Positions 1 through 64,000 of a stretch of DNA of 64,000 nucleotides are shown one piece after another. Each line of letters starts with the position of its first letter. Position 1 is the first letter of the stretch. The notes below the pieces were generated by a model. The model was not told the origin of the DNA. It worked only from the letters and a program-made list of their open reading frames with translations, and did no database searches. Origin of the DNA: Natronomonas marina (lineage in GTDB: Archaea > Halobacteriota > Halobacteria > Halobacteriales > Haloarculaceae); contig NZ_CP101154.1 in NCBI RefSeq assembly GCF_024298905.1, forward strand, positions 2,976,001-3,040,000, written 5' to 3'. The position numbers and the translations under genes were made by a program.

Positions 1-333
1 GACCTCGAGTTCGACGTGAATCGTCTCGTCGATCGGCAGCGGGTTCACGAACGAGACGTCGTCCATCGAGGCGAGGCCGCCGGAGGTACGCTCGAGGAAG
101 CCACACCGGAACATCAGCCCGATCGCGATGGAGAACGTCAACGGACCGTGGGCGATCCGCTGACCGAAGGCCGACTCGCGGGCGTACTCGGCGTTGGTGT
201 GGAACTCGGTCCAGTCTCCCGACAGCATCGACTGCATCACGACGTCGGACTCGGTGATCGTTCGGCCGGGGCTGACGAACGTCTGTCCGACCTCGTAGTC
301 CTCGAAGGCGTGCGGCTCGTAGCTGTACGGCAT
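1..333 (-). CDS. MaoC-type (R)-hydratase/dehydratase, partial
   Basis: The first 111 codons of a MaoC-family hotdog protein are present; the C-terminus lies beyond the window edge. The protein opens MPYSYEPHAFEDYEVGQTF and carries the typical pattern of a family N-terminus: FEDYEVGQ, then TITESDV, then WTEFHTNAEYA followed by IAHGPLTFSIA, which holds the catalytic-type Asp/His-like patch of hydratase-2 folds. Such enzymes hydrate enoyl-CoA or related thioesters in the cytoplasm. The ATG at 333 is preceded by a TATA-like TTTCAATAC about 27 bp upstream, so the transcript is probably leaderless. Two further MaoC genes (13,605 and 27,371) occur in the same catabolic island, which suggests this one belongs to it. 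Confidence 0.85.
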   Translation of the reverse strand, partial: MPYSYEPHAFEDYEVGQTFVSPGRTITESDVVMQSMLSGDWTEFHTNAEYARESAFGQRIAHGPLTFSIAIGLMFRCGFLERTSGGLASMDDVSFVNPLPIDETIHVELEV

Positions 334-463
334 GAATGCGGGATCGGACGGCTGATAGCGTATTGAAACTGTGGGTCGAGCGGTGTTCCGATCCCCACTT
401 GTCGGTATCCGGATGGAGTGTGACCGGTATTTCGACGCCCCGAGGAGCGACCGACGCCGGGGG

Positions 464-919
464 TTACGTCTCGGCGACGATGTCGGCCCAGCCCTCGTGG
501 TAGTCGGCGAGGTAGTTGAACTCCGTGAGGACCTCGGCGAAGCGCCACTCCCCGTCGACGCGACGGTACGTGTCGTCGTACCGGCCCTGAATCCACCCCG
601 CACTCCCGTCCGCGAACGTGCACGGGACCTCGACGTACCACTGGCCGGTCGCCGTGTCCCCGTCGATGTCGATCACCGGGTTGTGGAGCATGTGGACGAG
701 GAAGGGGTGTTCGGAACCGACGATCTCCTCGGCGAAGCGCCGGACCGACGCCCGGCCGTCGAACGTCCCGACGGGGCCGAAGTCGAGGTGGGCATCCTCG
801 GTGAAGAGCGCCGCGAAGCCGTCCCAGTCGCGGTCGTCGGCCCGATAGCAGTACTCGTGTCGGAGTTCGGCGATGGCGATCCTGTCTTCGATCCTCGCGA
901 GTCGGTCTTCCAGTGCCAT
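464..919 (-). CDS. SnoaL-like / NTF2-fold protein
   Basis: A 151-residue single-domain protein of the NTF2-like superfamily, SnoaL_4 type. The N-terminal helix (LEDRLARIEDRIAIAELRHEY), the DDRDWDGFAALFTEDAHLDFG segment and the C-terminal strands (QGRYDDTYRRVDGEWRF) are characteristic. Members act as small isomerases, dehydratases or cyclases, or as ring-hydroxylating dioxygenase accessory subunits, so the reaction cannot be named. The gene stands alone with its own promoter: a TTTAAG box about 27 bp before the ATG implies a leaderless mRNA. Its position beside SDR and MaoC genes suggests a role in catabolism of a cyclic or aromatic compound (inference). Confidence 0.8.
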   Translation of the reverse strand: MALEDRLARIEDRIAIAELRHEYCYRADDRDWDGFAALFTEDAHLDFGPVGTFDGRASVRRFAEEIVGSEHPFLVHMLHNPVIDIDGDTATGQWYVEVPCTFADGSAGWIQGRYDDTYRRVDGEWRFAEVLTEFNYLADYHEGWADIVAET

Positions 920-1047
920 GTTGGCACGGACGGCGAGACGGGTCTTAAACCGTCGGTCCGTGGGCGGTAGCGAGACGACGGCGCCCGGATCGCCGATTTG
1001 CGGTGGCTCGCGGCGGGTCGCCTTCGGCCGCGAACGCCCCGGCGGAA

Positions 1048-1818
1048 TCAGGAGGTACGGTAGCCGCCGTCGACGACGAGGTTCTGCCCGGTGACGAAAC
1101 TCGCCCCGTCGCTGGCAAGAAAGAGAACGGCGTCGGCGACCTCTCGTGGTTCGCCGACCCGGCCCATCGGCGCCGCCTCCATGCTGTACTGGATCGTTCC
1201 ATCGTGGGTGTCCCTGCGGAGCATCGGCGTGTCGATGAAGCCCGGCGAGACGGCGTTGACGCGGATCCCCTCGCCGGCGTAATCGCGGGCGATCTGTCTC
1301 GTCATCGCGACGACGCCGCCCTTCGCGGCGCTGTACGAACAGCTGTTCGGTGCCCCGACGACGCCGAAGACGCTCGCCACGTTGACGATGGCCCCGCCGG
1401 TGTCCTCGGCCGTCATGCGCTCGACGCCGGCCAGACAGCCGTGGTAGACGCCGGTGAGGTTGACCGAGAGCGCCGCCGACCAGTTCTCCGGGGTGGTCTC
1501 GGTCAGCGCGTACGACTCCGCACGACCCGCGTTGTTCACGACGACGTCGATCCCGCCGGTCAGTTCGACGGCCCGGTCGACCGCCGCTCGAACCGCCTCG
1601 AGGTCGGTGACGTCGGTCTCGACGTACGCCGCGGTCCCGCCGCGGTCCTCGATCAGTTCGTCGGTCGGCACCTCCCCCGCACGCGGTTCCCGACGGAGGT
1701 CGGCGTTCACCACGGCCGCCCCGCGGTCGGCCGCCCGGAGCGCAATCTCGCGTCCGACTCCCGAACTCCCGCCCGTTACCAGTACCGTCTTCCCGTCGAA
1801 CCCGGTGGTCTCCTGCAT
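1048..1818 (-). CDS. SDR-family NAD(P)-dependent oxidoreductase
   Basis: A classical short-chain dehydrogenase of 256 residues. The cofactor motif TGGSSGVG is near residue 13, NNAG lies near residue 90, and the catalytic Ser and the YSAAK pair (Tyr/Lys) are in place. The C-terminal DGASFVTGQNLVVDGG is the usual FabG-type ending. An acidic residue after beta-2 (NADLR) points to NAD over NADP. The open frame extends further upstream, but the extension has no family similarity, and the ATG at 1818 immediately precedes the Rossmann strand. The enzyme probably oxidises a hydroxyacyl-CoA or alcohol intermediate of the neighbouring pathway; the substrate is unknown. Confidence 0.88.
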   Translation of the reverse strand: MQETTGFDGKTVLVTGGSSGVGREIALRAADRGAAVVNADLRREPRAGEVPTDELIEDRGGTAAYVETDVTDLEAVRAAVDRAVELTGGIDVVVNNAGRAESYALTETTPENWSAALSVNLTGVYHGCLAGVERMTAEDTGGAIVNVASVFGVVGAPNSCSYSAAKGGVVAMTRQIARDYAGEGIRVNAVSPGFIDTPMLRRDTHDGTIQYSMEAAPMGRVGEPREVADAVLFLASDGASFVTGQNLVVDGGYRTS

Positions 1819-1960
1819 GCCCGCTGGTCGCCGGTCGGGAGAAAAAACCTTCCGGCGGTCGGCGCGCGACCGGGCCGATCGGTCGTCGACCGATCCGCGA
1901 GTGGACCGCCGACGCCGGGCGACCGGAGCGGTGACGGCCGGCGGGGCGGGGCGGTCACCA

Positions 1961-2887
1961 TCAGATCGGTCGAGCGAAGACGTATGGCCGGCGTTCGACA
2001 TCGATGAGCCCCTGCTCGGCGAGGTGGACGGCGTACACCGACGCGACACGGGTGAGCATGTCGACCGAGCTGTTCGTCGCGTTGAGCGCTTTGACCGCGA
2101 GTTCCTGGGCAGTGAGGGGCCCCTCGGACTCGACGGTGTGCAGGACCGCCGTCTCGACTCGTTCGACGTTCGTCAGTGCGTCCTCGATGCGCGCCCGTGG
2201 ATCGTCCATCGGCTCGCCGTGACCCGGCAGGAGTCGGGACGGATCGTACTCGCGGACGCGTTCGAGACTCCGCTTGTAGTCGTCGATGTTCCAGTGGACG
2301 GCCCCGTAGGGGAAGTGTCCGTTCTGTGCGAGGACGTCGCCCGAGAGCATCGTTCCCGACGGTTCGTGGTACACGGCGATGTGTCCGGCCGCGTGGCCGG
2401 GCGTGTGAACGACCTCACAGTCGTAGTCCCCCAGACGGACCGTGTCGCCGTCCTCGACGACGCGGGCGACGTTCAACTCCGCTTCGAGGTACTCCCGGTC
2501 GAGAGGGAAGTACGTCTCGTTGTGTTCCTGAACGGAGCCCTCGTCGGATTCGTCCGTGAAGAAGCGGACGGAGAGGTCCACCATCTCCTGTCGGGCGTCC
2601 TCGAGGTACGACGTGTACTGCGACAACACCCGTTCGGTCCCCCGGGAGACGACGTGTGGACGTTCGGCGAGCGTTCGGATCGACATACTCCCGCCCGCGT
2701 GGTCGATATGGCAGTGGGTGAGTAACACGCGTTCGACGCCGTCGAAGATGCCGTCAGCCAGTTCCTCGCGGAGACGTTCCCGGGAGTCCGAGTGGACGTG
2801 GCCGGTGTCGACGAGCGTATCCCCGATCCGATAGAGGTTCACCGGGTCGTAGTACGGCTGTGGCAGCTGGATTCGCTCATACTCCAT
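1961..2887 (-). CDS. MBL-fold metallo-hydrolase with C-terminal helical/winged domain
   Basis: A 308-residue metallo-beta-lactamase-fold protein. The di-zinc motif HCHIDHAG is near residue 58, followed by a later His (HTPGHAAGHIA), an Asp in LSGDVL and a final His in LPGHGEP. The last 70-80 residues form a helical region (TAQELAVKALNA...VYAVHLAEQGLI) like the winged-helix tail of LACTB2-like hydrolases. The family cleaves thioesters, lactones or related bonds. A TTTTATT box about 27 bp before the ATG at 2887 indicates a separate leaderless transcript. A second protein of the same architecture lies at 10,564; the two flank the ABC importer operon and may hydrolyse CoA thioesters (inference). 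Confidence 0.85.
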   Translation of the reverse strand: MEYERIQLPQPYYDPVNLYRIGDTLVDTGHVHSDSRERLREELADGIFDGVERVLLTHCHIDHAGGSMSIRTLAERPHVVSRGTERVLSQYTSYLEDARQEMVDLSVRFFTDESDEGSVQEHNETYFPLDREYLEAELNVARVVEDGDTVRLGDYDCEVVHTPGHAAGHIAVYHEPSGTMLSGDVLAQNGHFPYGAVHWNIDDYKRSLERVREYDPSRLLPGHGEPMDDPRARIEDALTNVERVETAVLHTVESEGPLTAQELAVKALNATNSSVDMLTRVASVYAVHLAEQGLIDVERRPYVFARPI

Positions 2888-2992
2888 GTCGCTTGCTAGT
2901 GGAGCGGCGGAATAAAAGGTTCCACGGCGACGAGACGTGAACTCGGACGCGCCGGCCGCCTCGAACGGACGGACGGGAAACGATCGGCCGTC

Positions 2993-4054
2993 TCAGTAGG
3001 AGAACGGCCACTTCCTGAAGTACTCTTTCACCTTCGCGAGATACGAGATCACCCCTTTCGGTTCGACCATCAACACGCCGATGATGAGCGCCCCGAAGAC
3101 GGCGTTGCGAACGCCGCCGACCGCGATGTCGACCCCGATCAGCTCGAGGACGACGGGCGCGTACTCGAACAGGAGCGAGTCGAACGGCAGGAGAATACTG
3201 GTCCCGATCAGGGCACCCCAGGCGTACCCGAGCCCGCCGAGGATGAGGATGGTGTAGTGTTCGATGGTGACGAGGAAGTTGAAGTGGCCGGGATCGACGA
3301 GGCCGATGTGGAACGACCACAGGCCGCCGGCCAGGCCGACGAAGAACCCGCCGACGAAGTACGCGAGGAGCTTCGTCTTGAACACCTGCAGCCCGAGGAC
3401 GTCGGCAGCGAGGTCGTTGTCCCTGACCGCGCGCATCGAGCGGCCGATCGAACTCCGGCTCAGGTTGACGGTCATGAGCAGCACTGCGAGCAGGATACCG
3501 AACATCAGGTAGTAGTGTTCGAGGCTGCCCGACTGGATCCGGAAGGCCCCGCCGATCAGCCCGATCTCGACCGGCATGGTGTGCTGGGAGCCGCCGGTCA
3601 GCCACTCGGCGTTCTCGTTCGTGAAGAACCAGTTTGCGATGAACTGCAGAACGAGCGTCGATATCGCCACGTAGTAGCCCTTCACGCGGTAGGAGGGGAG
3701 CCCGACGACGAGCGCGATGACCGACGTCAGGGCCCCGCCCGCGAGCACGGCGGGCAACAGCCCGATACCGAACTCGAGGAGGTTCACGGTCGTGTAGGCG
3801 CCGATCCCCATGAACGCCCCCTGTGCCAGCACCAGTTCGCCGGCGTACCCGACGATGATGTTCAGCCCGAGGATGGCGACCGCGACGATGAATATCTGGA
3901 TGACGTTCGTCCGGGACAGGATCGGGATGGACTCCAGAAAGAAGGGCAGGAGTAGCGGTACCGGTAGCCCGAGCAACAGCGCGGCCCACTCGATCCGCCA
4001 GCGGATCAGCCCCATCCGTCCCGTGTACTCGGTGAAGTACTCGCCGCAGGGCAT
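2993..4054 (-). CDS. livM: Liv-type ABC transporter permease (LivM family)
   Basis: A 353-residue integral membrane protein of the branched-chain amino-acid type permease family. Hydrophobic segments fill most of the length, and the family hallmarks NIIVGYAGELVLAQGAFMGIGAY (near residue 63) and SRSSIGRSMRAVRDND (EAA-like loop that contacts the ATPase) are visible, followed by GGLGYAWGALIG. It is the last gene of a six-gene operon and its ATG overlaps the stop of a 33-codon reading frame, which in turn overlaps livH. Together with LivH it forms the membrane pore of the importer. The acyl-CoA ligase inside the operon suggests a carboxylate substrate rather than leucine. Confidence 0.93.
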   Translation of the reverse strand: MPCGEYFTEYTGRMGLIRWRIEWAALLLGLPVPLLLPFFLESIPILSRTNVIQIFIVAVAILGLNIIVGYAGELVLAQGAFMGIGAYTTVNLLEFGIGLLPAVLAGGALTSVIALVVGLPSYRVKGYYVAISTLVLQFIANWFFTNENAEWLTGGSQHTMPVEIGLIGGAFRIQSGSLEHYYLMFGILLAVLLMTVNLSRSSIGRSMRAVRDNDLAADVLGLQVFKTKLLAYFVGGFFVGLAGGLWSFHIGLVDPGHFNFLVTIEHYTILILGGLGYAWGALIGTSILLPFDSLLFEYAPVVLELIGVDIAVGGVRNAVFGALIIGVLMVEPKGVISYLAKVKEYFRKWPFSY

Positions 4055-4155
4055 TACCGCTCACCCCCGGCCGGTGCCGTCGGTCGGTCGGCGGACAGTT
4101 CGTCGGCGCGTTGCCGTCCCGTTCGTCGGACGTGTCGTCCAGTCGTTGGTGTCAT
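4054..4155 (-). CDS. 33-codon bridging reading frame between livH and livM
   Basis: This short frame starts at an ATG overlapping the livH stop (ATGA arrangement at 4152-4155) and ends with a TAA that shares one base with the livM ATG. It therefore bridges an otherwise unexplained 97-bp gap in a tightly packed operon. The predicted peptide (MTPTTGRHVRRTGRQ...) is hydrophilic, rich in Arg and Ala, and matches no family I know. It may be a genuine micro-protein, or simply a translated spacer that couples livM translation to livH. The overlaps are seen directly; a function is not. Confidence 0.35.
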   Translation of the reverse strand: MTPTTGRHVRRTGRQRADELSADRPTAPAGGER

Positions 4156-5519
4156 AGTCGTTCGATCCGCTCCGTTCCCAGCAGTCCGTACGGTTTCACG
4201 ATGATAACGCCCAGCAGGAACAGCATCGGCAGGACCGGGTCGAACCCCGATCCGTAGATGGGGGTGTAGTAGAACCCCCCCAGGACCTCCAGCGTCCCGA
4301 CGGCGATGCTCCCGATGTAGGCGCCGATGAGGCTGTCCAGACCGCCGAAGATCGCGGCCGCGAAGATCAGCACGATGATGATCTCGAAGTTGAACGTCGC
4401 ACCGCCGAGCGACATCCCGATCAGGATACCGCCGATGATCGTGATCGCAATCGAGAGAACCCACGCGATCTTCGTCGCCTGGGAGATGGAGATGCCGAGC
4501 AGCACCGCGGCCTGCTGGTCGGCAGCGGCCGCTCGGAGCCCGGCCCCGAGCACGGTGTACTTGAAGAAGGCCACGAGAGCGGCCAGAATGACGAGCGACG
4601 CGACGATGCCGATCGCAAAGGAGCCACGGATGTCGAACCCGAACGGCAGCATCACCGACTCCAGAAGGATCGCGTCGGGGTAGCCGAAGTAGAGTCGCCC
4701 CCCGACGATGGCCTCGACGACGCCCCCGATCACGGAGATCAGGGCGATCGTGACGAGGACGTACGATAGCGCCGGTTCGCCGACGAAGCGCCGGAACACG
4801 AACCGCTCGAGGAAGAGGCCGAGGGCGACGGCGGCCACGAGCGACAGCGCCAGCGCGGCCGGGACCGACAGCCCCCAGTCGGTGAAGATGACGACGGTGA
4901 ACGCGCCGAGGACGATGAGAATGCCCTGGGCGAAATTGAGCACGTCGGTCACCTTGTACACGAGGACGAACCCGATGGTCGGCAGCGCGTACAGCGACCC
5001 CTGGCCGAGCCCTCGCAGCGCCAGTCGGCCCAGCCGCCGCCAGTCGGTGGTGAACGTCGCCCCGGCGAAGTAGACGACGCCGATCAGTCCGACCGCCACC
5101 GCGATGCCGACGCCGACCTTCCAGGCGTCGCCCCGTCCTTCGACGAACGGCCCCCAGTAGTAGTTCCGGTTCTCGACCAGCACCGACAGCGCGAGCACCG
5201 ACACGGCCGTCAGGAGGTTCAGGCTCCCGATCAGTTCCCGACCCAGTTGCCCGTTGCTGAAGGTCGTATACCAGAACTGCAACCAGATGAACAGCCCGAC
5301 CACAAGGAGGCCGAACCCCCATCCTGCGGGGCTGTCCCGGTGAATGAGGAGCGCGGTGCCGGCGGTCAGGACGGCGGCGACCCCGAACACGGCCAACGCG
5401 GCCGTCGAGTGGCCCGCGCTGGCACCGAACCCGACGAACGCTACCGCCACGACGACGACCACGGCCAACAGCCCGAGCGCCGCCTTCCGGTCGCGTGGCG
5501 AGGTCAGGTAGTCACTCAT
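4152..5519 (-). CDS. livH: Liv-type ABC transporter permease (LivH family) with extra N-terminal membrane domain
   Basis: A 455-residue permease. The canonical LivH module starts only near residue 170 (GQGSLYALPTIGFVLVYKV, then NFAQG) and runs to the end, with the ATPase-contact loop ...GLRAAAADQQAAVLLGIS. The first ~165 residues are an added membrane domain with about five hydrophobic stretches, unlike the usual ~290-residue LivH. The start at 5519 overlaps the upstream ligase stop by 8 bp, so the extension is translated within the operon and is unlikely to be a mis-called start. It pairs with LivM to form the channel. Confidence 0.9.
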   Translation of the reverse strand: MSDYLTSPRDRKAALGLLAVVVVVAVAFVGFGASAGHSTAALAVFGVAAVLTAGTALLIHRDSPAGWGFGLLVVGLFIWLQFWYTTFSNGQLGRELIGSLNLLTAVSVLALSVLVENRNYYWGPFVEGRGDAWKVGVGIAVAVGLIGVVYFAGATFTTDWRRLGRLALRGLGQGSLYALPTIGFVLVYKVTDVLNFAQGILIVLGAFTVVIFTDWGLSVPAALALSLVAAVALGLFLERFVFRRFVGEPALSYVLVTIALISVIGGVVEAIVGGRLYFGYPDAILLESVMLPFGFDIRGSFAIGIVASLVILAALVAFFKYTVLGAGLRAAAADQQAAVLLGISISQATKIAWVLSIAITIIGGILIGMSLGGATFNFEIIIVLIFAAAIFGGLDSLIGAYIGSIAVGTLEVLGGFYYTPIYGSGFDPVLPMLFLLGVIIVKPYGLLGTERIERL

Positions 5520-7521
5520 CGGTACCCTCCCCGACGGTCGTGATCGCCATCGTCTCCGTCTGTTCCTCCTGTCTGCCGTCGCTGTAGGTGATCGTCAGGG
5601 TCATCTCGACCTCCGTTCGGTCCGAGTACAGCGCCTCGATCAGCGTGTCGTACCGTTCCTTGATCGGCTCCCGGCGCAGTTTCCGGGTCTGGGTTATCTC
5701 GCCGTCGTCGGGGTTGAACTCCTTGAACAGCGAGACGAACCGGTCGATGGTCACCTCCTGTTCCGCGTTGGTCTCCCGGACGATGCCCTCGAGGAGGTCG
5801 GTCACCGCCGGGTGCTGTGAGAGCTCGCTGTAACCGCTGTACTGGATGTCGTTTTGGTCGGCCCACTCGGCGACGTTGTCGTATCTGATGTTCAGGATCG
5901 CCGTCAGGTTGGGCCGGTCGTCGCCGATGACCATCGCCTCCTTGATGTACGGGTTGAACTTCAGCCGGGTTTCGATGCCGACCGGCGCGACCGTCGTCCC
6001 GTCGACCATCTCGATGACGTCGTCCATCCGGTCGAGGATCTTGACGTGTCCGTCGTCCGTGATCGTCCCGAAGTCGTCGGTGTGGATCCAGCCGTCCTCG
6101 ATTGTCTCTTCGGTCTTGTCGGGCTGTCGGTAGTAGCCCGGCGTCGTCGTCGGCCCGCGGACGACGAGTTCGCCGGTGTCCAGCTCCCCGACCTCGATGT
6201 TGGGAAGCGGCTGTCCGGCGGTGTCCATCCGGACGTCGCCCTCGCGGTGGACCGTCACGTACGCACACGCCTCCGTCTGGCCCCACGCCTGCTTGATCTC
6301 CAGGCCGAGTGCGTGGTAGAACTGGAAGTGCTCCTCTCCCAGCGGCGCGCCGCCGGTGTAGATGTTGTCCACCTGCTTGAGGCCGAGCTTGTCGAGGATC
6401 GGCCGGTAGGCGACCCAGTAGGACAGCCAGTGGAGACCCCGCAGGGTCGTCGGAACCTCCTCGTCGCTGTTCTCGCCGCTGACGTAGGAGGCGTAGCGGT
6501 GACCGATGTCCATCGCCGTCTCGTAGACGAACCGTTTGAACCGGGTCGTGTTCTCTATCTGGGCTTTCACGTCGGCGACGAACTCCTCGTACATCGCCGG
6601 CGACGCGAGGAAGAACTCCGGGCCGATCTCCCGGAAGTCCTCGGTCGTCGTCTCCTCCTCCTCGGCGAAGTTGACGACCCACCGTTCGTAGGGCGCCATC
6701 GCCATCAGCTGGACCTGTTCGCCGATCCAGGGCATGGGCAGCACCGAGAAGTAGTCGCTGCCCGCCTCGAGGGGATCCACCTCGAGGAACGAGCGGGCGA
6801 CGTTGATGAAGTTGCGGTTCGTCAGCCGCGTTCGCTTCGGCGTGCCGGTCGTCCCCGAGGTCGGAGCCAGCATGATCGTGTCGGTCGGCTCGAGGGTTGC
6901 GACGCGCTCCTCGAAGTCCGAGATGCCGCCGGTTGCGAGCTCCCGACCGCGGTCCTCGAGGGTCTCGTAGGCGATCAGCTCCAGGTCCGGCTCGTCGTAC
7001 CGGAACATCCCCTTCTGGTCGCGGTAGACGATGGCCTCCAGCGACGGGAGGTCGTCCTTCGAGGCGAGTATCTTGTCGACCATCTCCTGGTCCTCCGCGA
7101 AGGCGACCCGGGCCTCGGTGAGGTTGATCTGCGTCGCTATGTCGTCCGGCAGCATCTCGGAGTAGTTCGGCGCCGGGATACCGCCGAGCGCCTGGGCGGC
7201 GAACCACGACCACAGCTGCTGGGGCCGATTGTACCCGATGGTAAACAGCACGTCGCCGTCGCCGAACCCGAGATCTTCGAGCCCGAGCGTGCAGAACCGG
7301 ACCCGGTCGAGGTACTCCGACCAGGTCACCTCGGTCCAGATGCCGTGGTGTTTCCAGCGGAGCGCGACCTCGTCGGGGTGGTCCCGTCCGTTCTCCAGCA
7401 GCGTCCCCAGCAGGACGGCGTCCTCCACTTCGAGGGCTCCCTCGGGGGCGTCCGTCCGGTCGACGATCGGGAGCGTACTCTCCTGGTCGCTCTCGAGTTC
7501 GCGGCCGGTCGAGCCGGTCAT
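5512..7521 (-). CDS. AMP-forming long-chain-type acyl-CoA ligase encoded inside the ABC operon
   Basis: A 669-residue ANL-superfamily enzyme that activates a carboxylic acid to its CoA thioester through an acyl-adenylate. The P-loop-like motif TSGTTGTPKRTR is near residue 210, the adenylate motif is AWGQTEACAY, the hinge Asp is in ILDRMDD, and the catalytic Lys is in TQTRKLRR. A beta-rich tail (TLTITYSDGRQEEQTE) follows. The ATG at 7521 overlaps the livG stop (ATGA) and the gene overlaps livH, so it is co-translated with the importer. Ligases of this size inside Liv-type operons are also known in bacteria that degrade aromatic and fatty acids. A vectorial uptake-plus-activation role is inferred. 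Confidence 0.92.
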   Translation of the reverse strand: MTGSTGRELESDQESTLPIVDRTDAPEGALEVEDAVLLGTLLENGRDHPDEVALRWKHHGIWTEVTWSEYLDRVRFCTLGLEDLGFGDGDVLFTIGYNRPQQLWSWFAAQALGGIPAPNYSEMLPDDIATQINLTEARVAFAEDQEMVDKILASKDDLPSLEAIVYRDQKGMFRYDEPDLELIAYETLEDRGRELATGGISDFEERVATLEPTDTIMLAPTSGTTGTPKRTRLTNRNFINVARSFLEVDPLEAGSDYFSVLPMPWIGEQVQLMAMAPYERWVVNFAEEEETTTEDFREIGPEFFLASPAMYEEFVADVKAQIENTTRFKRFVYETAMDIGHRYASYVSGENSDEEVPTTLRGLHWLSYWVAYRPILDKLGLKQVDNIYTGGAPLGEEHFQFYHALGLEIKQAWGQTEACAYVTVHREGDVRMDTAGQPLPNIEVGELDTGELVVRGPTTTPGYYRQPDKTEETIEDGWIHTDDFGTITDDGHVKILDRMDDVIEMVDGTTVAPVGIETRLKFNPYIKEAMVIGDDRPNLTAILNIRYDNVAEWADQNDIQYSGYSELSQHPAVTDLLEGIVRETNAEQEVTIDRFVSLFKEFNPDDGEITQTRKLRREPIKERYDTLIEALYSDRTEVEMTLTITYSDGRQEEQTETMAITTVGEGTDE

Positions 7522-8273
7522 CCGGTGTACACCTCCTTGACGTGGGGGTCGTTTGCGACCGTCTCCGGCGGGCCGTCCGCGATCACCCGTCCCTCGTTGA
7601 GCGCGACGATGCGCTCGGAGACGCTCGTGACCACCTGCAGGTCGTGTTCGATCATGATGATCGTCAGTCCCTCCTGTTCCCAGAGGTCGCTTATGAACCG
7701 GACCATGTCGTATTTCTCGTCGAAGGTGAGCCCGCTCATGATCTCGTCGAGCAGGATGACGTCGGGGTCGAGCATCAGCGAACGGCCGAGGCTGATGCGT
7801 TTCTGGATGCCGAGCGGGAGCGATCCGACCGGATCGTGTCGGTACTCCCACAGCTCGAGGTAGTCGATCATCTCCTCGACCGCCCGGACGTTCTCCGCTT
7901 CCTTGCGGCGACCGGGACCGACCCACAGCAGCGCCTCCCAGAGCCGGACCGGCCGTGTGAGTCCCCGGATGGTGAGCATGTTCTCGACGGCGTCCTCGTC
8001 TTCGAACAGTTCGCCCTGCTGGAACGTCCGGCCGAGCCCCCGCCTGGCCCGCTTCCACGGCGGCAGGAGGGTGATGTCGTCGTCCTGGAGGTAGATGCGC
8101 CCCTCGTCGGGCTCGTTGAACCCGTTGAGGAGGTTCAGCAGGCTCGTCTTGCCCGCGCCGTTCGGCCCGACGATCGACACCCACTCGTTTTCCTCGATGG
8201 AGAACGACACGTCGTCGACAGCCAGAACCGAACCGTACGACAGCTTGAGCCCGTCACACGATAGTGCCGACAC
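7518..8273 (-). CDS. livG: Liv-type ABC transporter ATP-binding protein (LivG family)
   Basis: A 251-residue ATPase. Walker A GPNGAGKT is near residue 36, the Q-loop is GRTFQQGELF, Walker B is VILLDEIMSGL with the catalytic Glu, and the switch His is in IMIEHD. The signature region reads SLPLGIQKRISLGR rather than the usual LSYGQQR, a mild divergence. The family-typical C-terminus DGPPETVANDPHVKEVYTG is intact. It overlaps the following ligase gene by 4 bp and follows livF with a 1-bp gap, so it is part of one transcript. It powers transport together with LivF. Confidence 0.93.
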   Translation of the reverse strand: MSALSCDGLKLSYGSVLAVDDVSFSIEENEWVSIVGPNGAGKTSLLNLLNGFNEPDEGRIYLQDDDITLLPPWKRARRGLGRTFQQGELFEDEDAVENMLTIRGLTRPVRLWEALLWVGPGRRKEAENVRAVEEMIDYLELWEYRHDPVGSLPLGIQKRISLGRSLMLDPDVILLDEIMSGLTFDEKYDMVRFISDLWEQEGLTIIMIEHDLQVVTSVSERIVALNEGRVIADGPPETVANDPHVKEVYTG

Positions 8274-8274
8274 G

Positions 8275-9093
8275 TCACACCCACCTCTTTCGGATCTTGT
8301 AGTGTTTGATATCGGCGTAGGGGTCCTCTCCCTCGTCGTGTCCGATGAAGAACTCCTTTATTTCCTCGCGCTGCAGCAGCTCCTCCGCTCGGTCGTGGAG
8401 CTCGATCTGGCCGTTCTCGACGACGTAGCCGTAGTCCGCGGCGTCGAGTACCTTGTCGACGTTCTGGTCGGCGATCATCATCGTCACCTCCTCCTCGCGG
8501 TTGATGCGTTCGATCGTCTCGAAGATATCGTCGACGAGCTGTGGGGCGAGCCCGAGCGACGGCTCGTCGAGTATGAGCAGCCGGGGGCTGTGCAACAGCG
8601 CCCGCGCTATCACGAGCATCTGCTGTTCGCCACCGCTTATGTAGCCCGCCTTGGTGTCGAGTCGCTCCTCGAGCCGCGGGAAGTACTCGAAGGCGAGTTC
8701 GTAGTCCTCGGGGTCGTACCGGAACCGCTTGTCGTTGCGGTAGAGCCCACACCGGAGGTTCTCCTCGACGGTCAGCGTCTCGAAGACGTGTCTGTCCTCG
8801 AGGACGTGGGTGACGTTCCGGTCGACCATCTCCTGGGGGCCGGCGTTGGTCACGTCCTCGCCGTCGAAGTGGACGCTCCCGCGCGTCACGCGTCCCCGTT
8901 CGAGCTGGCCGATCCCCGAGATCATCTTCAGGATGGTGCTCTTTCCGGCGCCGTTCGGACCGATGAGGGCGACGACGTCGCCTTCGGTGACGTCGACCGA
9001 GACTCCCTGGCAGGCCAGGAAGTATTCGTCGTAGACGATCTCGCAGTTGTCCATTACGACGAGCGGCTCGTCGCTACCGTTGCCCTCCGGCAT
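8275..9093 (-). CDS. livF: Liv-type ABC transporter ATP-binding protein (LivF family)
   Basis: A 272-residue ATPase. It has Walker A GPNGAGKS, signature YISGGEQQML, Walker B LLILDEPSLGL, and a switch region IADQN, where LivF proteins usually have EQN instead of a His. After the standard C-terminus there is a ~20-residue basic/aromatic tail (GEDPYADIKHYKIRKRWV) not found in ordinary LivF; a similar lengthening is known in LivF proteins paired with acyl-CoA ligases. It lies 3 bp after the binding-protein gene and 1 bp before livG. Confidence 0.92.
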   Translation of the reverse strand: MPEGNGSDEPLVVMDNCEIVYDEYFLACQGVSVDVTEGDVVALIGPNGAGKSTILKMISGIGQLERGRVTRGSVHFDGEDVTNAGPQEMVDRNVTHVLEDRHVFETLTVEENLRCGLYRNDKRFRYDPEDYELAFEYFPRLEERLDTKAGYISGGEQQMLVIARALLHSPRLLILDEPSLGLAPQLVDDIFETIERINREEEVTMMIADQNVDKVLDAADYGYVVENGQIELHDRAEELLQREEIKEFFIGHDEGEDPYADIKHYKIRKRWV

Positions 9094-9096
9094 CGT

Positions 9097-10404
9097 TCAG
9101 AGCATCTCGCTCGGGAGCCACTCGTCATCCCGCTCGAGGACGATCTCGTTCAGGAACTCCCACTCGCCGTCGCCGGCGACGTAGGCGCGGGCAGCCATGT
9201 TCCCCCGCGGGTCCTCCTCTGTGTAGGTCCGGGGCGCCATCGTCTCCCAGCCGGCGTAGTCCTCGATCATGTAGAGGCTCTCGCGGAGGTCCGGGCCGCT
9301 CTCCGGGTCCGCGTCCCGCTCCAGCGTAATCTCGAGGATACGGCGTGCGAGATCGACCATGGCCATGCCCCGGATGTAGTCGACGACGGCGACCTCCGGG
9401 TCGGCGTTCTCGAGGTCCTCGTCGCGGTACCGCTCCCACACCGTCTGGAGGACGTCCGCGCCCGGCCCGTCGCCGAAGGCCACCTCGTCGAACGTCTTCA
9501 TCGAACTGATCCAGTAGGTGCCCTCGTAGAGGTCGGGACTCTGGGCGGCGCGTCGCTCCGTACACGCCGGGCCGACGCCGACCAGGTTCAACTCGGGGTA
9601 GACCTCGGCCCGCGAGGAGAGAACGACCGTATGCGCCGGCGCACCGGTGGTGTGGACCGCCCAGTCGACGTCGTTCGCCGCCATCCGCTCCATGAGCGAG
9701 TCCGCGCTGGCCGCCTGGAGTTCGTGGTCGACGACCTCGCCCCTCTCGAGGTCGAGTTCCTCGGCGTACTGCAGCGCCGGCGCCGACTCGACGCCCGCCG
9801 GATTCCCCGGCGGGACGATGAGGTTCACCTTCGCGCCGGGGTCCTCCTGGGCGATGAGCTCCAGGGCGGCGCGGTTCTGTGTGATGTAGTCGTTCGAGAT
9901 CGTCGCGTGGTAGGAGTTCTCGACCCCGACCGCCGGGCTCAGCGTCCCGAACGGGATGATCTGGAGTATCTCGTCGGCCGCCGTCGTCTCGGCGAGCGTG
10001 TGCCCCGACGGGCTCCCGTCGCCGAGTATCATCCCGGGCTCGTACTCGTTTTTGAACGCCTCGTAGACCTCCAGTATCTGGGTCGGATCGTAGGCCGCGT
10101 CCCTGTCGTGGTACTCGAGGTCGATGTCCAGCAGATCCTCGTCGTTTATGTACTGGATCAGGTCGCCCTCGGCCTCCGCTATCGGAATGCCGTTCTCCGA
10201 CCCCGGACCGCTCCGGTTGGTTATCGACGGGAGCGGCACTGCCGACTGGCCGTTGCCGTTACCGTTGCCATTCCCGTTGCCGTTGCCATTCCCGTTGCCG
10301 TTGCCGCCACCGTTGCCGTTGCCCGTACACCCGCTGAGGGCGAACACGCCGGTAGCGCCGGTGGTCAGCTTCAGGTACTCCCGTCTGTTGAGAACGTCCC
10401 GCAT
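9097..10404 (-). CDS. ABC transporter substrate-binding lipoprotein with Gly-Asn repeat linker
   Basis: A 435-residue periplasmic-binding-fold protein (LivK/peripla_BP_6 type) and first gene of the importer operon. The N-terminus has a twin-arginine signal (NRREYLKLTTG) and a lipobox ending in LSGC at residue 26, so it is probably exported folded by Tat and lipid-anchored. The linker is an unusually long GNGNGN repeat. The mature domain follows from about residue 55 (AVPLPSITNRSGPGSENG...). The ATG at 10404 lies about 25 bp after a TTAATATT box, so the operon mRNA is likely leaderless. Ligand specificity cannot be read from sequence; the ligase in the operon suggests a carboxylate. Confidence 0.9.
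   Translation of the reverse strand: MRDVLNRREYLKLTTGATGVFALSGCTGNGNGGGNGNGNGNGNGNGNGNGNGQSAVPLPSITNRSGPGSENGIPIAEAEGDLIQYINDEDLLDIDLEYHDRDAAYDPTQILEVYEAFKNEYEPGMILGDGSPSGHTLAETTAADEILQIIPFGTLSPAVGVENSYHATISNDYITQNRAALELIAQEDPGAKVNLIVPPGNPAGVESAPALQYAEELDLERGEVVDHELQAASADSLMERMAANDVDWAVHTTGAPAHTVVLSSRAEVYPELNLVGVGPACTERRAAQSPDLYEGTYWISSMKTFDEVAFGDGPGADVLQTVWERYRDEDLENADPEVAVVDYIRGMAMVDLARRILEITLERDADPESGPDLRESLYMIEDYAGWETMAPRTYTEEDPRGNMAARAYVAGDGEWEFLNEIVLERDDEWLPSEML
10250..10323 (-). repeat. Hexanucleotide-like repeat encoding the Gly-Asn linker
   Basis: Near-perfect tandem copies of a 6-bp unit (GGCAAC/GGGAAT on the coding strand) encode the alternating Gly-Asn linker of the binding lipoprotein. 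Such tracts can change length by slippage without breaking the frame, because the unit is two codons. Confidence 0.85.
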
Positions 10405-10421
10405 GGGCCAAGCAAATCAGG

Positions 10422-10433
10422 GAATATTAATGA
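10422..10433 (-). promoter_or_regulatory. Probable TATA-type promoter of the importer operon
   Basis: The minus strand reads CATTAATATTCC here, a haloarchaeal-type TATA element whose centre is about 25 bp before the ATG at 10404. Transcription would start at or next to the start codon. Confidence 0.5.
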
Positions 10434-10563
10434 AGATTTCGGTCAGTCCCACCGCCTGCCGGCACCGAACGGATGCCGGTACACGACGAACCGGCGGACG
10501 ACCCGTCACACCCGGCGTTGGCGGGCGCAAACGTTTCGGTGCTGGCCGCGGTGGTGTCGGTGC

Positions 10564-11517
10564 ATGCACCGTGTGGAACTCGGCGCCCCCCGAACGCTCG
10601 AGGGGGCCAACAGCGCGTACGTGCTCCCCGACGCCGGTGCGGTCGTCGATCCCGGCCCCCCGACGGCGGACTCCTGGGAGCGGCTGACCGCCGGTATCCG
10701 GCGGACCGGCCTGGACATCGAGGACGTCGATCACGTCCTCGTCACCCACTGGCACGGCGACCACTCCGGGCTGGCCCCCCGCCTCGCCGACCGGGCGGGG
10801 GCGTCGGTGTACGTCCACCCGGCCGACGCCGCCATCGTCCGCGACTACGCGGGCAGCCGCCCCCGGCGCCGGCGCCGGGCCGCCCGGACGCTGGAGCGGT
10901 GGGGGACGCCCGGCGACGTCGTCGAGGCGGTCCGACGGCGGGACAGCAGCGGTGCCGGCATGTCGCAGTGTCCGGTCGTGGAACTCTCCGACGGGGACGA
11001 GGTCGCCGGTCTCGACGTCCTCCACACGCCGGGCCACACCTGCGGCCACGTCGCCTACGAGGGCCGGGACGGGCCCTTCGTGGGCGACGTCGTCCTCCCG
11101 ACGTACACGCCCAACGTCGGCGGTTCCGACGTGCGAGTCGAGGAGCCGCTGGAGACGTATCTACGCTCGCTCGGCCGTCTCGCCGGATCGGCCGACGTGG
11201 CGTTCCCCGGACATGGCGAGGCGTTCGAACTCGACGAGCGGATCGAGGAGATCGTCGAACACCACGAGGAGCGCAACCGGCGGATCTGCTCGATCCTGCT
11301 CGATCGGGCGGAGCCGTCGACGCCGTGGACGGTGGCGACGGCGCTGTTCGGCGAGATGGAGGGCGTCCACGCCCAGATGGGCGTCGGCGAGGCGGCCGCC
11401 CACATGGGGTACCTGACGCGACGGGGCGCCGTCGAGCGGGTCGACGACGACCCCCTGACCGTCCGCCTCGAGGAGCGGCCGGAACCGCGGACCTACCGGA
11501 TCGACCTCTCCGCCTAG
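10564..11517 (+). CDS. MBL-fold metallo-hydrolase with C-terminal winged domain
   Basis: A 317-residue metallo-beta-lactamase-fold hydrolase, divergent from the importer operon. Zinc ligands are visible in THWHGDHSG (near residue 61), HTPGHTCGHVAYEG, GDVVLP and FPGHGEAF. The C-terminal ~80 residues (TPWTVATALFGEMEG...AAAHMGYLTRRGAVE) form a helical, winged-helix-like tail. The architecture matches the protein at 1,961. The frame is open far upstream, but the protein similarity begins at this ATG. It probably hydrolyses a thioester or lactone intermediate; a thioesterase role is inferred from the many CoA enzymes around it. Confidence 0.85.
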   Translation: MHRVELGAPRTLEGANSAYVLPDAGAVVDPGPPTADSWERLTAGIRRTGLDIEDVDHVLVTHWHGDHSGLAPRLADRAGASVYVHPADAAIVRDYAGSRPRRRRRAARTLERWGTPGDVVEAVRRRDSSGAGMSQCPVVELSDGDEVAGLDVLHTPGHTCGHVAYEGRDGPFVGDVVLPTYTPNVGGSDVRVEEPLETYLRSLGRLAGSADVAFPGHGEAFELDERIEEIVEHHEERNRRICSILLDRAEPSTPWTVATALFGEMEGVHAQMGVGEAAAHMGYLTRRGAVERVDDDPLTVRLEERPEPRTYRIDLSA

Positions 11518-11530
11518 CACCCGCCCGGGC

Positions 11531-11980
11531 TCACTCCGCCGCGTCCGAGCCGCGCCGCTCGGTCGTTACGAACGCCTCCAGCGGGTGGGTGGCCGGGTAC
11601 TCGGCGACGATGACCATGACGCCCGAGAAGTGCCGCGGGTGATAGAAGAACTCCAGGAACTCCCCCTCCTGGTACTGCTGGAAGGGCTCGATCCCCTCCT
11701 CGGCGAGGTGCTGCCGAGCGGCCTCGGCGTCGGAGACCCGCAGGGAGATGCCGTACAGCCCCGGGCCCTCCTCCTCGACGAACCGGGCGATCTCGCCGTC
11801 CGATGCGGGCGAGATGATGTCCACGCCGCTGTAGTCCATGCGGCCGGACAGCGCCTCCTCCCCGAGCTGGAACGACATCCCCTCGCCGAACGACAGCCCG
11901 AGTCGTTCGAACTGTTCTACGGTTTCCTCCATGTCGCCCGACGCGATGACTACCCTGTCGATCTCCAGAACGTCGACCAT
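11531..11980 (-). CDS. VOC-family (glyoxalase/epimerase-fold) protein
   Basis: A 149-residue vicinal-oxygen-chelate protein with the two beta-alpha-beta-beta-beta modules expected for glyoxalases, extradiol dioxygenases and methylmalonyl-CoA epimerases. It begins DVLEIDRVVIASGDMEETVEQF and has the second-module segment YGISLRVSDAEAARQHL followed by FFYHPRHFSGVMVIV. The reaction is not determinable. A perfect CTATATAG box about 27 bp upstream of the ATG shows its own leaderless promoter. It is convergent with the MBL gene (13 bp apart) and divergent from the MDR gene. Confidence 0.82.
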   Translation of the reverse strand: MVDVLEIDRVVIASGDMEETVEQFERLGLSFGEGMSFQLGEEALSGRMDYSGVDIISPASDGEIARFVEEEGPGLYGISLRVSDAEAARQHLAEEGIEPFQQYQEGEFLEFFYHPRHFSGVMVIVAEYPATHPLEAFVTTERRGSDAAE

Positions 11981-12002
11981 GGGCCGTACACGACGGCACC
12001 CA

Positions 12003-12010
12003 CTATATAG
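12003..12010 (-). promoter_or_regulatory. TATA box of the VOC gene
   Basis: CTATATAG sits 23-30 bp upstream of the ATG at 11980, the spacing expected for a leaderless haloarchaeal transcript. Confidence 0.5.
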
Positions 12011-12126
12011 GTTTACACGGGGCTACCGCCGGCCGATCGACGTTCGGAGGCGACGGTCCCGATCCGTCTACCCCGGGGGACCGACGCCGGAGCAAGCCAT
12101 ATTACCCTCCGGGGAGACTGGCCGGT

Positions 12127-13146
12127 ATGCGTGCATCAGTCACGACGGACACCGGCGACCTCGACGTGGTCGAAATCAGGGAGGTCCCGAAACCGGAGGT
12201 CGGCCCGACCGACGTCCTCGTCGAGGTCGGTGCCAGCGCCGTAAATTACGTCGACATCTGGCTCCGGCAGGGCATGGAGGGGGACGTCCCGCGAGTGACC
12301 GGCGTCGACGTCGCCGGAGAGGTCGTCGAGGCCGGCGCGGACGCCGACCGGGACGTCGGCGATCGCGTCGTGCTGTACTGGAACACGACCCACTGCGGTC
12401 GGTGCGAGCACTGTCTCCACGGCGACATCACGATGTGTCCCGACTACGGCGGGCTCGGCATCAGCCGCGACGGTGGCCACGCGGAGTACGTCGCCGTCGA
12501 CTCCCGGTTCGCCGTCCCGATCCCGGACGACATCCCGTTCACCGAGGCCGCCGCCTTCCCGACCGGGTTCGGGACCGCCTGGCGGGCGCTCGTGACGCGG
12601 GCGGACGTCGACCAGGGGGAGGACGTCCTCGTCACGGGCGCGAGCGGGAGCGTCGGCCACGCCGCGGTCCAGGTCGCAACGGAGGCCGGCGCCCGCGTGA
12701 TCGCCTGTACGTCCGCCGACTGGAAGGCCGACCGACTGCGCGAACTCGGCGCGGACCACGTTATCGACTACACGGATGTCGCCCTCGAGGAGGCGGTCGA
12801 CGAGCTGACCGACGGCCGGGGAGTCGACGTGGTCCTGGAATCGATCGGGGGCGACACCTACCGACGGGGCGTACAGAGCCTGGTCCGCGGCGGTCGCCTC
12901 GTCACGTTCGGCGCCACGACCGGCGACGCCGAGGCCGCCATGCTCCCGCACGTCTTCTGGAAGCAACTCGAGGTGATCGGATCGACCGGCGCGACGCTCG
13001 GGGAGTTCCACGACGTCGTCGACCGCTACCGCGACGGCGCCTTCCAGCCCGTCGTCGACAGCGTGATTTCGCTGGAAGAACTCCCGGACGCCCAGCGAAA
13101 GCTGGCGGACCGGGGCGTGTTCGGAAAGATCGTCGTCGAACCGTAG
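12127..13146 (+). CDS. Medium-chain dehydrogenase/reductase, structural-zinc type
   Basis: A 339-residue MDR-superfamily oxidoreductase. A GroES-like N-terminal domain is followed by a Rossmann domain with the nucleotide motif TGASGSVGHAAVQ near residue 175. The structural-zinc lobe is complete (CGRCEHCLHGDITMC), but the usual catalytic-zinc ligands are missing: the GHE motif is replaced by GVD and no Cys lies in the NYVDIW segment. That fits NADPH-dependent quinone, enoyl or crotonyl-CoA-type reductases better than alcohol dehydrogenases. A CATATTAC box precedes the ATG by about 25 bp. A thioesterase gene follows 32 bp later in the same direction. Confidence 0.88.
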   Translation: MRASVTTDTGDLDVVEIREVPKPEVGPTDVLVEVGASAVNYVDIWLRQGMEGDVPRVTGVDVAGEVVEAGADADRDVGDRVVLYWNTTHCGRCEHCLHGDITMCPDYGGLGISRDGGHAEYVAVDSRFAVPIPDDIPFTEAAAFPTGFGTAWRALVTRADVDQGEDVLVTGASGSVGHAAVQVATEAGARVIACTSADWKADRLRELGADHVIDYTDVALEEAVDELTDGRGVDVVLESIGGDTYRRGVQSLVRGGRLVTFGATTGDAEAAMLPHVFWKQLEVIGSTGATLGEFHDVVDRYRDGAFQPVVDSVISLEELPDAQRKLADRGVFGKIVVEP

Positions 13147-13178
13147 CGCCTTAGTCCCGCGAGGAGTATCCCGAACGG

Positions 13179-13574
13179 ATGACCGATTACGAGTACACCT
13201 ACCCGATCGATATCAGGTACCGCGACATCGACACGCAGCGAATCGTCAACAACGGCGTCTTCCCGACGTACCTGACGGAGGCCCGGACCGGCTACTTCGA
13301 GGAGGTTCTCGGGCGGGCCGCCGAGGAGATACAGGACATCGTCACCGCGCGAATGGAGATCGATTACCTCGAACCGGTCGAACGCGGCGACGACCTGACC
13401 GTTCATCTGCGGTGTTCGGACGTCGGCGCCTCGAGCTTCACCATCGAGTACGAGATCCGCGCCGACGGGAACCCGGCCGCCCGGGCGACGACCGTCCAGG
13501 TGTACATCGACCCCGAGACTGGCGAGTCGCGGGCCATCGAACCCGACGTTCGCCGGCGGTTCGCCCCCGAGTGA
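13179..13574 (+). CDS. 4HBT-type acyl-CoA thioesterase (hotdog fold)
   Basis: A 131-residue YbgC/FadM-like hotdog thioesterase. The N-terminal motif RYRDIDTQRIVNNGVFPTY corresponds to the family RYxDxDxxGHVNN with the catalytic Asp kept, and MEIDYLEPVERGDDL is the second conserved block. It would hydrolyse an acyl- or aroyl-CoA to release CoA. It lies 32 bp downstream of the MDR gene and is probably co-transcribed. It is convergent with a MaoC gene. Confidence 0.87.
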   Translation: MTDYEYTYPIDIRYRDIDTQRIVNNGVFPTYLTEARTGYFEEVLGRAAEEIQDIVTARMEIDYLEPVERGDDLTVHLRCSDVGASSFTIEYEIRADGNPAARATTVQVYIDPETGESRAIEPDVRRRFAPE

Positions 13575-13604
13575 TCTCACTGACGTCGGCGAAACGACCG
13601 ACGG

Positions 13605-14066
13605 TTACTCGTCGGCGGCCTCGCGGGTGACCATCAGGAGCCGGTTTTCGTACTCGAGGAACGCGTCCCCGTCTTCTTTCAGGCCACGGATCTCGACCGT
13701 CACGATGCCGGTCTCCTCGTCGACGTCCTCCGTGTCGAGGACCCGGACCCGAAACCGGACCGTGTCGCCGACGAAGACCGGCCGCTCGAAGGAGACGTCG
13801 TCGATCCCGGCGTTGGCGCGGATGCCGGACGGTCGGTTCGTGAACAACAGCCCCTCCGCGAGACCGAGCAGGAAGGTCCCCTGCACCACCGGTTCGCCGA
13901 ACCGGGTCCGCTCCGCGAACTCCCGGTCGGTGTGCAGGGGGAACCAACAGCCGGTCGCGTTCGCGTAGGCGACGAGGTCGGTCTCGGTGATGGTCCGTGC
14001 GATGGACGTGTACTCCTCGCCCACCACGAGTTCGTCGTAGTAGCTCTGCCAGGGGTTGCCCGCCAT
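13605..14066 (-). CDS. MaoC-family dehydratase
   Basis: A 153-residue hotdog hydratase. It contains YYDELVVGEEY, TITETDLVAYANATG, then FPLHTDREFAE and a later PVVQGTFLLGLAEGLL, with the family-typical FERPVFVGDTVR block. It hydrates or dehydrates an acyl-CoA-like substrate. The ATG at 14066 has a GTTAATAC element at leaderless distance, so it has its own promoter although it follows the ligase gene by 96 bp. Confidence 0.87.
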   Translation of the reverse strand: MAGNPWQSYYDELVVGEEYTSIARTITETDLVAYANATGCWFPLHTDREFAERTRFGEPVVQGTFLLGLAEGLLFTNRPSGIRANAGIDDVSFERPVFVGDTVRFRVRVLDTEDVDEETGIVTVEIRGLKEDGDAFLEYENRLLMVTREAADE

Positions 14067-14162
14067 ACTCGCGCCATCGAGACGGCACGTATTAACGTTC
14101 GGGTCCGGCGAAAGAGCGGAACCGAAGCGCCTCGACGGGCGGTCCCGGCGCCGCGAGGCCGG

Positions 14163-15767
14163 TCAGCCGTAGTGGTCCTCGTACTCCTCGCGGAGCTGGT
14201 GTTTCCGTATCTTGCCCGAGGCGCTCTCGGGGTATGACTCGACGAGTACGATCGATTTCGGGACCTTGTACCCGGCGAGTTCGGCCTTGCAGTGCTCGAG
14301 CAGTTCCGCCTCGCTGACGTCGTCGGTCTTCGGCGTCACGAACGCCGTGATCGCCTCGTCCCACCGTTCGTGGGGCAGCCCCACGACGGCCGCCTCGGCG
14401 ACGTCGGGGTGGGCCCGGAGCGTGTCCTCGACCTCGACGCTGGAGACGTTCTCGCCGCCGGTCTTGATGACGTCCTTCTTGCGATCGACGAACCAGAGGA
14501 CGCCGTCCTCGTCGAACCGACCGAGGTCGCCGCTGTGGAACCAGCCGTGCTCGAACGCCTCCTCGGTCCGCTCGGGTTCGCGGAAGTAGCCGTCCATCAC
14601 CTGTCCGCCCCGGTAGACGATCTCGCCGACCTCGCCGGTATCGAGGAGGTTCCCGCGTTCGTCCATGAGCGCGACCTCGGCGTTCCCGGCGGGATAGCCG
14701 ATCGAACCGAGTTTCTCCGGGTGGTTCTCCAGGTCGAGAACGGTCGTCACCGACGCGGTCTCGGTCATGCCGAACAGCTTCACGAACGGGACGTCGAAGC
14801 GCTCCTGCAGTTCCTCGCCGGACATCTGTAAGGCGTACACCGCACGCCGGAACGAACTCAGGTCGTACGCCTCGAAGTCGTCGTGGTCGGCCATCTGGCG
14901 GTACAGCGAGGCGAACAGCAGGACCATCGTGATGTCCTCGCCCTCCATCGTCTCCAGGATGGTCTCCGGGTCGAACTCCCGGAGGATGACCTGCGAGGCC
15001 CCGACGTAGAGCCCCGGCATGGTGATGTTGTGAAGCTGGGCGACGTGGAACATCGGCATCACCGCGAGCGTCCGGTCGTCGCGTCTGACCGGAATCTCGG
15101 AGACGCAGGTGAAGTACTGCGAGACGAAGTTCGAGTGCGAGTGCATCACCCCCTTCGGCCGGGAGGTGGTCCCGCTCGTGAAGAGCATCTGGACGACGTC
15201 GTCGCGGTCGATCGGTACGCCGGGGTCGCCGGGGTCCGCCTCCTCCAGTAGGTCGTGGAACCCCGCCGCCGGTGCCGGCTCGGGAACGACGGCCGGATCG
15301 ACCGACTCGCCGGGCTCGTAGCTGAAGGGGACGTACGGCACGTCCCACTCGTCGATGCGGTCGCCGACCCGTTCGAGGAGCTCCTCGTCGACGACGAGCA
15401 GCCGCGGGCTCGCCTTCTCGACGAAGAAGTCGTACTCGTGGGCCTTGAGCTCGCCGTGCAGCGGGACGTGGACGGCGCCGCTCTTTGCGGTCCCGAGCCA
15501 CGTCACCAGGAACTTGAAGGAGTTCTTGGCGAGCACGGCGACCCGGTCGCCCTGTTCGACGCCGAGATCACGGATCCCGTTGGCGAACCGGTTCGTGAGT
15601 TCGTCGACCTCGGCGAAGCTGTGGGACTCCCCGCGGAAGCGGAACGCCTCCTTCTCGGGGTGGCGCCGCGCGCTCCGACGCACCAGCGCGCCGATCGTGT
15701 CCTGGACGTGCCGGTCCTCGATGGGGGGGTCCCCCCGGAGACTTCCTGTGGTGTATGGGTCAGCCAT
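14163..15767 (-). CDS. AMP-forming acyl-CoA ligase linked to the ketone-carboxylase-like operon
   Basis: A 534-residue ANL-family ligase. Adenylation motifs are MLFTSGTTSRPKGVMHSHSNF near residue 190 and FGMTETASV. The C-terminal hinge is VDRKKDVIKTGGENVSSVEVE and the catalytic Lys is in SASGKIRKHQL. It follows the small carboxylase subunit by only 15 bp and so is the last gene of the HyuA-HyuB-small-subunit operon. In bacterial acetophenone degradation the carboxylase genes are followed by a benzoylacetate-CoA ligase; the same arrangement here suggests a 3-oxo-acid ligase (inference). Confidence 0.92.
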   Translation of the reverse strand: MADPYTTGSLRGDPPIEDRHVQDTIGALVRRSARRHPEKEAFRFRGESHSFAEVDELTNRFANGIRDLGVEQGDRVAVLAKNSFKFLVTWLGTAKSGAVHVPLHGELKAHEYDFFVEKASPRLLVVDEELLERVGDRIDEWDVPYVPFSYEPGESVDPAVVPEPAPAAGFHDLLEEADPGDPGVPIDRDDVVQMLFTSGTTSRPKGVMHSHSNFVSQYFTCVSEIPVRRDDRTLAVMPMFHVAQLHNITMPGLYVGASQVILREFDPETILETMEGEDITMVLLFASLYRQMADHDDFEAYDLSSFRRAVYALQMSGEELQERFDVPFVKLFGMTETASVTTVLDLENHPEKLGSIGYPAGNAEVALMDERGNLLDTGEVGEIVYRGGQVMDGYFREPERTEEAFEHGWFHSGDLGRFDEDGVLWFVDRKKDVIKTGGENVSSVEVEDTLRAHPDVAEAAVVGLPHERWDEAITAFVTPKTDDVSEAELLEHCKAELAGYKVPKSIVLVESYPESASGKIRKHQLREEYEDHYG

Positions 15768-15782
15768 GTCGAGTCCCGTCGA

Positions 15783-16121
15783 CTACAGCGTCTCCGGATC
15801 CAGCCGGAGGCCGTTTACGATCGGGTCGTCGCGTCGACAGGACTCGGTCGCCAGACGGGTCGCACAGCCCGGACAGAGGAACTCCCGGAACACGATGTCC
15901 TCGTCGAGCAGGATCGACGGATCGATCCACAGGTCGCCGAGGTCCTCGACGTCGCGTTCGCGCAACGCGAGGTGTTCCTTGTAGTTGCCGTCGACCGGAC
16001 CCAGGTCGTGGCCGCACTTGGCACACGCGAAGGACCCGTCCTCGACGGCGAGGTAGTCGCCGACCGTCCGGTCGTCTCCGTCCCGTACCTCCTCGATGCT
16101 CCTGGCGTCGTTCGTGCTCAT
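15783..16121 (-). CDS. Small zinc-ribbon subunit, acetone-carboxylase gamma-like
   Basis: A 112-residue protein with two CxxC pairs (CAKC at residues 33-36 and CPGC at 83-86), expected to bind one zinc. The LREFLCPGCATRLATE-like ending and its place directly after a HyuB gene match the acetone carboxylase gamma family; the size (about 12-13 kDa) is nearer to the small subunit of acetophenone carboxylase than to the larger acetone carboxylase gamma. It lies 40 bp after HyuB and 15 bp before the ligase. A GGTGA Shine-Dalgarno-like sequence precedes the ATG. Its presence argues that the HyuAB pair is a carboxylase and not a hydantoinase. Confidence 0.75.
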   Translation of the reverse strand: MSTNDARSIEEVRDGDDRTVGDYLAVEDGSFACAKCGHDLGPVDGNYKEHLALRERDVEDLGDLWIDPSILLDEDIVFREFLCPGCATRLATESCRRDDPIVNGLRLDPETL

Positions 16122-16161
16122 AGTATCACCGTGTGCTCGTGTGTCGTTGGATGCGTCATCG

Positions 16162-18165
16162 TCACTCCGTCAGCTCCTCGAAGTCGGTTCTGGCCTCGTC
16201 GAGCCGCTGTTCGCGGATCTCGGCCCGTCGCTCGCTGGTGGCCTCCGTGTCGACGTCGCCGTCGTCGGTCAGAACGACGCCGTACTCCTCGCGGGCGTAG
16301 GCCTCGGTGACGTGGCCCTCCTCGACGTCGGCCGCCACGCGGTCGGGCTCGCGGTCGAGCGGGTCGCCGTAACTGCCGGCGCCCATCCACGCCAGCTCGA
16401 CGACGTCGTTTTCGCCGAGTTCGGTGCCGAACCCCTTCGGTGGCGGGTAGTCGACGTCGCCCTCCAGTTCGTCGGCGCTCTCGGGGAGTTCGCCCCGGTC
16501 GAACCGCTCCTCGTAGTCGGCGTCGCGGACGAACTGCAGCTGCATCCGCGAGGCCGGGCCGCCGCCCATCAGTCCCAGCGTCTTCGGCTGGGTGTCGTGG
16601 GTGTAGACGCCGGGCACGAACCCGCCCTTGTGCTGGATGTAGGCGATCTCGCCGCCGGTGCCGCCCCTGCGGTAGCCGCTCCCGCCGGAGTTGGGCTGCT
16701 CCCGTCGGTAGAGGTACAGAAGCGGCCAGTCCCGCTCGTAGGTCTCGACGTTCGGGCCGATGCCCTCGGGGACGTAGGGGACGCCGTCGGCGAACTGGCC
16801 GTCCTCGTAGGGCGTCGCCGCCGAGGTGCCGACCATCTGGTCCAGCATCGGGCCGACGAAGTAGTCGCCCCGCTGGTTGGTCCCCTCGTTGATGCACATG
16901 CTCCACTGTGCGTGGGTCGTCGACAGTGCCTTCCGCCGGAGGTCCTCGTCGTCGGAGGAGAGCATCATCTTCGCTATGACCCGATTCGCCGCCGCCAGGT
17001 GCAGCATCGTGTTGTACTGCCCCGAGGGACTCAGCGCGTGCCCGTAGTCGGGACACGAGAGGGTCTGGGGCTCGGGGTCGAAGGAGACGCGCCGTGCGAC
17101 CCCGCCGACGGCGCCCATCTCGCCGGGCGTCATCAGCAGGTTCAGCATCGTCAACAGACAGCCCCGGAAGCCGGCCAGCGAGAAGTTGATCGCACCCTCG
17201 ACGTTCTCGTGGGTCCCCTTGTTGTCGAAGACGACCCGGTCGCCCTCCTTGCGGAGGCCGACCTCGACCTCGTAGACGTGGTCGTCGCCGGTCATCGCCG
17301 CCTCGTGGAACGAGCGGGCGCGCCACTCGCCATCGGGGATCGCGTCGAGTTTGTCCTCGAGGGCGTTCTCGGAGCTGTCGGACACCTCGTGCATGACCGA
17401 CTTGACCGTGTCGGCGCCGTAGCTCTCGATGAGGTCCTTCACGCGCCGCTTTGCGAGGTTGTTCCCCGCGATGGCGGCCCGCAGGTCCAGGCCGAGATGC
17501 TCCGGCTGCCGGGAGTGACGGCCGTAGTAGTCGACGATGTCGTCCCGAAGTTCGCCGTCCTCGACGATCTTGATCGGCGGGATCGGCGTCGGGTCCGAGT
17601 AGATGTCCGGCGCGTTCTGACAGAAGCTCCCCGGGACGGTGCCGCCGACGTCGTTCTGGTGCATGACGTTCGACACCCAGCAGAACAGCTCGCCGTCGTG
17701 GAACACCGGACACAGCAGCGCCACGTCCGGCTGGTGGGGCGAGCCGACCCAGGGGTCGTTCTGGAGGAACATGTCCCCGGGCTCGATGCCGGGGTCCTCC
17801 GAGCGGTTCTCGAGGATCCACTTGATGTTCCAGTCCAGCACCCCGGCGAAGTACTGCAGGTACGGCCCGTAGTAGACGAAGCCGCCGTCCTCGAGGTTGA
17901 TCGCGGTGTTGAAGTCCCGCGTCTCGAGGGTGATCTTCGAGACCGCGAGGTTCTCGATGGTCTCGCCGGCCTCGAGGTTGTTGTTCCAGAGGCTGTGGCG
18001 GACGACCTCGTAGGTGACCGGATCGACCTCGTCGACGGTGTCGGTGTGCATCGGCACGTCGCCGGGGACGTCGAGGTCACCCGGCGGGATGTAGGGCTTC
18101 TGGACGCCGTCGAACTCCGAGATGTCGAGGTCGGCCGAGACGTCGGTGCTCTCCTCAGCTGCCAT
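16162..18165 (-). CDS. HyuB-family subunit, acetone/acetophenone carboxylase-like
   Basis: A 667-residue hydantoinase-B/oxoprolinase-family protein. The metal-site region reads MFLQNDPWVGSPHQPDVALL followed by LFCWVSNVMHQNDVGG. Ordinary hydantoinases have NDPYxGGTHLPD here; the PW...HQ...LFCW form is typical of the ketone-carboxylase branch, as far as I know the family. C-terminal blocks NSGGSGYRRGGTGGEI and GFVPGVYTH are intact. The ATG at 18165 has a strong GGAGGTGA Shine-Dalgarno; a GTG at 18174 is an alternative. It overlaps the end of the HyuA gene by 11 bp, showing translational coupling. It probably forms an ATP-dependent carboxylase with HyuA and the small subunit. Confidence 0.87.
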   Translation of the reverse strand: MAAEESTDVSADLDISEFDGVQKPYIPPGDLDVPGDVPMHTDTVDEVDPVTYEVVRHSLWNNNLEAGETIENLAVSKITLETRDFNTAINLEDGGFVYYGPYLQYFAGVLDWNIKWILENRSEDPGIEPGDMFLQNDPWVGSPHQPDVALLCPVFHDGELFCWVSNVMHQNDVGGTVPGSFCQNAPDIYSDPTPIPPIKIVEDGELRDDIVDYYGRHSRQPEHLGLDLRAAIAGNNLAKRRVKDLIESYGADTVKSVMHEVSDSSENALEDKLDAIPDGEWRARSFHEAAMTGDDHVYEVEVGLRKEGDRVVFDNKGTHENVEGAINFSLAGFRGCLLTMLNLLMTPGEMGAVGGVARRVSFDPEPQTLSCPDYGHALSPSGQYNTMLHLAAANRVIAKMMLSSDDEDLRRKALSTTHAQWSMCINEGTNQRGDYFVGPMLDQMVGTSAATPYEDGQFADGVPYVPEGIGPNVETYERDWPLLYLYRREQPNSGGSGYRRGGTGGEIAYIQHKGGFVPGVYTHDTQPKTLGLMGGGPASRMQLQFVRDADYEERFDRGELPESADELEGDVDYPPPKGFGTELGENDVVELAWMGAGSYGDPLDREPDRVAADVEEGHVTEAYAREEYGVVLTDDGDVDTEATSERRAEIREQRLDEARTDFEELTE

Positions 18166-20266
18166 GGTCGTCACCTCCCGCCTCGATCACGAAGTCACGA
18201 TAGCTGTTCTGTCTGACCGTCTGGTTGCCGTTGGCGACGATCGCCGTGTTCGACATGTCTATCACTGTCGGTCCCTCGATGACGTTGCCCGGTTGGAGTT
18301 TGGTGCCGTCGTACACCTCCGTCTCGATCGTTCGTTCGGACGCCGGCCAGTAGACCTCCCGTGTCCCCTTGGCCGCGGCGTCGGGGACCTGGTCGGTCGT
18401 GGGCGCCGTCGCGCGCTCGAACGTCTCGACCTCCGCGACGGGCTCGACGCGGATGGCCTGTATCTCCGCGCGCGCCTCCGAGAACAGCGCGGCGGCGCTG
18501 TACCGCTGGCGGTACTCCGATTCGAACCGTTCGGCCAGCGCCGACGCGTCGGTGACGGGCGACGGTACCGGAATCTCGAGTTCGTGGTACTGCCCCTCGA
18601 AACGCATCAGCGCGTACCGCTCGAAGGAGACGTCCTCGGGGTCGACCCCCTCGGCGTCCAGCATCTCCCGGCCCTGCGATTCGAGTTCTTGGTACTCCGA
18701 CTCGACGTCCTCGGCGTCGAACGGCTGGAGGTGGACCACCTGCTGTTCGACCTCCTGTCTAATGTCGGTGTTGAGAATCCCGTAGGCCGACCAGACCGGC
18801 GAGATCTCGCCGGGGACGAGGATCGACTCGACGTCGAGTTTGTCGGCGTACCCCGAGGCGTGGATCGGCCCGGCGCCCCCGTAGCTTATGACGTTGAAGT
18901 CCCGCGGGTCGTACCCGCGGCCGATGACGTTCTTCTCGATGAGGTTCGCCATCTTGGTGTTCGTCACCTCGAAGACCCCGGCGGCGAACTGTGTCGGGGA
19001 CTGGCCGAGCCGTTCGCCGGCGCGTTCAAGCGCCGCCTCCGCCAGCTCGGTCGACGGCGAGAGCTCGCCGGTCCCGAACGTCGTCTCCGGGTCGATGAAC
19101 CCCAGATAGAGGTCCGCGTCGGTGACGGTCGGCTGGTCGCCGCCCCGGTCGTAGCAGGCGGGCCCGGGGTCGGCGCCGGCGCTCTGTGGGCCGACGCTGA
19201 TCTGGCCCTCCGAGACCGTCGCCAGCGACCCGCCCCCGGCACCGATGGACTCGACGTCCAGCTTCGGGACGTTGTACACGTACTTCTGGACCATCGTCTC
19301 CTCCTGGACGAGCGGTCGTCGATCCTGAAGGACACCCAGCTCGAAGGAGGTCCCGCCCATGTCGGTCGCCAGGACGTTTGCCATCTCGTCGGTCTCCTCG
19401 GCGAGGCGCTCACAGCCCTTCAGCCCGCCGACCGGGCCAGACCCGATGAGCATGATGGGCAGGTCCATCGCCTGCGACGGCGTGTAACAGCCGCCGTTTG
19501 CCCCCATCAGGAGGAAGGTCCCCGTGAAGTCGTACTCCTCGCGCAGCGTCGTCTCGAGGTTCTCGAGGTACTCCTCGATCAGGGGGCCGACCTTGGCGTT
19601 GACCGCCGTCGCCACGGTCCGCTCGTACTCGCCGAGCGTGGGGGATACCTCGTGTGAGAGGCTGAGGTAGACGTCCTCGTCGAGCGTCTCCTCGATAATT
19701 TCGGCGGCCCGGCGTTCGTGGTCGGGATGCTTGAACGACCAGAGGAACGACACCGCCAGCCCGTCGACGTCCTCGGCCGCGAGGTCGTCGAGGGCGGCCT
19801 CCAGTTGCGCCTCGTTCAGGTCGACGACCACGTCCCCCTCGTCGTCGACGCGCTCGGTCACGCCCGCCGTCCGCTCGCGGGGGACGAGCGGGTCCGGCCG
19901 CCGCATCTCAGCGACGCGGAGCGTGTTCTCCGGCGGCTCGCCGGTCACTCGCCCCCGGCCGCGCATCATCGTGAGCGTGTCCTCGTGGCCCTGCGTCGTG
20001 AGCAGGCCGATGTCGGCGCTCTCGTCTTCGACGATGGCGTTGGTCGCCACCGTCGTCCCGTGCGTGATCCGCGTCAGCTGCTCCATCAGATCGTCGATGT
20101 CCTCGCCGGCCTTCCGTCCGGCCCGATCGATGCTCTCGAAGAACCCCGAGCGGAAGTCGTCCTCCGGCGTACTCCGGGCCTTGCTCGTGTAGACGTTGCC
20201 CTCGGCGTCCATCAACGTACAGTCCGTGAACGTCCCGCCGATGTCGACCGATCCGACGTACTTCAT
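18155..20266 (-). CDS. HyuA-family subunit, acetone/acetophenone carboxylase-like
   Basis: A 703-residue hydantoinase-A/oxoprolinase-family ATPase. Phosphate-binding motifs of the actin/ASKHA-like fold are seen at the start (VDIGGTFTDCTLMD), in ATDMGGTSFELGVL and in GAGGGSLATV. In ketone carboxylases this subunit activates bicarbonate and the ketone enol with ATP. The ATG at 20266 has GGAG 8 bp upstream. An upstream in-frame ATG at 20320 would add 18 residues without family similarity, yet it lies near the predicted transcription start, so it cannot be fully excluded. First gene of the four-gene operon. Confidence 0.88.
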   Translation of the reverse strand: MKYVGSVDIGGTFTDCTLMDAEGNVYTSKARSTPEDDFRSGFFESIDRAGRKAGEDIDDLMEQLTRITHGTTVATNAIVEDESADIGLLTTQGHEDTLTMMRGRGRVTGEPPENTLRVAEMRRPDPLVPRERTAGVTERVDDEGDVVVDLNEAQLEAALDDLAAEDVDGLAVSFLWSFKHPDHERRAAEIIEETLDEDVYLSLSHEVSPTLGEYERTVATAVNAKVGPLIEEYLENLETTLREEYDFTGTFLLMGANGGCYTPSQAMDLPIMLIGSGPVGGLKGCERLAEETDEMANVLATDMGGTSFELGVLQDRRPLVQEETMVQKYVYNVPKLDVESIGAGGGSLATVSEGQISVGPQSAGADPGPACYDRGGDQPTVTDADLYLGFIDPETTFGTGELSPSTELAEAALERAGERLGQSPTQFAAGVFEVTNTKMANLIEKNVIGRGYDPRDFNVISYGGAGPIHASGYADKLDVESILVPGEISPVWSAYGILNTDIRQEVEQQVVHLQPFDAEDVESEYQELESQGREMLDAEGVDPEDVSFERYALMRFEGQYHELEIPVPSPVTDASALAERFESEYRQRYSAAALFSEARAEIQAIRVEPVAEVETFERATAPTTDQVPDAAAKGTREVYWPASERTIETEVYDGTKLQPGNVIEGPTVIDMSNTAIVANGNQTVRQNSYRDFVIEAGGDDHGS

Positions 20267-20353
20267 GGGTGGGCTCCGTGCTGTCTGGTAGCTCGTGTCA
20301 TTTTTCCTCCCGTCCGACATCGACTCGGCGGCCGCTAATAAACGTTTGCGAAG

Positions 20354-20377
20354 ATATAAATTATAGTATATTATACT
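20354..20377 (-). promoter_or_regulatory. Promoter and candidate operator of the ketone-carboxylase-like operon
   Basis: The minus strand carries a TTTATAT box at 20354-20360. Directly upstream is a perfect 13-bp palindrome, AGTATA-T-TATACT (20365-20377), in the place where BRE or a regulator would bind. The region is strongly AT-rich against a GC-rich background. Confidence 0.45.
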
Positions 20378-20437
20378 CGCGGGCGGGCGGCGCGACGGGC
20401 CCGAACGAACGGGGGTGCCGTGCGGTCGTCGCCGCGG

Positions 20438-22096
20438 TCAGAGTTCCTCTTGCCAGTCCGGGAACGCCTCGCTGCGGTCCCACCCGTGATCCGTCCGGTC
20501 CTTCTCGCGGTCGGCGAGCTTCACCCGCTGGATGCGCTCGGTCGGCGTCCGGGGGAACTCCTCGACGAACTCCACGTACCGTGGGACCTTGTACGGAGCC
20601 AGCGTCCGGCCGACCCGCAGAACGACGTCCCGTTCGGTTACGCTCTCGTCGACGCGCATCACCATGGCCTTGACCTCCTCGCCCCGTATCTCGTCGGGGA
20701 CCGGGATGATGGCCGACTCCGAGACGCCGGGGAGCTCGTCGAGGACGTTCTCGACCTCCTGTGCGGAGATGTTCTCGCCGCTCCGCCGGACCATGAACTT
20801 CTTGCGGTCGACGTAGTAGAAGTAGCCCTCCTCGTCGGTCCTGACGATGTCCCCCGAGTAGATCCGGCCGTCGCGGAGGGTTTCCTCGGTCTTCTCCGGT
20901 TGGTCCCAGTACTCGATCATCGATCCGGGGTCCGTCCGGACGAGTTCGCCCTCCTCGCCCGCTCCCAGCCGGCTGCCGTCGTCCGCCTGGGCCCACGCCT
21001 CGTGTCCGAGGTCGGGGAACATCGGCTTCCCGATGGCGCCGACCGCTATCTCCTCGAGGTCCGGGTAGTTCACGAGCAGGGTCGGACTCTCAGTCTGGGA
21101 GTAAATCTGGATCACGGTGAGGTCGAACTTCTCCTCGAAGCCCTCCCAGAGCTCGGTCGATATCGGGCCGACGGCGAGTTCGATGTCGTTTTCGGGAATC
21201 TCGTCGGCCTCGAACCGGGAATCGAGGATCTTGGGGACGCCCCCGATGAGGTTGAACGACGTCACGCCGTTCTCGGTGACCTCCTCCCAGAACTCCCCGG
21301 CGCTGAACGCGTCCGAGAGGACGTACTCCGAGCCGTGGATCGCCGACGCCAGCATCGAGTAACACTGGTTGTTGGCGTGAAACAGGGGATAGGGGTTGTA
21401 GTTGACGTCGTCGTCGTCGAACGGGACCCCGAGCATGCTCTTTGCGGCCAGGAGGAACGACTCGTTTGCGAGAACGGTCGGCTTCGGGAGCCCGGTCGTT
21501 CCCGAGGTGTAGAGGATCGAGACCGGGTCCTCCCGACCGACGCCGGGGTCGGGCGCGGCGTCGCCGACCGCCGACTCGAGGTCGGCCAGCCGATAGACAT
21601 CGACGCCCGACAGCGCCTCGATTTCCTCGAAACGGTGGTCGCCGGTCACGACCACCCGCTGTAGCGCGTCGGTCTCCGGCGCCGCCTCGAGGAGGACGTC
21701 GACCATCCCGTCGTCCGCCTCGGCGACGACCGTCTCGATCTCGGCGCTCTCGATGGCGTGGACCACCTCCCGCTTCCGGTACTGCCAGTTGATCGGCGCC
21801 TCTATCGCCCCGAGTTTCGCACACCCGAAGATCGAGACGACGAACTCCGGGCCGTTCGTGAGATACAGCCCGACGCGGTCGCCGGCAGCGACGCCGATCT
21901 CCGCGAGCGCGTTTGCGACCCTGTTCGCCCGCCGATTCATCCCCGCGAAGCTAAACGATTCGCCGGTCGGTGCGTAGGTCATGTACGGCGCCTCGCCCCA
22001 CAGATCGGCCGCGGTCCCCAGGACCTCTCCGACCGACTCGATGTCCCGCATCTCCGGTGCGAGCCGCTGTTGTACGTCCTCGTATGCCCGTGACAT
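20438..22096 (-). CDS. CaiC-like acyl-CoA synthetase
   Basis: A 552-residue ANL-family ligase. Motifs: ILYTSGTTGLPKPTVL, IYSQTESPT, and a hinge VDRKKFMVRRSGENISAQEVE whose RRxGENIS form resembles crotonobetaine/carnitine-CoA ligases; the catalytic Lys is in RIQRVKLADR. The ATG at 22096 (MSRAYEDV) is chosen; an upstream start would add 20 residues of low similarity. The gene ends 171 bp before HyuA and is in the same direction, but the promoter between them suggests separate transcription. This is the third ligase of the island, so several carboxylic acids or several pathway steps need CoA activation. Confidence 0.9.
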   Translation of the reverse strand: MSRAYEDVQQRLAPEMRDIESVGEVLGTAADLWGEAPYMTYAPTGESFSFAGMNRRANRVANALAEIGVAAGDRVGLYLTNGPEFVVSIFGCAKLGAIEAPINWQYRKREVVHAIESAEIETVVAEADDGMVDVLLEAAPETDALQRVVVTGDHRFEEIEALSGVDVYRLADLESAVGDAAPDPGVGREDPVSILYTSGTTGLPKPTVLANESFLLAAKSMLGVPFDDDDVNYNPYPLFHANNQCYSMLASAIHGSEYVLSDAFSAGEFWEEVTENGVTSFNLIGGVPKILDSRFEADEIPENDIELAVGPISTELWEGFEEKFDLTVIQIYSQTESPTLLVNYPDLEEIAVGAIGKPMFPDLGHEAWAQADDGSRLGAGEEGELVRTDPGSMIEYWDQPEKTEETLRDGRIYSGDIVRTDEEGYFYYVDRKKFMVRRSGENISAQEVENVLDELPGVSESAIIPVPDEIRGEEVKAMVMRVDESVTERDVVLRVGRTLAPYKVPRYVEFVEEFPRTPTERIQRVKLADREKDRTDHGWDRSEAFPDWQEEL

Positions 22097-22210
22097 CAGT
22101 TTCAATTGGCCATTACGCTCGGTTAACCTTTTCTCGAACACTCGGAACCCTGTCACTTCGTGCGACCGGCGAACCGGGGCGAGACCGCTCGGCGTCCCGA
22201 CGACCGGGGA

Positions 22211-23194
22211 CTACTCGTACTCCGATTGAGGCAGCGTCGTCGCGTACTCGTTCCACCCGTATCCCTTCTTGCCGTCGGACTCGTACCTCGTCGGCGTCCG
22301 CCGGATCGTCGTTACCTCCTCGGCGTACTCGAAGTCGACGGGGACGACGGTCAGCGTCGATCCGCCGAAGGAGAACGTCCGGCCGGCGTCGTCGGTGACC
22401 TCGATCTCGAAGGCCTCCTGGGTGAGGCCGTCGTCCCGGAACTCGGCGTCGACCGCGGCGCTTTCGATGTGGTTGCTCTCGCCGTCGAGGTGGAGGTACC
22501 CCTCGACCGCCGTCGCCCCGTCGCGGCGGACCTTCCAGAAGTTGACCGCGGTCTCCCGGTCGAACAGCGCACTGGTCCACTGCCAGCCGTCCGGGTCCCG
22601 CCAGTCGCGGATGCCCCACGAGTGGTCCCGCTCGCCGACGCCGTCGACCTGCACCGTCCGGTCGCCGAGCGTCACTTCGCCGGTCACGATCCCGCCCTGG
22701 TCGGAGTGACCGTGATAGAGGTTGTCGAAAAGCTCCCTGGCCTCCTCGTCGGGGTCGTAGTACTGTGGGTCGTGGAACCCCTCGAAGGTGAGGTCCATAT
22801 CGAGGGTGTGGAGCGGATGGTCCCGACTGGGGAACTCCTCGGCCGTCATCCGCAGCGCGCCCGACTCCGGTTCGAACTCGTTGATCTGCCCCAGGTGGCG
22901 GATCCGCCACTCCTCGTTGGGAGTTTCGGCCTCGTAGAGCAACCCCCCGACCTGAATGGCCTCGTTTTCGGTCGGGTGGGAGTAGTCCTTCAGGACGTAC
23001 GTCTCGTCGCCCCAGACGAACGCGACGACGGAGCCCATGTTGCCCTTGTTCATCCGATTGCCGATGCTGGAGAAGTACGCGAGGTCCGTATCGGGGTCGT
23101 AGAAGTCGAAGTAGTAGCTCTCCCGCCAGAGCGGGTCGTCGGAGAGCGGTTCGTGCCAGAACTCCTCGCTCGGGTCCGGTGACTCGTTAGCCAT
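22211..23194 (-). CDS. DUF7064/hydroxyneurosporene-synthase-like (lipocalin-type) protein
   Basis: A 327-residue protein, mostly beta-strand. The motif GVGERDHSWGIRDWRDPDGW near residue 190 and the opening FWHEPLSDDPLWRESYYFDFYD match proteins grouped with the CrtC/AttH-like lipocalin folds (DUF7064/7065). Relatives often lie in actinobacterial clusters for terpenoid, steroid or aromatic catabolism. No enzyme activity is established as far as I know. The chosen ATG (MANESPD) begins where the similarity begins; the open frame continues upstream without it. Its presence hints at a hydrophobic cyclic substrate (inference). Confidence 0.72.
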   Translation of the reverse strand: MANESPDPSEEFWHEPLSDDPLWRESYYFDFYDPDTDLAYFSSIGNRMNKGNMGSVVAFVWGDETYVLKDYSHPTENEAIQVGGLLYEAETPNEEWRIRHLGQINEFEPESGALRMTAEEFPSRDHPLHTLDMDLTFEGFHDPQYYDPDEEARELFDNLYHGHSDQGGIVTGEVTLGDRTVQVDGVGERDHSWGIRDWRDPDGWQWTSALFDRETAVNFWKVRRDGATAVEGYLHLDGESNHIESAAVDAEFRDDGLTQEAFEIEVTDDAGRTFSFGGSTLTVVPVDFEYAEEVTTIRRTPTRYESDGKKGYGWNEYATTLPQSEYE

Positions 23195-23278
23195 GCTCGC
23201 GGATTCACTCGGCCAGAACTTATAGATTCGGTGCGTTCCGGACGGTACCGACGAACGTCGACGTTCCCGCCCGGCAAC

Positions 23279-23287
23279 GTTTAATAC
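23279..23287 (+). promoter_or_regulatory. TATA box of the enoyl-CoA hydratase gene
   Basis: GTTTAATAC lies about 30 bp before the ATG at 23316, fitting a nearly leaderless transcript. Confidence 0.5.
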
Positions 23288-23315
23288 GTCTCCCCCAGTC
23301 CACACCGAGTACGGT

Positions 23316-24092
23316 ATGAACGAGCACGAATACGTCGACGTCGAGCGCGCCGGCCCGAAGACCGTCATAACGTTGGACAACGTGGAGAAACGGAACCGGC
23401 TCTCAGAGGGAATGATCGCCGACCTCACGGCGGCGCTGGAGGCGGCCGAGCGCGACGAGTCGGCGGCGGTAGTTCTTACGGGCAAGGACGGCGTCTTCTG
23501 TGCCGGCGCCGACATCACGTCCTTCGAGCGGGACGCGAAAGAGGCCCTCGGCGGTCGGATCTTCGGTGGGTCCGACTTCCGGGTGCTGTTCGAGACGGTC
23601 GAGGAACTCGAGAAGCCGGTCATCGCCGCGATCGACGGCATGGCGCTGGCCGGCGGGTTCGAACTCGCCTTGGTCAGTGACTTCGTCGTGGTCGGCGAGG
23701 ACGTCGAGATGGGGACGCCGGAGTCGAAGATCGGCATCGCGCCGGGCGTCGCCTACGTCCGGCTCACGGAGCAGGTCTCACACTATCGCGCGATGGAGAT
23801 CATGATGACCGGGGCCTCCTTCACCGGCGCCGAAGTGGTCGAGATGGGCCTTTTCAACGCGGCGGTCCCGGTCGAGGCCGTCCACGACGTGGTCGACGAG
23901 TACGTCCGACAGCTCGACAGGGTCGCCCCGGTCGCGCTGACGGTCATCAAGAAGATCGCCAACCGTCACCGCGGCGGGGAGGATCGGGTCGTGGCCAATC
24001 TGGGTGTCAGCGTCCTGTTCGAGACGGACGACGCGAAGGAAGGTTTCGAGGCGTTCCGCGAGAAACGGGAGCCGAACTTCGAGGGGTCGTAA
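23316..24092 (+). CDS. Enoyl-CoA hydratase/isomerase (crotonase family)
   Basis: A 258-residue crotonase-fold protein. The oxyanion-hole segment GKDGVFCAGADITSF and the second block PVIAAIDGMALAGGFELAL are present. Both Glu positions of hydratases are kept (GFELAL and GTPESKIG), so hydration of an enoyl-CoA is likely rather than only isomerase or hydrolase activity. It is one of few plus-strand genes in the island and is convergent with the DUF35 gene 12 bp away. Confidence 0.9.
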   Translation: MNEHEYVDVERAGPKTVITLDNVEKRNRLSEGMIADLTAALEAAERDESAAVVLTGKDGVFCAGADITSFERDAKEALGGRIFGGSDFRVLFETVEELEKPVIAAIDGMALAGGFELALVSDFVVVGEDVEMGTPESKIGIAPGVAYVRLTEQVSHYRAMEIMMTGASFTGAEVVEMGLFNAAVPVEAVHDVVDEYVRQLDRVAPVALTVIKKIANRHRGGEDRVVANLGVSVLFETDDAKEGFEAFREKREPNFEGS

Positions 24093-24104
24093 GGCGGGCG
24101 GCGA

Positions 24105-24569
24105 TTACTCGACCGGTTCGAAGTACTCGATGTCCTCGATCGAACCGTCGCGGTCGTCGCTCCAGACGGGTGCGACGTCCATCCCGGTTTCGACCTTCTC
24201 CATGAGTTCCTCGCCGTCGTCGTAGTCGATGCCACCGACGAAGTGTAGCATACTCGTCTCGGACTCGCCGACGCGGATCGCGGCAGTCACGTACGGCGGG
24301 TCGGGCATGTTGCGGAACTTGAAGTACGTCACGACGTAGCTGTCGATGACACCGTGGCCGTCGGTCTCCCGCCAGCCGGTCGTCTCGACGAGGCACTCGT
24401 CGCAGTGGGGCTGCGGCGGAATGAAGACGTTTCCACACTCGGGACACTCGTTGCCGACCATCTGTTTCTCCTCGAGCCCCTCGAAGAATCGTCGGTGGAC
24501 ATCACCCAAGTTCACCGCGAAATCGAGGTTCCAACTGTACTCCTTCTTGTATGACTCGGACTCTGGCAT
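24105..24569 (-). CDS. DUF35 Zn-ribbon/OB-fold protein, thiolase partner
   Basis: A 154-residue protein of the DUF35 family. A rubredoxin-like zinc ribbon (CPEC near residue 42 and CDEC near residue 56) precedes an OB-fold domain (DGHGVIDSYVVTYFKF...PPYVTAAIRV). Such proteins bind thiolase-fold enzymes: archaeal acetoacetyl-CoA thiolase/HMG-CoA synthase, BbsA with BbsB, and the steroid aldolase Ltp2 with its DUF35 partner. The ATG at 24569 lies about 35 bp after a TATAATAT element. It follows the two thiolase-fold genes in the same direction and very probably encodes their partner. Confidence 0.88.
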   Translation of the reverse strand: MPESESYKKEYSWNLDFAVNLGDVHRRFFEGLEEKQMVGNECPECGNVFIPPQPHCDECLVETTGWRETDGHGVIDSYVVTYFKFRNMPDPPYVTAAIRVGESETSMLHFVGGIDYDDGEELMEKVETGMDVAPVWSDDRDGSIEDIEYFEPVE

Positions 24570-24718
24570 GTGTGAGTCTACGTCATCATACCGCACTCGG
24601 GATATTATAGATTGTGGTCGGTCGGGTCGACCGAAGCTACGGGTACCACTACCGACAGAGGGTCAAACGTAACGTTTGGGGCGTCGTCGCCGGAGCCGCA
24701 GAGAAAACAGAGGCGAGG

Positions 24719-25885
24719 TCAGTCCCTCGAGAGGACGGCCAGCGAGTGGAACTGACCGTCGTTTCCGCCCCACGAGTGAGCGATACCTCGTTCGACGTCG
24801 TCGATCTGTCTGTCGCCCGCTTCGCCCATGATCTGGAGTGCGACCTCGGCGTGCCGTGCGACCGACGCGGCGATCCCGGGGTTGGTGCACAGCGGGCCAC
24901 CCGACGGATTGACCGGCAGTTCGCCGTCCATGTCGGTGACCCCCTCCCGCAGGAGTTCGGGACCCCCGCCGGGTTCACAGAAGCCGAGCGCGTCGTACTC
25001 GATCGGCTCGAACGGAATGTAGGGGTTGAACAGCTCCGCCACGTCGAATTCGGACAGCGGGTCCTCGACGTCCGTACGCCCGTAGACCCGGTCGGCGAGC
25101 TTGTCCAGCTTCTCGAAGCCCTGGTACTCGCGGTATCCGGTCAGGTACGTGTTCGAGATCGTGTCGATGTCCTCGACGTGGACGGACGTGTCGGTCAGCT
25201 CCTGGGCGGTCTCCTTGGACGCGAGAACCAGCGCCACCGACCCCCCGGAAACCGGGCAGGTGCCCAGCAGCCGGAGCGGTGAGACGACCATCGGCGAGTC
25301 GAGAACGTCCTCGACGGTGTACGGTTCGCGCCGGTGAGCGTAGGGGTTGTTCGCCGCTGCCTGGTAGTTCTTCGCCGCCGCCCTGGCGAAGTCCTCCTCG
25401 GTCGCGCCGTGTTTCTCCATGTAGCCGGTCCCGTAGAACGCCCCCATGTGCGCGGCGGCGATGAACGGCTTCTCGTACAGCGGGGGTGCAGCCGTGTTCA
25501 GGATCTGCTGTGCGTCGACGGCGGAGTCCCAGGTGGAGGAGCCGTACACCAACACGAGATCGTGCATCCCGGAACTGACCAGTTCGTAGCCGGCTTTGAA
25601 GGCGCTCCCGCCGCCGGTTCCCCCAGTGTTGACGCTTAAGAGGGGTGTGTTGGTGTCCTGCCCGAACGTCTCCATCGTCCGCTCGATACGGTTCGTGCCC
25701 TCGAAGCCGTCCACGGAGGTAAACACCGTCGCGTCGAGGTCGTCGATCCCGATACCCGCGTGTTCGAGTGCGGAACTGACCGCCTGGTACCCCATCGTCT
25801 CCTTGTGGGTTCTCGACTCACGGTGATCGGTGAACGTATCGGGGTCGGAGTACCCCACCCCGACGATGTTCGTGTCGAGTCCCAT
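24719..25885 (-). CDS. Thiolase-fold protein lacking catalytic Cys and His, aldolase-like
   Basis: A 388-residue SCP-x/Ltp-type thiolase-superfamily protein. Where thiolases have the nucleophile (VNxxCASG) this one reads VNTGGTGGG, placing Gly at about residue 89. The GHP motif is replaced by CTNP in VNPSGGPLCTNPG, and the C-terminal CxGGGxG by SWGGNDGQ. It therefore cannot perform normal Claisen thiolysis. Loss of these residues is the pattern of Ltp2-like retro-aldolases that work with DUF35 proteins. Its start codon overlaps the stop of the next upstream thiolase-fold gene by one base. Function as an acyl-CoA aldolase is inferred. Confidence 0.85.
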   Translation of the reverse strand: MGLDTNIVGVGYSDPDTFTDHRESRTHKETMGYQAVSSALEHAGIGIDDLDATVFTSVDGFEGTNRIERTMETFGQDTNTPLLSVNTGGTGGGSAFKAGYELVSSGMHDLVLVYGSSTWDSAVDAQQILNTAAPPLYEKPFIAAAHMGAFYGTGYMEKHGATEEDFARAAAKNYQAAANNPYAHRREPYTVEDVLDSPMVVSPLRLLGTCPVSGGSVALVLASKETAQELTDTSVHVEDIDTISNTYLTGYREYQGFEKLDKLADRVYGRTDVEDPLSEFDVAELFNPYIPFEPIEYDALGFCEPGGGPELLREGVTDMDGELPVNPSGGPLCTNPGIAASVARHAEVALQIMGEAGDRQIDDVERGIAHSWGGNDGQFHSLAVLSRD

Positions 25886-27027
25886 CAGTCACCACCCCCG
25901 ACGACGAGAACCGCATCGGTCCGGCCGAATTCGCCGAGCGTACAGTCACTGTCGGTCGCAACCGCCGTGTCTATGTCGGTATCTACCATGTCCGAATCAT
26001 CCTCGAGAAGCCTGATCGCCTCGATCGCTCTGAGGAGCCCGCCGGTGTTCAGGGGGTTCGTAGCGAGCGCGCCGCCCGAGGCGTTGACCGGCACGTCGCC
26101 GTCGACGTCGGTGACGCCGTCCCGGAGCAACTGTCCTCCCTCTCCCTCCTCGCACAGACCGAGGGCCTCGTACCCCAGTATCTCCATCGGAGCGACCGGG
26201 TTGAACAGCTCGACGGCGTCGACCTGTTCGCGGGGGGCGTCGATGCCGGCCCGGTCGTACGCCCGCTGGGCCGCCGCACGGAGCGCGGAGCCCGAGACCC
26301 GATCGTCGAGGCTGTGAACGCGGGTCCGGCTCGACGAGAGGCCGGATCCCTCCACCCACGCGTAGGCATCGTCGCCCGCGACGTCCTCGGATGCGAGGAC
26401 CAGCGCCGCCGCCCCCTTCGAATCCGGCGCGACCTCGAGTTCACGAAGCCGCGAGACGACCTTCGACGAGTCGAGGACGTCCTCGACCGAGTGGGGTTCG
26501 TCTCGGTGTGCGTGGGGATTGTTCGCCGCCGCGCGGTAGTTTTTCTCGGCGACTCTGGCGTAATCCTCCTCGGTAACGTCGTGGTTCTCCAGATGCTGTT
26601 CGGCGAGCATGCCGAACGTCTGGAGGTAGTTCACGCCGAGATCCTGGTGGTACAGCGACTCCTGACTGATGGTGCTGACCGCGGCGGGGTCGGTCTCGAC
26701 GGAGTCCTCCGAGGAGACCACGACGACGTCCGCCTTGTCGGCGTAAATCTGTGCGACGGCCTGGTGGATGGAGTACAGACCGCCGTTCTGGATGCGGACG
26801 GTCGGCTTTTCGTACCCTCCGGACGGGCACGCTTTCATCCCGCTGCTGATCGTCGCCCCGTCGTAGGCGTCGTGACCGCAGTTGACGACCGTGTCGATGT
26901 CGTCGCGCTCGAGGCCCGCATCGGTGAGAGCCGCCCGTACCACTGGGAAGATGTGTTCGTCCCCACGGGCGTCCACGCTGTCGTGGAACCCGTCGAGAGA
27001 GTATCCGATAATACCAACTCTTGACAT
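25885..27027 (-). CDS. Thiolase-fold protein lacking catalytic Cys and His, second subunit
   Basis: A 380-residue thiolase-superfamily protein, paralogous to its neighbour. The nucleophile region reads RIQNGGLYSIHQA, with Asn near residue 81 where Cys belongs, and the GHP motif is TNP in VNASGGALATNPLN. Shared family blocks are YARVAEKNYRAAANNP(H/Y)AHR and VELFNPVAPMEILGYEALGLCEEG, close to those of the neighbouring protein. The two genes overlap (TGATG) and should yield a stoichiometric pair. A TATA-like AAATATATATT at 27061-27073 would drive both. The product most likely forms a hetero-complex with its paralogue and the DUF35 protein. Confidence 0.85.
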   Translation of the reverse strand: MSRVGIIGYSLDGFHDSVDARGDEHIFPVVRAALTDAGLERDDIDTVVNCGHDAYDGATISSGMKACPSGGYEKPTVRIQNGGLYSIHQAVAQIYADKADVVVVSSEDSVETDPAAVSTISQESLYHQDLGVNYLQTFGMLAEQHLENHDVTEEDYARVAEKNYRAAANNPHAHRDEPHSVEDVLDSSKVVSRLRELEVAPDSKGAAALVLASEDVAGDDAYAWVEGSGLSSSRTRVHSLDDRVSGSALRAAAQRAYDRAGIDAPREQVDAVELFNPVAPMEILGYEALGLCEEGEGGQLLRDGVTDVDGDVPVNASGGALATNPLNTGGLLRAIEAIRLLEDDSDMVDTDIDTAVATDSDCTLGEFGRTDAVLVVGGGD

Positions 27028-27370
27028 TGTTGTCGATCCATGTTACTCATAACCCGTTCTCAATATATATTTTCGGGAGCACGCATCGGTGGCGTCCGGA
27101 GACGCTGGAGGGGCCGAGACCGCCTCGAACGCGCCGGGCGTCGGCCGACCCCATCGTTCGCGGGATCTTCGGCGAACGCGCTTGCATCCGGACAGTGCCC
27201 ACGATGCCGCCAGCGGGGAGAGCGGCCCGCGTCCGGACCGGTCGGGTCGGACCGCGTGTTCGTGACGCGGCCGAACGCGGCGTTGGAGATGCGTTCGTTC
27301 GGAAACGCGGCGTTCGTCGGGACGTTCGAACGGGACAGGAACGGCGGGGGCGGCGGGTTCGGACGCCAGC
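27028..27370. other. Intergenic region, 343 bp
   Basis: The left end (27,040-27,075) contains the AT-rich promoter of the thiolase-fold gene pair, with a TATA-like stretch on the minus strand. The remainder is very GC-rich, with loosely repeated CGGCGTT/GTTCG words and no reading frame that looks protein-like on either strand. Confidence 0.6.
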
Positions 27371-27823
27371 CTATCGACCGCGGCTTTCGACGATCACGAG
27401 GTCGACACACCGTACGACGGGGTCGTCGTTTTGGTCGACGCCGACGAGTTCGAAATCGACGTACCCGCCCCGGTGATCGTCCGAGGGTTCGGTCCGAACG
27501 ACCTCGACCCACCCCGAGAGTTCGTCGCTCGGTCGCACGGGGCGCAGAAAGCGGAGCCGGTCGAAGCCGATCCCCGCGACGACGGCCGTCCGGGCGAAGA
27601 GTTCGTCGACGGCCATCCGACAGCAGACACACAGCGTGTGCAGCCCGCTGGCGACGAGTTCGCCGAACTCCGTCTCCTCGGCCATCTCCGGATCGAGATG
27701 GGGTCGCTGGGGATCGTACCGTTCGGCGAACGCCGTTATCTCGGCTTCGGTGATCTCGTGACTGCCGAACTCGTAGCGGTCCCCGACCTCGAAGTCCTCG
27801 AAGTGCAGCTCCGGATCCGTCAT
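27371..27823 (-). CDS. MaoC-family dehydratase
   Basis: A 150-residue hotdog hydratase that starts MTDPELHFEDFEVGDRYEF. It has the family blocks HEITEAEITAFAERYDPQRPHLD and VASGLHTLCVCCRMAVDEL, and the strand block FDRLRFLRPVRPSDEL. A GCTTTATCG element lies about 27 bp before the ATG. The in-frame codon at 27850 would give a longer protein but would pass through this promoter. Third MaoC homologue of the island; hydration of an acyl-CoA is likely. Confidence 0.87.
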   Translation of the reverse strand: MTDPELHFEDFEVGDRYEFGSHEITEAEITAFAERYDPQRPHLDPEMAEETEFGELVASGLHTLCVCCRMAVDELFARTAVVAGIGFDRLRFLRPVRPSDELSGWVEVVRTEPSDDHRGGYVDFELVGVDQNDDPVVRCVDLVIVESRGR

Positions 27824-27886
27824 CCCGTCGTCCGTCGCTCGATAAAGCACATAAGCGTTTCGTCGACGATCCCGGCGGGGGACGGC

Positions 27887-28885
27887 CTACGCCGAAGGGC
27901 TGAGGTGCCGCCAGTGGTCCTCTCCCCGGAACGGGGTGTAAACCGCGACCCGGTCGAGGTGTTCGTACCGCGCTTCGATACGGTCGTGTAGTTCGTCCCA
28001 CCGCCCCTCGACCGAGAACGCGTCGACCATCTCGTCGGTCACGAGTTCGGGCATCCGATCCCACTCGTCGTTCACCGACAGTTCGTGGAGGCGATCGGAG
28101 ACGTCCCCCCAGCCGTGGACGGCGAGTATCTTCCGATAGGTTCGCGTCGAGGCGTAGAAGGCGAGTTCCTCGCGGACCTCCTCGCGGCACCGTTCACGCT
28201 CCGCCTCGGTGTCACCGACGACCGCGAAGACGGAGGTGGCGAGTGTCACGTCGTCGAGGCTCCGGTCGGCGGATCGAGCCCCCTCGCGTACGTGCGGAAC
28301 GACCTCCTCTTCGACGTACTCCGGCGAGTGGAACGGGTGAACGTGGAGGCCGTCACAGAGTTCCCCGGCGAGGCGGACGTTGTACTCGTTTACCCCTGCG
28401 ACGTAGATCGGAACCCTCGGGTCGTCCGGGACGTCCGGGACGAACTTCGGCGGACAGAGCGTGATCGAGTAGTGCTCGCCCTGGAAGTCGGGCGGCCGGC
28501 CCTCCTCCCAGGCGTCCCAGATCTCCTGCAGTGCCAGAACGTACTCGCGGAGACGGGGCCCGGGCGAATCCCACGTCATCCCGAACCGGCGTTCGATGTG
28601 GCCCTTCACCTGCGTCCCGAGTCCGAGGAGAAACCGGCCGTTGGAGGACCGCTGGAGGTCCCACGCGGTGTACGCCGTGACCATCGGGCTCCGGGGAAAC
28701 GCGAGCGCGATGGCCGTCCCGATGTCGAGTTCGTCGGTCGCCGCGGCGGCCCGGGTCATGAGCGTGAACGGGGAGTGGGTCAGCTCCGTCACCCAGGCGC
28801 CGTCAAACCCCATCTCCTCTGCGACGTCCGTTATTTCGGCGACGCGGTCCAACGGCGGGTCCATGAGGTTCGCATCGATTCGCAT
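27887..28885 (-). CDS. LLM-class (probably F420-dependent) oxidoreductase
   Basis: A 332-residue luciferase-like TIM-barrel protein. Characteristic segments are EEMGFDGAWVTELTHSPF, TDELDIGTAIALAFPRSPM, FLLGLGTQVKGHIERRFGM and the PIYVAGVNEYNVRLAGELCDG block. Haloarchaea make coenzyme F420, and this subgroup (relatives of F420-dependent dehydrogenases from actinobacteria) usually uses it, though FMN monooxygenases share the fold. A GTTAAGG box lies about 27 bp before the ATG. It probably carries out a redox step in the island's pathway. Confidence 0.85.
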   Translation of the reverse strand: MRIDANLMDPPLDRVAEITDVAEEMGFDGAWVTELTHSPFTLMTRAAAATDELDIGTAIALAFPRSPMVTAYTAWDLQRSSNGRFLLGLGTQVKGHIERRFGMTWDSPGPRLREYVLALQEIWDAWEEGRPPDFQGEHYSITLCPPKFVPDVPDDPRVPIYVAGVNEYNVRLAGELCDGLHVHPFHSPEYVEEEVVPHVREGARSADRSLDDVTLATSVFAVVGDTEAERERCREEVREELAFYASTRTYRKILAVHGWGDVSDRLHELSVNDEWDRMPELVTDEMVDAFSVEGRWDELHDRIEARYEHLDRVAVYTPFRGEDHWRHLSPSA

Positions 28886-28964
28886 ACCCGCTCGGAGAGC
28901 GCCGGTCTCCTTAACTCTGTTCGTGCTTCCGAGCGACGGGCCGACGGGAGTCGTGGCGTCGGCG

Positions 28965-29723
28965 TTACGGGTAGTCGGAGGGATACTTCAGGTTCACCTC
29001 GATCACGTTCACCGCCTCGAAGACGGCCTCCCGGAGGCGCTCCTGTTCCTGGGGGTCGCCGACACGACCGATCGGCCCGTACACGCTCACGGCACCCCGG
29101 ACGTTCTCCGCGAGATCCATGATCGGGACGCTGACGCCCTGCATTCCCTCGAACTGCTCTTCCTGATCGATGGCGTACCCCTGTTTGCGGACCCGTTCGA
29201 GTTCCTCGGATAGCTTCTCCCTGTCGGTGATCGTGTTGGGCGTCCTCGCCTTCAGTCCGTGTTCCGAGATGATCTCCTCGACGCGTCGTTCGGGGAGGTT
29301 CGCCAGGATACACTTCCCGGGCGCGAACGAGTGTAACGACGTCCTGATCCCGTCGGGTGTATCGATGTCGACCGCTTTTTCGCCCTGGACGTTGTACAGA
29401 AGAACGCCGTATCCCTGTTCTTCGACGACGAGACTGGCGTACTCGCCGGTCCGGTCGGCGAGTTCTCTCACCTGATGTTTCGCAGCGTTGTACACCCTGT
29501 GCTGGCTCCGAGCACGCTGACCGATGTACAGGAACCGCGAACTCACCCGGTACACCTGATCCTCCTTGATGACGTAGCCGCCATCGTAGAGCGCGTCCAA
29601 ATAATCGTGGACGGTACTGGTCGGTTTGTCCATCCGGTCGGCCAGCTCGGTCACTCGGGCCCCATCGAGCTTGACGAGTTTGTCGATGATCTCGTGTGTC
29701 GTCTCGAGGGTTTTGAGTGCCAT
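28965..29723 (-). CDS. IclR-family transcriptional regulator
   Basis: A 252-residue regulator. An N-terminal winged helix (LVKLDGARVTELADRMDKPTSTVHDYLDAL) is followed by the IclR effector domain, with FAPGKCILANLPERRVEEII and GVSVPIMDLAENVRGAVSVYGP. IclR proteins often control catabolic genes for aromatic acids and similar compounds. ATG at 29723 is used; a GTG at 29729 would add two residues. A TATA-like ATATTGAATA lies just upstream and is followed immediately by a TTCCG-N7-CGGAA palindrome, which suggests autoregulation. It closes the island and is the best candidate for its master switch. Confidence 0.9.
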   Translation of the reverse strand: MALKTLETTHEIIDKLVKLDGARVTELADRMDKPTSTVHDYLDALYDGGYVIKEDQVYRVSSRFLYIGQRARSQHRVYNAAKHQVRELADRTGEYASLVVEEQGYGVLLYNVQGEKAVDIDTPDGIRTSLHSFAPGKCILANLPERRVEEIISEHGLKARTPNTITDREKLSEELERVRKQGYAIDQEEQFEGMQGVSVPIMDLAENVRGAVSVYGPIGRVGDPQEQERLREAVFEAVNVIEVNLKYPSDYP

Positions 29724-29754
29724 ACTCACCCATACTGTTCGACCCTATTCAATA

Positions 29755-29771
29755 TTCCGATACTACCGGAA
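29755..29771. promoter_or_regulatory. Candidate IclR operator 1
   Basis: A perfect palindrome, TTCCG-N7-CGGAA, directly upstream of the TATA element of the IclR gene. IclR-family proteins commonly bind such short inverted repeats next to their own promoter. Confidence 0.45.
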
Positions 29772-29951
29772 ATCGGGGGAGAGATCAGCTCGTTGAACGG
29801 TTCTGCACGGGCGTTATCGCCGTGCCCGGTAGCCATCGAGCCGAGGAGCGCCGGTCGACGCTTCGTACGGCCCGTTCACGGTCCGCTCCGGGACGATCCC
29901 CGGTCTGCGGAGGAGGATCCGCGAAACCACCCCACACGGAGCCCTCAGAAC

Positions 29952-29968
29952 TTCCGGTATATACGGAT
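29952..29968. promoter_or_regulatory. Candidate IclR operator 2
   Basis: TTCCG-N7-CGGAT, the same half-sites and spacing as operator 1 with one mismatch, about 200 bp further upstream in AT-rich DNA. Confidence 0.35.
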
Positions 29969-30218
29969 ATTATTCTAGCTTTCTATCTTACATATAAAAA
30001 TATTCGATATAAATAGGAGGAATAAAATGTGATCCGCGGAGATCCGCCACTATATTGTTATATAACGTATTTTAATGTGAGATTAGAGGGAAGCGTATCC
30101 GATATATACGTACAGTTTCCGTGCAGCCGACCGGACCCGAAGCGCCCGCCGACGCGACCGGCTCTACCGACATCACCCGCCACGCGACGGCCCGTGGAGG
30201 CGGTTCGAGGAAGAATCT

Positions 30219-30240
30219 ATAACAACAATAAAGTTGTTAT
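30219..30240. repeat. Perfect inverted repeat ATAACAAC-N6-GTTGTTAT
   Basis: Two exact 8-bp arms separated by AATAAA. No gene starts close by on either strand with confidence. It could be an operator for an unknown transcript or a small hairpin. Confidence 0.6.
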
Positions 30241-30382
30241 GATTAGGGAGGAACGATCGGGCGTGACCGCACCCGGGGACTCGACCGGGACCGCATCCGA
30301 TCGGCGGCTACCGGTGGGGGTTCGCGGCCAGACGTCGCGTTCCGCCGATCACGAGGTATTTCCTCTATCCTCATAACTTCTG

Positions 30383-30402
30383 ACGCTTGTGCACGTAAGC
30401 GT
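30383..30402. promoter_or_regulatory. ACGCTT...AAGCGT near-palindrome, copy 1
   Basis: The 20-bp site ACGCTTGTGCACGTAAGCGT matches the site at 30964-30983 in 16 of 20 positions and in the same orientation. Confidence 0.35.
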
Positions 30403-30598
30403 ATTTTATGTGTTTTCAGTTGTATAACCCGTCAGTAGAACAGCAACACCGCCGTCGGCGGTGATCGTCGGCGAGAATTTCGGTGTGGCGAACCGTGGTC
30501 CTCGATACCGGAAGCTAGCCCCCGTCGATCCTCGCTCGTCCCGGTCGGACTCTATCTTCAGCAGCGAGAGCATCCCGCCGTTCACGGCGCGGAGAACG

Positions 30599-30949
30599 TC
30601 ACTCGATCTCTTCGTCGAGGATCTCCATGAGCCGGCTCTTGCCGAGTTCCTCGATGAGGACAGACAGCTCGAGGACCTTCTCCTTGCCGAGTTCCTCGAC
30701 GAGTGCCTCGATCTCGTCGGCCGTAAACGTCCGCGCGAGGCTGGCCATCGTCTCGACGACCTCGCCGGTCCGATCGGCGGCCTCCTGTGTCGGGGCGATC
30801 GTCAGCGGCCGATTGACGAACTCGTCCTCCTTGTAGTAGCAGAACCGGAGCTGGTTGTCCTCCTCCGATTCGGGCGTCACTATCTGGACGACACCGTGTC
30901 CGTCTTCCCACTCGTCTACCTTCTGTTCCAGCACCGTTCTATATCGCAT
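30599..30949 (-). CDS. Hypothetical acidic protein
   Basis: A 116-residue protein I do not recognise. The N-terminal half has beta-type segments (RYRTVLEQKVDEWEDGHG, NQLRFCYYKEDEFVNRPL). The C-terminal half is strongly helical and acidic (TADEIEALVEELGKEKVLEL, then IEELGKSRLMEILDEEI) with two similar ELGK units. The acid-rich, salt-adapted composition and codon use look real. The ATG at 30949 is preceded, at promoter distance, by an ACGCTT-type near-palindrome at 30964-30983 that may be an operator. No function can be assigned. Confidence 0.6.
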   Translation of the reverse strand: MRYRTVLEQKVDEWEDGHGVVQIVTPESEEDNQLRFCYYKEDEFVNRPLTIAPTQEAADRTGEVVETMASLARTFTADEIEALVEELGKEKVLELSVLIEELGKSRLMEILDEEIE

Positions 30950-30963
30950 TTTCACAACCTGAT

Positions 30964-30983
30964 ACGCTTACACACGTAATCGT
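30964..30983. promoter_or_regulatory. ACGCTT...AATCGT near-palindrome, copy 2
   Basis: ACGCTTACACACGTAATCGT lies 15-34 bp upstream of the start codon at 30949, where a TATA box or operator is expected, and resembles the site at 30383-30402. Confidence 0.4.
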
Positions 30984-31028
30984 TACGGTGTGGGTTAACC
31001 ATACGTCAGCCGTCAGACTCGAGTTCGC

Positions 31029-32153
31029 TCACCGTACGTCGCGCTCGGTATCGACGGCGTGGGCCGTCATCTCGACGAGGTCGGCGGCCGCGGCCTCGGC
31101 GACCTCCGCGGGGGTGACGGCGGCCGCCCGCCAGGGGGGCAGACGGGTGTCCTCGCCCGGCCGTGCGATGGCGTCCGCGTAGGCGTCGGCCTGCCGGAGT
31201 TCGCCCTCGCGGTCGTACTCGAGGCCGTTAAAGGCGGCGTCGAGTTCGTAGCCGTCGACCAGGCGCTCGACCGCCGCCCGGTAGCGGGCCTCGAGGGTCG
31301 AGTACGCCGGGTCACCGCCGTTCTCCTCGACGGCCCGCAGCAGCGCGGCGCCGACCCGGTCGGCCATGTCCGAGAGGCCGCTCGGTCCCGAGACCGACCG
31401 ATGGTCGTGTTCGTGGATGCCCAGATCGACCTGTGCGGCGCCGTCGGCGCCGACCAGCCGGAACGCCTCCCCGAGCGTGCCGACCTCCAGCCCCCAGTCT
31501 CGCTGGACCCGCATCCGGCGGGCCAGGGCGCCGGTCGTGGCGACCTCGCCGGCCAGGGCGTACCGGAACGCACCGAGGTACTCGATGATCGGGGCGTCCG
31601 ACTCGCGGGCCAGCGCCTCGACCAGCGGCCGGTAGAACAGCCGGAACAGTCGGCCGTAGAGGCGGTCGTTCTCGACGCGGGCGTAGTAGCCCTTCGAGAA
31701 CGCGTGGCCGTTGGCGAGCGGAAAGAGGAGTTTCGGGACGTGGCGGGTGTCGTAGGTGGTCGCGTCGGCGTCGTGAACGACGACGAAGTCGCTCTCGGCG
31801 GCGACGCCCAGCGCGAGCCAGACGTCCCGGCCCTTCCCCCGGGTGCCGTCGAGACCCGACTCGGCGAGCAGTTCCGCGAGTCGGGGCCCGTCGCACCACA
31901 GAAGCTCCAGCGGCAACTCGAAGCCGGCGAGCCACTCGGCGACGGCGCCGACCCGGTCGGCGGAGGCCCGCAGCGGCACGACGACCCGCTCGGGGTCGAC
32001 CGACTCCAGCGTCGACAGCACCCGCTCGGCGGCCAGGCCGGCGTGTTCCCGCTCGGTCATCGGCACGACGACGGCCGCACGGTTCGTCGGCGCCGACGGG
32101 ACCGCCCCGTCGAAGTCGTGGAGGGTCGTCACCCGCTCCTGTACGTACTCCAT
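31029..32153 (-). CDS. GT81-like glycosyltransferase (glucosyl-3-phosphoglycerate synthase family)
   Basis: A 374-residue GT-A fold glycosyltransferase. Family features: a nucleotide-sugar domain starting RAAVVVPMTEREHAG, a GKGRDVWLALGVA segment, the DxD motif in DFVVVHDADATTYD, then FSKGYYARV and RLFRLFYRPLVEAL, and the acceptor region RMRVQRDWGLEVGTL followed by QVDLGIHEHDHR. These align in order with GpgS-type enzymes that make glucosylglycerate precursors as compatible solutes. No phosphatase partner is adjacent, so the acceptor is uncertain; a role in osmolytes or surface glycans is inferred. Confidence 0.8.
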   Translation of the reverse strand: MEYVQERVTTLHDFDGAVPSAPTNRAAVVVPMTEREHAGLAAERVLSTLESVDPERVVVPLRASADRVGAVAEWLAGFELPLELLWCDGPRLAELLAESGLDGTRGKGRDVWLALGVAAESDFVVVHDADATTYDTRHVPKLLFPLANGHAFSKGYYARVENDRLYGRLFRLFYRPLVEALARESDAPIIEYLGAFRYALAGEVATTGALARRMRVQRDWGLEVGTLGEAFRLVGADGAAQVDLGIHEHDHRSVSGPSGLSDMADRVGAALLRAVEENGGDPAYSTLEARYRAAVERLVDGYELDAAFNGLEYDREGELRQADAYADAIARPGEDTRLPPWRAAAVTPAEVAEAAAADLVEMTAHAVDTERDVR

Positions 32154-32214
32154 CGCCGTCTAGGAGGGCCGCCGGCTCGAAAAAGGCCGGCGTTCCGGCA
32201 CGCCGTGCGGGGTC

Positions 32215-33405
32215 TCAGGCCGGTGACCGGGACTCGTCGCCGCCCGCCGGCAGCCACCCCGCCGCGTAGAGGGCGACCAGCCCGAGGAAGACGACGCCGA
32301 CCCCGGCGGCGACGGTCCGGAAGGCGACGGTGTAGCCGACGCCGCCGGCGACGGCGGTCCCGACGGCGCCGGAGCCGAGCGCCTGGACGAACATCATCGA
32401 CGCCGAGTACACCGAGTAGGCGCTCGCGCGGTGGCGGTCCGGCAGCGACGACAGCATGTAGGCGTCCGTCGCGGGGAACAGCCCGTGGACGGCGTAGCCC
32501 AAAGCGACGCTGACGGCCGCGACGACGAGCAGTCCCTCCGCGACGGTGAGCGCGAGGACGCCGACAACCGTGGCCGCGACCAGCGCGAGCAACAGCGGGA
32601 CGTTCGGCACGCGGTCGGCCAGCCGGCCGGTGACGACGAACGCCGGGACGCCGGCGGCGAACATCAGGGAGAGAAGCGTCCGGCCGGTCGCGGGGTCGAT
32701 GCCCTTGGCGACGTCGAGGTAGTCGCCGTAGAGGTTGAACACGGCGTTCCACATGAAGCCGGCGGCGCCGAGGAGGGCGATGCCAGTGAGGACGATCGGC
32801 CACTGGGCGCGGGTCGCCCGTCGGATGCTGCGGTCCTCGCGGCCGGCGTCCGGCAGGTCCGTCCGGCGGGCGGCGACCACGAGGACGACGGTGGCGACCG
32901 CCGCGACGGCGGCGATACAGAGAAAGGTCGTCCGCCACTCGCCGACCAGGAGGATGGCGCTGACCGCCAGCGGCGCGCCGACGGCCGCCAGCTGGCTGGC
33001 CATCCCGTGGACGCCGATCGCCTGCCCGAGGCGGTCGGGGAACAGCTCGCTCACCAGCGGGTTGGCGGCGATGAAGTAGGTGCCGCTGGAGAGGCCCATC
33101 AGGAACGCCCCGACCACGAGGTCGAGCCGCGAGTCCGAGAGACCGGTGAAGACAGAGGTGGCGACCAGCATCGCCCCGGTCGCCGCGACGACGCGGTGGC
33201 GGTCGACACGCGTGAGCAGGTAGCCGGTCGGCAGCCGGGGAGCGGCGCTCCCGAGCCAGGCGGCGCTGGTGACGACCCCGAGCGACGCCGCCGTGACGCC
33301 GAAGTCGGCGGCGACGGGCTGGACCAGCGGCGCGAACACCACCCGTGCGAGGTTGACCAGAAACACCATCGCACAGAGGGAGCCGAACAGCTCTCTGCGG
33401 GACAC
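32215..33405 (-). CDS. MFS transporter
   Basis: A 396-residue major facilitator with twelve probable membrane segments. Family marks include a loop 2-3 motif GYLLTRVDRHRVV, the segment GMASQLAAVGAPLAVSAILL, and GRLADRVPNVPLLLALV between helices 8 and 9. A GTG at 33405 (VSRRELFGSL) is chosen because a TATA-like TTCAAA lies about 27 bp upstream and the extension from an upstream ATG at 33507 is not similar to MFS proteins. The substrate cannot be told. It lies 61 bp upstream of the glycosyltransferase gene, in the same direction. Confidence 0.85.
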   Translation of the reverse strand: MSRRELFGSLCAMVFLVNLARVVFAPLVQPVAADFGVTAASLGVVTSAAWLGSAAPRLPTGYLLTRVDRHRVVAATGAMLVATSVFTGLSDSRLDLVVGAFLMGLSSGTYFIAANPLVSELFPDRLGQAIGVHGMASQLAAVGAPLAVSAILLVGEWRTTFLCIAAVAAVATVVLVVAARRTDLPDAGREDRSIRRATRAQWPIVLTGIALLGAAGFMWNAVFNLYGDYLDVAKGIDPATGRTLLSLMFAAGVPAFVVTGRLADRVPNVPLLLALVAATVVGVLALTVAEGLLVVAAVSVALGYAVHGLFPATDAYMLSSLPDRHRASAYSVYSASMMFVQALGSGAVGTAVAGGVGYTVAFRTVAAGVGVVFLGLVALYAAGWLPAGGDESRSPA

Positions 33406-33552
33406 GACGGGAGTTCGACGCGACGCGGTTTGAATGGACCGACCCGGCGACGCCCCGCGCCGTACTCTCGGGTCGTCGCTGCGGCAGGGGCGTGTCCACG
33501 TCGTCACCCCCTCACGACGGGTCGGTCCGGGGGAACCACGGCGGTCCCGATC

Positions 33553-35931
33553 TCATCGTTCGCTGGCCTCGGCCGTCCCACCGTCCGCCCGTATCCGCGA
33601 GAGCCGCATCGCGTTCCCCGTGACGCCGACGGTCATCCCCGCGTCGCCTGCCAGCACTGCCAGCCAGATCGGAACGAACTGGAAGGGGACCCCGACCGCG
33701 AGGCCGGCCTTGACGAGGAGACTCGCCCCGATGTTCTGACGGATGACGCCGTTGGCCTCGCCGGCGAGTTCGTAGAGGTACGGCAGCTTCGAGAGGTCGT
33801 CGCCCATCAACGCCACGTCGGCCGTCTCCAGTGCCGTATCGGTCCCGGCAGCGCCCATCGCCACGCCGACTGTCGCCGTCGCCATCGCCGGGGCGTCGTT
33901 GATGCCGTCACCGACCATCGCGGCGCCGCCGTCGAAAGCCTCGACGAGTTCCTCGACGGCAGCGACCTTCTCGTCGGGGAGCAACTCGGCACGGTACTCG
34001 TCGACGCCGACCGCCTCCGCGATGGCCGCCGCGGTCCGCTCGTTGTCGCCGGTGAGCATCACCGTCCGCTCGACACCCATCGACTCGAGTCGCTGGATGG
34101 CGGCCGCGGCCTCGGGCCGAATCTCGTCGGCGACGGCGATGATCCCCTCCAGTTCGTCCTCGGTTCCGACGAGGACGACCGTCTTCCCCTCCGACTGGAG
34201 TTCGGGAACGGTGTCGGCGAGCAGGTTCAGGCAGTCGTTTCGCTCGCACAGCCGCTGGCTCGTCCGCGTGACGACACCCCCGTCCGTCGTCGCGTGGACG
34301 TGCGAGAGGTCGAACCCGAGTTCGGAGAAGAGCCCCGGTTTGCCCGCGTAGTGGGGCGTCCCGTCGAGTTCGGCCTGGACGCCCTTGCCGGTGATGCTCT
34401 CGAAGGCCTCGACGTCGCGCTCGGCGACGTCGGCCCCGTCGGCCCGCTGGACGATCGCCTCGCCGATCGGGTGTTCGCTCCGCTTTTCGAGGCCGCGAGC
34501 GCACCGCAGCACCTCCGTCTCGGTGTTGCCGTTGAGCGGTATCACGTCGGTTACCGTCAGTTCGCCCTTCGTGAGCGTTCCCGTCTTGTCGAAGGCGACG
34601 GCGTCGACCGCACCCATCGCTTCGAGGTGCGACCCGCCCTTGACGAGGACGCCGTTCTTGGCCGCCGACGTGAGCCCCGAGACGACCGAGACGGGCGTCG
34701 AGATGACGAACGCACACGGACAGGCCAACACGAGCAACGTCAGCCCGTTGACCACGGCCTGTGGCCACGTCGTTCCGAGTACGAACGGCCCGCCCAGCGT
34801 CACGAGTACCGCGAAGACGACCACTGCGGGGGTGTAGTAGGCGGCGAACCGTTCGACGAACTGCTCCCGTTCGGTCCGGTTGGACTGGGCGTCCTCGATC
34901 ATCTCGACGATGCGCGAGAGGGTGTCCTCGCCGGCCGCCGACGTGACCTCGATTTCGAGGTATCCCCCCTCGTTTATCGTGCCGGCGTACACCTCGTCGC
35001 CGGTCGTCTTGTCCACCGGCACCGACTCGCCGGTGATGGGGGCCTGGTTGACCGCGCTGTCGCCCGCGACCACGTCGCCGTCCATCGGGATCTTCTCGCC
35101 CGGCCTGACCGCGACCACGTCGCCGACGGCGACGTCCTCGACGGGGACCGTCTCGGTATCCTCGCCGCGTTTGACCGTCGCCTCGTCGGGGGAGAGATCC
35201 ATCAGTTCCTGCAGCGAGTCCCGCGCCCGGTCCATCGAGGCCCGTTCGAGGAGTTCCGCGAAGCTGAAAAGCACTGCCAGCGTCGCGGCCTCGAAGTAGA
35301 GGGCCTCACCGAAGGCCAGGCTGGCCGCGAGCGCCCCCAGGATGGCGACGGTCATCAGGAAGTCGATGTCCAGGTTCAGGTTCCTCGCCGAGAAGTAGCC
35401 GCTCCGGACGATGGACTGTCCGGCGACCCCGACGGCGACCAGAAACAGCGCGTCCGCAACCGAGAGCGGTTCGCCGAGGACGCTCGCCAGTTCGGGGTCG
35501 ACTCCCGCGAGGAAGAACTCCAGTACGAGCCCGCCCGCCAGAAAGGCCGCGCCTACGCCCGTCTTCTTCGCCCGCCTGCTCCGCCAGACCCCGTCGGCAC
35601 TCCCGTGATCGTGGCCGCCGTTCTCGTCGGTCCCGCCGCCGTCGCTGTCGGCGACCTCGTAGCCCGCGCTCTCGATGGCGGCGACGAGGTCGGCCTCGGA
35701 GACGGTTTCGGCGTCGTAGGAGACGACGACTCGACCCGTGGTGGGGTGGGTCTCGTAGCCGGTGATGCCGTCGACCCGGTCCAGGCCGCTCCCCACTTTC
35801 CCCGCACAGGAGGCACAGTCCATATCGGGAACCGAGAGCCGGACCGTCGCGTCCTCGCCCATCGCGTCCGCCGAATCCCCGTGGGCGCGTCCACGACGCC
35901 CCTCGTCGCGGTCCGCGTCGGTACCGTTCAT
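33553..35931 (-). CDS. Heavy-metal P1B-type ATPase, probably Zn/Cd/Co exporting
   Basis: A 792-residue pump. One N-terminal HMA domain (MDCASC at about residue 37-42) is followed by a His-rich spacer (GGHDHG). The membrane metal site is ACPCAF, the TGES actuator motif and DKTGTLTKG phosphorylation site are present, then SEHPIGEA and GDGINDAPA. The residues after CPC (ISTPVSVVSGL) and the Asp in the last helix (AGDAGMTVGVTGNAMRL) match the ZntA/CadA (P1B-2) subgroup rather than copper pumps. A TATTAATAAATC box precedes the start at leaderless distance. No ArsR- or Cu-type regulator is adjacent. Confidence 0.92.
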   Translation of the reverse strand: MNGTDADRDEGRRGRAHGDSADAMGEDATVRLSVPDMDCASCAGKVGSGLDRVDGITGYETHPTTGRVVVSYDAETVSEADLVAAIESAGYEVADSDGGGTDENGGHDHGSADGVWRSRRAKKTGVGAAFLAGGLVLEFFLAGVDPELASVLGEPLSVADALFLVAVGVAGQSIVRSGYFSARNLNLDIDFLMTVAILGALAASLAFGEALYFEAATLAVLFSFAELLERASMDRARDSLQELMDLSPDEATVKRGEDTETVPVEDVAVGDVVAVRPGEKIPMDGDVVAGDSAVNQAPITGESVPVDKTTGDEVYAGTINEGGYLEIEVTSAAGEDTLSRIVEMIEDAQSNRTEREQFVERFAAYYTPAVVVFAVLVTLGGPFVLGTTWPQAVVNGLTLLVLACPCAFVISTPVSVVSGLTSAAKNGVLVKGGSHLEAMGAVDAVAFDKTGTLTKGELTVTDVIPLNGNTETEVLRCARGLEKRSEHPIGEAIVQRADGADVAERDVEAFESITGKGVQAELDGTPHYAGKPGLFSELGFDLSHVHATTDGGVVTRTSQRLCERNDCLNLLADTVPELQSEGKTVVLVGTEDELEGIIAVADEIRPEAAAAIQRLESMGVERTVMLTGDNERTAAAIAEAVGVDEYRAELLPDEKVAAVEELVEAFDGGAAMVGDGINDAPAMATATVGVAMGAAGTDTALETADVALMGDDLSKLPYLYELAGEANGVIRQNIGASLLVKAGLAVGVPFQFVPIWLAVLAGDAGMTVGVTGNAMRLSRIRADGGTAEASER

Positions 35932-36200
35932 CGAGTCGAAGTAGTCGTCCCGGATTTATTAATATAGCTGCTAATAACCCGGGGATTTGGAATAAGAGTT
36001 ATTAATATACTTAAATTTAGTTAACAAATACGGCGTCGTCGGTCCTCCGGGGCGGCGACGGTCAGCACCGGAACTGTCGAGCCACGTTGCCGACAGATCG
36101 CCCGGCGGCCGACGAGGGCGGGTCCCGGAGAGGCGTCGGGACGCACCCTCGCCAGCCCCATCGAAGAAGCGTCCCGGCGGCGGACCGGTCTCGACGACCG
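35932..36200. promoter_or_regulatory. Promoter region of the metal ATPase
   Basis: AT-rich stretch at 35,950-36,030 with two ATTAATATA words in direct repeat (35957 and 36001) and a 7-bp inverted pair TAATAAC/GTTATTA (35972-35978 and 35998-36004). The left copy supplies the TATA box of the ATPase gene. The rest is GC-rich with no frame I trust. Confidence 0.4.
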
Positions 36201-37292
36201 CTACTGGAAGACCTCGTCGAAGGCGTCGGCGCCGAGCGGCGAGAAGCTCCCGGCGGCCACGTTCTCGGCGACGTGCTCCGGGGAGCCGGTTCCGACGAGC
36301 GCGCTCGTCACGCCGGGGGCGCTGCGGGCGAAGTTGATCGCCCGCTGTGCCGGCGTGTCGCCGGCCAGTCTGGCGTCGACCGCCTCCGGAATCTCGCCCG
36401 CCGAGGCGAGGTCGCCCTGGAGGATCGACGCCGAGGTGAACACGTCCAGGCCGGCGTCCATCGCAAACTGCAGCGCGCTCCGGGCGCCGTCGGCCCCCTC
36501 GTGGGCCTCGAGCGTGAACGCGTCGGCCATGTGGACGTTGAACGGCAACTGGACGGCCCGGAAGTGCGTGGCGGCCGTCCCCGCACGGTCCGAGGCGCGG
36601 CGGGCGCGGGCGACGACCTCGGGCAGCGAGAGGTACTTCTCGTGGTCCGGCGGCACCCGGAAGGCCTCCCAGGTGGCGACGCCGTAGTGCCGGAGGTCGC
36701 CGGCGGCGGCCCGCTCCTCCAGTCGCGTGAAGGCGTCCTCGAGGCGGTCGTAGACCCTCTCGCGGTCGAACCGGGCCAGTTGTGCCTCGGGGTTGTGGAC
36801 GTAGTAGAGATCGACGGCGTCGAGGTCGAGGTTCGACAGCGACCGCTCGAGACTCCACTCGAGGAAGTCGGGCGCGATGGCGTTGCCCATCACGAGGTCG
36901 TCGGCGTCGACGATTCCGGGGGCGACGTACTCCGATTCGATGTAGGCGGCCGCGTCGCGGGGCCGCTCGCCATCGAAGGGGACGAACCCGCCCTTGGTGG
37001 CGACGAGGAGCGCCTCGCGGTCGACGTCGGCGGTCTCGACGGCCCGGCCGACGACCCGCTCGGAGCGCTGGTGGCGGTAGTTGACGGCCGTGTCGACGAC
37101 GTTGACGCCGCTCTCGAAGGCCTCGACGAGCGCCTCGTGGTAGCGCTCGTCGGCGGCGTCGGTCGCCTCGCCCAGGTACGTGCCGACCCCGACCGAGGAG
37201 ACGAGACAGTCCGCGAACCGCCGGAAGTACGTCCGGGCGAACCGCTCGTGGAAGCGGTCGCGGTAGGCCCACGTCGCCGATTCCGTTGCCAT
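36201..37292 (-). CDS. Aldo/keto reductase
   Basis: A 363-residue AKR-superfamily TIM-barrel oxidoreductase. Motifs: SSVGVGTYLGEATDAADERYHEALVEAF, VNVVDTAVNYRHQRSERVVGRAV (catalytic Asp and Tyr), ALLVATKGGF with the catalytic Lys, and DAVDLYYVHNPEAQL with the catalytic His. The C-terminal cofactor-binding block GVTSALVGTGSPEHVAENV is intact. The ATG at 37292 (MATESATW) fits the family start. Substrate unknown; NADPH use is usual for the family. Confidence 0.9.
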   Translation of the reverse strand: MATESATWAYRDRFHERFARTYFRRFADCLVSSVGVGTYLGEATDAADERYHEALVEAFESGVNVVDTAVNYRHQRSERVVGRAVETADVDREALLVATKGGFVPFDGERPRDAAAYIESEYVAPGIVDADDLVMGNAIAPDFLEWSLERSLSNLDLDAVDLYYVHNPEAQLARFDRERVYDRLEDAFTRLEERAAAGDLRHYGVATWEAFRVPPDHEKYLSLPEVVARARRASDRAGTAATHFRAVQLPFNVHMADAFTLEAHEGADGARSALQFAMDAGLDVFTSASILQGDLASAGEIPEAVDARLAGDTPAQRAINFARSAPGVTSALVGTGSPEHVAENVAAGSFSPLGADAFDEVFQ

Positions 37293-37448
37293 ACCACCCC
37301 TTGGCGAGTGTACGACAAAAACACCCCGCACGGATGCGGCCGACGGGCAGGGACGGTCCGTCGGCGCCGGGCGAGCGACGGGAGACCGGAGGACGGTCCG
37401 CCCGATATGTCTTCCGTAACTATATCCGCACGGTCGTCAGGACGAGCC

Positions 37449-38081
37449 ATGCGACGACGCGACGTACTCCGGTCGGGGGCAGCGGCCGGGGCGATTGCCC
37501 TCGTCGGCTGTACGGATCGGTCCGGCGGGCCGGCCTTCGAGGAGAGGTTCGAGAACGGCCTCGGCGACTGGGAGAGCGGTGCCGCCATCGGCCCCGAGGT
37601 CGACCTCGCGGCGTTCGAGTGGGAACTCGGCGTCTCCGACGCCGAGGCCGCTTCGGGCGAGCGCTCCCTTCGCATCTGGAACGAGGGCGACCACGACGAC
37701 GGCGTGACCTGGGGCGTCCACCCGGTGTCGGTCGAGGCCGACCGGGGCGACGTGATCGCGGTCACCGCACGGTTCTGGAGCGAGTCGGAGTCGTTCAACA
37801 CGCTCCGGGACGCCGTGGTGCGGCTCGGTCCCGAGCGGCCCGAAGTCGAGGCGGACTTCCCCAACCCGGGCGTGAACACGACGGCGCTCGGGGAGACGCC
37901 CTACGGCGGCCTCCGTGAGCCGCTGTGGCTGGCCGACGGCTGGCGGGAGTACGCCTTCGAGTGGACGACGCCCGAACTCCCGACCGACCGACTGTACCTC
38001 GCCCTCGGGACCGCCGTCATCTGGGAGGGCGACGCGACCCACTACGTCGACGACGTCACCGTCGGGGTCGACGGCGGATGA
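37449..38081 (+). CDS. Tat-exported lipoprotein, carbohydrate-binding-like fold
   Basis: A 210-residue exported protein. The N-terminus MRRRDVLRSGAAAGAIALVGC combines a twin-arginine motif with a lipobox. The mature part is predicted beta-rich (FEERFENGLGDWESG ... SLRIWNEGDHDDGVTWG ... EYAFEWTTPELPTDRLYLALGTAV), typical of jelly-roll carbohydrate-binding-like modules, but I do not recognise the family. The stop overlaps the next start (ATGA), so the membrane protein downstream is co-translated. Confidence 0.8.
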   Translation: MRRRDVLRSGAAAGAIALVGCTDRSGGPAFEERFENGLGDWESGAAIGPEVDLAAFEWELGVSDAEAASGERSLRIWNEGDHDDGVTWGVHPVSVEADRGDVIAVTARFWSESESFNTLRDAVVRLGPERPEVEADFPNPGVNTTALGETPYGGLREPLWLADGWREYAFEWTTPELPTDRLYLALGTAVIWEGDATHYVDDVTVGVDGG

Positions 38082-38500
38082 CGACGGTACTCAACGGGCT
38101 GCTCGGCGGCCTCCTGGTCGGGGTCCTCGCCGCAACCGTGACCCGATCCGTCGATACGGAACCGTCCGCGTGGGCGGCCCGGACGACGGACGCACTGGGG
38201 GTCCGAACGGTGGCAGCCCGGTGGCTGGACGGCGCAACCCGGGTCGCCTACGGCGGCGTCGGCGGCGGTGCTCTCGTCGCGCTCGAACTGTACGTGCTCG
38301 GAGTACTCGCCGTGCCGCCGACGGTCGGGGAGGCGTTCGGGATGGCGGTCGCCTGGAGCGCACTCCTGTTCGCCGTCCGGGTTCTCTTCGCCCGGGTCGG
38401 GCCCTCGCCGGATCGCTCGCGGCTCGTCGCACCCCTCGTCTACCACCTGGTCTACGGGCTCGGCCTCGGCGTCTGGATACGGCTGACCTGGATCACCTGA
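38078..38500 (+). CDS. Small membrane protein
   Basis: A 140-residue hydrophobic protein with about four membrane segments (LLGGLLVGVLAATV; LVALELYVLGVLAV; FGMAVAWSALLFAV; LVYGLGLGVWIRL). The start overlaps the stop of the lipoprotein gene by 4 bp. The last segment PLVYHLVYGLGLG recalls haloarchaeal DUF-type membrane proteins without known function. Confidence 0.75.
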   Translation: MTTVLNGLLGGLLVGVLAATVTRSVDTEPSAWAARTTDALGVRTVAARWLDGATRVAYGGVGGGALVALELYVLGVLAVPPTVGEAFGMAVAWSALLFAVRVLFARVGPSPDRSRLVAPLVYHLVYGLGLGVWIRLTWIT

Positions 38501-38525
38501 CCGCACGACCCCGGACGCCAGCCGG

Positions 38526-38654
38526 TCACGGGGCGAGCCCCATCCGCCGTGCTCCTCTGTGGACGAGTTCGAGCAGGGTCCAGAAACAGTATATCAGAAC
38601 CCCGACGATGATCCAGGCCCGGACGAGGCCGAACCAGTGTTCCGGTCCGTGCAT
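38526..38654 (-). CDS. 42-residue single-span membrane protein
   Basis: A very short gene: MHGPEHWFGLVRAWIIVGVL begins the product, which continues with one hydrophobic span and a basic tail (HRGARRMGLAP). A CATAATT element lies about 27 bp before the ATG, as for leaderless haloarchaeal genes. Short proteins of this form occur widely in haloarchaea as uncharacterised families. Confidence 0.6.
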   Translation of the reverse strand: MHGPEHWFGLVRAWIIVGVLIYCFWTLLELVHRGARRMGLAP

Positions 38655-38830
38655 GTCGGGTCCGTTCCACTCGGGGACAATTATGTCTTTGTGCGCGAAA
38701 CCGCCCGTTCTCCGGCTCGAGCGTGCGCCGGCGAACGGGTCGATATTCGCCTCGGAACGCTGTCGTACACACCCGGCACCGGGCGACCAACGGAGCGTTT
38801 TATTACGATGACGAGCGAATCGAGAATAGC

Positions 38831-39661
38831 ATGGGCATAATCGACCGTCTCAGGATCGGGTTCGGCATGGCACGACGGAGCGGCCGCGTGTTGCGAGCCC
38901 ACCCGAAGCTGTTCGTGTTTCCGCTCCTCGGCGGACTGTCGGGAATCGCCTTTCTGATTACGCTGTTCGGAAGCCTCCTCGTCGCCGGCCCGCTCTTCGA
39001 AGAACCCGGTCCGGCGATTTATGCGGCGCTGTTCGTCGCGTATCTCGTCGAGACGTTCCTCGCCTCGTTCTTCACCGCCGCGTTGGTGTCGGCCACCCGG
39101 ACGGTCTTCCACGGCGAGGAGCCGTCGATACGTGACGCGTTGGCCGCCGCCTGGCAGCGAAAGCTACCGTTGCTGGTCTGGTCGCTCGCGGCGGCGGTTA
39201 TCGGCGTGGTTCTCCGGATGATCGAGGGCCAGGACAACCTCGTTGCCCAGATCGCCGCGGCCGTCTTCGCCGTGGCGTGGAGCGTAATGACGTACTTCGT
39301 CGTCCCGGTGATCGTCTTCCGCGACCCCTCGCCGACGGAGATGTTCGAAGAGAGCGCGAGGACGTTCAAAGACACATGGGGCGAGTCTATCGGTGCGATG
39401 GGAACCATCGACGTCGTGACGCTGTTGTTGGTGCTCGGCGGCGTCGCACTCGGCGGCGTGACGTTCGTCGTTACGTCCGGAACGGGGGCGCTCCAGCTCG
39501 TTTCGACCGTCCTGATCGGGGGCGCTGCCGTCGTGGTCGGGTTGCTGGTCGGGAAGGCGCTCACCGGTGTCGCCAAGACTGCGCTGTACGTCTACGCGAC
39601 CGAACGTACCGCCCCCGAGTACTTCGACGATATGGACTTCACCGAGCTAAGCAGGCCGTGA
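38831..39661 (+). CDS. DUF6159-like multi-pass membrane protein
   Basis: A 276-residue integral membrane protein. A short amphipathic start (GIIDRLRIGFGMARRSGRVLRAHPKL) precedes about six membrane spans, with the conserved-looking loop VPVIVFRDPSPTEMFEESARTFKDTWGE. This layout is that of the DUF6159 family; no function is known to me. A TTTTATTAC box lies about 30 bp before the ATG. It is divergent from the 42-residue membrane gene. Confidence 0.82.
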   Translation: MGIIDRLRIGFGMARRSGRVLRAHPKLFVFPLLGGLSGIAFLITLFGSLLVAGPLFEEPGPAIYAALFVAYLVETFLASFFTAALVSATRTVFHGEEPSIRDALAAAWQRKLPLLVWSLAAAVIGVVLRMIEGQDNLVAQIAAAVFAVAWSVMTYFVVPVIVFRDPSPTEMFEESARTFKDTWGESIGAMGTIDVVTLLLVLGGVALGGVTFVVTSGTGALQLVSTVLIGGAAVVVGLLVGKALTGVAKTALYVYATERTAPEYFDDMDFTELSRP

Positions 39662-39840
39662 CGCCGCCGCGTCGGTGTCGAACGTCGATCGGAGGACGTT
39701 CGACGAGAGAGGTGTTCCGTCGACCCCGATCCGAGCTACCGGGCGATCGTACGCCGGCGACGCGGGAACGTCGCCACTGCAGACGCACAGCGACGGTCGA
39801 TGTCGACGTGGTTCAAATAGCCGGCGGGCGTGAACGGATC

Positions 39841-40218
39841 ATGAACCGTCGGCATTTCGTAGCGGCTGCAGCGGCGACCTCGGTGGCCGGGTGTACGGGA
39901 CTGTTCGGCAGCGAGCAGCGTAGCCGGCTGGACCTCACCGTCCAGAACGAGGGGACGGAGCCGATCATCGTCCGGGTGGTGGTCGTCGACGACGACGGGA
40001 CGACCTACGAGGACACCTCCGACCGGGTCGAGGGCGGAGTGGCGCGCGCCTTCGAGGTGGTCGGCGGCACGGACGGCCGCCACGAGGCGACCGTCACCGG
40101 GGACGACTGGGAGGGCCAAGTGGCCTGGGACGCCGGAACCTGTGCGCTATTCGACGGACGGGTCAGGCTCACCGACGGCAGCGTCGAGGTCGCAAGCGAG
40201 TGCGTCGACTTCAGGTAG
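39841..40218 (+). CDS. Small Tat-type lipoprotein
   Basis: A 125-residue exported protein starting MNRRHFVAAAAATSVAGC, a twin-arginine-like signal with lipobox. The mature part is a single beta-sandwich-like domain (SRLDLTVQNEGTEPIIVRVVVVDDDGTTYED). Similar small surface lipoproteins are common in haloarchaea; the function is unknown. The spacing to neighbours does not suggest an operon. Confidence 0.78.
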   Translation: MNRRHFVAAAAATSVAGCTGLFGSEQRSRLDLTVQNEGTEPIIVRVVVVDDDGTTYEDTSDRVEGGVARAFEVVGGTDGRHEATVTGDDWEGQVAWDAGTCALFDGRVRLTDGSVEVASECVDFR

Positions 40219-40251
40219 CCACCGGGAACGCCCGAATCGGACGGGGAGGAT

Positions 40252-41814
40252 ATGGCGCGTTCCACACGACCGCCTGATACTTATGCTGCTGGACGCTCCA
40301 GTTCGAGTATCACACGACCTGACGAACGGGGTGGACGGGTCGGGGGACAGCCTCGACCGTCGGTCACGCGGCGGCTCGTGGCTCGCCTGAGCGGGCCCTC
40401 CAGCGGGCCGGCAGCCACGGCAGTGGTGTCCTCGGTCGGCGTCGTGCTGAGCTGGTGGCACGCGACCGTGCTGGTGGGCTCGATGGGAGCCCCGGCCGTG
40501 GCCCTTCTCGGGACGGTCGTCCTGCTTGTCGTCTCGTTGCTGTTGATCGTGGCGGGTGGGTGGCTCTCGCTCGGTTCGGTCGCCCCCGAGACGGCGGTCC
40601 GGACCGGCGGCTGGGTCCTCCTCATGACGGCCGCCTTCGGCACCATCGGGGTGCTCGTCTCGTTGCATCTGGACTTCGTGCTCGCGGGGTTCGACGGCGG
40701 TCCACTCGTCGCGGACCTGGTCACGGTCGGCGCCGCGGTCGGCTTTCTCGTCGGCCAGTACGACGCCCGAGGGCGACGGTACCGGGCGGCGATGAACGAG
40801 GAACGGGACCGGTTCGCCAGCCTGTTCGACAACCTGCCGAACCCGGCGGCCCACTACCGTCTCGAAGGCGACTCGGCGGTCGTCCTCGATACGAACGGAG
40901 CCTTCGCGGAGGTCTTCGGCGTCGACGAGGCGACGGCACGCGGGCGGTCGCTCGGAGCGCTCGTCGCGCCCGGAGGAGCGGCCTCGGAAGCCGGCCGGCG
41001 GAGCCACGACCCGCCCGACGGGGCGGCCGCCACGTCCGAGGCGCAACGGGTGACCGCGAACGGGCTCCGCGATTTCCAGGTCATCACCGTTCCCTACGAT
41101 GGTTCCGAAGGGTTCTCGATATGGATCGACGTGACCGACCGGAAGCTCCAGTTGCGGCGCCTCGAGGTGCTCAACCGGGTGCTTCGACACGACCTCCGGA
41201 CTGACGCGGCCATCATTTCGGGACACGCCGACCTGCTGTCGGATTCGCCGGAGGCCGAGACCATCCGCGAGCGCGCGCTGGCGATGGCCGAGCGCGGGTC
41301 GACCGCCCGACGGGTCGAGGATGCCCTCGGGGATAGCACCGAGCGACGGTCCCTCGATCTCGCTACCGTGGTCGAACGCGAGCTCGCGGACCTCGACGGC
41401 GCGACGGTCGAGGCCGACCTGCGAGAGGCCACGGTGCGTGGGTCGAACGCCCTGGGGATGGCCATCGACGAACTGCTCGAGAACGCCGTCGAGCACAACG
41501 ACGCGGCCGACCCCATGGTCCGGGTCACCATCGCCGACGACGCCGGGGACCGCGACGCCGGAGGCCGGTTCGTCACGCTCGAGATTGCCGATGACGGGCC
41601 GGGCCTCCCCGAGATGGAACGGGAGGTGTTCGAGACGAACTCGGAGACGCCGCTGCAACACTCCAGCGGCCTCGGACTCTGGCTCGCCCGCTGGGTCGTC
41701 GCGGACCTCGGCGGCGAGATAACCATCGACGACCGGGAGCCGCAGGGAACCGTGGTGAGGCTGCGCCTCCCCCGTGCGGAGAGCGCCACGTTCACCGCCG
41801 TGGAATCGGCGTAG
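40252..41814 (+). CDS. Membrane-bound PAS sensor histidine kinase
   Basis: A 520-residue kinase. About four N-terminal membrane spans (residues ~50-170) are followed by a PAS domain (RFASLFDNLPNPAAHYRLEG...FAEVFGVDEATARGRSL), the dimerisation His in LNRVLRHDLRTD (residue ~312) and an ATPase domain with N box DELLENAVEHN and G boxes ADDGPGLP and SSGLGLWLARWVV. The HisKA region is of the haloarchaeal RHDLR type. The exact start is uncertain because the first ~40 residues are low-complexity. No response regulator is adjacent, as is usual in haloarchaea. Confidence 0.88.
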   Translation: MARSTRPPDTYAAGRSSSSITRPDERGGRVGGQPRPSVTRRLVARLSGPSSGPAATAVVSSVGVVLSWWHATVLVGSMGAPAVALLGTVVLLVVSLLLIVAGGWLSLGSVAPETAVRTGGWVLLMTAAFGTIGVLVSLHLDFVLAGFDGGPLVADLVTVGAAVGFLVGQYDARGRRYRAAMNEERDRFASLFDNLPNPAAHYRLEGDSAVVLDTNGAFAEVFGVDEATARGRSLGALVAPGGAASEAGRRSHDPPDGAAATSEAQRVTANGLRDFQVITVPYDGSEGFSIWIDVTDRKLQLRRLEVLNRVLRHDLRTDAAIISGHADLLSDSPEAETIRERALAMAERGSTARRVEDALGDSTERRSLDLATVVERELADLDGATVEADLREATVRGSNALGMAIDELLENAVEHNDAADPMVRVTIADDAGDRDAGGRFVTLEIADDGPGLPEMEREVFETNSETPLQHSSGLGLWLARWVVADLGGEITIDDREPQGTVVRLRLPRAESATFTAVESA

Positions 41815-41941
41815 CCGACCCCGGGTCCGGAACGCCGGTTCGCGACTGGGAACTGGTATTTATAATTTTTGGTTCGTTGGAGCCACGTTGCACGCTTCAG
41901 TCGCCTTCTATACCGTAGCTGTCGAAGAATCACGTGCAATC

Positions 41942-42400
41942 ATGGCAAGCGACACAGTCGAAAACATCGAACGACTCCCCGCCGCGGAGATAGAATCCAC
42001 CATCAGTTCGGTCAAGAAGATGCTGATGGTCGGCGCCGTCTTCGCGGTCGTGGGGTACCTGCTCATCGGTTTCGCGCTGTTCCTCGAGCTGACGGAGTTC
42101 CACCCGCTGCTGGACGCGTTCTTCGGCGAACAGACCCAGCACAGTCTCGCTGGCGGCGGCCCCGACCGGGCGGGTGACGGTGCGCTCAACTCCCAGCTGG
42201 CCGCGATTCACAGTTTCCCGTCGATGCTGCTGTGGCTCAAACTCGGCGGCATCGGCCACATCCTCGTCGGCATCTTCGTCGCCCTGGCGGCCATCGTCCG
42301 CGTCCTCAGCCTGATGCCGCACCGGCTGAGCTACGAGATGCAGCGCGCCCAGGAGACCGCAGCGGCCTCCGGCGGCGACGCCTCGCCCGCCGACGACTGA
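41942..42400 (+). CDS. Two-span membrane protein, unknown function
   Basis: A 152-residue protein with a helical N-terminus (VENIERLPAAEIESTISSVKKML), two hydrophobic spans (residues ~28-50 and ~100-123) and an acidic C-terminal tail. A strong TATA-like TATTTATAATTTTT lies about 75-85 bp before the ATG, leaving a 5' leader of roughly 50 nt. I do not recognise the family. Confidence 0.75.
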   Translation: MASDTVENIERLPAAEIESTISSVKKMLMVGAVFAVVGYLLIGFALFLELTEFHPLLDAFFGEQTQHSLAGGGPDRAGDGALNSQLAAIHSFPSMLLWLKLGGIGHILVGIFVALAAIVRVLSLMPHRLSYEMQRAQETAAASGGDASPADD

Positions 42401-42558
42401 CCACGCAGGCCCGCCACCCGTCCATCGACCTCGACGGTACGCGACCCCCATCGGCCGTACCCACGCGAGCGAGGGGTGGACCCGCGTCGGCGCCGCTCGC
42501 CCACGTCGCCGAAACGAGACGCCGGAGCTGGGGCCCGGGCTCCCTACGAGGACACCGA

Positions 42559-42843
42559 ATGACCGTACGCAGACGCGACGTGCTCGCGTGTCTGGCCGCG
42601 ATGAGCGACGCCGAAACCGGCCGGACCACGACCGTCGCGGCGCTCTCCGCCGCCCTCGATGCGAACGAGGCGACCGTCGCCGAGCACGTCACCCGACTGG
42701 CTGCCGGCGATCTTGCCGTCCGGGCGCCCGATGCGGGCGTCCGTGTTACCGTGACCGGCGAGGAGCTGCTCGAACTGGGCGCCGAGAGCGTGGTTGTCGT
42801 TCCCCCCTCGCCGGACGACGCCGGCGGGGACGGGGGCGAGTGA
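42559..42843 (+). CDS. Small winged-helix DNA-binding protein
   Basis: A 94-residue protein whose central region (TTVAALSAALDANEATVAEHVTRLAAGDLAVRA) forms a helix-turn-helix with a short wing (GVRVTVTGEELLEL). The N-terminus VRRRDVLACLAAMSDAETG is the typical first helix of haloarchaeal winged-helix proteins. It could regulate a neighbour. It lies 59 bp before a second regulator gene. Confidence 0.7.
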   Translation: MTVRRRDVLACLAAMSDAETGRTTTVAALSAALDANEATVAEHVTRLAAGDLAVRAPDAGVRVTVTGEELLELGAESVVVVPPSPDDAGGDGGE

Positions 42844-42902
42844 CCCCCGGCAATTATACTGAGCCCCTCCGAACGACATACCGAACGGGGGCCTGTGATC
42901 CG

Positions 42903-43496
42903 ATGTCAGACGCCGCGGACGGCACCGGCGGTGACTCCGAGCACGTCCAGTACGATCCGTCTTCGAGCCAGTACACGATCTTCGAGTGTCCGGACTGTGA
43001 CAACACCGTACTCGCGCTCGGGCGCGACGACCCGCCGATGTCGTGTCACGACCGGCCGATGGAGCCGGTGACCGACGTCGAGATGCGGGTCAAACCGCCC
43101 GAGGTCCGGCAGGTGCTGCTCGACGCCTTCGGTCTCCCGAAGACCGGACTGGACATCTGTCTGTGCGTCATCGGCGACGGTCCCCTCTCGGCGAGCGAGG
43201 TCGCCGACACGCTCGGCTACGACCGCAGCACCGTCACGCGCTACCTGAACAAGCTGGTCGAGCTGGGGCTACTGCGGCGCTCGGAGCTGAACCGCGAGGA
43301 CGGCGGCATCGTCAAGGCGTACCACTCGGTCGACCTCGAGCGGATGCGCCGGGAGACGCTCGTCGGTTTTTACGTGTGGGCCGGCGAGGCGGCGTCGCTG
43401 ATCGAGGAGGCGAACCTGACCAAACAGGACTACCTCGAGGAGAACCCCGACAGGGAGCTGCCGGACGTGTTCTGGGAATCGTTCGCCGACGAGTAA
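42903..43496 (+). CDS. Helix-turn-helix regulator with N-terminal Cys motif
   Basis: A 197-residue protein. The N-terminal part carries CPDC (residues 29-32) and a third Cys at 48, and a CLC pair lies at 86-88, which could bind zinc or an Fe-S/redox centre. The following MarR/TrmB-like winged helix reads GPLSASEVADTLGYDRSTVTRYLNKL, with a helical dimerisation region after it. Cys-rich haloarchaeal regulators of anaerobic respiration (NarO/DmsR type) have a comparable layout, but I cannot confirm membership. Confidence 0.8.
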   Translation: MSDAADGTGGDSEHVQYDPSSSQYTIFECPDCDNTVLALGRDDPPMSCHDRPMEPVTDVEMRVKPPEVRQVLLDAFGLPKTGLDICLCVIGDGPLSASEVADTLGYDRSTVTRYLNKLVELGLLRRSELNREDGGIVKAYHSVDLERMRRETLVGFYVWAGEAASLIEEANLTKQDYLEENPDRELPDVFWESFADE

Positions 43497-43595
43497 GTCC
43501 TTCAGAACCGCGGTAACGTGTGGGACCGACTGCATGTTCGACGGCACCGCACGGACGCGGCGCGCTTTCGTGTCGTGCCCCCTCTCGTCTAACGG

Positions 43596-43934
43596 ATGGT
43601 AGCGGAAGACAGGATTCCGGCGAGCGCGGGGCGGGTACTGGACGGCTACGACGTCGGTCGGGGGTTTGGCGACGCCTGTCCGAGCTGTGGACGGGAGTAC
43701 GCACCCGGCGACCGCCTCGTCGTTCGGATCGAACGGAGCTCCGAAGCGGCGGGCTGGGACGTCCCGTCGGTCGTCTGTGCCGGGTGTGGCCGCCGTTCGT
43801 TCACCGAGGACGAACGACGAGCCGGTGCCGAGCAGATACTGGTCTCCATCGAGGCCGTGCCGGCCCCGATGGCGCTCGTCCTCGACGCCGAGAGCGCCCG
43901 TCTGATCGACCGCTCGCCGAAGGCGGATGCGTGA
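43596..43934 (+). CDS. Small zinc-ribbon protein
   Basis: A 112-residue protein with two CxxC pairs (CPSCG near residue 28 and CAGCG near residue 61) spaced as a single zinc ribbon, followed by a helix-strand-helix region (SFTEDERRAGAEQILVSIEAV). Haloarchaeal genomes hold many such proteins of unknown role. It is about 100 bp downstream of the Cys-motif regulator in the same direction. Confidence 0.7.
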   Translation: MVAEDRIPASAGRVLDGYDVGRGFGDACPSCGREYAPGDRLVVRIERSSEAAGWDVPSVVCAGCGRRSFTEDERRAGAEQILVSIEAVPAPMALVLDAESARLIDRSPKADA

Positions 43935-44060
43935 GAGCCGTCCGAGCGTTCGGTCACACGCCGTGAGGAGGGCGAAATAGTTACGTTCCGACGTTCGCTC
44001 TAGAACGGCCGAGGACGGAACGGTTGGACTCCGTCGACACGCAGCGAACGGTTTCAGGTC

Positions 44061-45140
44061 ATGCACGACGAGGAAGACAGAACGCGGGAGGTCACGACCG
44101 AGTCGGAGGATGCCAGGAGTCGGGCGGCCGCCGACGAGCGGTACCGGAAGGTCTTCGAACACAGCAACGACGCCGTCATGCTGGTCGACATCGAGACCGA
44201 AGCGTTCGTCGACGTCAACCCGGCGGCGTGTGAGATGCTGGGATACAGCCGGCGCGAACTGCTGTCGATGGCTCCCGACGACATCCACCCGGACGACATC
44301 GACCGGGTTCGCGAGGAGTTCATCTCGCAGGTCACCGAGCAGGGAAGCGGGTTCACCGACGATCTGACCTGCCTGACGAAGGACGGTCGCGAGATTCCGA
44401 CCCAGATATCCGGAGCGGCCCTGAACCCTCCCGCGGACGGACGCGAGCCGAAGCGGATGATAGCGATGCTTCGGGACGTCTCCGACCGCGTCCGACACCG
44501 GCAGGAACTCGAAGAGAAGATAGAGCGGCTGGACCGCTTCGCCAGCATCGTCTCACACGACCTGAAGACCCCTCTCACGGTCATCGAGGGGCACGCGAAG
44601 CTCGCACGGGAAACGGGAGACGCGGAGCACTTCGACGCCATCGAGGGAGCAGTCGACCGGATGGACGAGATGTTGACGGAACTCCTGCAACTGACGAGAG
44701 AGGGCGACCTGGTCGGGGAGCGAACCGAAATCGATCTGGAACGCCTCGCGCGCGACGTCTGGAACGACTGCGAACTCGACCCGGCGACGCTCGAGGTCGA
44801 ATCGTCGATGAACGTTCGCGCGGATCGGGACAGGCTGCGCGAACTCCTCGCGAACCTCTTCGAGAACGCTCACGCCCACGGCGGATCGTCGGTGACGGTC
44901 CGCGTCGGACCGCTCGAAACCGCGGGCGAGGCGGGGTTCTACGTCGAAGACGACGGGCCTGGAATCCCGCCGGACGAACGGGGAACCGTCCTCGAGTGGG
45001 GTCACACCACGACCGAGGACGGAACCGGGTTCGGCCTCGCCATCGTCGACGAGATCGTGGACGCTCACGGGTGGGAGATACGCGTCGACGATGCCGAGAC
45101 GGGTGGCGCTCGGTTCGAGATCGTCGTCGACGGGGCCTGA
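44061..45140 (+). CDS. Soluble PAS sensor histidine kinase
   Basis: A 359-residue cytoplasmic kinase. A PAS domain (RYRKVFEHSNDAVMLVDIET...ACEMLGYSRRELLSM) is followed by a HisKA domain with FASIVSHDLKTPLTVIEG (phosphorylated His near residue 174) and an ATPase domain with N box ELLANLFENAHAHGG and G boxes EDDGPGIPP and GTGFGLAIVDEIV. No membrane span. Its signal and partner are unknown; no response regulator is nearby. Confidence 0.9.
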   Translation: MHDEEDRTREVTTESEDARSRAAADERYRKVFEHSNDAVMLVDIETEAFVDVNPAACEMLGYSRRELLSMAPDDIHPDDIDRVREEFISQVTEQGSGFTDDLTCLTKDGREIPTQISGAALNPPADGREPKRMIAMLRDVSDRVRHRQELEEKIERLDRFASIVSHDLKTPLTVIEGHAKLARETGDAEHFDAIEGAVDRMDEMLTELLQLTREGDLVGERTEIDLERLARDVWNDCELDPATLEVESSMNVRADRDRLRELLANLFENAHAHGGSSVTVRVGPLETAGEAGFYVEDDGPGIPPDERGTVLEWGHTTTEDGTGFGLAIVDEIVDAHGWEIRVDDAETGGARFEIVVDGA

Positions 45141-45207
45141 AGACGGGTTCGGCGTCGCCCGGCGACCGATAGAGATGGACGGCCGAGCGGGTCCGGAACG
45201 ACCGCCG

Positions 45208-45633
45208 CTACGCGAGGACGCCGGCGCCGAGGAACGCCCCCAGGACCACGCCGTAGACGACGTGGACCGTCCCGAACATCGTCATCATGTCGCGGTCGGG
45301 CTCCATCCCGATGACCGCCCGCATCCAGAAGGCCATCCCGACGACCATGAGAACGATACCGTAGGCGAGGCCGAGGCCGGCGGCGACGGCGATGGAGTCC
45401 AGCGCCAGCCCGGCCAGCGGGACCCCGACGGCGAAGACGGCGCCGGCCACGACGCCGTACACCAGGTGCAACACCATGCCCGGCATGGCGTAATCCTCCG
45501 GGTCCCCGCCCGCGAACTTCGCGACCAGACTCGCCGTCGGCGGCGGGCCGCCGTCACCCATCACCATCATCACGACTGTCATCACTATCGTTGCGACGAG
45601 TCCGCCAGCGAGACCGGCGATAACTGATGCCAT
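45208..45633 (-). CDS. Four-span membrane protein, unknown function
   Basis: A 141-residue hydrophobic protein with four probable spans (GLAGGLVATIVMTVVMMVMG; PGMVLHLVYGVVAGAVFAV; AAGLGLAYGIVLMVVGMAFW; MFGTVHVVYGVVLGAFLGAG). Internal similarity of HLVYGVVAG and HVVYGVVLG suggests a duplicated two-span unit. Such proteins are frequent in haloarchaea and uncharacterised. Confidence 0.8.
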   Translation of the reverse strand: MASVIAGLAGGLVATIVMTVVMMVMGDGGPPPTASLVAKFAGGDPEDYAMPGMVLHLVYGVVAGAVFAVGVPLAGLALDSIAVAAGLGLAYGIVLMVVGMAFWMRAVIGMEPDRDMMTMFGTVHVVYGVVLGAFLGAGVLA

Positions 45634-45845
45634 GTGTTCGGTTCGAACCGGACGGGAGTGGTATTAATCCGCGATTCGAACGTGCAACGAGCGTACACAC
45701 CGACGAAGCCCGTGGGGGGCAGCAGACGTTCGTTCCGATCCCGGAGGAACCACCCGCTCGCGTCGGGGTCGTTTCGACGCCGAAGGCAGTTCGTCCGGAC
45801 CCCGGGCACAGCTATTTGCTGTGCGCGGCCGTAACCGACCGACGT

Positions 45846-46865
45846 ATGAGCGAGTCCACGAACGATTACGACCACGAGGTAGTGGTGGTCGGCGGCGGCC
45901 CCGCCGGAATGACCGCGGCGCTGTACAGCACGAGACTGGGCCACGATACGGCCGTCGTCGACCGGGGAGGCGGGCGGGCGGCGATGATGCAGGAGGTCCA
46001 CAACCTCCTCGGCGTCACCGAGGAGACCAGCGGCGGGGAGTTTCTCGGTACCGGCCGGAAGCAACTGGAGGCGTACGGCTGTGACGTCCACCGCGACATG
46101 GTCACCACCTGCTCGCGGGACGACGCCGACGGCATCCGGCTGTCGGGCAACGACGCCACCTACGCGGCCGACCGTGTCGTCCTGGCGACCGGGTTCAACG
46201 ACATCCGGCCCGACCCGCCGCTACCCCGGACGGGGCGAGGGCTCCACTACTGCCTGCACTGTGATGCACACATGTTCGTCGACCAGTCGGTGTACGTGAT
46301 GGGCTACGGCGAGAGCGCCGCCCACGTTGCCGCGCTGATGTTGAACTTCACCGACGAGGTCGACCTGCTCACCCGCGGCGACGACCCCGAGTGGGGCGAT
46401 GAGACTGCCGCGATGCTCGAGGGCCACCCCATCGACGTCGTCCACGACGACGTTACCGGCGTCCGGAACGGCGAGGACGGCTGGCTGAAGGCCCTGGAAT
46501 TCGAGGACGGAACCGTCCGCGAGTACAAGGGCGGCTTTGCGATGTACGGCGCCGACTACAACAACGGTCTCGCCCGGGAACTCGGCTGTGACATCAACGA
46601 CGACGGTACCATCGAGGTCGACGACCACGGGCGAACCTCGGTCGAGGACATCTACGCCGTCGGGGACTGTACGCCCGGCCACAACCAGGTGCCGGTCGCG
46701 CTCGGACAGGGCGCGAAGGCCGGCATCGACATCCACTTTCAGTTGCGGGACTTCCCCCGCGACCCCGATCTGCTCGAGGAGGAGGGCCCGGTCCGGGCCG
46801 AGGCAGTCCCCGGCATTCCGGACGAACTCCTCGAACAGGCAGTCGACTTCCACACGTACGAGTGA
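45846..46865 (+). CDS. Thioredoxin-reductase-like FAD/NAD(P) oxidoreductase
   Basis: A 339-residue two-dinucleotide-fold flavoprotein. The FAD motif VVVVGGGPAGMTAAL is near residue 12 and the C-terminal FAD block IYAVGDCTPGHNQVPVALGQG is intact. A CLHC pair (Cys136/Cys139) stands at the position of the thioredoxin-reductase CxxC, but the following residues (DAHMF) differ from the usual CATCDGFF. The second nucleotide motif (VMGYGESAAHVAALM) lacks the standard GGGxSA form. It may reduce a disulfide partner or act in another dithiol/quinone process. No thioredoxin gene is adjacent. Confidence 0.87.
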   Translation: MSESTNDYDHEVVVVGGGPAGMTAALYSTRLGHDTAVVDRGGGRAAMMQEVHNLLGVTEETSGGEFLGTGRKQLEAYGCDVHRDMVTTCSRDDADGIRLSGNDATYAADRVVLATGFNDIRPDPPLPRTGRGLHYCLHCDAHMFVDQSVYVMGYGESAAHVAALMLNFTDEVDLLTRGDDPEWGDETAAMLEGHPIDVVHDDVTGVRNGEDGWLKALEFEDGTVREYKGGFAMYGADYNNGLARELGCDINDDGTIEVDDHGRTSVEDIYAVGDCTPGHNQVPVALGQGAKAGIDIHFQLRDFPRDPDLLEEEGPVRAEAVPGIPDELLEQAVDFHTYE

Positions 46866-47683
46866 CCGGTAACCGTTCGATGGCGCCCCGTTCCGGTGGT
46901 ACGTTCCGACCGAACCGGTCGAGGCACTCACCGCCTCCCCTCGTCCGTTCTCAGGGCTGCTCGTCGAGGGATTCGGTTGCCCGCTCCTGGCCCAGTTCCA
47001 TCAGGTTTCGAGGAATTCGGAGTCGCGGTCGACCTTCGTCGAACAGTGGAACCGCTCGCCCATTCAGATGCGGTGGACGGACGTCTTCGAGAACTCGTCG
47101 GCGGGAAGGTGACCCTCTTCGCCCCCGCTCGTTGACGCGCTCTATGAATTTCAGTTCCTGGTTGAGCGAGATGTTGCCGGAGCGCTCGAGATACTCGAAA
47201 TCGAGGTCGCATCCGGGTCGCCGGCCGCCGGTCGTGACCTAAATACTGTCACCCGTCTCCGCGGGAGCCTGATAATTCCCGAGACAGAGGGGAACCGAGT
47301 CAGCGCGACCGATACCGTCCCGGAGGTGGGCAATCGGTACCCCGTCGCCGTCGAGCCCGGAGTCAACGACGAGGTGATGAACCTGCTCCGAGGGTAGCTG
47401 GAAGTGTATCGAGCGAGGTCGGGAGTACGCACCCGAGGCGGACGTCCTCGACATCGGCCACGTCGCCTTCGAACTCTACGGGGACAGCGCCGGTGACCAC
47501 TCCCGGCAGCCCCAGCACCGCAACGGGAACATCCCGCGGGACTGTGCCGAGGGGTACGACGACGGGCGCGGCACCCGAGACGGCATCGAGTCCGTCGAGC
47601 GGAACCTGCCAACCACCGAGCCCGGAGAGGCGTAGGCGTCCCCGCATCCGGCCGGTTTACCGCGATCCGTACACGCCCACCGC
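46866..47683. other. Degenerate intergenic region, 818 bp
   Basis: No intact gene is seen. The centre holds a start-less frame similar to a TrkA C-terminal domain (annotated separately). Just before it, a frame ending at 47135 reads FGVAVDLRRTVEPLAHSDAVD and may be another gene remnant. After it, a start-less frame at 47381-47635 (SWKCIERGREYAPEADVLDI...) has protein-like acidic composition but no known similarity. The region looks like a decayed locus. Confidence 0.5.
47113..47397 (+). pseudogene. Remnant of a TrkA-type RCK_C domain
   Basis: An open frame without a start codon encodes a segment LYEFQFLVERDVAGALEILE, then EVASGSPAAGRDLNTV, LIIPETEGNRVSATDTVPE and RYPVAVEPGVNDEVMNLLRG before a stop. 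This order matches the ~80-residue C-terminal TrkA-C (RCK_C) domain of K+-uptake regulators. The NAD-binding domain that should precede it is absent, and a TGA stands directly upstream at 47110-47112. I read it as a truncated gene remnant. Confidence 0.55.
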
Positions 47684-48850
47684 TCACAGCTCGCCGTTCA
47701 TCGCGGCGAACAGCCGCGCTTCCAGCTCTCGCGGGGCGTCCTCGGCGGCGGCCGTCTCGGGCAGCGCCACCTTCCCGCCGTCTGGCAGCGGTATCTGGCC
47801 GCCACCCATGCGGGCGTGGCCGCCGGCGTCGGCCTCCGGGAAGCTCTCGAAGGCGGCGTCCAGCGCCTTCCCCATGTGGACCCGGTCGTCGCGCGACCGG
47901 CCGGAGGCGTGGAGCGTGCCGTTCCGCTCGCCGGTGACGACGGCGGCGGTGACGCCCTCGAGTCTGACGAGTTCCTCGACGGCGGTGGGGAGCGCGTCGG
48001 TGTTGTCGACGCGGCCGACGTGGCTGACGAGGAAGGAGCCGTCCACCCGGCGTCGCTGGATCGCCGTCGCCTTCACGTCGAGCGTCTCGCCGTCGACCTG
48101 CGGGTTGGCGATCCGATCGAGCGCGTCCGCGTCGGCGGCCGGAAAGAGGAAGGCGGCGGCGTCGAACTCCGCCGGGGTACAGCCGCGAGTGAACGACGTC
48201 GTGTCCGCCTGGATGCCGTACAGCAGGCCGGTCGCCAGTTTCGAGGGCAGCCCCGTCTCGCCGCCGGCGCGTTCGTACCCCTGCTCGCGGAGGTACTCGG
48301 TGAGGATGCTCGCACACGAACCGCGGTCCGAACGGACGTCGGTGAACGCCTGCCCCTCGCCGTTGCCGGGGTGGTGATCGACGACGGCGTAGGGGTCGAG
48401 TCCCTCCGCGCCGGCGAAGCCGCGTGGCTCGTTGTGGTCGACGAGGACGACGTCGTCGGCCGCGAGGTCGATGTCGGTCTCGATGTGGTCGAACTCACAC
48501 TCCAGTACCGTCTCGAAGGCGCGGTTCTCCGGGTGGCGGATCTGACCGGCGTACTGTATCGTGGCGCCGGTGTCGACCGACCGGGCGAGGGCGGCGACCG
48601 CCAGCGCCGAGGCCATCGCGTCCGGGTCCGGGTTCGGGTGCATGAGGACGGACACCGAATCGGAGTCGGCGAGGGCGGCGACGAACCGGTCGCCCTTCGT
48701 CCGGGAGAGGCGCCGCCACAGGTAGAGACCAGCGACCAGGGTCAGGAGCGCGGCGACGACCACGGCAGCAGCGAGTTCCGGCCGCTGGAGGGCCGCCTCG
48801 AGCAACCGACTGCCGACGGCTGTCGCTTCGTCGGCGACCCGGTTCTGCAT
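47684..48850 (-). CDS. DHH-family phosphoesterase with N-terminal membrane anchor
   Basis: A 388-residue protein. One membrane span (AAAVVVAALLTLVAGLYLW) is followed by a DHH domain with motifs MHPNPDPDAMASAL, VLVDHNEP and VVDHHPG, and then a DHHA1 domain whose GGHARMGGGQIPLP supplies the substrate-binding GGH. The family hydrolyses phosphodiesters such as nanoRNA, pAp or cyclic dinucleotides. The membrane anchor recalls cyclic-dinucleotide phosphodiesterases, but there is no GGDEF-like domain, so the substrate is open. Manganese is the likely cofactor. Confidence 0.88.
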   Translation of the reverse strand: MQNRVADEATAVGSRLLEAALQRPELAAAVVVAALLTLVAGLYLWRRLSRTKGDRFVAALADSDSVSVLMHPNPDPDAMASALAVAALARSVDTGATIQYAGQIRHPENRAFETVLECEFDHIETDIDLAADDVVLVDHNEPRGFAGAEGLDPYAVVDHHPGNGEGQAFTDVRSDRGSCASILTEYLREQGYERAGGETGLPSKLATGLLYGIQADTTSFTRGCTPAEFDAAAFLFPAADADALDRIANPQVDGETLDVKATAIQRRRVDGSFLVSHVGRVDNTDALPTAVEELVRLEGVTAAVVTGERNGTLHASGRSRDDRVHMGKALDAAFESFPEADAGGHARMGGGQIPLPDGGKVALPETAAAEDAPRELEARLFAAMNGEL

Positions 48851-48895
48851 ACCTCAGGGTTGACCGCCCCTGGAATAAGTTTCTTCGGGCGACGG

Positions 48896-49768
48896 CTACC
48901 GGCGGGCGTCGATGGCCGCCCGGTAGCCCTCCCGGTAGGTCGGATACGAGAACTCGTAGCCGAGTTCGCGGAGTCGGGCGTTCGAGCAGCGCTTGCTCGT
49001 CAGGATGCGACGGCGGGCCGGCTCCGAGAGGTCGTCCTCCAGCCGCTCGGCCTTCGTCCGCTTCGGCGGCCGCTCGACGCCGCACTCGTCGGCCAGCCAG
49101 TCGGCGAAGGCCCACTTCTCGACCGGTTCGTCGTCGACCGCGAGTAGCAGGTCCTCGTCGGTCGACTCCAGCATGAACCGGACGACGCCGGCCGCGTCGT
49201 CGCGGTGGATCATGTTCAGGTAGCCCTCGGTGACCGGGCCATCGAGGTACCGATCCAGTCGGTAGCGATCCGGGCCGTACAGGCCGGCGAACCTGGCGAC
49301 GGCGCCGTCGATGCCGAACTCGGGCGCGACCTCGCGGGCGATCCGTTCGGCCTCGGCGAGCACGCGCGTCTTCTCGGTCGTCGGGTCCAGCGGCGTCGTC
49401 TCGTCGACCCAGTCGCCGCCGTGGTCGCCGTAGACGCCCGTACTGGAGGTGTACACCAGCCGTTCGGGCGGCGACTCGCGCGCGCCGAAGGTCTCGATCA
49501 CGGTCCGCAGCCCCTCGACGTAGACCCGCTCTGCGGCCTCGGGGCCGCGGCCGCCCGAGGAGGCCGCGAAGACCAGGGCGTCGACGTCGGGCACCGCAGC
49601 CAGGTCGTCGGCGTTCGTCACGTCGGCACGAACCGCCTCGGCGCCGGTCGACTCGACGGCCGCCATCCCCTCGTCCGACCGGCGGACGCCGACGACGTCG
49701 TGGTCGCCCCGGAGCTGTCGGGCGAGTTCCAGGCCGACGTAGCCGCAGCCGAGTATTCCGACGCGCAT
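48896..49768 (-). CDS. NAD-dependent epimerase/dehydratase (extended SDR)
   Basis: A 290-residue extended-SDR protein. The NAD motif ILGCGYVGLELARQL opens the chain, the sequence LVYTSSTGVYG precedes DWVDETTPLDP, and an atypical catalytic region follows. This resembles YeeZ-like epimerase family members. The C-terminal region (ARRRILTSKRCSNARLRELGYEFSYPTYREGY) matches the usual ending of this subgroup. It starts 2 bp after a DUF5791 gene and is probably co-transcribed with it. Confidence 0.87.
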   Translation of the reverse strand: MRVGILGCGYVGLELARQLRGDHDVVGVRRSDEGMAAVESTGAEAVRADVTNADDLAAVPDVDALVFAASSGGRGPEAAERVYVEGLRTVIETFGARESPPERLVYTSSTGVYGDHGGDWVDETTPLDPTTEKTRVLAEAERIAREVAPEFGIDGAVARFAGLYGPDRYRLDRYLDGPVTEGYLNMIHRDDAAGVVRFMLESTDEDLLLAVDDEPVEKWAFADWLADECGVERPPKRTKAERLEDDLSEPARRRILTSKRCSNARLRELGYEFSYPTYREGYRAAIDARR

Positions 49769-49770
49769 GG

Positions 49771-50196
49771 CTACGTCTTGCTCTCGATGTACTGCTGGAG
49801 GAGCGCGAACTCCTCGAGGGTGATGGGGAACCGACCCTCCACCTTCGACTGGATCTCGCGGGCCTCCAGTCGCCCGCCGAGGCCGGACTCGACGGCCTCG
49901 ACGTCCAGCACCGCGGTCGTCATCCCCATCAGCAACGCGTCCCGGGAGGTCGTCGCAATAGTTTCTGCGTCCGGCGTCTCCTCCAGCACCGCGAGCACCG
50001 CCGCGGCCTCCTCGAGGGTCAACTCGGGGGAGTCGTCCGCCTCGAGGGCCCGCAGTGTCGACTCGTCGACGCCCGAGCGTGCGGCCACCTCGGCGACGCC
50101 GTGGCTCTCGAGGACGGCGAGCAGTTCGGCCTCGTACAGTTCCCGGAGCTCCGCCGGCGTGAGCGAACCGGGATCGTCGACGATGTCGTGAAACAT
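49771..50196 (-). CDS. DUF5791-like haloarchaeal protein
   Basis: A 141-residue, acidic, all-helical protein. The N-terminal part (LTPAELRELYEAELLAVLESHG, then VAARSGVDESTLRALEADDSPELTLEEAAAVL) looks like a helix-turn-helix-type bundle, followed by a C-terminal region KVEGRFPITLEEFALLQQYIE. It matches the uncharacterised DUF5791 family known from haloarchaea. The stop lies 2 bp before the epimerase start. Confidence 0.8.
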   Translation of the reverse strand: MFHDIVDDPGSLTPAELRELYEAELLAVLESHGVAEVAARSGVDESTLRALEADDSPELTLEEAAAVLAVLEETPDAETIATTSRDALLMGMTTAVLDVEAVESGLGGRLEAREIQSKVEGRFPITLEEFALLQQYIESKT

Positions 50197-50275
50197 TCGA
50201 GTACGGGGAAGTTCGCACGCTCGGCTCGTAAGACTCCCGGTTTTCGACGCCGCAGACCTGCCACTTCCGGGATTT

Positions 50276-50485
50276 TCAGTCGACCGTCACTTCGTAGTAC
50301 TCGGTGAACTTCACGACGTCACAGCGACGGAACGTATCGGCGACGGACTCGTCGACGTCGACCGGTTCGTCCGGTTCGAACTGCGAGAGGTGGGATTTGG
50401 CGGGCCAGTCGAGTTCGTCGACGTGTCGGACCCGCGAATCCGCCGAAACCGCGTCGACCGGCCGCATCGTTACGCTCGTATCCAT
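50276..50485 (-). CDS. Small hypothetical protein
   Basis: A 69-residue acidic protein (starts MDTSVTMRPVDAVSADSRVR, ends DVVKFTEYYEVTVD). I do not recognise it. An AT-rich segment AAATTTGAAG lies 30-45 bp upstream and could hold the promoter. Real coding is likely from composition, but there is no further support. Confidence 0.5.
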   Translation of the reverse strand: MDTSVTMRPVDAVSADSRVRHVDELDWPAKSHLSQFEPDEPVDVDESVADTFRRCDVVKFTEYYEVTVD

Positions 50486-50664
50486 GCTACCACGTACCAC
50501 AACCCTCTGGAAGCTCTTCAAATTTTCCCCGGTCGTTGCGATGACTGTTCATAATACCGTCTATATCTTCAATAGAATTGAATGATTATCAACCCTTTCG
50601 GACGGCGTTCGCTTTCCTTCCCCGTCTCGGCGGCGGGACGGGGGACGCAGCGGCGCGACGACGG

Positions 50665-51471
50665 TCACCCTCGGGACCCCCATCTCGCGTCGGGGTTCCA
50701 GACCGTCTCGGCCGCGAACTCGCGGACTGCGGCGGTGTACTCGTCGGGGCGCTCGACGCTGCAGGTGTGTCCCGCCGCGGGAATCTCCCGGGCCTCCGCT
50801 GCGGACAGCGACCTCGCAAGCGTCCTCGCGGCGTCGGGGTTGAGACGGTCCTCGGTCCCGTTCAACAGCAGCATCGGACCGTCGAAGGCGCGCAGTTTCG
50901 CCGCCAGGTCGAGACCGGCGAGCGCCATCGCTCCCTGTCCGTAGCCGGCCAGCGAGACGCCGCCTTCGAGGATAGCGACGACGACCTCCGGCGGGAGCGG
51001 GCCGTCCTCGAGGTCGGCCGCGACGCCCTCGCGGAACCGGCGTTCGAGCGGGTCGACCGCCGCCCGGACCCGGTTGAACAGCCCGGCGAGCCACGTCGTC
51101 GCTCCGAGGGCGCCCCGGTAGTCCGCGCTGGCACCCGAAAGCACCAGGCCGGCGACCCGACCCGGCCGCCCGGCAGCGTACTCGGCGGCGACGTACCCGC
51201 CCAGCGACTGGCCGACGACCAGCGCCGGCTCCGCCGCGTGTGTCCCCAGGAGGTCCTCGAGGATGCCGACCGCGGCCTCGAAGGTGAACCGCTCGTCGGC
51301 CCGACGGCCGTGTCCCGGCAGGTCCGGCGCGATCACGCGGTACTCCGCTTCGAGCGCCCGGAGCTGGGGCAGCCACATCCGCCAGGAGAGGCCGGCACCG
51401 TGAACGAACGCGATCGGACGGCCGTCCACCGGTCCGCCGACGTAGACGGAGTCCTCGACGACGTCGATCAC
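50665..51471 (-). CDS. Alpha/beta-hydrolase
   Basis: A 268-residue alpha/beta-hydrolase-fold enzyme. The oxyanion region is FVHGAGLSWRMW, the nucleophile elbow GQSLGG near residue 90 supplies Ser, the acid is in LLNGTEDRLNPD and the His in IPAAGHTCSVERPDEY. The fold serves esterases, C-C hydrolases, haloperoxidases and others, so the substrate is open. It follows the repeat region at 51,517. Confidence 0.87.
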   Translation of the reverse strand: MIDVVEDSVYVGGPVDGRPIAFVHGAGLSWRMWLPQLRALEAEYRVIAPDLPGHGRRADERFTFEAAVGILEDLLGTHAAEPALVVGQSLGGYVAAEYAAGRPGRVAGLVLSGASADYRGALGATTWLAGLFNRVRAAVDPLERRFREGVAADLEDGPLPPEVVVAILEGGVSLAGYGQGAMALAGLDLAAKLRAFDGPMLLLNGTEDRLNPDAARTLARSLSAAEAREIPAAGHTCSVERPDEYTAAVREFAAETVWNPDARWGSRG

Positions 51472-51516
51472 CGACCGACCGCCCCCGCGTCGTCGAGGAG
51501 TTCGCGTCCGGTCACC

Positions 51517-51591
51517 GTTCGTTTCGTCACCGTTCGTCCGATCATCGTTCGTCCGATCATCGTTCGTCCGATCATCGTTCGCCCGATCGTC
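51517..51591. repeat. 15-bp tandem repeat, five units
   Basis: Units of GTTCGTCCGATCATC lie in tandem: three exact copies (51532-51576) flanked by one degenerate copy on each side (51517 and 51577). The array sits between two same-strand genes, not inside a confident coding region. Confidence 0.8.
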
Positions 51592-51603
51592 GGTCGTCGG
51601 TCG

Positions 51604-53046
51604 TCAGTTGCGGTAGTTGCCGCTGCCGACCTCGAGTTCGCCGTCCGTGAGGACCCACCCCGACTGCGGGCCGCGGAGTTCGACCCGGGACCACTCGCGG
51701 TACTCGTTGCCGGACCAGCCCCCGGAGAACCACTCGTTGCGGCCGTCGAGTTGCGCCGAGACGTAGACCGTCGCCGTCTCGTTCGCCTCGTAGTCGGCGT
51801 ACACCTGCCCGTCGTACTCGAAACAGCGGTGCGTGGCCGACCTACCGGTGCGGCAGTCGACCGCCGTCCGGTCGGCCCCCGGAGCGAGCAGCGGTTCGTC
51901 GTCGAACGGATCGGCGGTGTCGACCGACTCGTCGGCGACGAGCGTGACGGTAAACGTGAAGCTGCCGTCGTTCTGGACGCCCATGTCCGGGTCGTCGGGG
52001 TCGTACTCGGCGGCGGGAATCCGCTCGTACCAGCCCATCGTCTCGTTTCCGGCCTCGCGGTAGTAGACCTTCTCGACGGCGATCCGGTCGGCGGAGATGG
52101 CCAACATTCGTCCGCGCTCGGTGTCGACCAGTTCGTACGAGAAGTTCACCGAGTCGGGGTCGGGGTCGTACCCCCGCACGGCCGGCGTGTACCTGTCGTA
52201 CTGGGGGTTCTCGACGAACCGCTCGCCCAGCCGGGAACTACCGTTCTCGGTCGGTACGGGGACGTAGAAGGTCGCGTTTTCCAGCGTCTCGTCGGCCGCG
52301 ACGGTTACCTCGTACTGGTAGGTGCTCTCGGCCGACTCCAGCCGGCGCTGCTCGCCGAGCAGCGACAGCCCACCGACGAGGAGGCCGAACACGACCACCA
52401 CGGCGACCGCGCCGGCTGCGACCGGTCGCCAGTCGAGGCGGCCCGCGGCCGCCCGGGCGAGGTAGTGGTTGGTGAGGACCGCGACGGCGACGCCGGCGAC
52501 GAACCCGACCGGGAGACTCACGAGCAGCGACGGCCAGATAAGCGGGTCGAGGGCGGCGGTCAGCGCGACGGCGACGACGCCGAACGTGACCAGGCCGACG
52601 AGGAGGCTGCCGGCGACCCGCGCCCACGAGCGCGAGCGCCCGTCGCCAGCGAGCGGTTCGCGGGCAGCGGTCCGCCGACGGTCGGCTTCGAGGATGCCGC
52701 CCAGTCCGCCGCCGACCGCCGCGACGAGGACCTGGCCGAGCGACGCGAACAGCGACAGGGCGGCCGCCACCGCCAGCCCCGCCAGGGGAACGCCCGGCGA
52801 CGGGAGTGGCAGGGCGCCGAACCGGACGGCGGTGACGACGGCCGTGACGAGGGCCGTGAACGCGGCCATCAGAGCCCCGGCGACGATTCCGGCGACCGCA
52901 CCGCCCCTCGCGCCGTCGCGTTCGAGATACCCGGCGACGCCGCCGCCGAGCAACGGCGCGACCAAAAGCACCAGCGGGACGAACCCCAGCACGCTCCCGA
53001 CCACCGCCCCGACCGCGCCGTTGCGAATCGTCCGACGAGAGAGCAT
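51604..53046 (-). CDS. Membrane protein with surface beta-domain, DUF5518-like N-terminus
   Basis: A 480-residue protein. The first ~230 residues hold six or so membrane spans arranged like repeated DUF5518-type four-helix units (GAVVGSVLGFVPLVLLVAPLL ... GGGVAGYLERDGARGGAVAG). After the last span near residue 230 an extracellular domain follows (YQYEVTVAADETLENATFYV ... VELRGPQSGWVLTDGELEVG), rich in beta-strands and acidic residues. The ATG at 53046 (MLSRRTIRN) is chosen. Function unknown. Confidence 0.8.
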   Translation of the reverse strand: MLSRRTIRNGAVGAVVGSVLGFVPLVLLVAPLLGGGVAGYLERDGARGGAVAGIVAGALMAAFTALVTAVVTAVRFGALPLPSPGVPLAGLAVAAALSLFASLGQVLVAAVGGGLGGILEADRRRTAAREPLAGDGRSRSWARVAGSLLVGLVTFGVVAVALTAALDPLIWPSLLVSLPVGFVAGVAVAVLTNHYLARAAAGRLDWRPVAAGAVAVVVVFGLLVGGLSLLGEQRRLESAESTYQYEVTVAADETLENATFYVPVPTENGSSRLGERFVENPQYDRYTPAVRGYDPDPDSVNFSYELVDTERGRMLAISADRIAVEKVYYREAGNETMGWYERIPAAEYDPDDPDMGVQNDGSFTFTVTLVADESVDTADPFDDEPLLAPGADRTAVDCRTGRSATHRCFEYDGQVYADYEANETATVYVSAQLDGRNEWFSGGWSGNEYREWSRVELRGPQSGWVLTDGELEVGSGNYRN

Positions 53047-53204
53047 GGACGCGGCCCGATACACCGGCGCGACACATCAGTAGTCACCCGATAGGACGTG
53101 CCGAACCGATCGTAGGGACCCGTTTCCGGCCGGCGGGGTCGGGATCCGGTCGTCGACCCGGAGGACCGCTGGAGCCCCCATTGGCGTGACGACGGACTCG
53201 ACGT

Positions 53205-54095
53205 TCACCCGCCGTTCGAGGTCGAAGATCCGACCGAGGGGTCTCTCACCGTGAGCTCCCCCGAGAGCTGCTGTGCGGAGGGGGGCGCGAGCGTGATGTC
53301 CGCCTCGTCGAACCGGCGTTTCACCTGCCGGCGGAAGTCCGAGCGGACCGTCAGGACGTCCCGGTTGATCGGGTCGTCGATCCAGAACTCGGCCTGCACC
53401 GTGATGGCGTTCGCCCCGAGTTCGAGGATGCGCGCGTTCGGCGCGGGGTCGTCGAGTACCGACTCGTCGTCGGCGGCGAGTCGCTGTAGCTCCATCAGGG
53501 CGCGTTCGGTGTCCTCGTAGTAGGCGACGTAGACCTGCTCGGTGACCCGAAACCGATCCCGGCCGTAGGGCCGGGTGAGCGCGTTGTTCGTGAGTTCGGT
53601 GTTGGGGACCGAGACGGTCTCGTTGTCCGGCGTCCGGACCCGCGTGACGCGGAAGTCGACGGCCTCGACGGTTCCCTCGCCGCCCGGCCAGGAGATCCAG
53701 TCGCCGACGTTGAAGTCGGGGTCGGCGACGAGAAACATCCCGCTGATGAGCGACCCGAACACCTGCTGGCCGGCGATGCCGAGGGCGAACGTGATGGCGG
53801 CGATGATGACCGCCGACTCCGAGAGCACGCCCCCGTAGCCGGCGGCTATCGTGCCCGTGAGGGTCGCAAACCCGATCAGTGCCACCCGCAGATACGTCTC
53901 GGTCGCGGACTCGATGGTGGGGTTGTTTCGGTTGCGCGCCCTGACGAGTCGGGTGACCAGCGGGACGAGAACGAGTCGGCCCACGAGGTAGACGACGCCG
54001 AAGCCCACGACGAACCAGAACAGCTCCGACAGCACCTGGTCGTACGCCGACAGTACGTCCGTCAGCCAATTCGGTGAAGAAACCTGACCGATCAT
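53205..54095 (-). CDS. MscS-type mechanosensitive channel
   Basis: A 296-residue small-conductance channel. Two or three membrane spans are followed by the pore helix and Lsm-like beta domain: FALGIAGQQVFGSLISGMFLV, then DPDFNVGDWISWPGGEGTVEAVDFRVTRVRTPDNETVSVPNTELTNN in shorter blocks, ending with the mixed alpha/beta C-terminal domain and an acidic/Ser-rich tail. It would release solutes on hypo-osmotic shock, a usual need of halophiles. Confidence 0.92.
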   Translation of the reverse strand: MIGQVSSPNWLTDVLSAYDQVLSELFWFVVGFGVVYLVGRLVLVPLVTRLVRARNRNNPTIESATETYLRVALIGFATLTGTIAAGYGGVLSESAVIIAAITFALGIAGQQVFGSLISGMFLVADPDFNVGDWISWPGGEGTVEAVDFRVTRVRTPDNETVSVPNTELTNNALTRPYGRDRFRVTEQVYVAYYEDTERALMELQRLAADDESVLDDPAPNARILELGANAITVQAEFWIDDPINRDVLTVRSDFRRQVKRRFDEADITLAPPSAQQLSGELTVRDPSVGSSTSNGG

Positions 54096-54275
54096 GCCAC
54101 GGGTGTTCGAACGGGTCGATAGTCAAACCCGGTGGGGGTCCCGCCGGGCGCCGACCGTTCGGTGGCGGTCCCACGTCGGGACGGCACGGAACCCGACGAC
54201 GACGGCCGCCGGTGCCCGGTCGGAGGCTCGACGGGTCGACTAGGTTTTTGTCGGCGACGGCCGTCCCCGGCATCA

Positions 54276-54449
54276 ATGTCCGGAGAGGAGATCTGCGAGA
54301 CACACGTCTGGGCGTCCCTCGGCGTCGTCTCTCGCCAGGGTGCGGTCCGTCGGATATGGGAGTGCGAGCGATGCCCGGTCTGGACCGCCGAACCGTTCGA
54401 TCCCGACCACGAACTGTCCTGGGACGACACCTGGCTCTCCGAACGCTGA
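54276..54449 (+). CDS. Small Cys/His-containing protein
   Basis: A 57-residue protein (starts MSGEEICETHVWASLGVVSR) with Cys and His pairs (CETH and CERC) that could form a small zinc ribbon. A GTTTTTG element lies about 28 bp before the ATG, suggesting its own leaderless promoter. It is 1 bp before the exchanger gene, so the two are likely co-transcribed. Unknown function. Confidence 0.65.
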   Translation: MSGEEICETHVWASLGVVSRQGAVRRIWECERCPVWTAEPFDPDHELSWDDTWLSER

Positions 54450-54450
54450 T

Positions 54451-55386
54451 ATGCCGGTTCCGAGCGGGCTGTTGGCCCAGATCTCCGTCGGTGCGGTCGC
54501 CCTCTACGCCCTCGTCACGGCCGCGAGCCGGGCGATCGATCGACTGCTGGCACTCGCCGAGTACTACGACATCGACGAGGTTCTGATCGGAGTGACCGTC
54601 CTCGCGGTGGGGACGAGCCTACCGGAACTGAGCTCTCATCTGGTCGCGTCGCTGGGCATCCTCTCGGGGACGCTCGACTACCGGGTGACCTCCGCGGTCG
54701 TCATCGGCGGCAACACCGGCTCCTCGACCATCCAGCAGTTCCTGCTCGTCGGCGTCTTCCTCGTCGGATACGGGAGTATCCGGATCGACCGAACGTTCGT
54801 CCGCGACAGCTACGTCCCGATGCTGGCGACGTTTCTCGTGACCCTCGTCGTGGCGTGGGACGGCTCGATCAGCCGGCTGGACGGCGCGGTCCTGTTCGCG
54901 CTGTATCTCGGGTACGTTGGCCTGCGGGTGTCCCGGCGGCGGCAACCCCCGAGCCTCCGGGAACCGCCGAGTCGGAACCCCCGCCACGACGCCGCCGTCG
55001 CCGCGGGCCTGCTCGTCGTCGTCTTCCTCGCTGCGACCCTCGTGCTCTCGGTCGTGGAGGTGATCGTCGCCGCGCTCCCGGAGTTGACCGCCGTGATCGA
55101 CGCCATCCGTCGGCGCGCCCCGAACGTCGCGCTCGGAACGCTGGTCGGGAGCAACATCGTCAATCCGCTCGTCGGCATCGGGCTGGGCGGTGCGGTCTCG
55201 ACGTACTACGTGCCGCCCGCCGTCATCCTCTGGGACCTCCCGTTCAAGCTTCTCGCCGGCGCCGGACTGCTCGGCTGGACGCTGTACTACCGCGACGGGG
55301 AACTCGGCCGACGGGAGGGCGCGTACCTTCTGGGTCTGTACTTCGTGTTCGTGACCGGCCGGCTGCTGCTGTTTCCCGGACAGTAG
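54451..55386 (+). CDS. Sodium/calcium exchanger-family membrane protein
   Basis: A 311-residue CaCA-superfamily transporter with ten probable spans. The alpha-1 repeat is seen in VGTSLPELSSHLVASLGILSG...GGNTGSS, and the alpha-2 repeat in LGTLVGSNIVNPLVGIGLGG. The first repeat departs from the usual (GNIIGSNIFN), so ion specificity may differ. It exchanges Na+ or H+ for Ca2+ or another cation. Confidence 0.87.
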   Translation: MPVPSGLLAQISVGAVALYALVTAASRAIDRLLALAEYYDIDEVLIGVTVLAVGTSLPELSSHLVASLGILSGTLDYRVTSAVVIGGNTGSSTIQQFLLVGVFLVGYGSIRIDRTFVRDSYVPMLATFLVTLVVAWDGSISRLDGAVLFALYLGYVGLRVSRRRQPPSLREPPSRNPRHDAAVAAGLLVVVFLAATLVLSVVEVIVAALPELTAVIDAIRRRAPNVALGTLVGSNIVNPLVGIGLGGAVSTYYVPPAVILWDLPFKLLAGAGLLGWTLYYRDGELGRREGAYLLGLYFVFVTGRLLLFPGQ

Positions 55387-55545
55387 CGACCCGTACCGCG
55401 TCGGTGGGTTCCGACGCCCGGGCGCCCCATTCGAGGGCGACTGCTCCGGCCGAGTCGTCGCTCGACTCGCGGCTCGCTACGCTCACCGCTCGTCTTTCCG
55501 GGACGCTCCCTCCCGTCGCGTCCCGCTCTCGCTCCTCCCGCTCGC

Positions 55546-56490
55546 TCAGTCCGTTGCGGCCTCGCGCTGCTCGGCCGCAACGCGAGCCTCCTCCACGCTC
55601 TTCCCGTCCCGAACGAGCGCCTCGACGAAGAACTCGCCAGCCTTGAACGACGACCGGACCATCGGCCCCGAGGCACAGTAGAGGAAGTCGAACTCCCCCT
55701 CGGCGACCGTCTTCCAGACATCGAACTTGTCGGGGTGGACGTAGTCGAACACCTCCAGGTGCGACCGGGAGGGCTGGAGGTACTGCCCGAACGTGACGAT
55801 GTCGACGCCCACCTCCCGGAGGTCACCGAGCGTCCGGTAGACCTCGTGGTCGTACTCGCCGACGCCGAGCATGAGGCTGGTCTTGGCGTAGACATCCGGC
55901 GCGTCGGCGACCACTTCGAGCACCGACAGCGACTGCTCGTAGCCGGCCCGGCGGTCCCGGACCGGCCACTGGAGCCGTTCGACCGTCTCGACGTTGTGCG
56001 CGACGACGTCCGGGCCGGCGTCGATGATCTTCCGCACGTCGCCGGCGTCGCCCTGGAAGTCCGGGACGAGCGCCTCGACGAGGATGGAGGCGTCCCGGCG
56101 TTTTATCTCCCGGATCGTCTCCGCGAAGTGGCCCGCGCCGCCGTCCGCGAGGTCGTCGCGGTCGACCGACGTGAGAACGACGTACTCCAGGCCGATTTCG
56201 GCGACGGCCTCGGCGACGTTCGCCGGCTCGTCGGGGTCCAGTGCCTCCATCCCGCCCGTCTCGACGTCACAGAAGTTACAGCCCCGCGAACAGCGGTCGC
56301 CCATCAGCATGAACGTCGCCGTGCCGGGGCCGTTGCGGCCGCTCCAGCAGTCCCCCAGGTTCGGACAGTTGGCCTCCTCACAGACGGTGTGGAGGTCCCG
56401 CTCCCGCAGCGTCTCCTTGATCTCGGCGAACCGCTCGCCGCTGGGCGGACGGGACGTGAGCCACTCCGGCTTGCGGCGCCGACTGCTCAT
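55546..56490 (-). CDS. lipA: Lipoyl synthase
   Basis: A 314-residue radical-SAM enzyme that inserts two sulfurs into octanoyl groups to give lipoate. The auxiliary cluster motif CEEANCPNLGDC and the radical-SAM motif CSRGCNFC are both complete, followed by LTSVDRDDLADGGAGHFAETI and the C-terminal serine motif SGPMVRSSFKAGEF. All family blocks are present in order. It supplies lipoyl groups to 2-oxoacid dehydrogenases or the glycine cleavage system. Confidence 0.96.
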   Translation of the reverse strand: MSSRRRKPEWLTSRPPSGERFAEIKETLRERDLHTVCEEANCPNLGDCWSGRNGPGTATFMLMGDRCSRGCNFCDVETGGMEALDPDEPANVAEAVAEIGLEYVVLTSVDRDDLADGGAGHFAETIREIKRRDASILVEALVPDFQGDAGDVRKIIDAGPDVVAHNVETVERLQWPVRDRRAGYEQSLSVLEVVADAPDVYAKTSLMLGVGEYDHEVYRTLGDLREVGVDIVTFGQYLQPSRSHLEVFDYVHPDKFDVWKTVAEGEFDFLYCASGPMVRSSFKAGEFFVEALVRDGKSVEEARVAAEQREAATD

Positions 56491-56693
56491 ACGCTACCGT
56501 TCGCCTCCGGCGACAAAAGCGTGCGGTTGTGTTGGCCTTCCGTACCGTACCGGGCGTGTGTTCCGGGCCAAACCGATCTGCGGTGGTCGATCAGCGTCGG
56601 GTTCGATGGGTCACTCGGCGTCCGGAATCCCATCCACCCGTCCGGCTGACCCGCCGCGGAGGCGCCCACCGGTGGCTCACGCGGACCGGCGGG

Positions 56694-57455
56694 TCAGCGA
56701 CCGACCCACCGGAGCAGGAGTAGCGTCGACTCGAAGAGCGCGATCATCGTCGCCGTGACCAGGATGGGCGCCATGCCGGTCACGTCGGGGTTGAAGAGGA
56801 ACGCGATGCCGAGGAACGCCCCCCAGAAGTAGAGCCGCTTGTCGACCAGCCACGCCCGCGTCGTCAGCCCCATCATGACCGCGAGCATGACGAAAAGCGG
56901 GATCTGGAAGATGGCGGCGAACAGCCCCAGCATCATGACGATGAGGTCGAACGTATCCGTCAGCGCGAAGGCGATGGTGGCCGCACTCTGGGAGTAGGTC
57001 AGGAAGTACGTAAAGAGGGCCGGCAGGATGAGAAAGTACGCAAAGAGGACGCCGATGCCCGCCAGAACGAGGCTGGTCGGGACGGACGCGAGGTAATACC
57101 GGCGCTCGTGTTCGTAGAGGCCGGGGCGCATGAAGAGGTACGTCTGGTAGACGAACACGGGCAGCGCGACGATGAAGCCCGCGAGGGTAGCGACCTTCAG
57201 GCGTGCGAGAATCAGCGCCAGCGGGTGGTACACGCGGGGTGCGGCGACGTCACCGCCGGGGAGCACCGAGTACCACAGGAAGTTGATGATGGTCTCGCCG
57301 AAGGGGAAGACGACCCCGGAGACGGCCGCCATCACGACGATGACGTAGCCGAGACGGCGGACCATCTCCTCTATGTGGTCCGCGAGCGGCATCTCCTCGT
57401 CGGACGCGGGGCCGTCGCTGGCGAACCCCTCGCCGCCCTCGACGGTCTCTGCCAT
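56694..57455 (-). CDS. tatC: Sec-independent translocase TatC, single-domain type
   Basis: A 253-residue TatC with six spans. It has the N-terminal MPLADHIEEMVRRLGYVIVVM, the family proline-rich region VYQTYLFMRPGLYEHER, and the later block LGLFAAIFQIPLFVMLAV. It is divergent from the fused double tatC. Haloarchaea export most secretory proteins by Tat, and the many Tat lipoproteins in this window fit. Confidence 0.94.
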   Translation of the reverse strand: MAETVEGGEGFASDGPASDEEMPLADHIEEMVRRLGYVIVVMAAVSGVVFPFGETIINFLWYSVLPGGDVAAPRVYHPLALILARLKVATLAGFIVALPVFVYQTYLFMRPGLYEHERRYYLASVPTSLVLAGIGVLFAYFLILPALFTYFLTYSQSAATIAFALTDTFDLIVMMLGLFAAIFQIPLFVMLAVMMGLTTRAWLVDKRLYFWGAFLGIAFLFNPDVTGMAPILVTATMIALFESTLLLLRWVGR

Positions 57456-57556
57456 ACGGGGCCGTCGGCACCCGTCGTTTGTAAGCCTTCTCGTCGCCCG
57501 CCGGCCCCCGCGACGTATCGAAAAGGTTGATAACTCCGAGTTGACTACCTCCCGTC

Positions 57557-59770
57557 GTGTCCAGCGCCGTTGACGACGACGTCGCCGAGACGGTCGCCGA
57601 GGGACGCCAGCACGTCGGGACGATGCTGTCGACCGCACAGACGCATCTCCAGAAGGTGTTCATCCTCTTCGTCATCGGCCTCGTCGGAACCATCTATCTC
57701 CTCCGTGCGTTCGTCTGGCAGCGCCTGAAGGCCGATCTGAACGCCAACCCGAACATCGAGATCGTCGCCATCAACCCCTTCGAGGTCATCCTCCTGCAGG
57801 TGAAGATCGGCCTCGTCGTCGGCATCATACTGACGATTCCGCCGCTGATCTACTACTCGCGGGACGCCCTCCGGCGCCGGGGACGGTGGCCCGAAAACGT
57901 CGCCCGCTGGAAGGTGGCCGGCTTCGGACTCGTCAGCGGCCTGCTGTTCGCGGGCGGCATCGCCTACGCGTACAATCTCTTCTTCCCGCTCATGCTGGAC
58001 TTCCTGGCCAGCAACGCCGACGCGGCGGGCTTCGAGCCGAAGTACTCCATCTCGATGTGGGCGCAGTTCATCTTCCTGTTGTCGCTGTCCTTCGGGCTGG
58101 CCGCCCAGCTACCCCTGGCGATGAGTTCGCTCGCCTACAGCGGCATCGTCCCCTACGAGACGTTCCGCGACCGGTGGAAGTACGCCGTCGTCGCCATCTT
58201 CGTCTTCGGCGCGCTGTTCTCGCCGCCGGACCCGTTCACGCAAATCATGTGGGCCGTCCCGCTCGTGACGCTGTACGGCATCTCGCTGTACCTGACGAAG
58301 GTCATCGTCACCGCCAAACGGTCCAGCGACGCCATCGACGTGCCCGCCACGGCGCGAACCAACTGGAACCTGCTCGCCGGGCTGTTCGTCGTCGGTGCCG
58401 CCGTCGTCTACGTCTTCTACGACGCCGGCGGCTACCGGTTCGTCAACAGCGGGCTGGCGGCGGTCGACTCCAGCTACCGGTTCCTCCCCGCGGGCGAGGC
58501 CTACGGTCTCGCCGAGACCACCTACCTCGTCGTCAGCGGCCTCGTCTACGGCGTCCTCTTTACCGTCGTCGGACTGGCGTACCTGATCTACGACGGCCTC
58601 GAGGACCTCGAACCCGACGACTACGGTCTCCCCGGCGGTTCCCAGGGCGACCCGGCCGACATCGACCTCTCGATACTCGACGAGGCGGGCATCCGGGCGG
58701 CTCCGGCGGCGGCGTTCGCCCGCCTCGAGGAGGAGGAGGCCCTTGAACTCGCCAGCGACGCGATGGAGGACGACGACCCCGAACTGGCACAGGCCATCCT
58801 CGACCGCTTCGACAACGTCAATCCCGACGGCGACGCCGCCCCCTCGGACTTCGAGGACGGCGAGCCGTCCGATGCGGGGGCGGCCGCGACCCCTGCTGCC
58901 GACGAGACGGACGACGACGAGGAGGCCGGCATCCTCGCCCGCCGTGGCGCGGGCATGCTCGACGCCTTCAGCGAGGACGACATCGACGAGGACGACATCG
59001 GCGGCTACGCCTACGACCTCGCGTTCATCGCCGAGAGTCTCACCTCGAAGTCGTTCCGCCTCGTCGGGCTCTTCATGATCGTCATGGCGGCGACGTTCGT
59101 CGGACTCTACCGCGGCGGCATCGGCATCCTCCAGGAGCAGTTCACCGCACGCATGAGCCCCGAGGCGGCCGCACAGGTCGACATCGTCACGCTGCACCCC
59201 GTCGAGGCGCTCATCTTCATGATCAAGGTGTCGGTCATCTTCGGCGCCGCCGCCACCCTGCCGCTGCTTCTGTACTACGCGTGGCCCGCCCTGAAGGAGC
59301 GCGGCTTCGCCCGCGGCGACCGCCGCGTCCTGCTCGTGTGGGGCGGGACGCTGCTGGCCGGCCTCGTCGCCGGCAGCCTCTTCGGCTTCCTCTACGTCGC
59401 CCCGGCGGTCATCTCGTGGCTCGCCGCCGACGTCCTCGACGCCGGCATGATAATCTCCTACCGCATCAACAACTACGGCTGGCTCATCTTCTTCCTCACC
59501 GTCGGTATCGGCATCCTGGCGATGATACCCGTCTCGATGCTGCTGTTCCACCAGGGCAACCTCGTCCCCTATCGGTTCATGCGGGGCCGCTGGCGGGAGG
59601 TCACGCTCGGGGTCCTCGGCGCCGCCGCGTTCCTCTCGCCCCGCGGCGTCTTCACGATGTTCCTGCTCGGTATCCCACTCGTCGCCGCCTACATGGTCGG
59701 TCTGGGCGTCCTGTGGCTGGTCACGCTGGGCGGCAGACGGACCCCGGGGCCGGCCGAACCGGCGGACTGA
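57557..59770 (+). CDS. Fused double TatC (haloarchaeal TatCt type)
   Basis: A 737-residue protein made of two TatC units separated by a long acidic linker (about residues 370-460, with runs of Asp/Glu and Ala). The first unit runs from MLSTAQTHLQKVFILFVIGL; the second begins with SFRLVGLFMIVMAATFVGLYR and ends with GVFTMFLLGIPLVAAYMVG. Such fusions are a hallmark of haloarchaea. The start is a GTG; a TTGATA element lies about 25 bp upstream. With TatC it forms the receptor for folded Tat substrates. Confidence 0.94.
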   Translation: MSSAVDDDVAETVAEGRQHVGTMLSTAQTHLQKVFILFVIGLVGTIYLLRAFVWQRLKADLNANPNIEIVAINPFEVILLQVKIGLVVGIILTIPPLIYYSRDALRRRGRWPENVARWKVAGFGLVSGLLFAGGIAYAYNLFFPLMLDFLASNADAAGFEPKYSISMWAQFIFLLSLSFGLAAQLPLAMSSLAYSGIVPYETFRDRWKYAVVAIFVFGALFSPPDPFTQIMWAVPLVTLYGISLYLTKVIVTAKRSSDAIDVPATARTNWNLLAGLFVVGAAVVYVFYDAGGYRFVNSGLAAVDSSYRFLPAGEAYGLAETTYLVVSGLVYGVLFTVVGLAYLIYDGLEDLEPDDYGLPGGSQGDPADIDLSILDEAGIRAAPAAAFARLEEEEALELASDAMEDDDPELAQAILDRFDNVNPDGDAAPSDFEDGEPSDAGAAATPAADETDDDEEAGILARRGAGMLDAFSEDDIDEDDIGGYAYDLAFIAESLTSKSFRLVGLFMIVMAATFVGLYRGGIGILQEQFTARMSPEAAAQVDIVTLHPVEALIFMIKVSVIFGAAATLPLLLYYAWPALKERGFARGDRRVLLVWGGTLLAGLVAGSLFGFLYVAPAVISWLAADVLDAGMIISYRINNYGWLIFFLTVGIGILAMIPVSMLLFHQGNLVPYRFMRGRWREVTLGVLGAAAFLSPRGVFTMFLLGIPLVAAYMVGLGVLWLVTLGGRRTPGPAEPAD

Positions 59771-59845
59771 CGAGGGGCGTGCGGGTTCGGTACACCGAGG
59801 GGTCACGTCGAGTTCGGGAACGGCGACGGCGGACGACCGATCCGT

Positions 59846-60493
59846 TCAGACGTACCCCTCGTCGCGTTCGACGACGGAGTACCCCTGGACCGCGAGTGCC
59901 TCGTCGCGGTATCGATCCGCAACGATCCGCTGTGGGAGGCGTCGAGGACCGAAACGCCGGTCGGCCGCGTACTCGACGTCGACGACGGTCCGGTCGCCGT
60001 CCCGACGAATCGTCGCGTCGTACGTCGACCAGGGCCGGCCGTCGGCCGTCAGTTCCAGTTCGACTCGACGCGCTCCCGCCGCGGTGGCCTCCGTCCGCGT
60101 CCGGAGCGTCATGTCGACGGACCGCAGGCCGAACAGGTACGAGACGTGATACGTGACTGCCTCCCCGTCCGCGGTCACCTCGTCGGCGACGCCCCACTGG
60201 AAGGGGAGCACCGGCGGCGTCGGGGCCGCGAACGAATCGACGACCGTCTCCGGGTCGGCGTCGGTTTCGAGGCGAACGGTTCCGTGCGGCCGAAGGAGCG
60301 GGACACGCACGGCCACCGCCAGCATCGCGCCGACGACGACCGCAGCCAGTAGCGAGGTCACGAGGTACGTCCCGACGAATACGGACACGACGACGACCGC
60401 GAGGAGCGCGCTCAGCGGCCGCTCGCGTCTCAGGTATCGCCCGACGACGGCGAGAACCGCCGGTGGCCGTTCGACATCCTCCGTGGAGGGCAT
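59846..60493 (-). CDS. Membrane-anchored protein, unknown function
   Basis: A 215-residue protein. Two spans (residues ~30-70) follow a short cytoplasmic start (MPSTEDVERPPAVLAVVGRY). The remainder is a beta-rich domain of START/SRPBCC-like appearance (ETDADPETVVDSFAAPTPPVLPFQWG...RTRTEATAAGARRVELEL) facing the cytoplasm or outside. The function is unknown. Upstream frame extends without similarity, so the ATG at 60493 is chosen. Confidence 0.75.
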   Translation of the reverse strand: MPSTEDVERPPAVLAVVGRYLRRERPLSALLAVVVVSVFVGTYLVTSLLAAVVVGAMLAVAVRVPLLRPHGTVRLETDADPETVVDSFAAPTPPVLPFQWGVADEVTADGEAVTYHVSYLFGLRSVDMTLRTRTEATAAGARRVELELTADGRPWSTYDATIRRDGDRTVVDVEYAADRRFGPRRLPQRIVADRYRDEALAVQGYSVVERDEGYV

Positions 60494-60650
60494 CACGAAC
60501 GGATCCCCACGGCGGACGATTACGTCTGTCGGAAACGAACGGGCGCTCGTCGCGCCCGGTTCGGGGGGTCGAACATCCACCAACGCCCGAAAGAGCGGGA
60601 ACGCGGCTCGACCGAGAAAATAAAGAGTACTCTCCACACACTCCACAGAT

Positions 60651-60833
60651 ATGCCCAAGATAAGCGTCGAGATTCCGGGGGAACTGCTCGCGGACCTAGA
60701 CGACCACGTCGGCGAGGACGGCAAGTACGTCAACCGGAGCGACGCCATCCGCGCCTCGATACGGAAGAACCTCGACATCCTCGACGAGATAGACGCCCGA
60801 CACGGCCGCCTGGAGGACGATGACGACGAGTAA
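60651..60833 (+). CDS. Ribbon-helix-helix transcription factor
   Basis: A 60-residue RHH protein: the beta-strand MPKISVEIPGELLADLDDHV is followed by the two helices (YVNRSDAIRASIRKNL) and an acidic tail. It is typical of NikR/CopG-type small regulators of haloarchaea. The gene overlaps the next gene by 14 bp, so they form an operon. An AT-rich TAAAGAGTAC element at about -28 provides the promoter. Confidence 0.85.
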   Translation: MPKISVEIPGELLADLDDHVGEDGKYVNRSDAIRASIRKNLDILDEIDARHGRLEDDDDE

Positions 60834-61548
60834 CCGGTACGGCGCCGCGCCGGCGATTCCGGCCGGTGCCGTCGCGCTGTCGGCGCTGTTCGTGGCCGCG
60901 CTCGTGACCGCACAGGTGACCGCCGCGAAGGTGCTGGCCTTCGAGTTGCCCGTCTCGCTGCCCGTGACGGGCGCCGAGTTGGCGCTGCCGGGCGCGGCGC
61001 TGGCGTACGCCCTGACGTTCCTCGCGTCGGACTGCTACACCGAACTGTACGGCCGCCGGGCCGCCCAGGTGCTCGTCAACGTCGGCTTCCTGATGAACTT
61101 CCTCGTGCTCGCGCTGGTGTGGAGCACCATCCTGGCGCCGGCCGCCCCCTCCAGCATCGACCCCGCCGCCTTCCGGACGGTCCTCGGCGCCGCCACGAAC
61201 ATCGTCGCCGGCAGCCTCGTGGCCTACCTCGTCAGCCAGAACTACGACGTCGTCGTCTTCTCGGCGCTGGCCGACTACACCGACGGCCGGCACCTCTGGC
61301 TCCGCAACATCGTCTCGACGGGGACGAGTCAGGCCATCGACACCGTCATCTTCGTCGGCCTCGCATTCTGGGTCCTGCCGCGGTACGTCGGCATCGGGCC
61401 GGAACTCCCGGCCAGCGTCGTCGTCTCGCTCGCGGTCGGCCAGTACCTCCTGAAACTCCTCATCGCACTCGCGGACACGCCGCTGGTCTACCTCATCACC
61501 GCCCTCGTTCGCCGGTCGGAGGAACCCGGCACGGGCGTCCTGCAGTAG
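60820..61548 (+). CDS. Queuosine/archaeosine precursor transporter family protein (VUT/YhhQ)
   Basis: A 242-residue integral membrane protein with six spans of the VUT family. Diagnostic regions: TAQVTAAKVLAFELP, LTFLASDCYTELYGRRAAQVLV, and RNIVSTGTSQAIDTVIFVGLAF. Bacterial relatives import preQ0/preQ1; in archaea a salvage role for the archaeosine base is expected. The RHH regulator gene overlaps its start, which suggests control of uptake. Confidence 0.86.
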   Translation: MTTSNRYGAAPAIPAGAVALSALFVAALVTAQVTAAKVLAFELPVSLPVTGAELALPGAALAYALTFLASDCYTELYGRRAAQVLVNVGFLMNFLVLALVWSTILAPAAPSSIDPAAFRTVLGAATNIVAGSLVAYLVSQNYDVVVFSALADYTDGRHLWLRNIVSTGTSQAIDTVIFVGLAFWVLPRYVGIGPELPASVVVSLAVGQYLLKLLIALADTPLVYLITALVRRSEEPGTGVLQ

Positions 61549-61587
61549 GGGAAAGGCGTTTGTCACAGCCGAGCGGACCTCCTCGAT

Positions 61588-61824
61588 ATGGTCCCACTGC
61601 AACTCGGCATCCCCGGCGGTCCCGAAATAGTTGTCATCCTCCTGATACTGGTCGTGCTCGCACTCCCGGTGCTGCTCGTCGTCCTGCTTCTGTCCCGGGC
61701 GGGCGGCGACTCGGACCGACGGGCGGAACTGGAGCGACGGGTCGGTCGTCTCGAGGCCAGAGTCGACCGCCTGGAAGACGAAGACGGTAGCGACCACACC
61801 GGCGACGACCCCGGCGAGAACTAG
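61588..61824 (+). CDS. Small single-span membrane protein
   Basis: A 78-residue protein with one span (PEIVVILLILVVLALPVLLVVLLL) and a coiled-coil-like acidic tail (RRAELERRVGRLEARVDRLEDE). The form recalls TatA but lacks the FG hinge of TatA, so I do not call it that. It lies 39 bp after the transporter gene and overlaps the end of rlmE convergently by 4 bp. Confidence 0.7.
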   Translation: MVPLQLGIPGGPEIVVILLILVVLALPVLLVVLLLSRAGGDSDRRAELERRVGRLEARVDRLEDEDGSDHTGDDPGEN

Positions 61825-62579
61825 TCGAGTCGCTCCGCGAACCCGAACCGCGGCTTGACGTCGGTCACGCGGACCTCGACGGTCTCGCCGGCGTCGGTCC
61901 CGCCGACGAACAGCGTGTACCCCTCGACTTTCGCAATGCCGTCGCCCTCGTCGCCGACGTCCTCGACGTCGACGGCGAGTTCGTCCCCCTCGGCGACCGG
62001 GGCGGTGATGCGACCCTTCCCGACCAGATACAGCTCCGAGGAGGAGTCCCGCGACGCGTCGGGGTGGACGGTGCGGACGTACTCGAACTCCGCGTCGACG
62101 TCGGCCCGGAGGTCGTCGGTGTCGGGCCCCTCGAACACCTTCGCCACGAAGTCGCCGCCCGGCGCCAGGAGTTCCAGCGCCGTCTCGAAGGCCGTCCGCG
62201 CGAGGTGGACCGACCGAGCGTGGTCGAGTTCGTACTCGCCGGTCATGTTCGGCGCCATGTCCGAGACGACCACGTCGGCCTCCCCGACGAGGTCGACGAC
62301 GTCCTCGCGGGTGGATTCCTCGGTCATGTCGCCCCGGACCGTCTCGACGCCGTCGACCGGGTCGATGCGCTGGCGGTCGACCCCGACGACGGTGCCCGAC
62401 TCGCCGACGCGCTCGGCGGCGACCTGGAGCCACCCGCCGGGCGCGGCGCCCAAATCGACGACGGTGTCGCCCTCGCTCAGCAGGTCGGCCGTCCGGTCCA
62501 GTTGCTGCAGTTTGTAGGCCGACCGCGACCGGTAGCCCTCCTGTTTGGCCCGGTTGTAGTATTCGTCTTTACCCGCCAT
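61821..62579 (-). CDS. rlmE: 23S rRNA (uridine 2'-O) methyltransferase RlmE with TRAM domain
   Basis: A 252-residue FtsJ-family methyltransferase. It starts MAGKDEYYNRAKQEGYRSRS, followed by SAYKLQQLD, the SAM motif VVDLGAAPGGWLQVA, the catalytic DMAPN block in VVSDMAPNMTG and KVFEGPD. The C-terminal ~65 residues are a TRAM domain (DVEDVGDEGDGIAKVEGYTLFVGG), as usual in haloarchaea. It modifies the ribosomal large-subunit RNA. Confidence 0.95.
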   Translation of the reverse strand: MAGKDEYYNRAKQEGYRSRSAYKLQQLDRTADLLSEGDTVVDLGAAPGGWLQVAAERVGESGTVVGVDRQRIDPVDGVETVRGDMTEESTREDVVDLVGEADVVVSDMAPNMTGEYELDHARSVHLARTAFETALELLAPGGDFVAKVFEGPDTDDLRADVDAEFEYVRTVHPDASRDSSSELYLVGKGRITAPVAEGDELAVDVEDVGDEGDGIAKVEGYTLFVGGTDAGETVEVRVTDVKPRFGFAERLD

Positions 62580-62723
62580 GGGTGCCTCCTGTCGCGTCTC
62601 TGCCGCGGTAACCGCACGAAATATCGGTCATACCCTAGACAGGCCGTCGACGCTGAAAGGGGTGCCGGATTGACGGGACGAAAACGCGTGTCCGGTGACT
62701 CGCGTCCCGGCAACACCGTTTAG

Positions 62724-62744
62724 TGTACGTACGATAGACGTACA
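62724..62744. promoter_or_regulatory. Palindromic operator before the toxin-antitoxin pair
   Basis: A perfect inverted repeat TGTACGT-N7-ACGTACA lies 5 bp before the antitoxin start codon, where an autoregulating RHH antitoxin would bind. Confidence 0.6.
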
Positions 62745-62749
62745 GGCGT

Positions 62750-63025
62750 ATGTCAGACACGGAGTCGGACGACGCCGATCCCGAGATCGACCGGATCAAT
62801 CTCCGGATTTCGCATTCGTTCCTCGAAGTCGTGGACGAGGCGTGGCGGGAGCGTGGCTTCAACAGTCGAAGCGAGTATATTCGGTACGCTCTCCGCGATG
62901 CGGTGAACCACCCCGAAGGTGCGGGCTTCTGGAAAGACCTCGCCATCAGTGAGGCGCAGTTCGACGCGGGAGAGGGCCTTTCGAGCGACGAGGTCAAACA
63001 GAAGCATGGGATCGACGGCGAATGA
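62750..63025 (+). CDS. RHH-type antitoxin
   Basis: A 91-residue protein. The ribbon-helix-helix domain (DRINLRISHSFLEVVDEAW, NSRSEYIRYALRDAV) binds DNA; the C-terminal part (FDAGEGLSSDEVKQKHG) is the usual toxin-wrapping segment. It starts with an ATG 5 bp after a perfect palindrome and overlaps the toxin gene by 20 bp, the classical antitoxin-first arrangement. Confidence 0.85.
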   Translation: MSDTESDDADPEIDRINLRISHSFLEVVDEAWRERGFNSRSEYIRYALRDAVNHPEGAGFWKDLAISEAQFDAGEGLSSDEVKQKHGIDGE

Positions 63026-63299
63026 CGAGGAGTGGGACTGGGCGTTCTCCCCACGAGCGGACGACCAGTTCGCACAACTGGATTCCGAATCCAAGCAGCG
63101 AATTACGTCGAAGTTAGACGAGGTAGTGTCCTCCGAGTGGCGAGAGCCAGCTGATTTTCTCGAACCGCTGACGAACTCGCCGTTCCAGAAGTTACGAGTC
63201 GGGGATTACCGACTCGGGTGTCGGCGCCTTCGAGAAGAACGAACACTCCGCGTCGAGAGTATTCGGCAGCGAGAAGGAGCGTACAAAGGCGACGATTAG
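63006..63299 (+). CDS. RelE/ParE-type toxin
   Basis: A 97-residue protein of the RelE/ParE fold: WAFSPRADDQFAQLDSESKQRI (two helices) is followed by beta-strands KLRVGDYRLGCRRL and TLRVESIRQREGAY. The Arg pair in the strands is where RelE-type mRNA interferases keep catalytic basic residues, though ParE-type gyrase inhibitors look similar. The gene overlaps the antitoxin by 20 bp. Confidence 0.85.
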   Translation: MGSTANDEEWDWAFSPRADDQFAQLDSESKQRITSKLDEVVSSEWREPADFLEPLTNSPFQKLRVGDYRLGCRRLREERTLRVESIRQREGAYKGDD

Positions 63300-63610
63300 G
63301 AGGCAAAACAGGCCGTTATGGGTAGTTGTAGTACTCGTCTTTGCCGGTCATCGACCCGTCACCCGGTTGCTCGATACGATCGGCGCCGGAACCGCGGACG
63401 AACTGTCGTTCATACACGGAGGAACGCTGTCGACCCGGAAAGCCACATCGGATGGGACCGGGTGCCCGACGGTCGAGTCGGTCGTGGCGCTCGCCAGGGT
63501 CGGAGCGGGCGGTCGGCCGCACCGTCCGGTTTCGATCGTAAATTTTACTCCGGCCGAGCCTTCGCTTCGCAAGCCAGAAGGAAAAAAACGTCCGGCTACT
63601 ACACACGGCC
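63300..63610. other. Intergenic region, 311 bp
   Basis: Apart from the rlmE 5' echo, I see no gene. An AT-rich CGTAAATTTTACT segment at 63538-63550 and an A-tract at about 63583 may contain the promoter of the following gene. Confidence 0.5.
63316..63351 (-). pseudogene. Echo of the rlmE 5' end
   Basis: A 11-codon frame on the minus strand reads MTGKDEYYNYP and stops. It copies the first residues of RlmE (MAGKDEYYN), with several synonymous and a few other changes at the DNA level. It lies just beyond the toxin gene, on the same strand as rlmE, as if a rlmE 5' fragment was left when the toxin-antitoxin module came between. Confidence 0.5.
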
Positions 63611-64000
63611 GTGTTCGAACAGACCACGGTGGCGCTGGCGAGTTCGCCGGTACCCGAGTGGCTCGTCCGCTGGGGCATACAGGTAGAGCACGCACTGGCG
63701 CCCGCCCGGGACGTGGTCCGGCCGGTCCTCTCCAGTTGGTGGACGCTCGCGGTCTGGCTCGCGGTCAACGTCCTCTCGCTGGGGGTGCTGTGGCGGGACG
63801 TTTGGACGCGAAACCGGAACCTCCCGTCCCTGATGAAGTTCGTCTGGTCGCTGGTCGTCCTCTACTCTGGGCCGGTGGGACTGGTCGTCTACTGGTACAC
63901 GGGACGGACGCAACTGGACGGCGACTCGCTGTGGAAACAGGGCTTCCGCTCGACGTCGCACTGCTACTCCGGCTGTGGGATGGGCGAGGTGGTCGGCATC
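63611..64000 (+). CDS. DUF4396-like membrane protein, partial
   Basis: The first 130 codons of a membrane protein; the C-terminus lies outside the window. It starts with GTG (VFEQTTVALASSPVPEWLVR) and has at least two spans (WWTLAVWLAVNVLSLGVLW and KFVWSLVVLYSGPVGLVVYWY). The following STSHCYSGCGMGEVVG is the conserved Cys/His-containing motif of DUF4396 proteins, which may bind a metal such as copper. Function unknown. Confidence 0.72.
   Translation, partial: MFEQTTVALASSPVPEWLVRWGIQVEHALAPARDVVRPVLSSWWTLAVWLAVNVLSLGVLWRDVWTRNRNLPSLMKFVWSLVVLYSGPVGLVVYWYTGRTQLDGDSLWKQGFRSTSHCYSGCGMGEVVGI

Follow-up and report, generated by a model that had tools for sequence, protein, structure and literature searches.

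To which reaction does a pair of hydantoinase-family proteins contribute when it is encoded beside a small cysteine-rich protein and an acyl-CoA ligase? The question is raised by a gene cluster of the haloarchaeon Natronomonas marina, contained in a stretch of 64,000 nucleotides of contig NZ_CP101154.1, hereafter called the window. The initial annotation described four genes, which are indeed present, all on the minus strand: a HyuA-like ATP-binding (ASKHA) subunit of 703 aa (18155..20266), a HyuB-like metal-site subunit of 667 aa (16162..18165), a 112 aa protein with four cysteines (CxxC...CPxC; 15783..16121) and an AMP-forming acyl-CoA ligase of 534 aa (14163..15767). The HyuA and HyuB genes overlap by 11 nt, as had been noted, provided that HyuB starts at the ATG at 18165; a GTG at 18174 is a possible alternative, and HyuA has an in-frame alternative ATG at 20320. 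Intergenic gaps are 40 bp between HyuB and the small gene and 15 bp between the latter and the ligase. This spacing suggests a single transcript for the run, and an AT-rich, TATA-like stretch before HyuA (about 20340..20380), read directly in the sequence, is a candidate promoter. The co-directional run extends beyond the four genes first described. A MaoC-like hydratase (13605..14066; Pfam MaoC_dehydratas, 94 bits), the probable fifth gene, follows the ligase after 96 bp, and in a Halalkalibacter relative (locus L080) a FAS1_DH-region hot-dog gene likewise comes after the ligase. HyuA is preceded by a second AMP-forming ligase (20438..22156; Pfam AMP-binding, 192 bits) and by a DUF7064/DUF7065 protein with a predicted 25-phosphosteroid-lyase-like fold (22211..23185; Pfam DUF7064, 82.7 bits), these also on the minus strand. 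The operon probably includes all three additional genes; the second ligase possibly forms a separate transcript.

The small protein is the most informative member of the set. It matches Acetone_carb_G (PF08882) with 41.5 bits (cut-off 21; E = 1.8e-10), its PDB sequence match is ApcB, the gamma subunit of acetophenone carboxylase (E = 7e-4), and its AF2 model gives E < 0.001 only with 5l9w_C, 5m45_C, 5svc_C and 5svb_C/F, the chains of ApcB and AcxC. The four cysteines are invariant in family alignments. Profile match and modelled fold identify it as a true gamma subunit of the carboxylase type, as the initial annotation had supposed, and for this reason the designation ‘ketone-carboxylase-like’ is supported. 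Gamma subunits are confined to the carboxylases and are missing from hydantoinases and other characterised hydrolases (PMC5214803). They are, however, an indirect marker of carboxylation, since they sit far from the active sites (PMC5214803).

The two large subunits are less telling. HyuA, the equivalent of Apc-alpha (the ApcC gene product) and AcxA, comprises the Pfam domains Hydant_A_N, Hydantoinase_A and Hydant_A_C, carries the motifs DIGGTFTD, DMGGTSFE, GADPGP and ERVDDEG, and scores nearly equally for N-methylhydantoinase (343.8 bits), Apc (340.2 bits) and caprolactamase (338.2 bits). HyuB matches Hydantoinase_B (317.6 bits), has acetophenone carboxylase delta (5l9w_A) as its best PDB match and displays the metal tetrad D84-H144-D147-H169. 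With phosphate motifs and tetrad intact, the pair belongs to the HyuAB/ketone carboxylase superfamily. The metal region had been read as a pointer to ketone carboxylation, but it is not diagnostic because hydantoinases have the same tetrad: D-H-D-H occurs in 10 of the 11 rows labelled gamma-less at that stage (some of which later proved gamma-fused) and in caprolactamase (PMC8453981). The adenosine motif GADPGP is of Apc/Hyd type and not of Acx type; together with the absence of an alpha' subunit for separate activation of bicarbonate, it counts against a carboxylase.

One alternative is an ATP-dependent hydrolase of lactams, imides or hydantoins with an incidental gamma-like zinc domain, in which HyuA would activate the amide carbonyl, HyuB would hydrolyse it and the ligase would activate the amino or dicarboxylic acid product. 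The near-equal HyuA scores suit such an enzyme, as do the tetrad and the GxxPGP motif common to caprolactamase, which itself requires bicarbonate (PMC8453981), so that the two chemistries lie close. Caprolactamase CapAB, hydantoinases and 5-oxoprolinases indeed share HyuA and HyuB families, ATP motifs and metal tetrad with the window, but they lack gamma, as characterised hydrolases do, have a shorter HyuB and form a separate clade. The lengths of HyuB (667 aa) and gamma (112 aa) are nearer to those of Apc (684 and 129 aa) than to Hyd (HyuB of about 580 aa).

Trees built with Apc, Acx and hydrolases agree with the earlier expectation that the Hyu subunits do not group with hydantoinases. Both the HyuA and the HyuB tree place the window in a third gamma-bearing lineage, apart from Acx and Apc. 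In the HyuB tree, a single branch (100/99) separates the gamma-less rows, caprolactamase and N-methylhydantoinase from all gamma-bearing rows; as the root was not inferred, the support is for a side of this branch and not for a clade. The tree is read after a recheck of doubtful rows, two of which (L174:5889 and L152:4011) carry a diverged fused gamma, with L126_7715 also gamma-fused. An AU test rejects the union of the window HyuB with the gamma-less hydantoinase/lactamase clade (p = 7e-72). Given the presence of gamma, the longer HyuB and the lack of grouping with CapB or N-methylhydantoinase, membership among hydantoinases, oxoprolinases or lactamases was rejected. Phylogeny alone nevertheless does not say carboxylase, because the HyuB tree (100/98 branch) does not place the window lineage, Acx and Apc together with the hydantoinases outside.

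Relatives of the window extend the argument. Among 80 related loci gathered by HyuB alone, 79 possess the gamma domain, fused to the C-terminus of HyuB in 69 and separate in 10, and the single gamma-less exception is a locus that runs off its contig. Along with gamma identity and fold and the AU result, this near-universality makes the hydrolase an unlikely, if serious, alternative. Bacterial loci encoding HyuA and a HyuB-gamma fusion (Bacillus, Peribacillus, Halalkalibacter, Acidobacteria, Actinomycetota) belong to the same lineage; they differ from the window, where gamma is a separate gene, and their ligases are of other subgroups. The Bacillaceae relatives have a HyuB 48–49% identical to that of the window, with gamma and a downstream ligase. 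Alcohol dehydrogenase and acetoacetate-decarboxylase-family genes adjoin relatives’ loci. In the N. marina genome itself there are seven genes each for HyuA and HyuB, arranged in pairs. Neither a biochemically tested member nor a description of this lineage was found in the openly licensed literature.

HyuA, HyuB and gamma would therefore together form, with a probability of roughly 60%, a biotin-independent, ATP-dependent carboxylase of a third lineage, acting on a ketone or a similar enolisable carbonyl compound. Computation shows the subunit families, what gamma is and how it folds, intact catalytic motifs, a distinct lineage and the almost constant occurrence of gamma within it, whereas carboxylation, assembly into a complex, the part played by the ligase and the substrate are inferred. 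HyuA would phosphorylate the substrate enol and bicarbonate, and both activated species would be joined into a 3-oxo acid at the HyuB metal site (D84, H144, D147, H169); the four cysteines of gamma would bind a structural metal. The adjacent ligase would then turn the 3-oxo acid into a CoA thioester, which thiolases with genes nearby would cleave thiolytically.

Two known carboxylases are candidates for a closer assignment. The earlier proposal was an archaeal counterpart of acetophenone carboxylase. ApcABCDE with Bal (Aromatoleum aromaticum; PDB 5L9W) resembles the window in its alpha, beta and gamma domains, in D-H-D-H and GxxPGP, in HyuB and gamma lengths and in a CoA ligase nearby; the best PDB matches, ApcD for HyuB and ApcB for gamma, and the ligase downstream would fit a bona fide acetophenone carboxylase followed by a benzoylacetate-CoA ligase. 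The window, however, lacks alpha' and epsilon genes (no second HyuA-type subunit lies beside the operon), has another gene order and forms a separate clade from ApcC and ApcD in both trees, and the AU test rejects its union with the Apc clade (p = 1.6e-7). Its scores lie well below the NCBIfam equivalog cut-offs (ApcB 26/250, ApcC 355/1500 and ApcD 177/1500 bits). True Apc-type clusters exist in six loci of other haloarchaea, one of which, in Apc order (L058), scores 748, 683 and 165 bits for ApcC, ApcD and ApcB. Orthology to Apc was rejected, and a bona fide archaeal acetophenone carboxylase is extremely unlikely; acetophenone might at most be a convergent substrate.

A divergent acetone carboxylase, with acetoacetate as product, would account for the alpha-beta-gamma set in the order of acxABC and for the absence of alpha', both features of the enzyme of Xanthobacter autotrophicus (PDB 5SVB/5SVC/5M45), and an AMP-forming ligase also ends haloarchaeal Acx loci (adjacent in 10 of 15). 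Yet Acx differs by an E-H-D-H tetrad in place of D-H-D-H, by the lack of a PGP motif where the window has GADPGP, and by longer metal and gamma subunits (168 aa for gamma against 112 aa), besides its separate clade. A canonical AcxABC is moreover encoded elsewhere in the same genome, and the window HyuB is only 27% identical to its metal subunit. Tree position, tetrad and adenosine motif led to rejection of Acx orthology, and this assignment is very unlikely. No openly licensed paper was found in a literature search for acetone carboxylase and haloarchaea.

The ligase adds little to the choice of substrate. That of 14163..15767 matches Pfam AMP-binding (274 bits) with its C-terminal domain, and its best NCBIfam models, PRK08316 and PRK06187, are both below their cut-offs. 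A ligase lies directly downstream in 13 of 85 third-lineage loci, and in the ligase tree these adjacent ligases need seven label changes, which indicates repeated recruitment. The window ligase joins none of their groups, and beyond acyl-CoA ligase nothing about the substrate can be read from its sequence; the second ligase falls in a group different from that of the first. The ligase as a conserved partner is accordingly upheld only in part, and the supposed identity of order with the acetophenone genes is weak: the apc genes run alpha', gamma, alpha, beta, epsilon (PMC5214803), and the window ligase is not orthologous to the ligases beside the nearest relatives.

A hint of another kind comes from the DUF7064/DUF7065 protein, two genes upstream of HyuA, whose AF2 model has 9fzn_B as best Foldseek match (E = 4.6e-16, TM 0.59, 17% identity). 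It raises the idea of a carboxylase that acts not on a simple ketone but, for instance, on a steroid-like or isoprenoid intermediate of a route in which a kinase and a phospho-lyase also dehydrate tertiary alcohols. DUF7064-related genes accompany third-lineage HyuAB-gamma in Acidobacteria, Natrinema and Mycobacterium, in some cases together with an APH-type kinase, and a gene of the APH kinase family is located ~4 kb ahead of the window. But such DUF7064 genes occur in only 8 of 85 loci, the kinase is ~20 kb from the operon, and a TM of 0.59 at 17% identity fixes no reaction; a search for DUF7064 in openly licensed papers found none. We consider this substrate class improbable, and hardly less so the wider scheme of a third ketone carboxylase type, widespread in bacteria as HyuA plus HyuB-gamma fusion and serving here an archaeal branched or isoprenoid-like route, in which kinase and phospho-lyase would dehydrate tertiary alcohols and the resulting ketone would be carboxylated.

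In the literature found, biotin-free, ATP-driven ketone carboxylation has been characterised only for the bacterial acetone and acetophenone carboxylases. The present analysis brings to light an overlooked gamma domain in large numbers of genes annotated as hydantoinases, and its fusion to HyuB offers a simple annotation rule. The substrate question is amenable to test in a halophile. If the lineage carboxylates ketones, many hydantoinase B/oxoprolinase labels would need renaming, and a catabolic step that fixes CO2 would be added to haloarchaeal metabolism.

The four genes proposed in the initial annotation were confirmed at their positions on the minus strand. HyuA, the ATP subunit (20266-18155; complete Hydantoinase_A in Pfam), overlaps by 11 nt HyuB, the metal-site subunit (18165-16162; complete Hydantoinase_B), followed after 40 bp by a small double-CxxC protein, gamma (16121-15783; Acetone_carb_G, PF08882), and after a further 15 bp by an AMP-binding ligase (15767-14163; Pfam). 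The same strand also carries a MaoC-type gene (14066-13605), starting 96 bp after the ligase, and, upstream of HyuA, a DUF7064/7065 gene (23185-22211) and another AMP ligase (22156-20438). Since an AT-rich, TATA-like stretch can be read ahead of HyuA, the core operon may begin there.

The cluster had been interpreted as an archaeal counterpart of acetophenone carboxylase (Apc). This view is partly supported, in that the cluster is carboxylase-like, but it is not an acetophenone carboxylase, nor an acetone carboxylase (Acx). The small protein matches PF08882 at 41.5 bits (curated cut-off 21), as had been anticipated, and in a sequence search of the PDB its top match is ApcB (5l9w_C, E 7e-4), with AcxC next. 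A structure model based on 15 sequences, from the window and from relatives (pLDDT 82.8, pTM 0.72), has significant matches only to 5l9w_C and to the gamma chains of acetone carboxylase (E between 5e-6 and 2e-5), the next-best structure standing at E 0.77, and all four cysteines are invariant throughout the alignments. Hydantoinase complexes are devoid of gamma, which is downstream in acxABC and second in the apc order alpha′, gamma, alpha, beta, epsilon, where alpha′ is another HyuA-type subunit (Weidenweber et al., PMC5214803); the same authors urge caution in assigning function to distant relatives.

Subunit identity, motifs and lineage were established computationally. HyuA scores 344 bits against N-methylhydantoinase, 340 against Apc and 338 against caprolactamase, differences too small for single comparisons to settle its placement; the best match of HyuB is ApcD (155 bits). 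In a careful, unrooted HyuB tree of 45 rows, with doubtful gamma status checked by the gamma profile, one branch (100/99) sets apart all gamma-less rows together with caprolactamase and N-methylhydantoinase. The gamma-bearing rows form an Acx plus Apc group, two groups including haloarchaeal rows with fused gamma, and a large group containing the window, referred to here as the third lineage; a quick HyuA tree agrees. Joining the window's group to Apc or to the gamma-less group is rejected by the AU test (p 1.6e-7 and 7e-72, respectively). Because the unrooted tree gives no grouping of the window's lineage, Acx and Apc that excludes the hydantoinases, the carboxylase reading rests mainly on gamma. 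HyuA carries DIGGTFTD, DMGGTSFE and GADPGP, whereas the Acx references are devoid of the PGP motif. The HyuB tetrad (D84, H144, D147, H169) is of the D-H-D-H type found in Apc and nearly all of the third lineage, E-H-D-H being confined to Acx. As D-H-D-H also occurs in 10 of the 11 rows then labelled gamma-less, the metal region fails as a pointer to ketone carboxylation, in agreement with PMC8453981.

PF08882 is present in 38 of 391 genomes of the class. Locus reading revealed four layouts, namely Acx-type, Apc-order, window type (short, separate gamma) and HyuB with a C-terminal fused gamma. A HyuB-alignment scan of 84,980 species genomes, with gamma left out of the query, returned 80 best loci, mostly bacterial, in which gamma is fused to HyuB (69) or a separate gene (10), one locus running off its contig. 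The closest HyuBs are from two haloarchaea (52-54% identity), then Bacillaceae (48-49%). PF08882 has a match in five genomes of the same genus, and the four of these whose loci were read have the Acx type, so that the window's cluster looks sporadic. Six haloarchaeal loci (L058-L063), with the order alpha′, URO-D-family protein, gamma, alpha, beta, an IclR gene upstream and, in loci checked, a PaaK-like ligase gene alongside, are real archaeal acetophenone-carboxylase-like sets grouping with ApcC and ApcD. Two proteobacterial MAGs (L138:5482-14670; L141:4690-14500) have HyuA followed by three consecutive HyuB-gamma fusion genes, and in Cryobacterium (L081:7495-7848) and Microbispora (L082:6913-7308) a separate gamma gene precedes HyuA instead of following HyuB.

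The window's own genome also encodes a canonical AcxABC-like set (C1:3820286-3825233, L003:6287-11234; 723, 755-757 and 168 aa; gamma 125 bits) that groups with acetone carboxylase, a type shared by the four same-genus genomes read. A third gamma-bearing HyuB (740 aa; C1:2901388-2903607, L174:5889-8108) has a diverged gamma domain fused at its C-terminus (E 2e-11). Four HyuAB pairs further to the window's own lie within ~160 kb (C1:2838500-3000000), a clustering that suggests a catabolic island.

Among third-lineage loci with sufficient sequence, 13 of 85 have a ligase directly downstream on the same strand, as do 10 of 15 haloarchaeal Acx loci and none of the Apc-order (0/6) or gamma-less (0/3) loci. 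In a ligase tree by FastTree, a weaker method, Acx-adjacent ligases form one group, and those of the third lineage require seven label changes, at least six forced by starred branches; repeated recruitment fits a product needing CoA activation. In the same tree the window's ligase groups apart from those of its nearest relatives, and it may therefore act on another substrate or be a later replacement. Five haloarchaeal Acx loci (L069, L070, L072, L075, L076) carry, a few kb past the ligase, another gene for an AcxB-like metal subunit.

Genes in the loci of relatives encode 2,3-butanediol or zinc alcohol dehydrogenases, members of the acetoacetate decarboxylase family, acyl-CoA dehydrogenases and ABC transporters of the branched-chain type; the window holds zinc alcohol dehydrogenase, MaoC, thiolase-like, ChsH2-like OB-fold and ABC transporter genes and, by sequence likeness, an enoyl-CoA hydratase gene. 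Such surroundings are those of a catabolic pathway for ketones or branched acids and point to no particular substrate. The transporter's substrate-binding protein (9097-10404) has a long Gly-Asn repeat just past its N-terminus. The model of the DUF7064/7065 protein (22211-23185; pLDDT 77, pTM 0.81) best matches 25-phosphosteroid lyase (9fzn_B, E 5e-16, TM 0.59), an enzyme that in anaerobic sterol degradation comes after a kinase whose substrate is a tertiary alcohol (PMC8449060, PMC11061730). Of the 85 third-lineage loci, 8 contain a DUF7064-like gene and several an APH-type kinase gene, and genes related to the DUF7064/7065 gene recur next to HyuAB-gamma of this lineage in Acidobacteria, Natrinema and Mycobacterium; a link to kinase/phospho-lyase dehydration of tertiary alcohols is a lead only.

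Concerning the chemistry, partners and substrate of the proposed carboxylase, we infer that, by analogy with AC and APC (PMC5543143, PMC5214803), HyuA would phosphorylate both an enolised ketone and bicarbonate, and the HyuB metal site would join the activated species into a 3-oxo acid. The ligase would turn this acid into a CoA ester, and thiolases would split the 3-oxoacyl-CoA. The third lineage is large, no tested member was found in the literature searched, and its annotation as hydantoinase appears to overlook the gamma domain.
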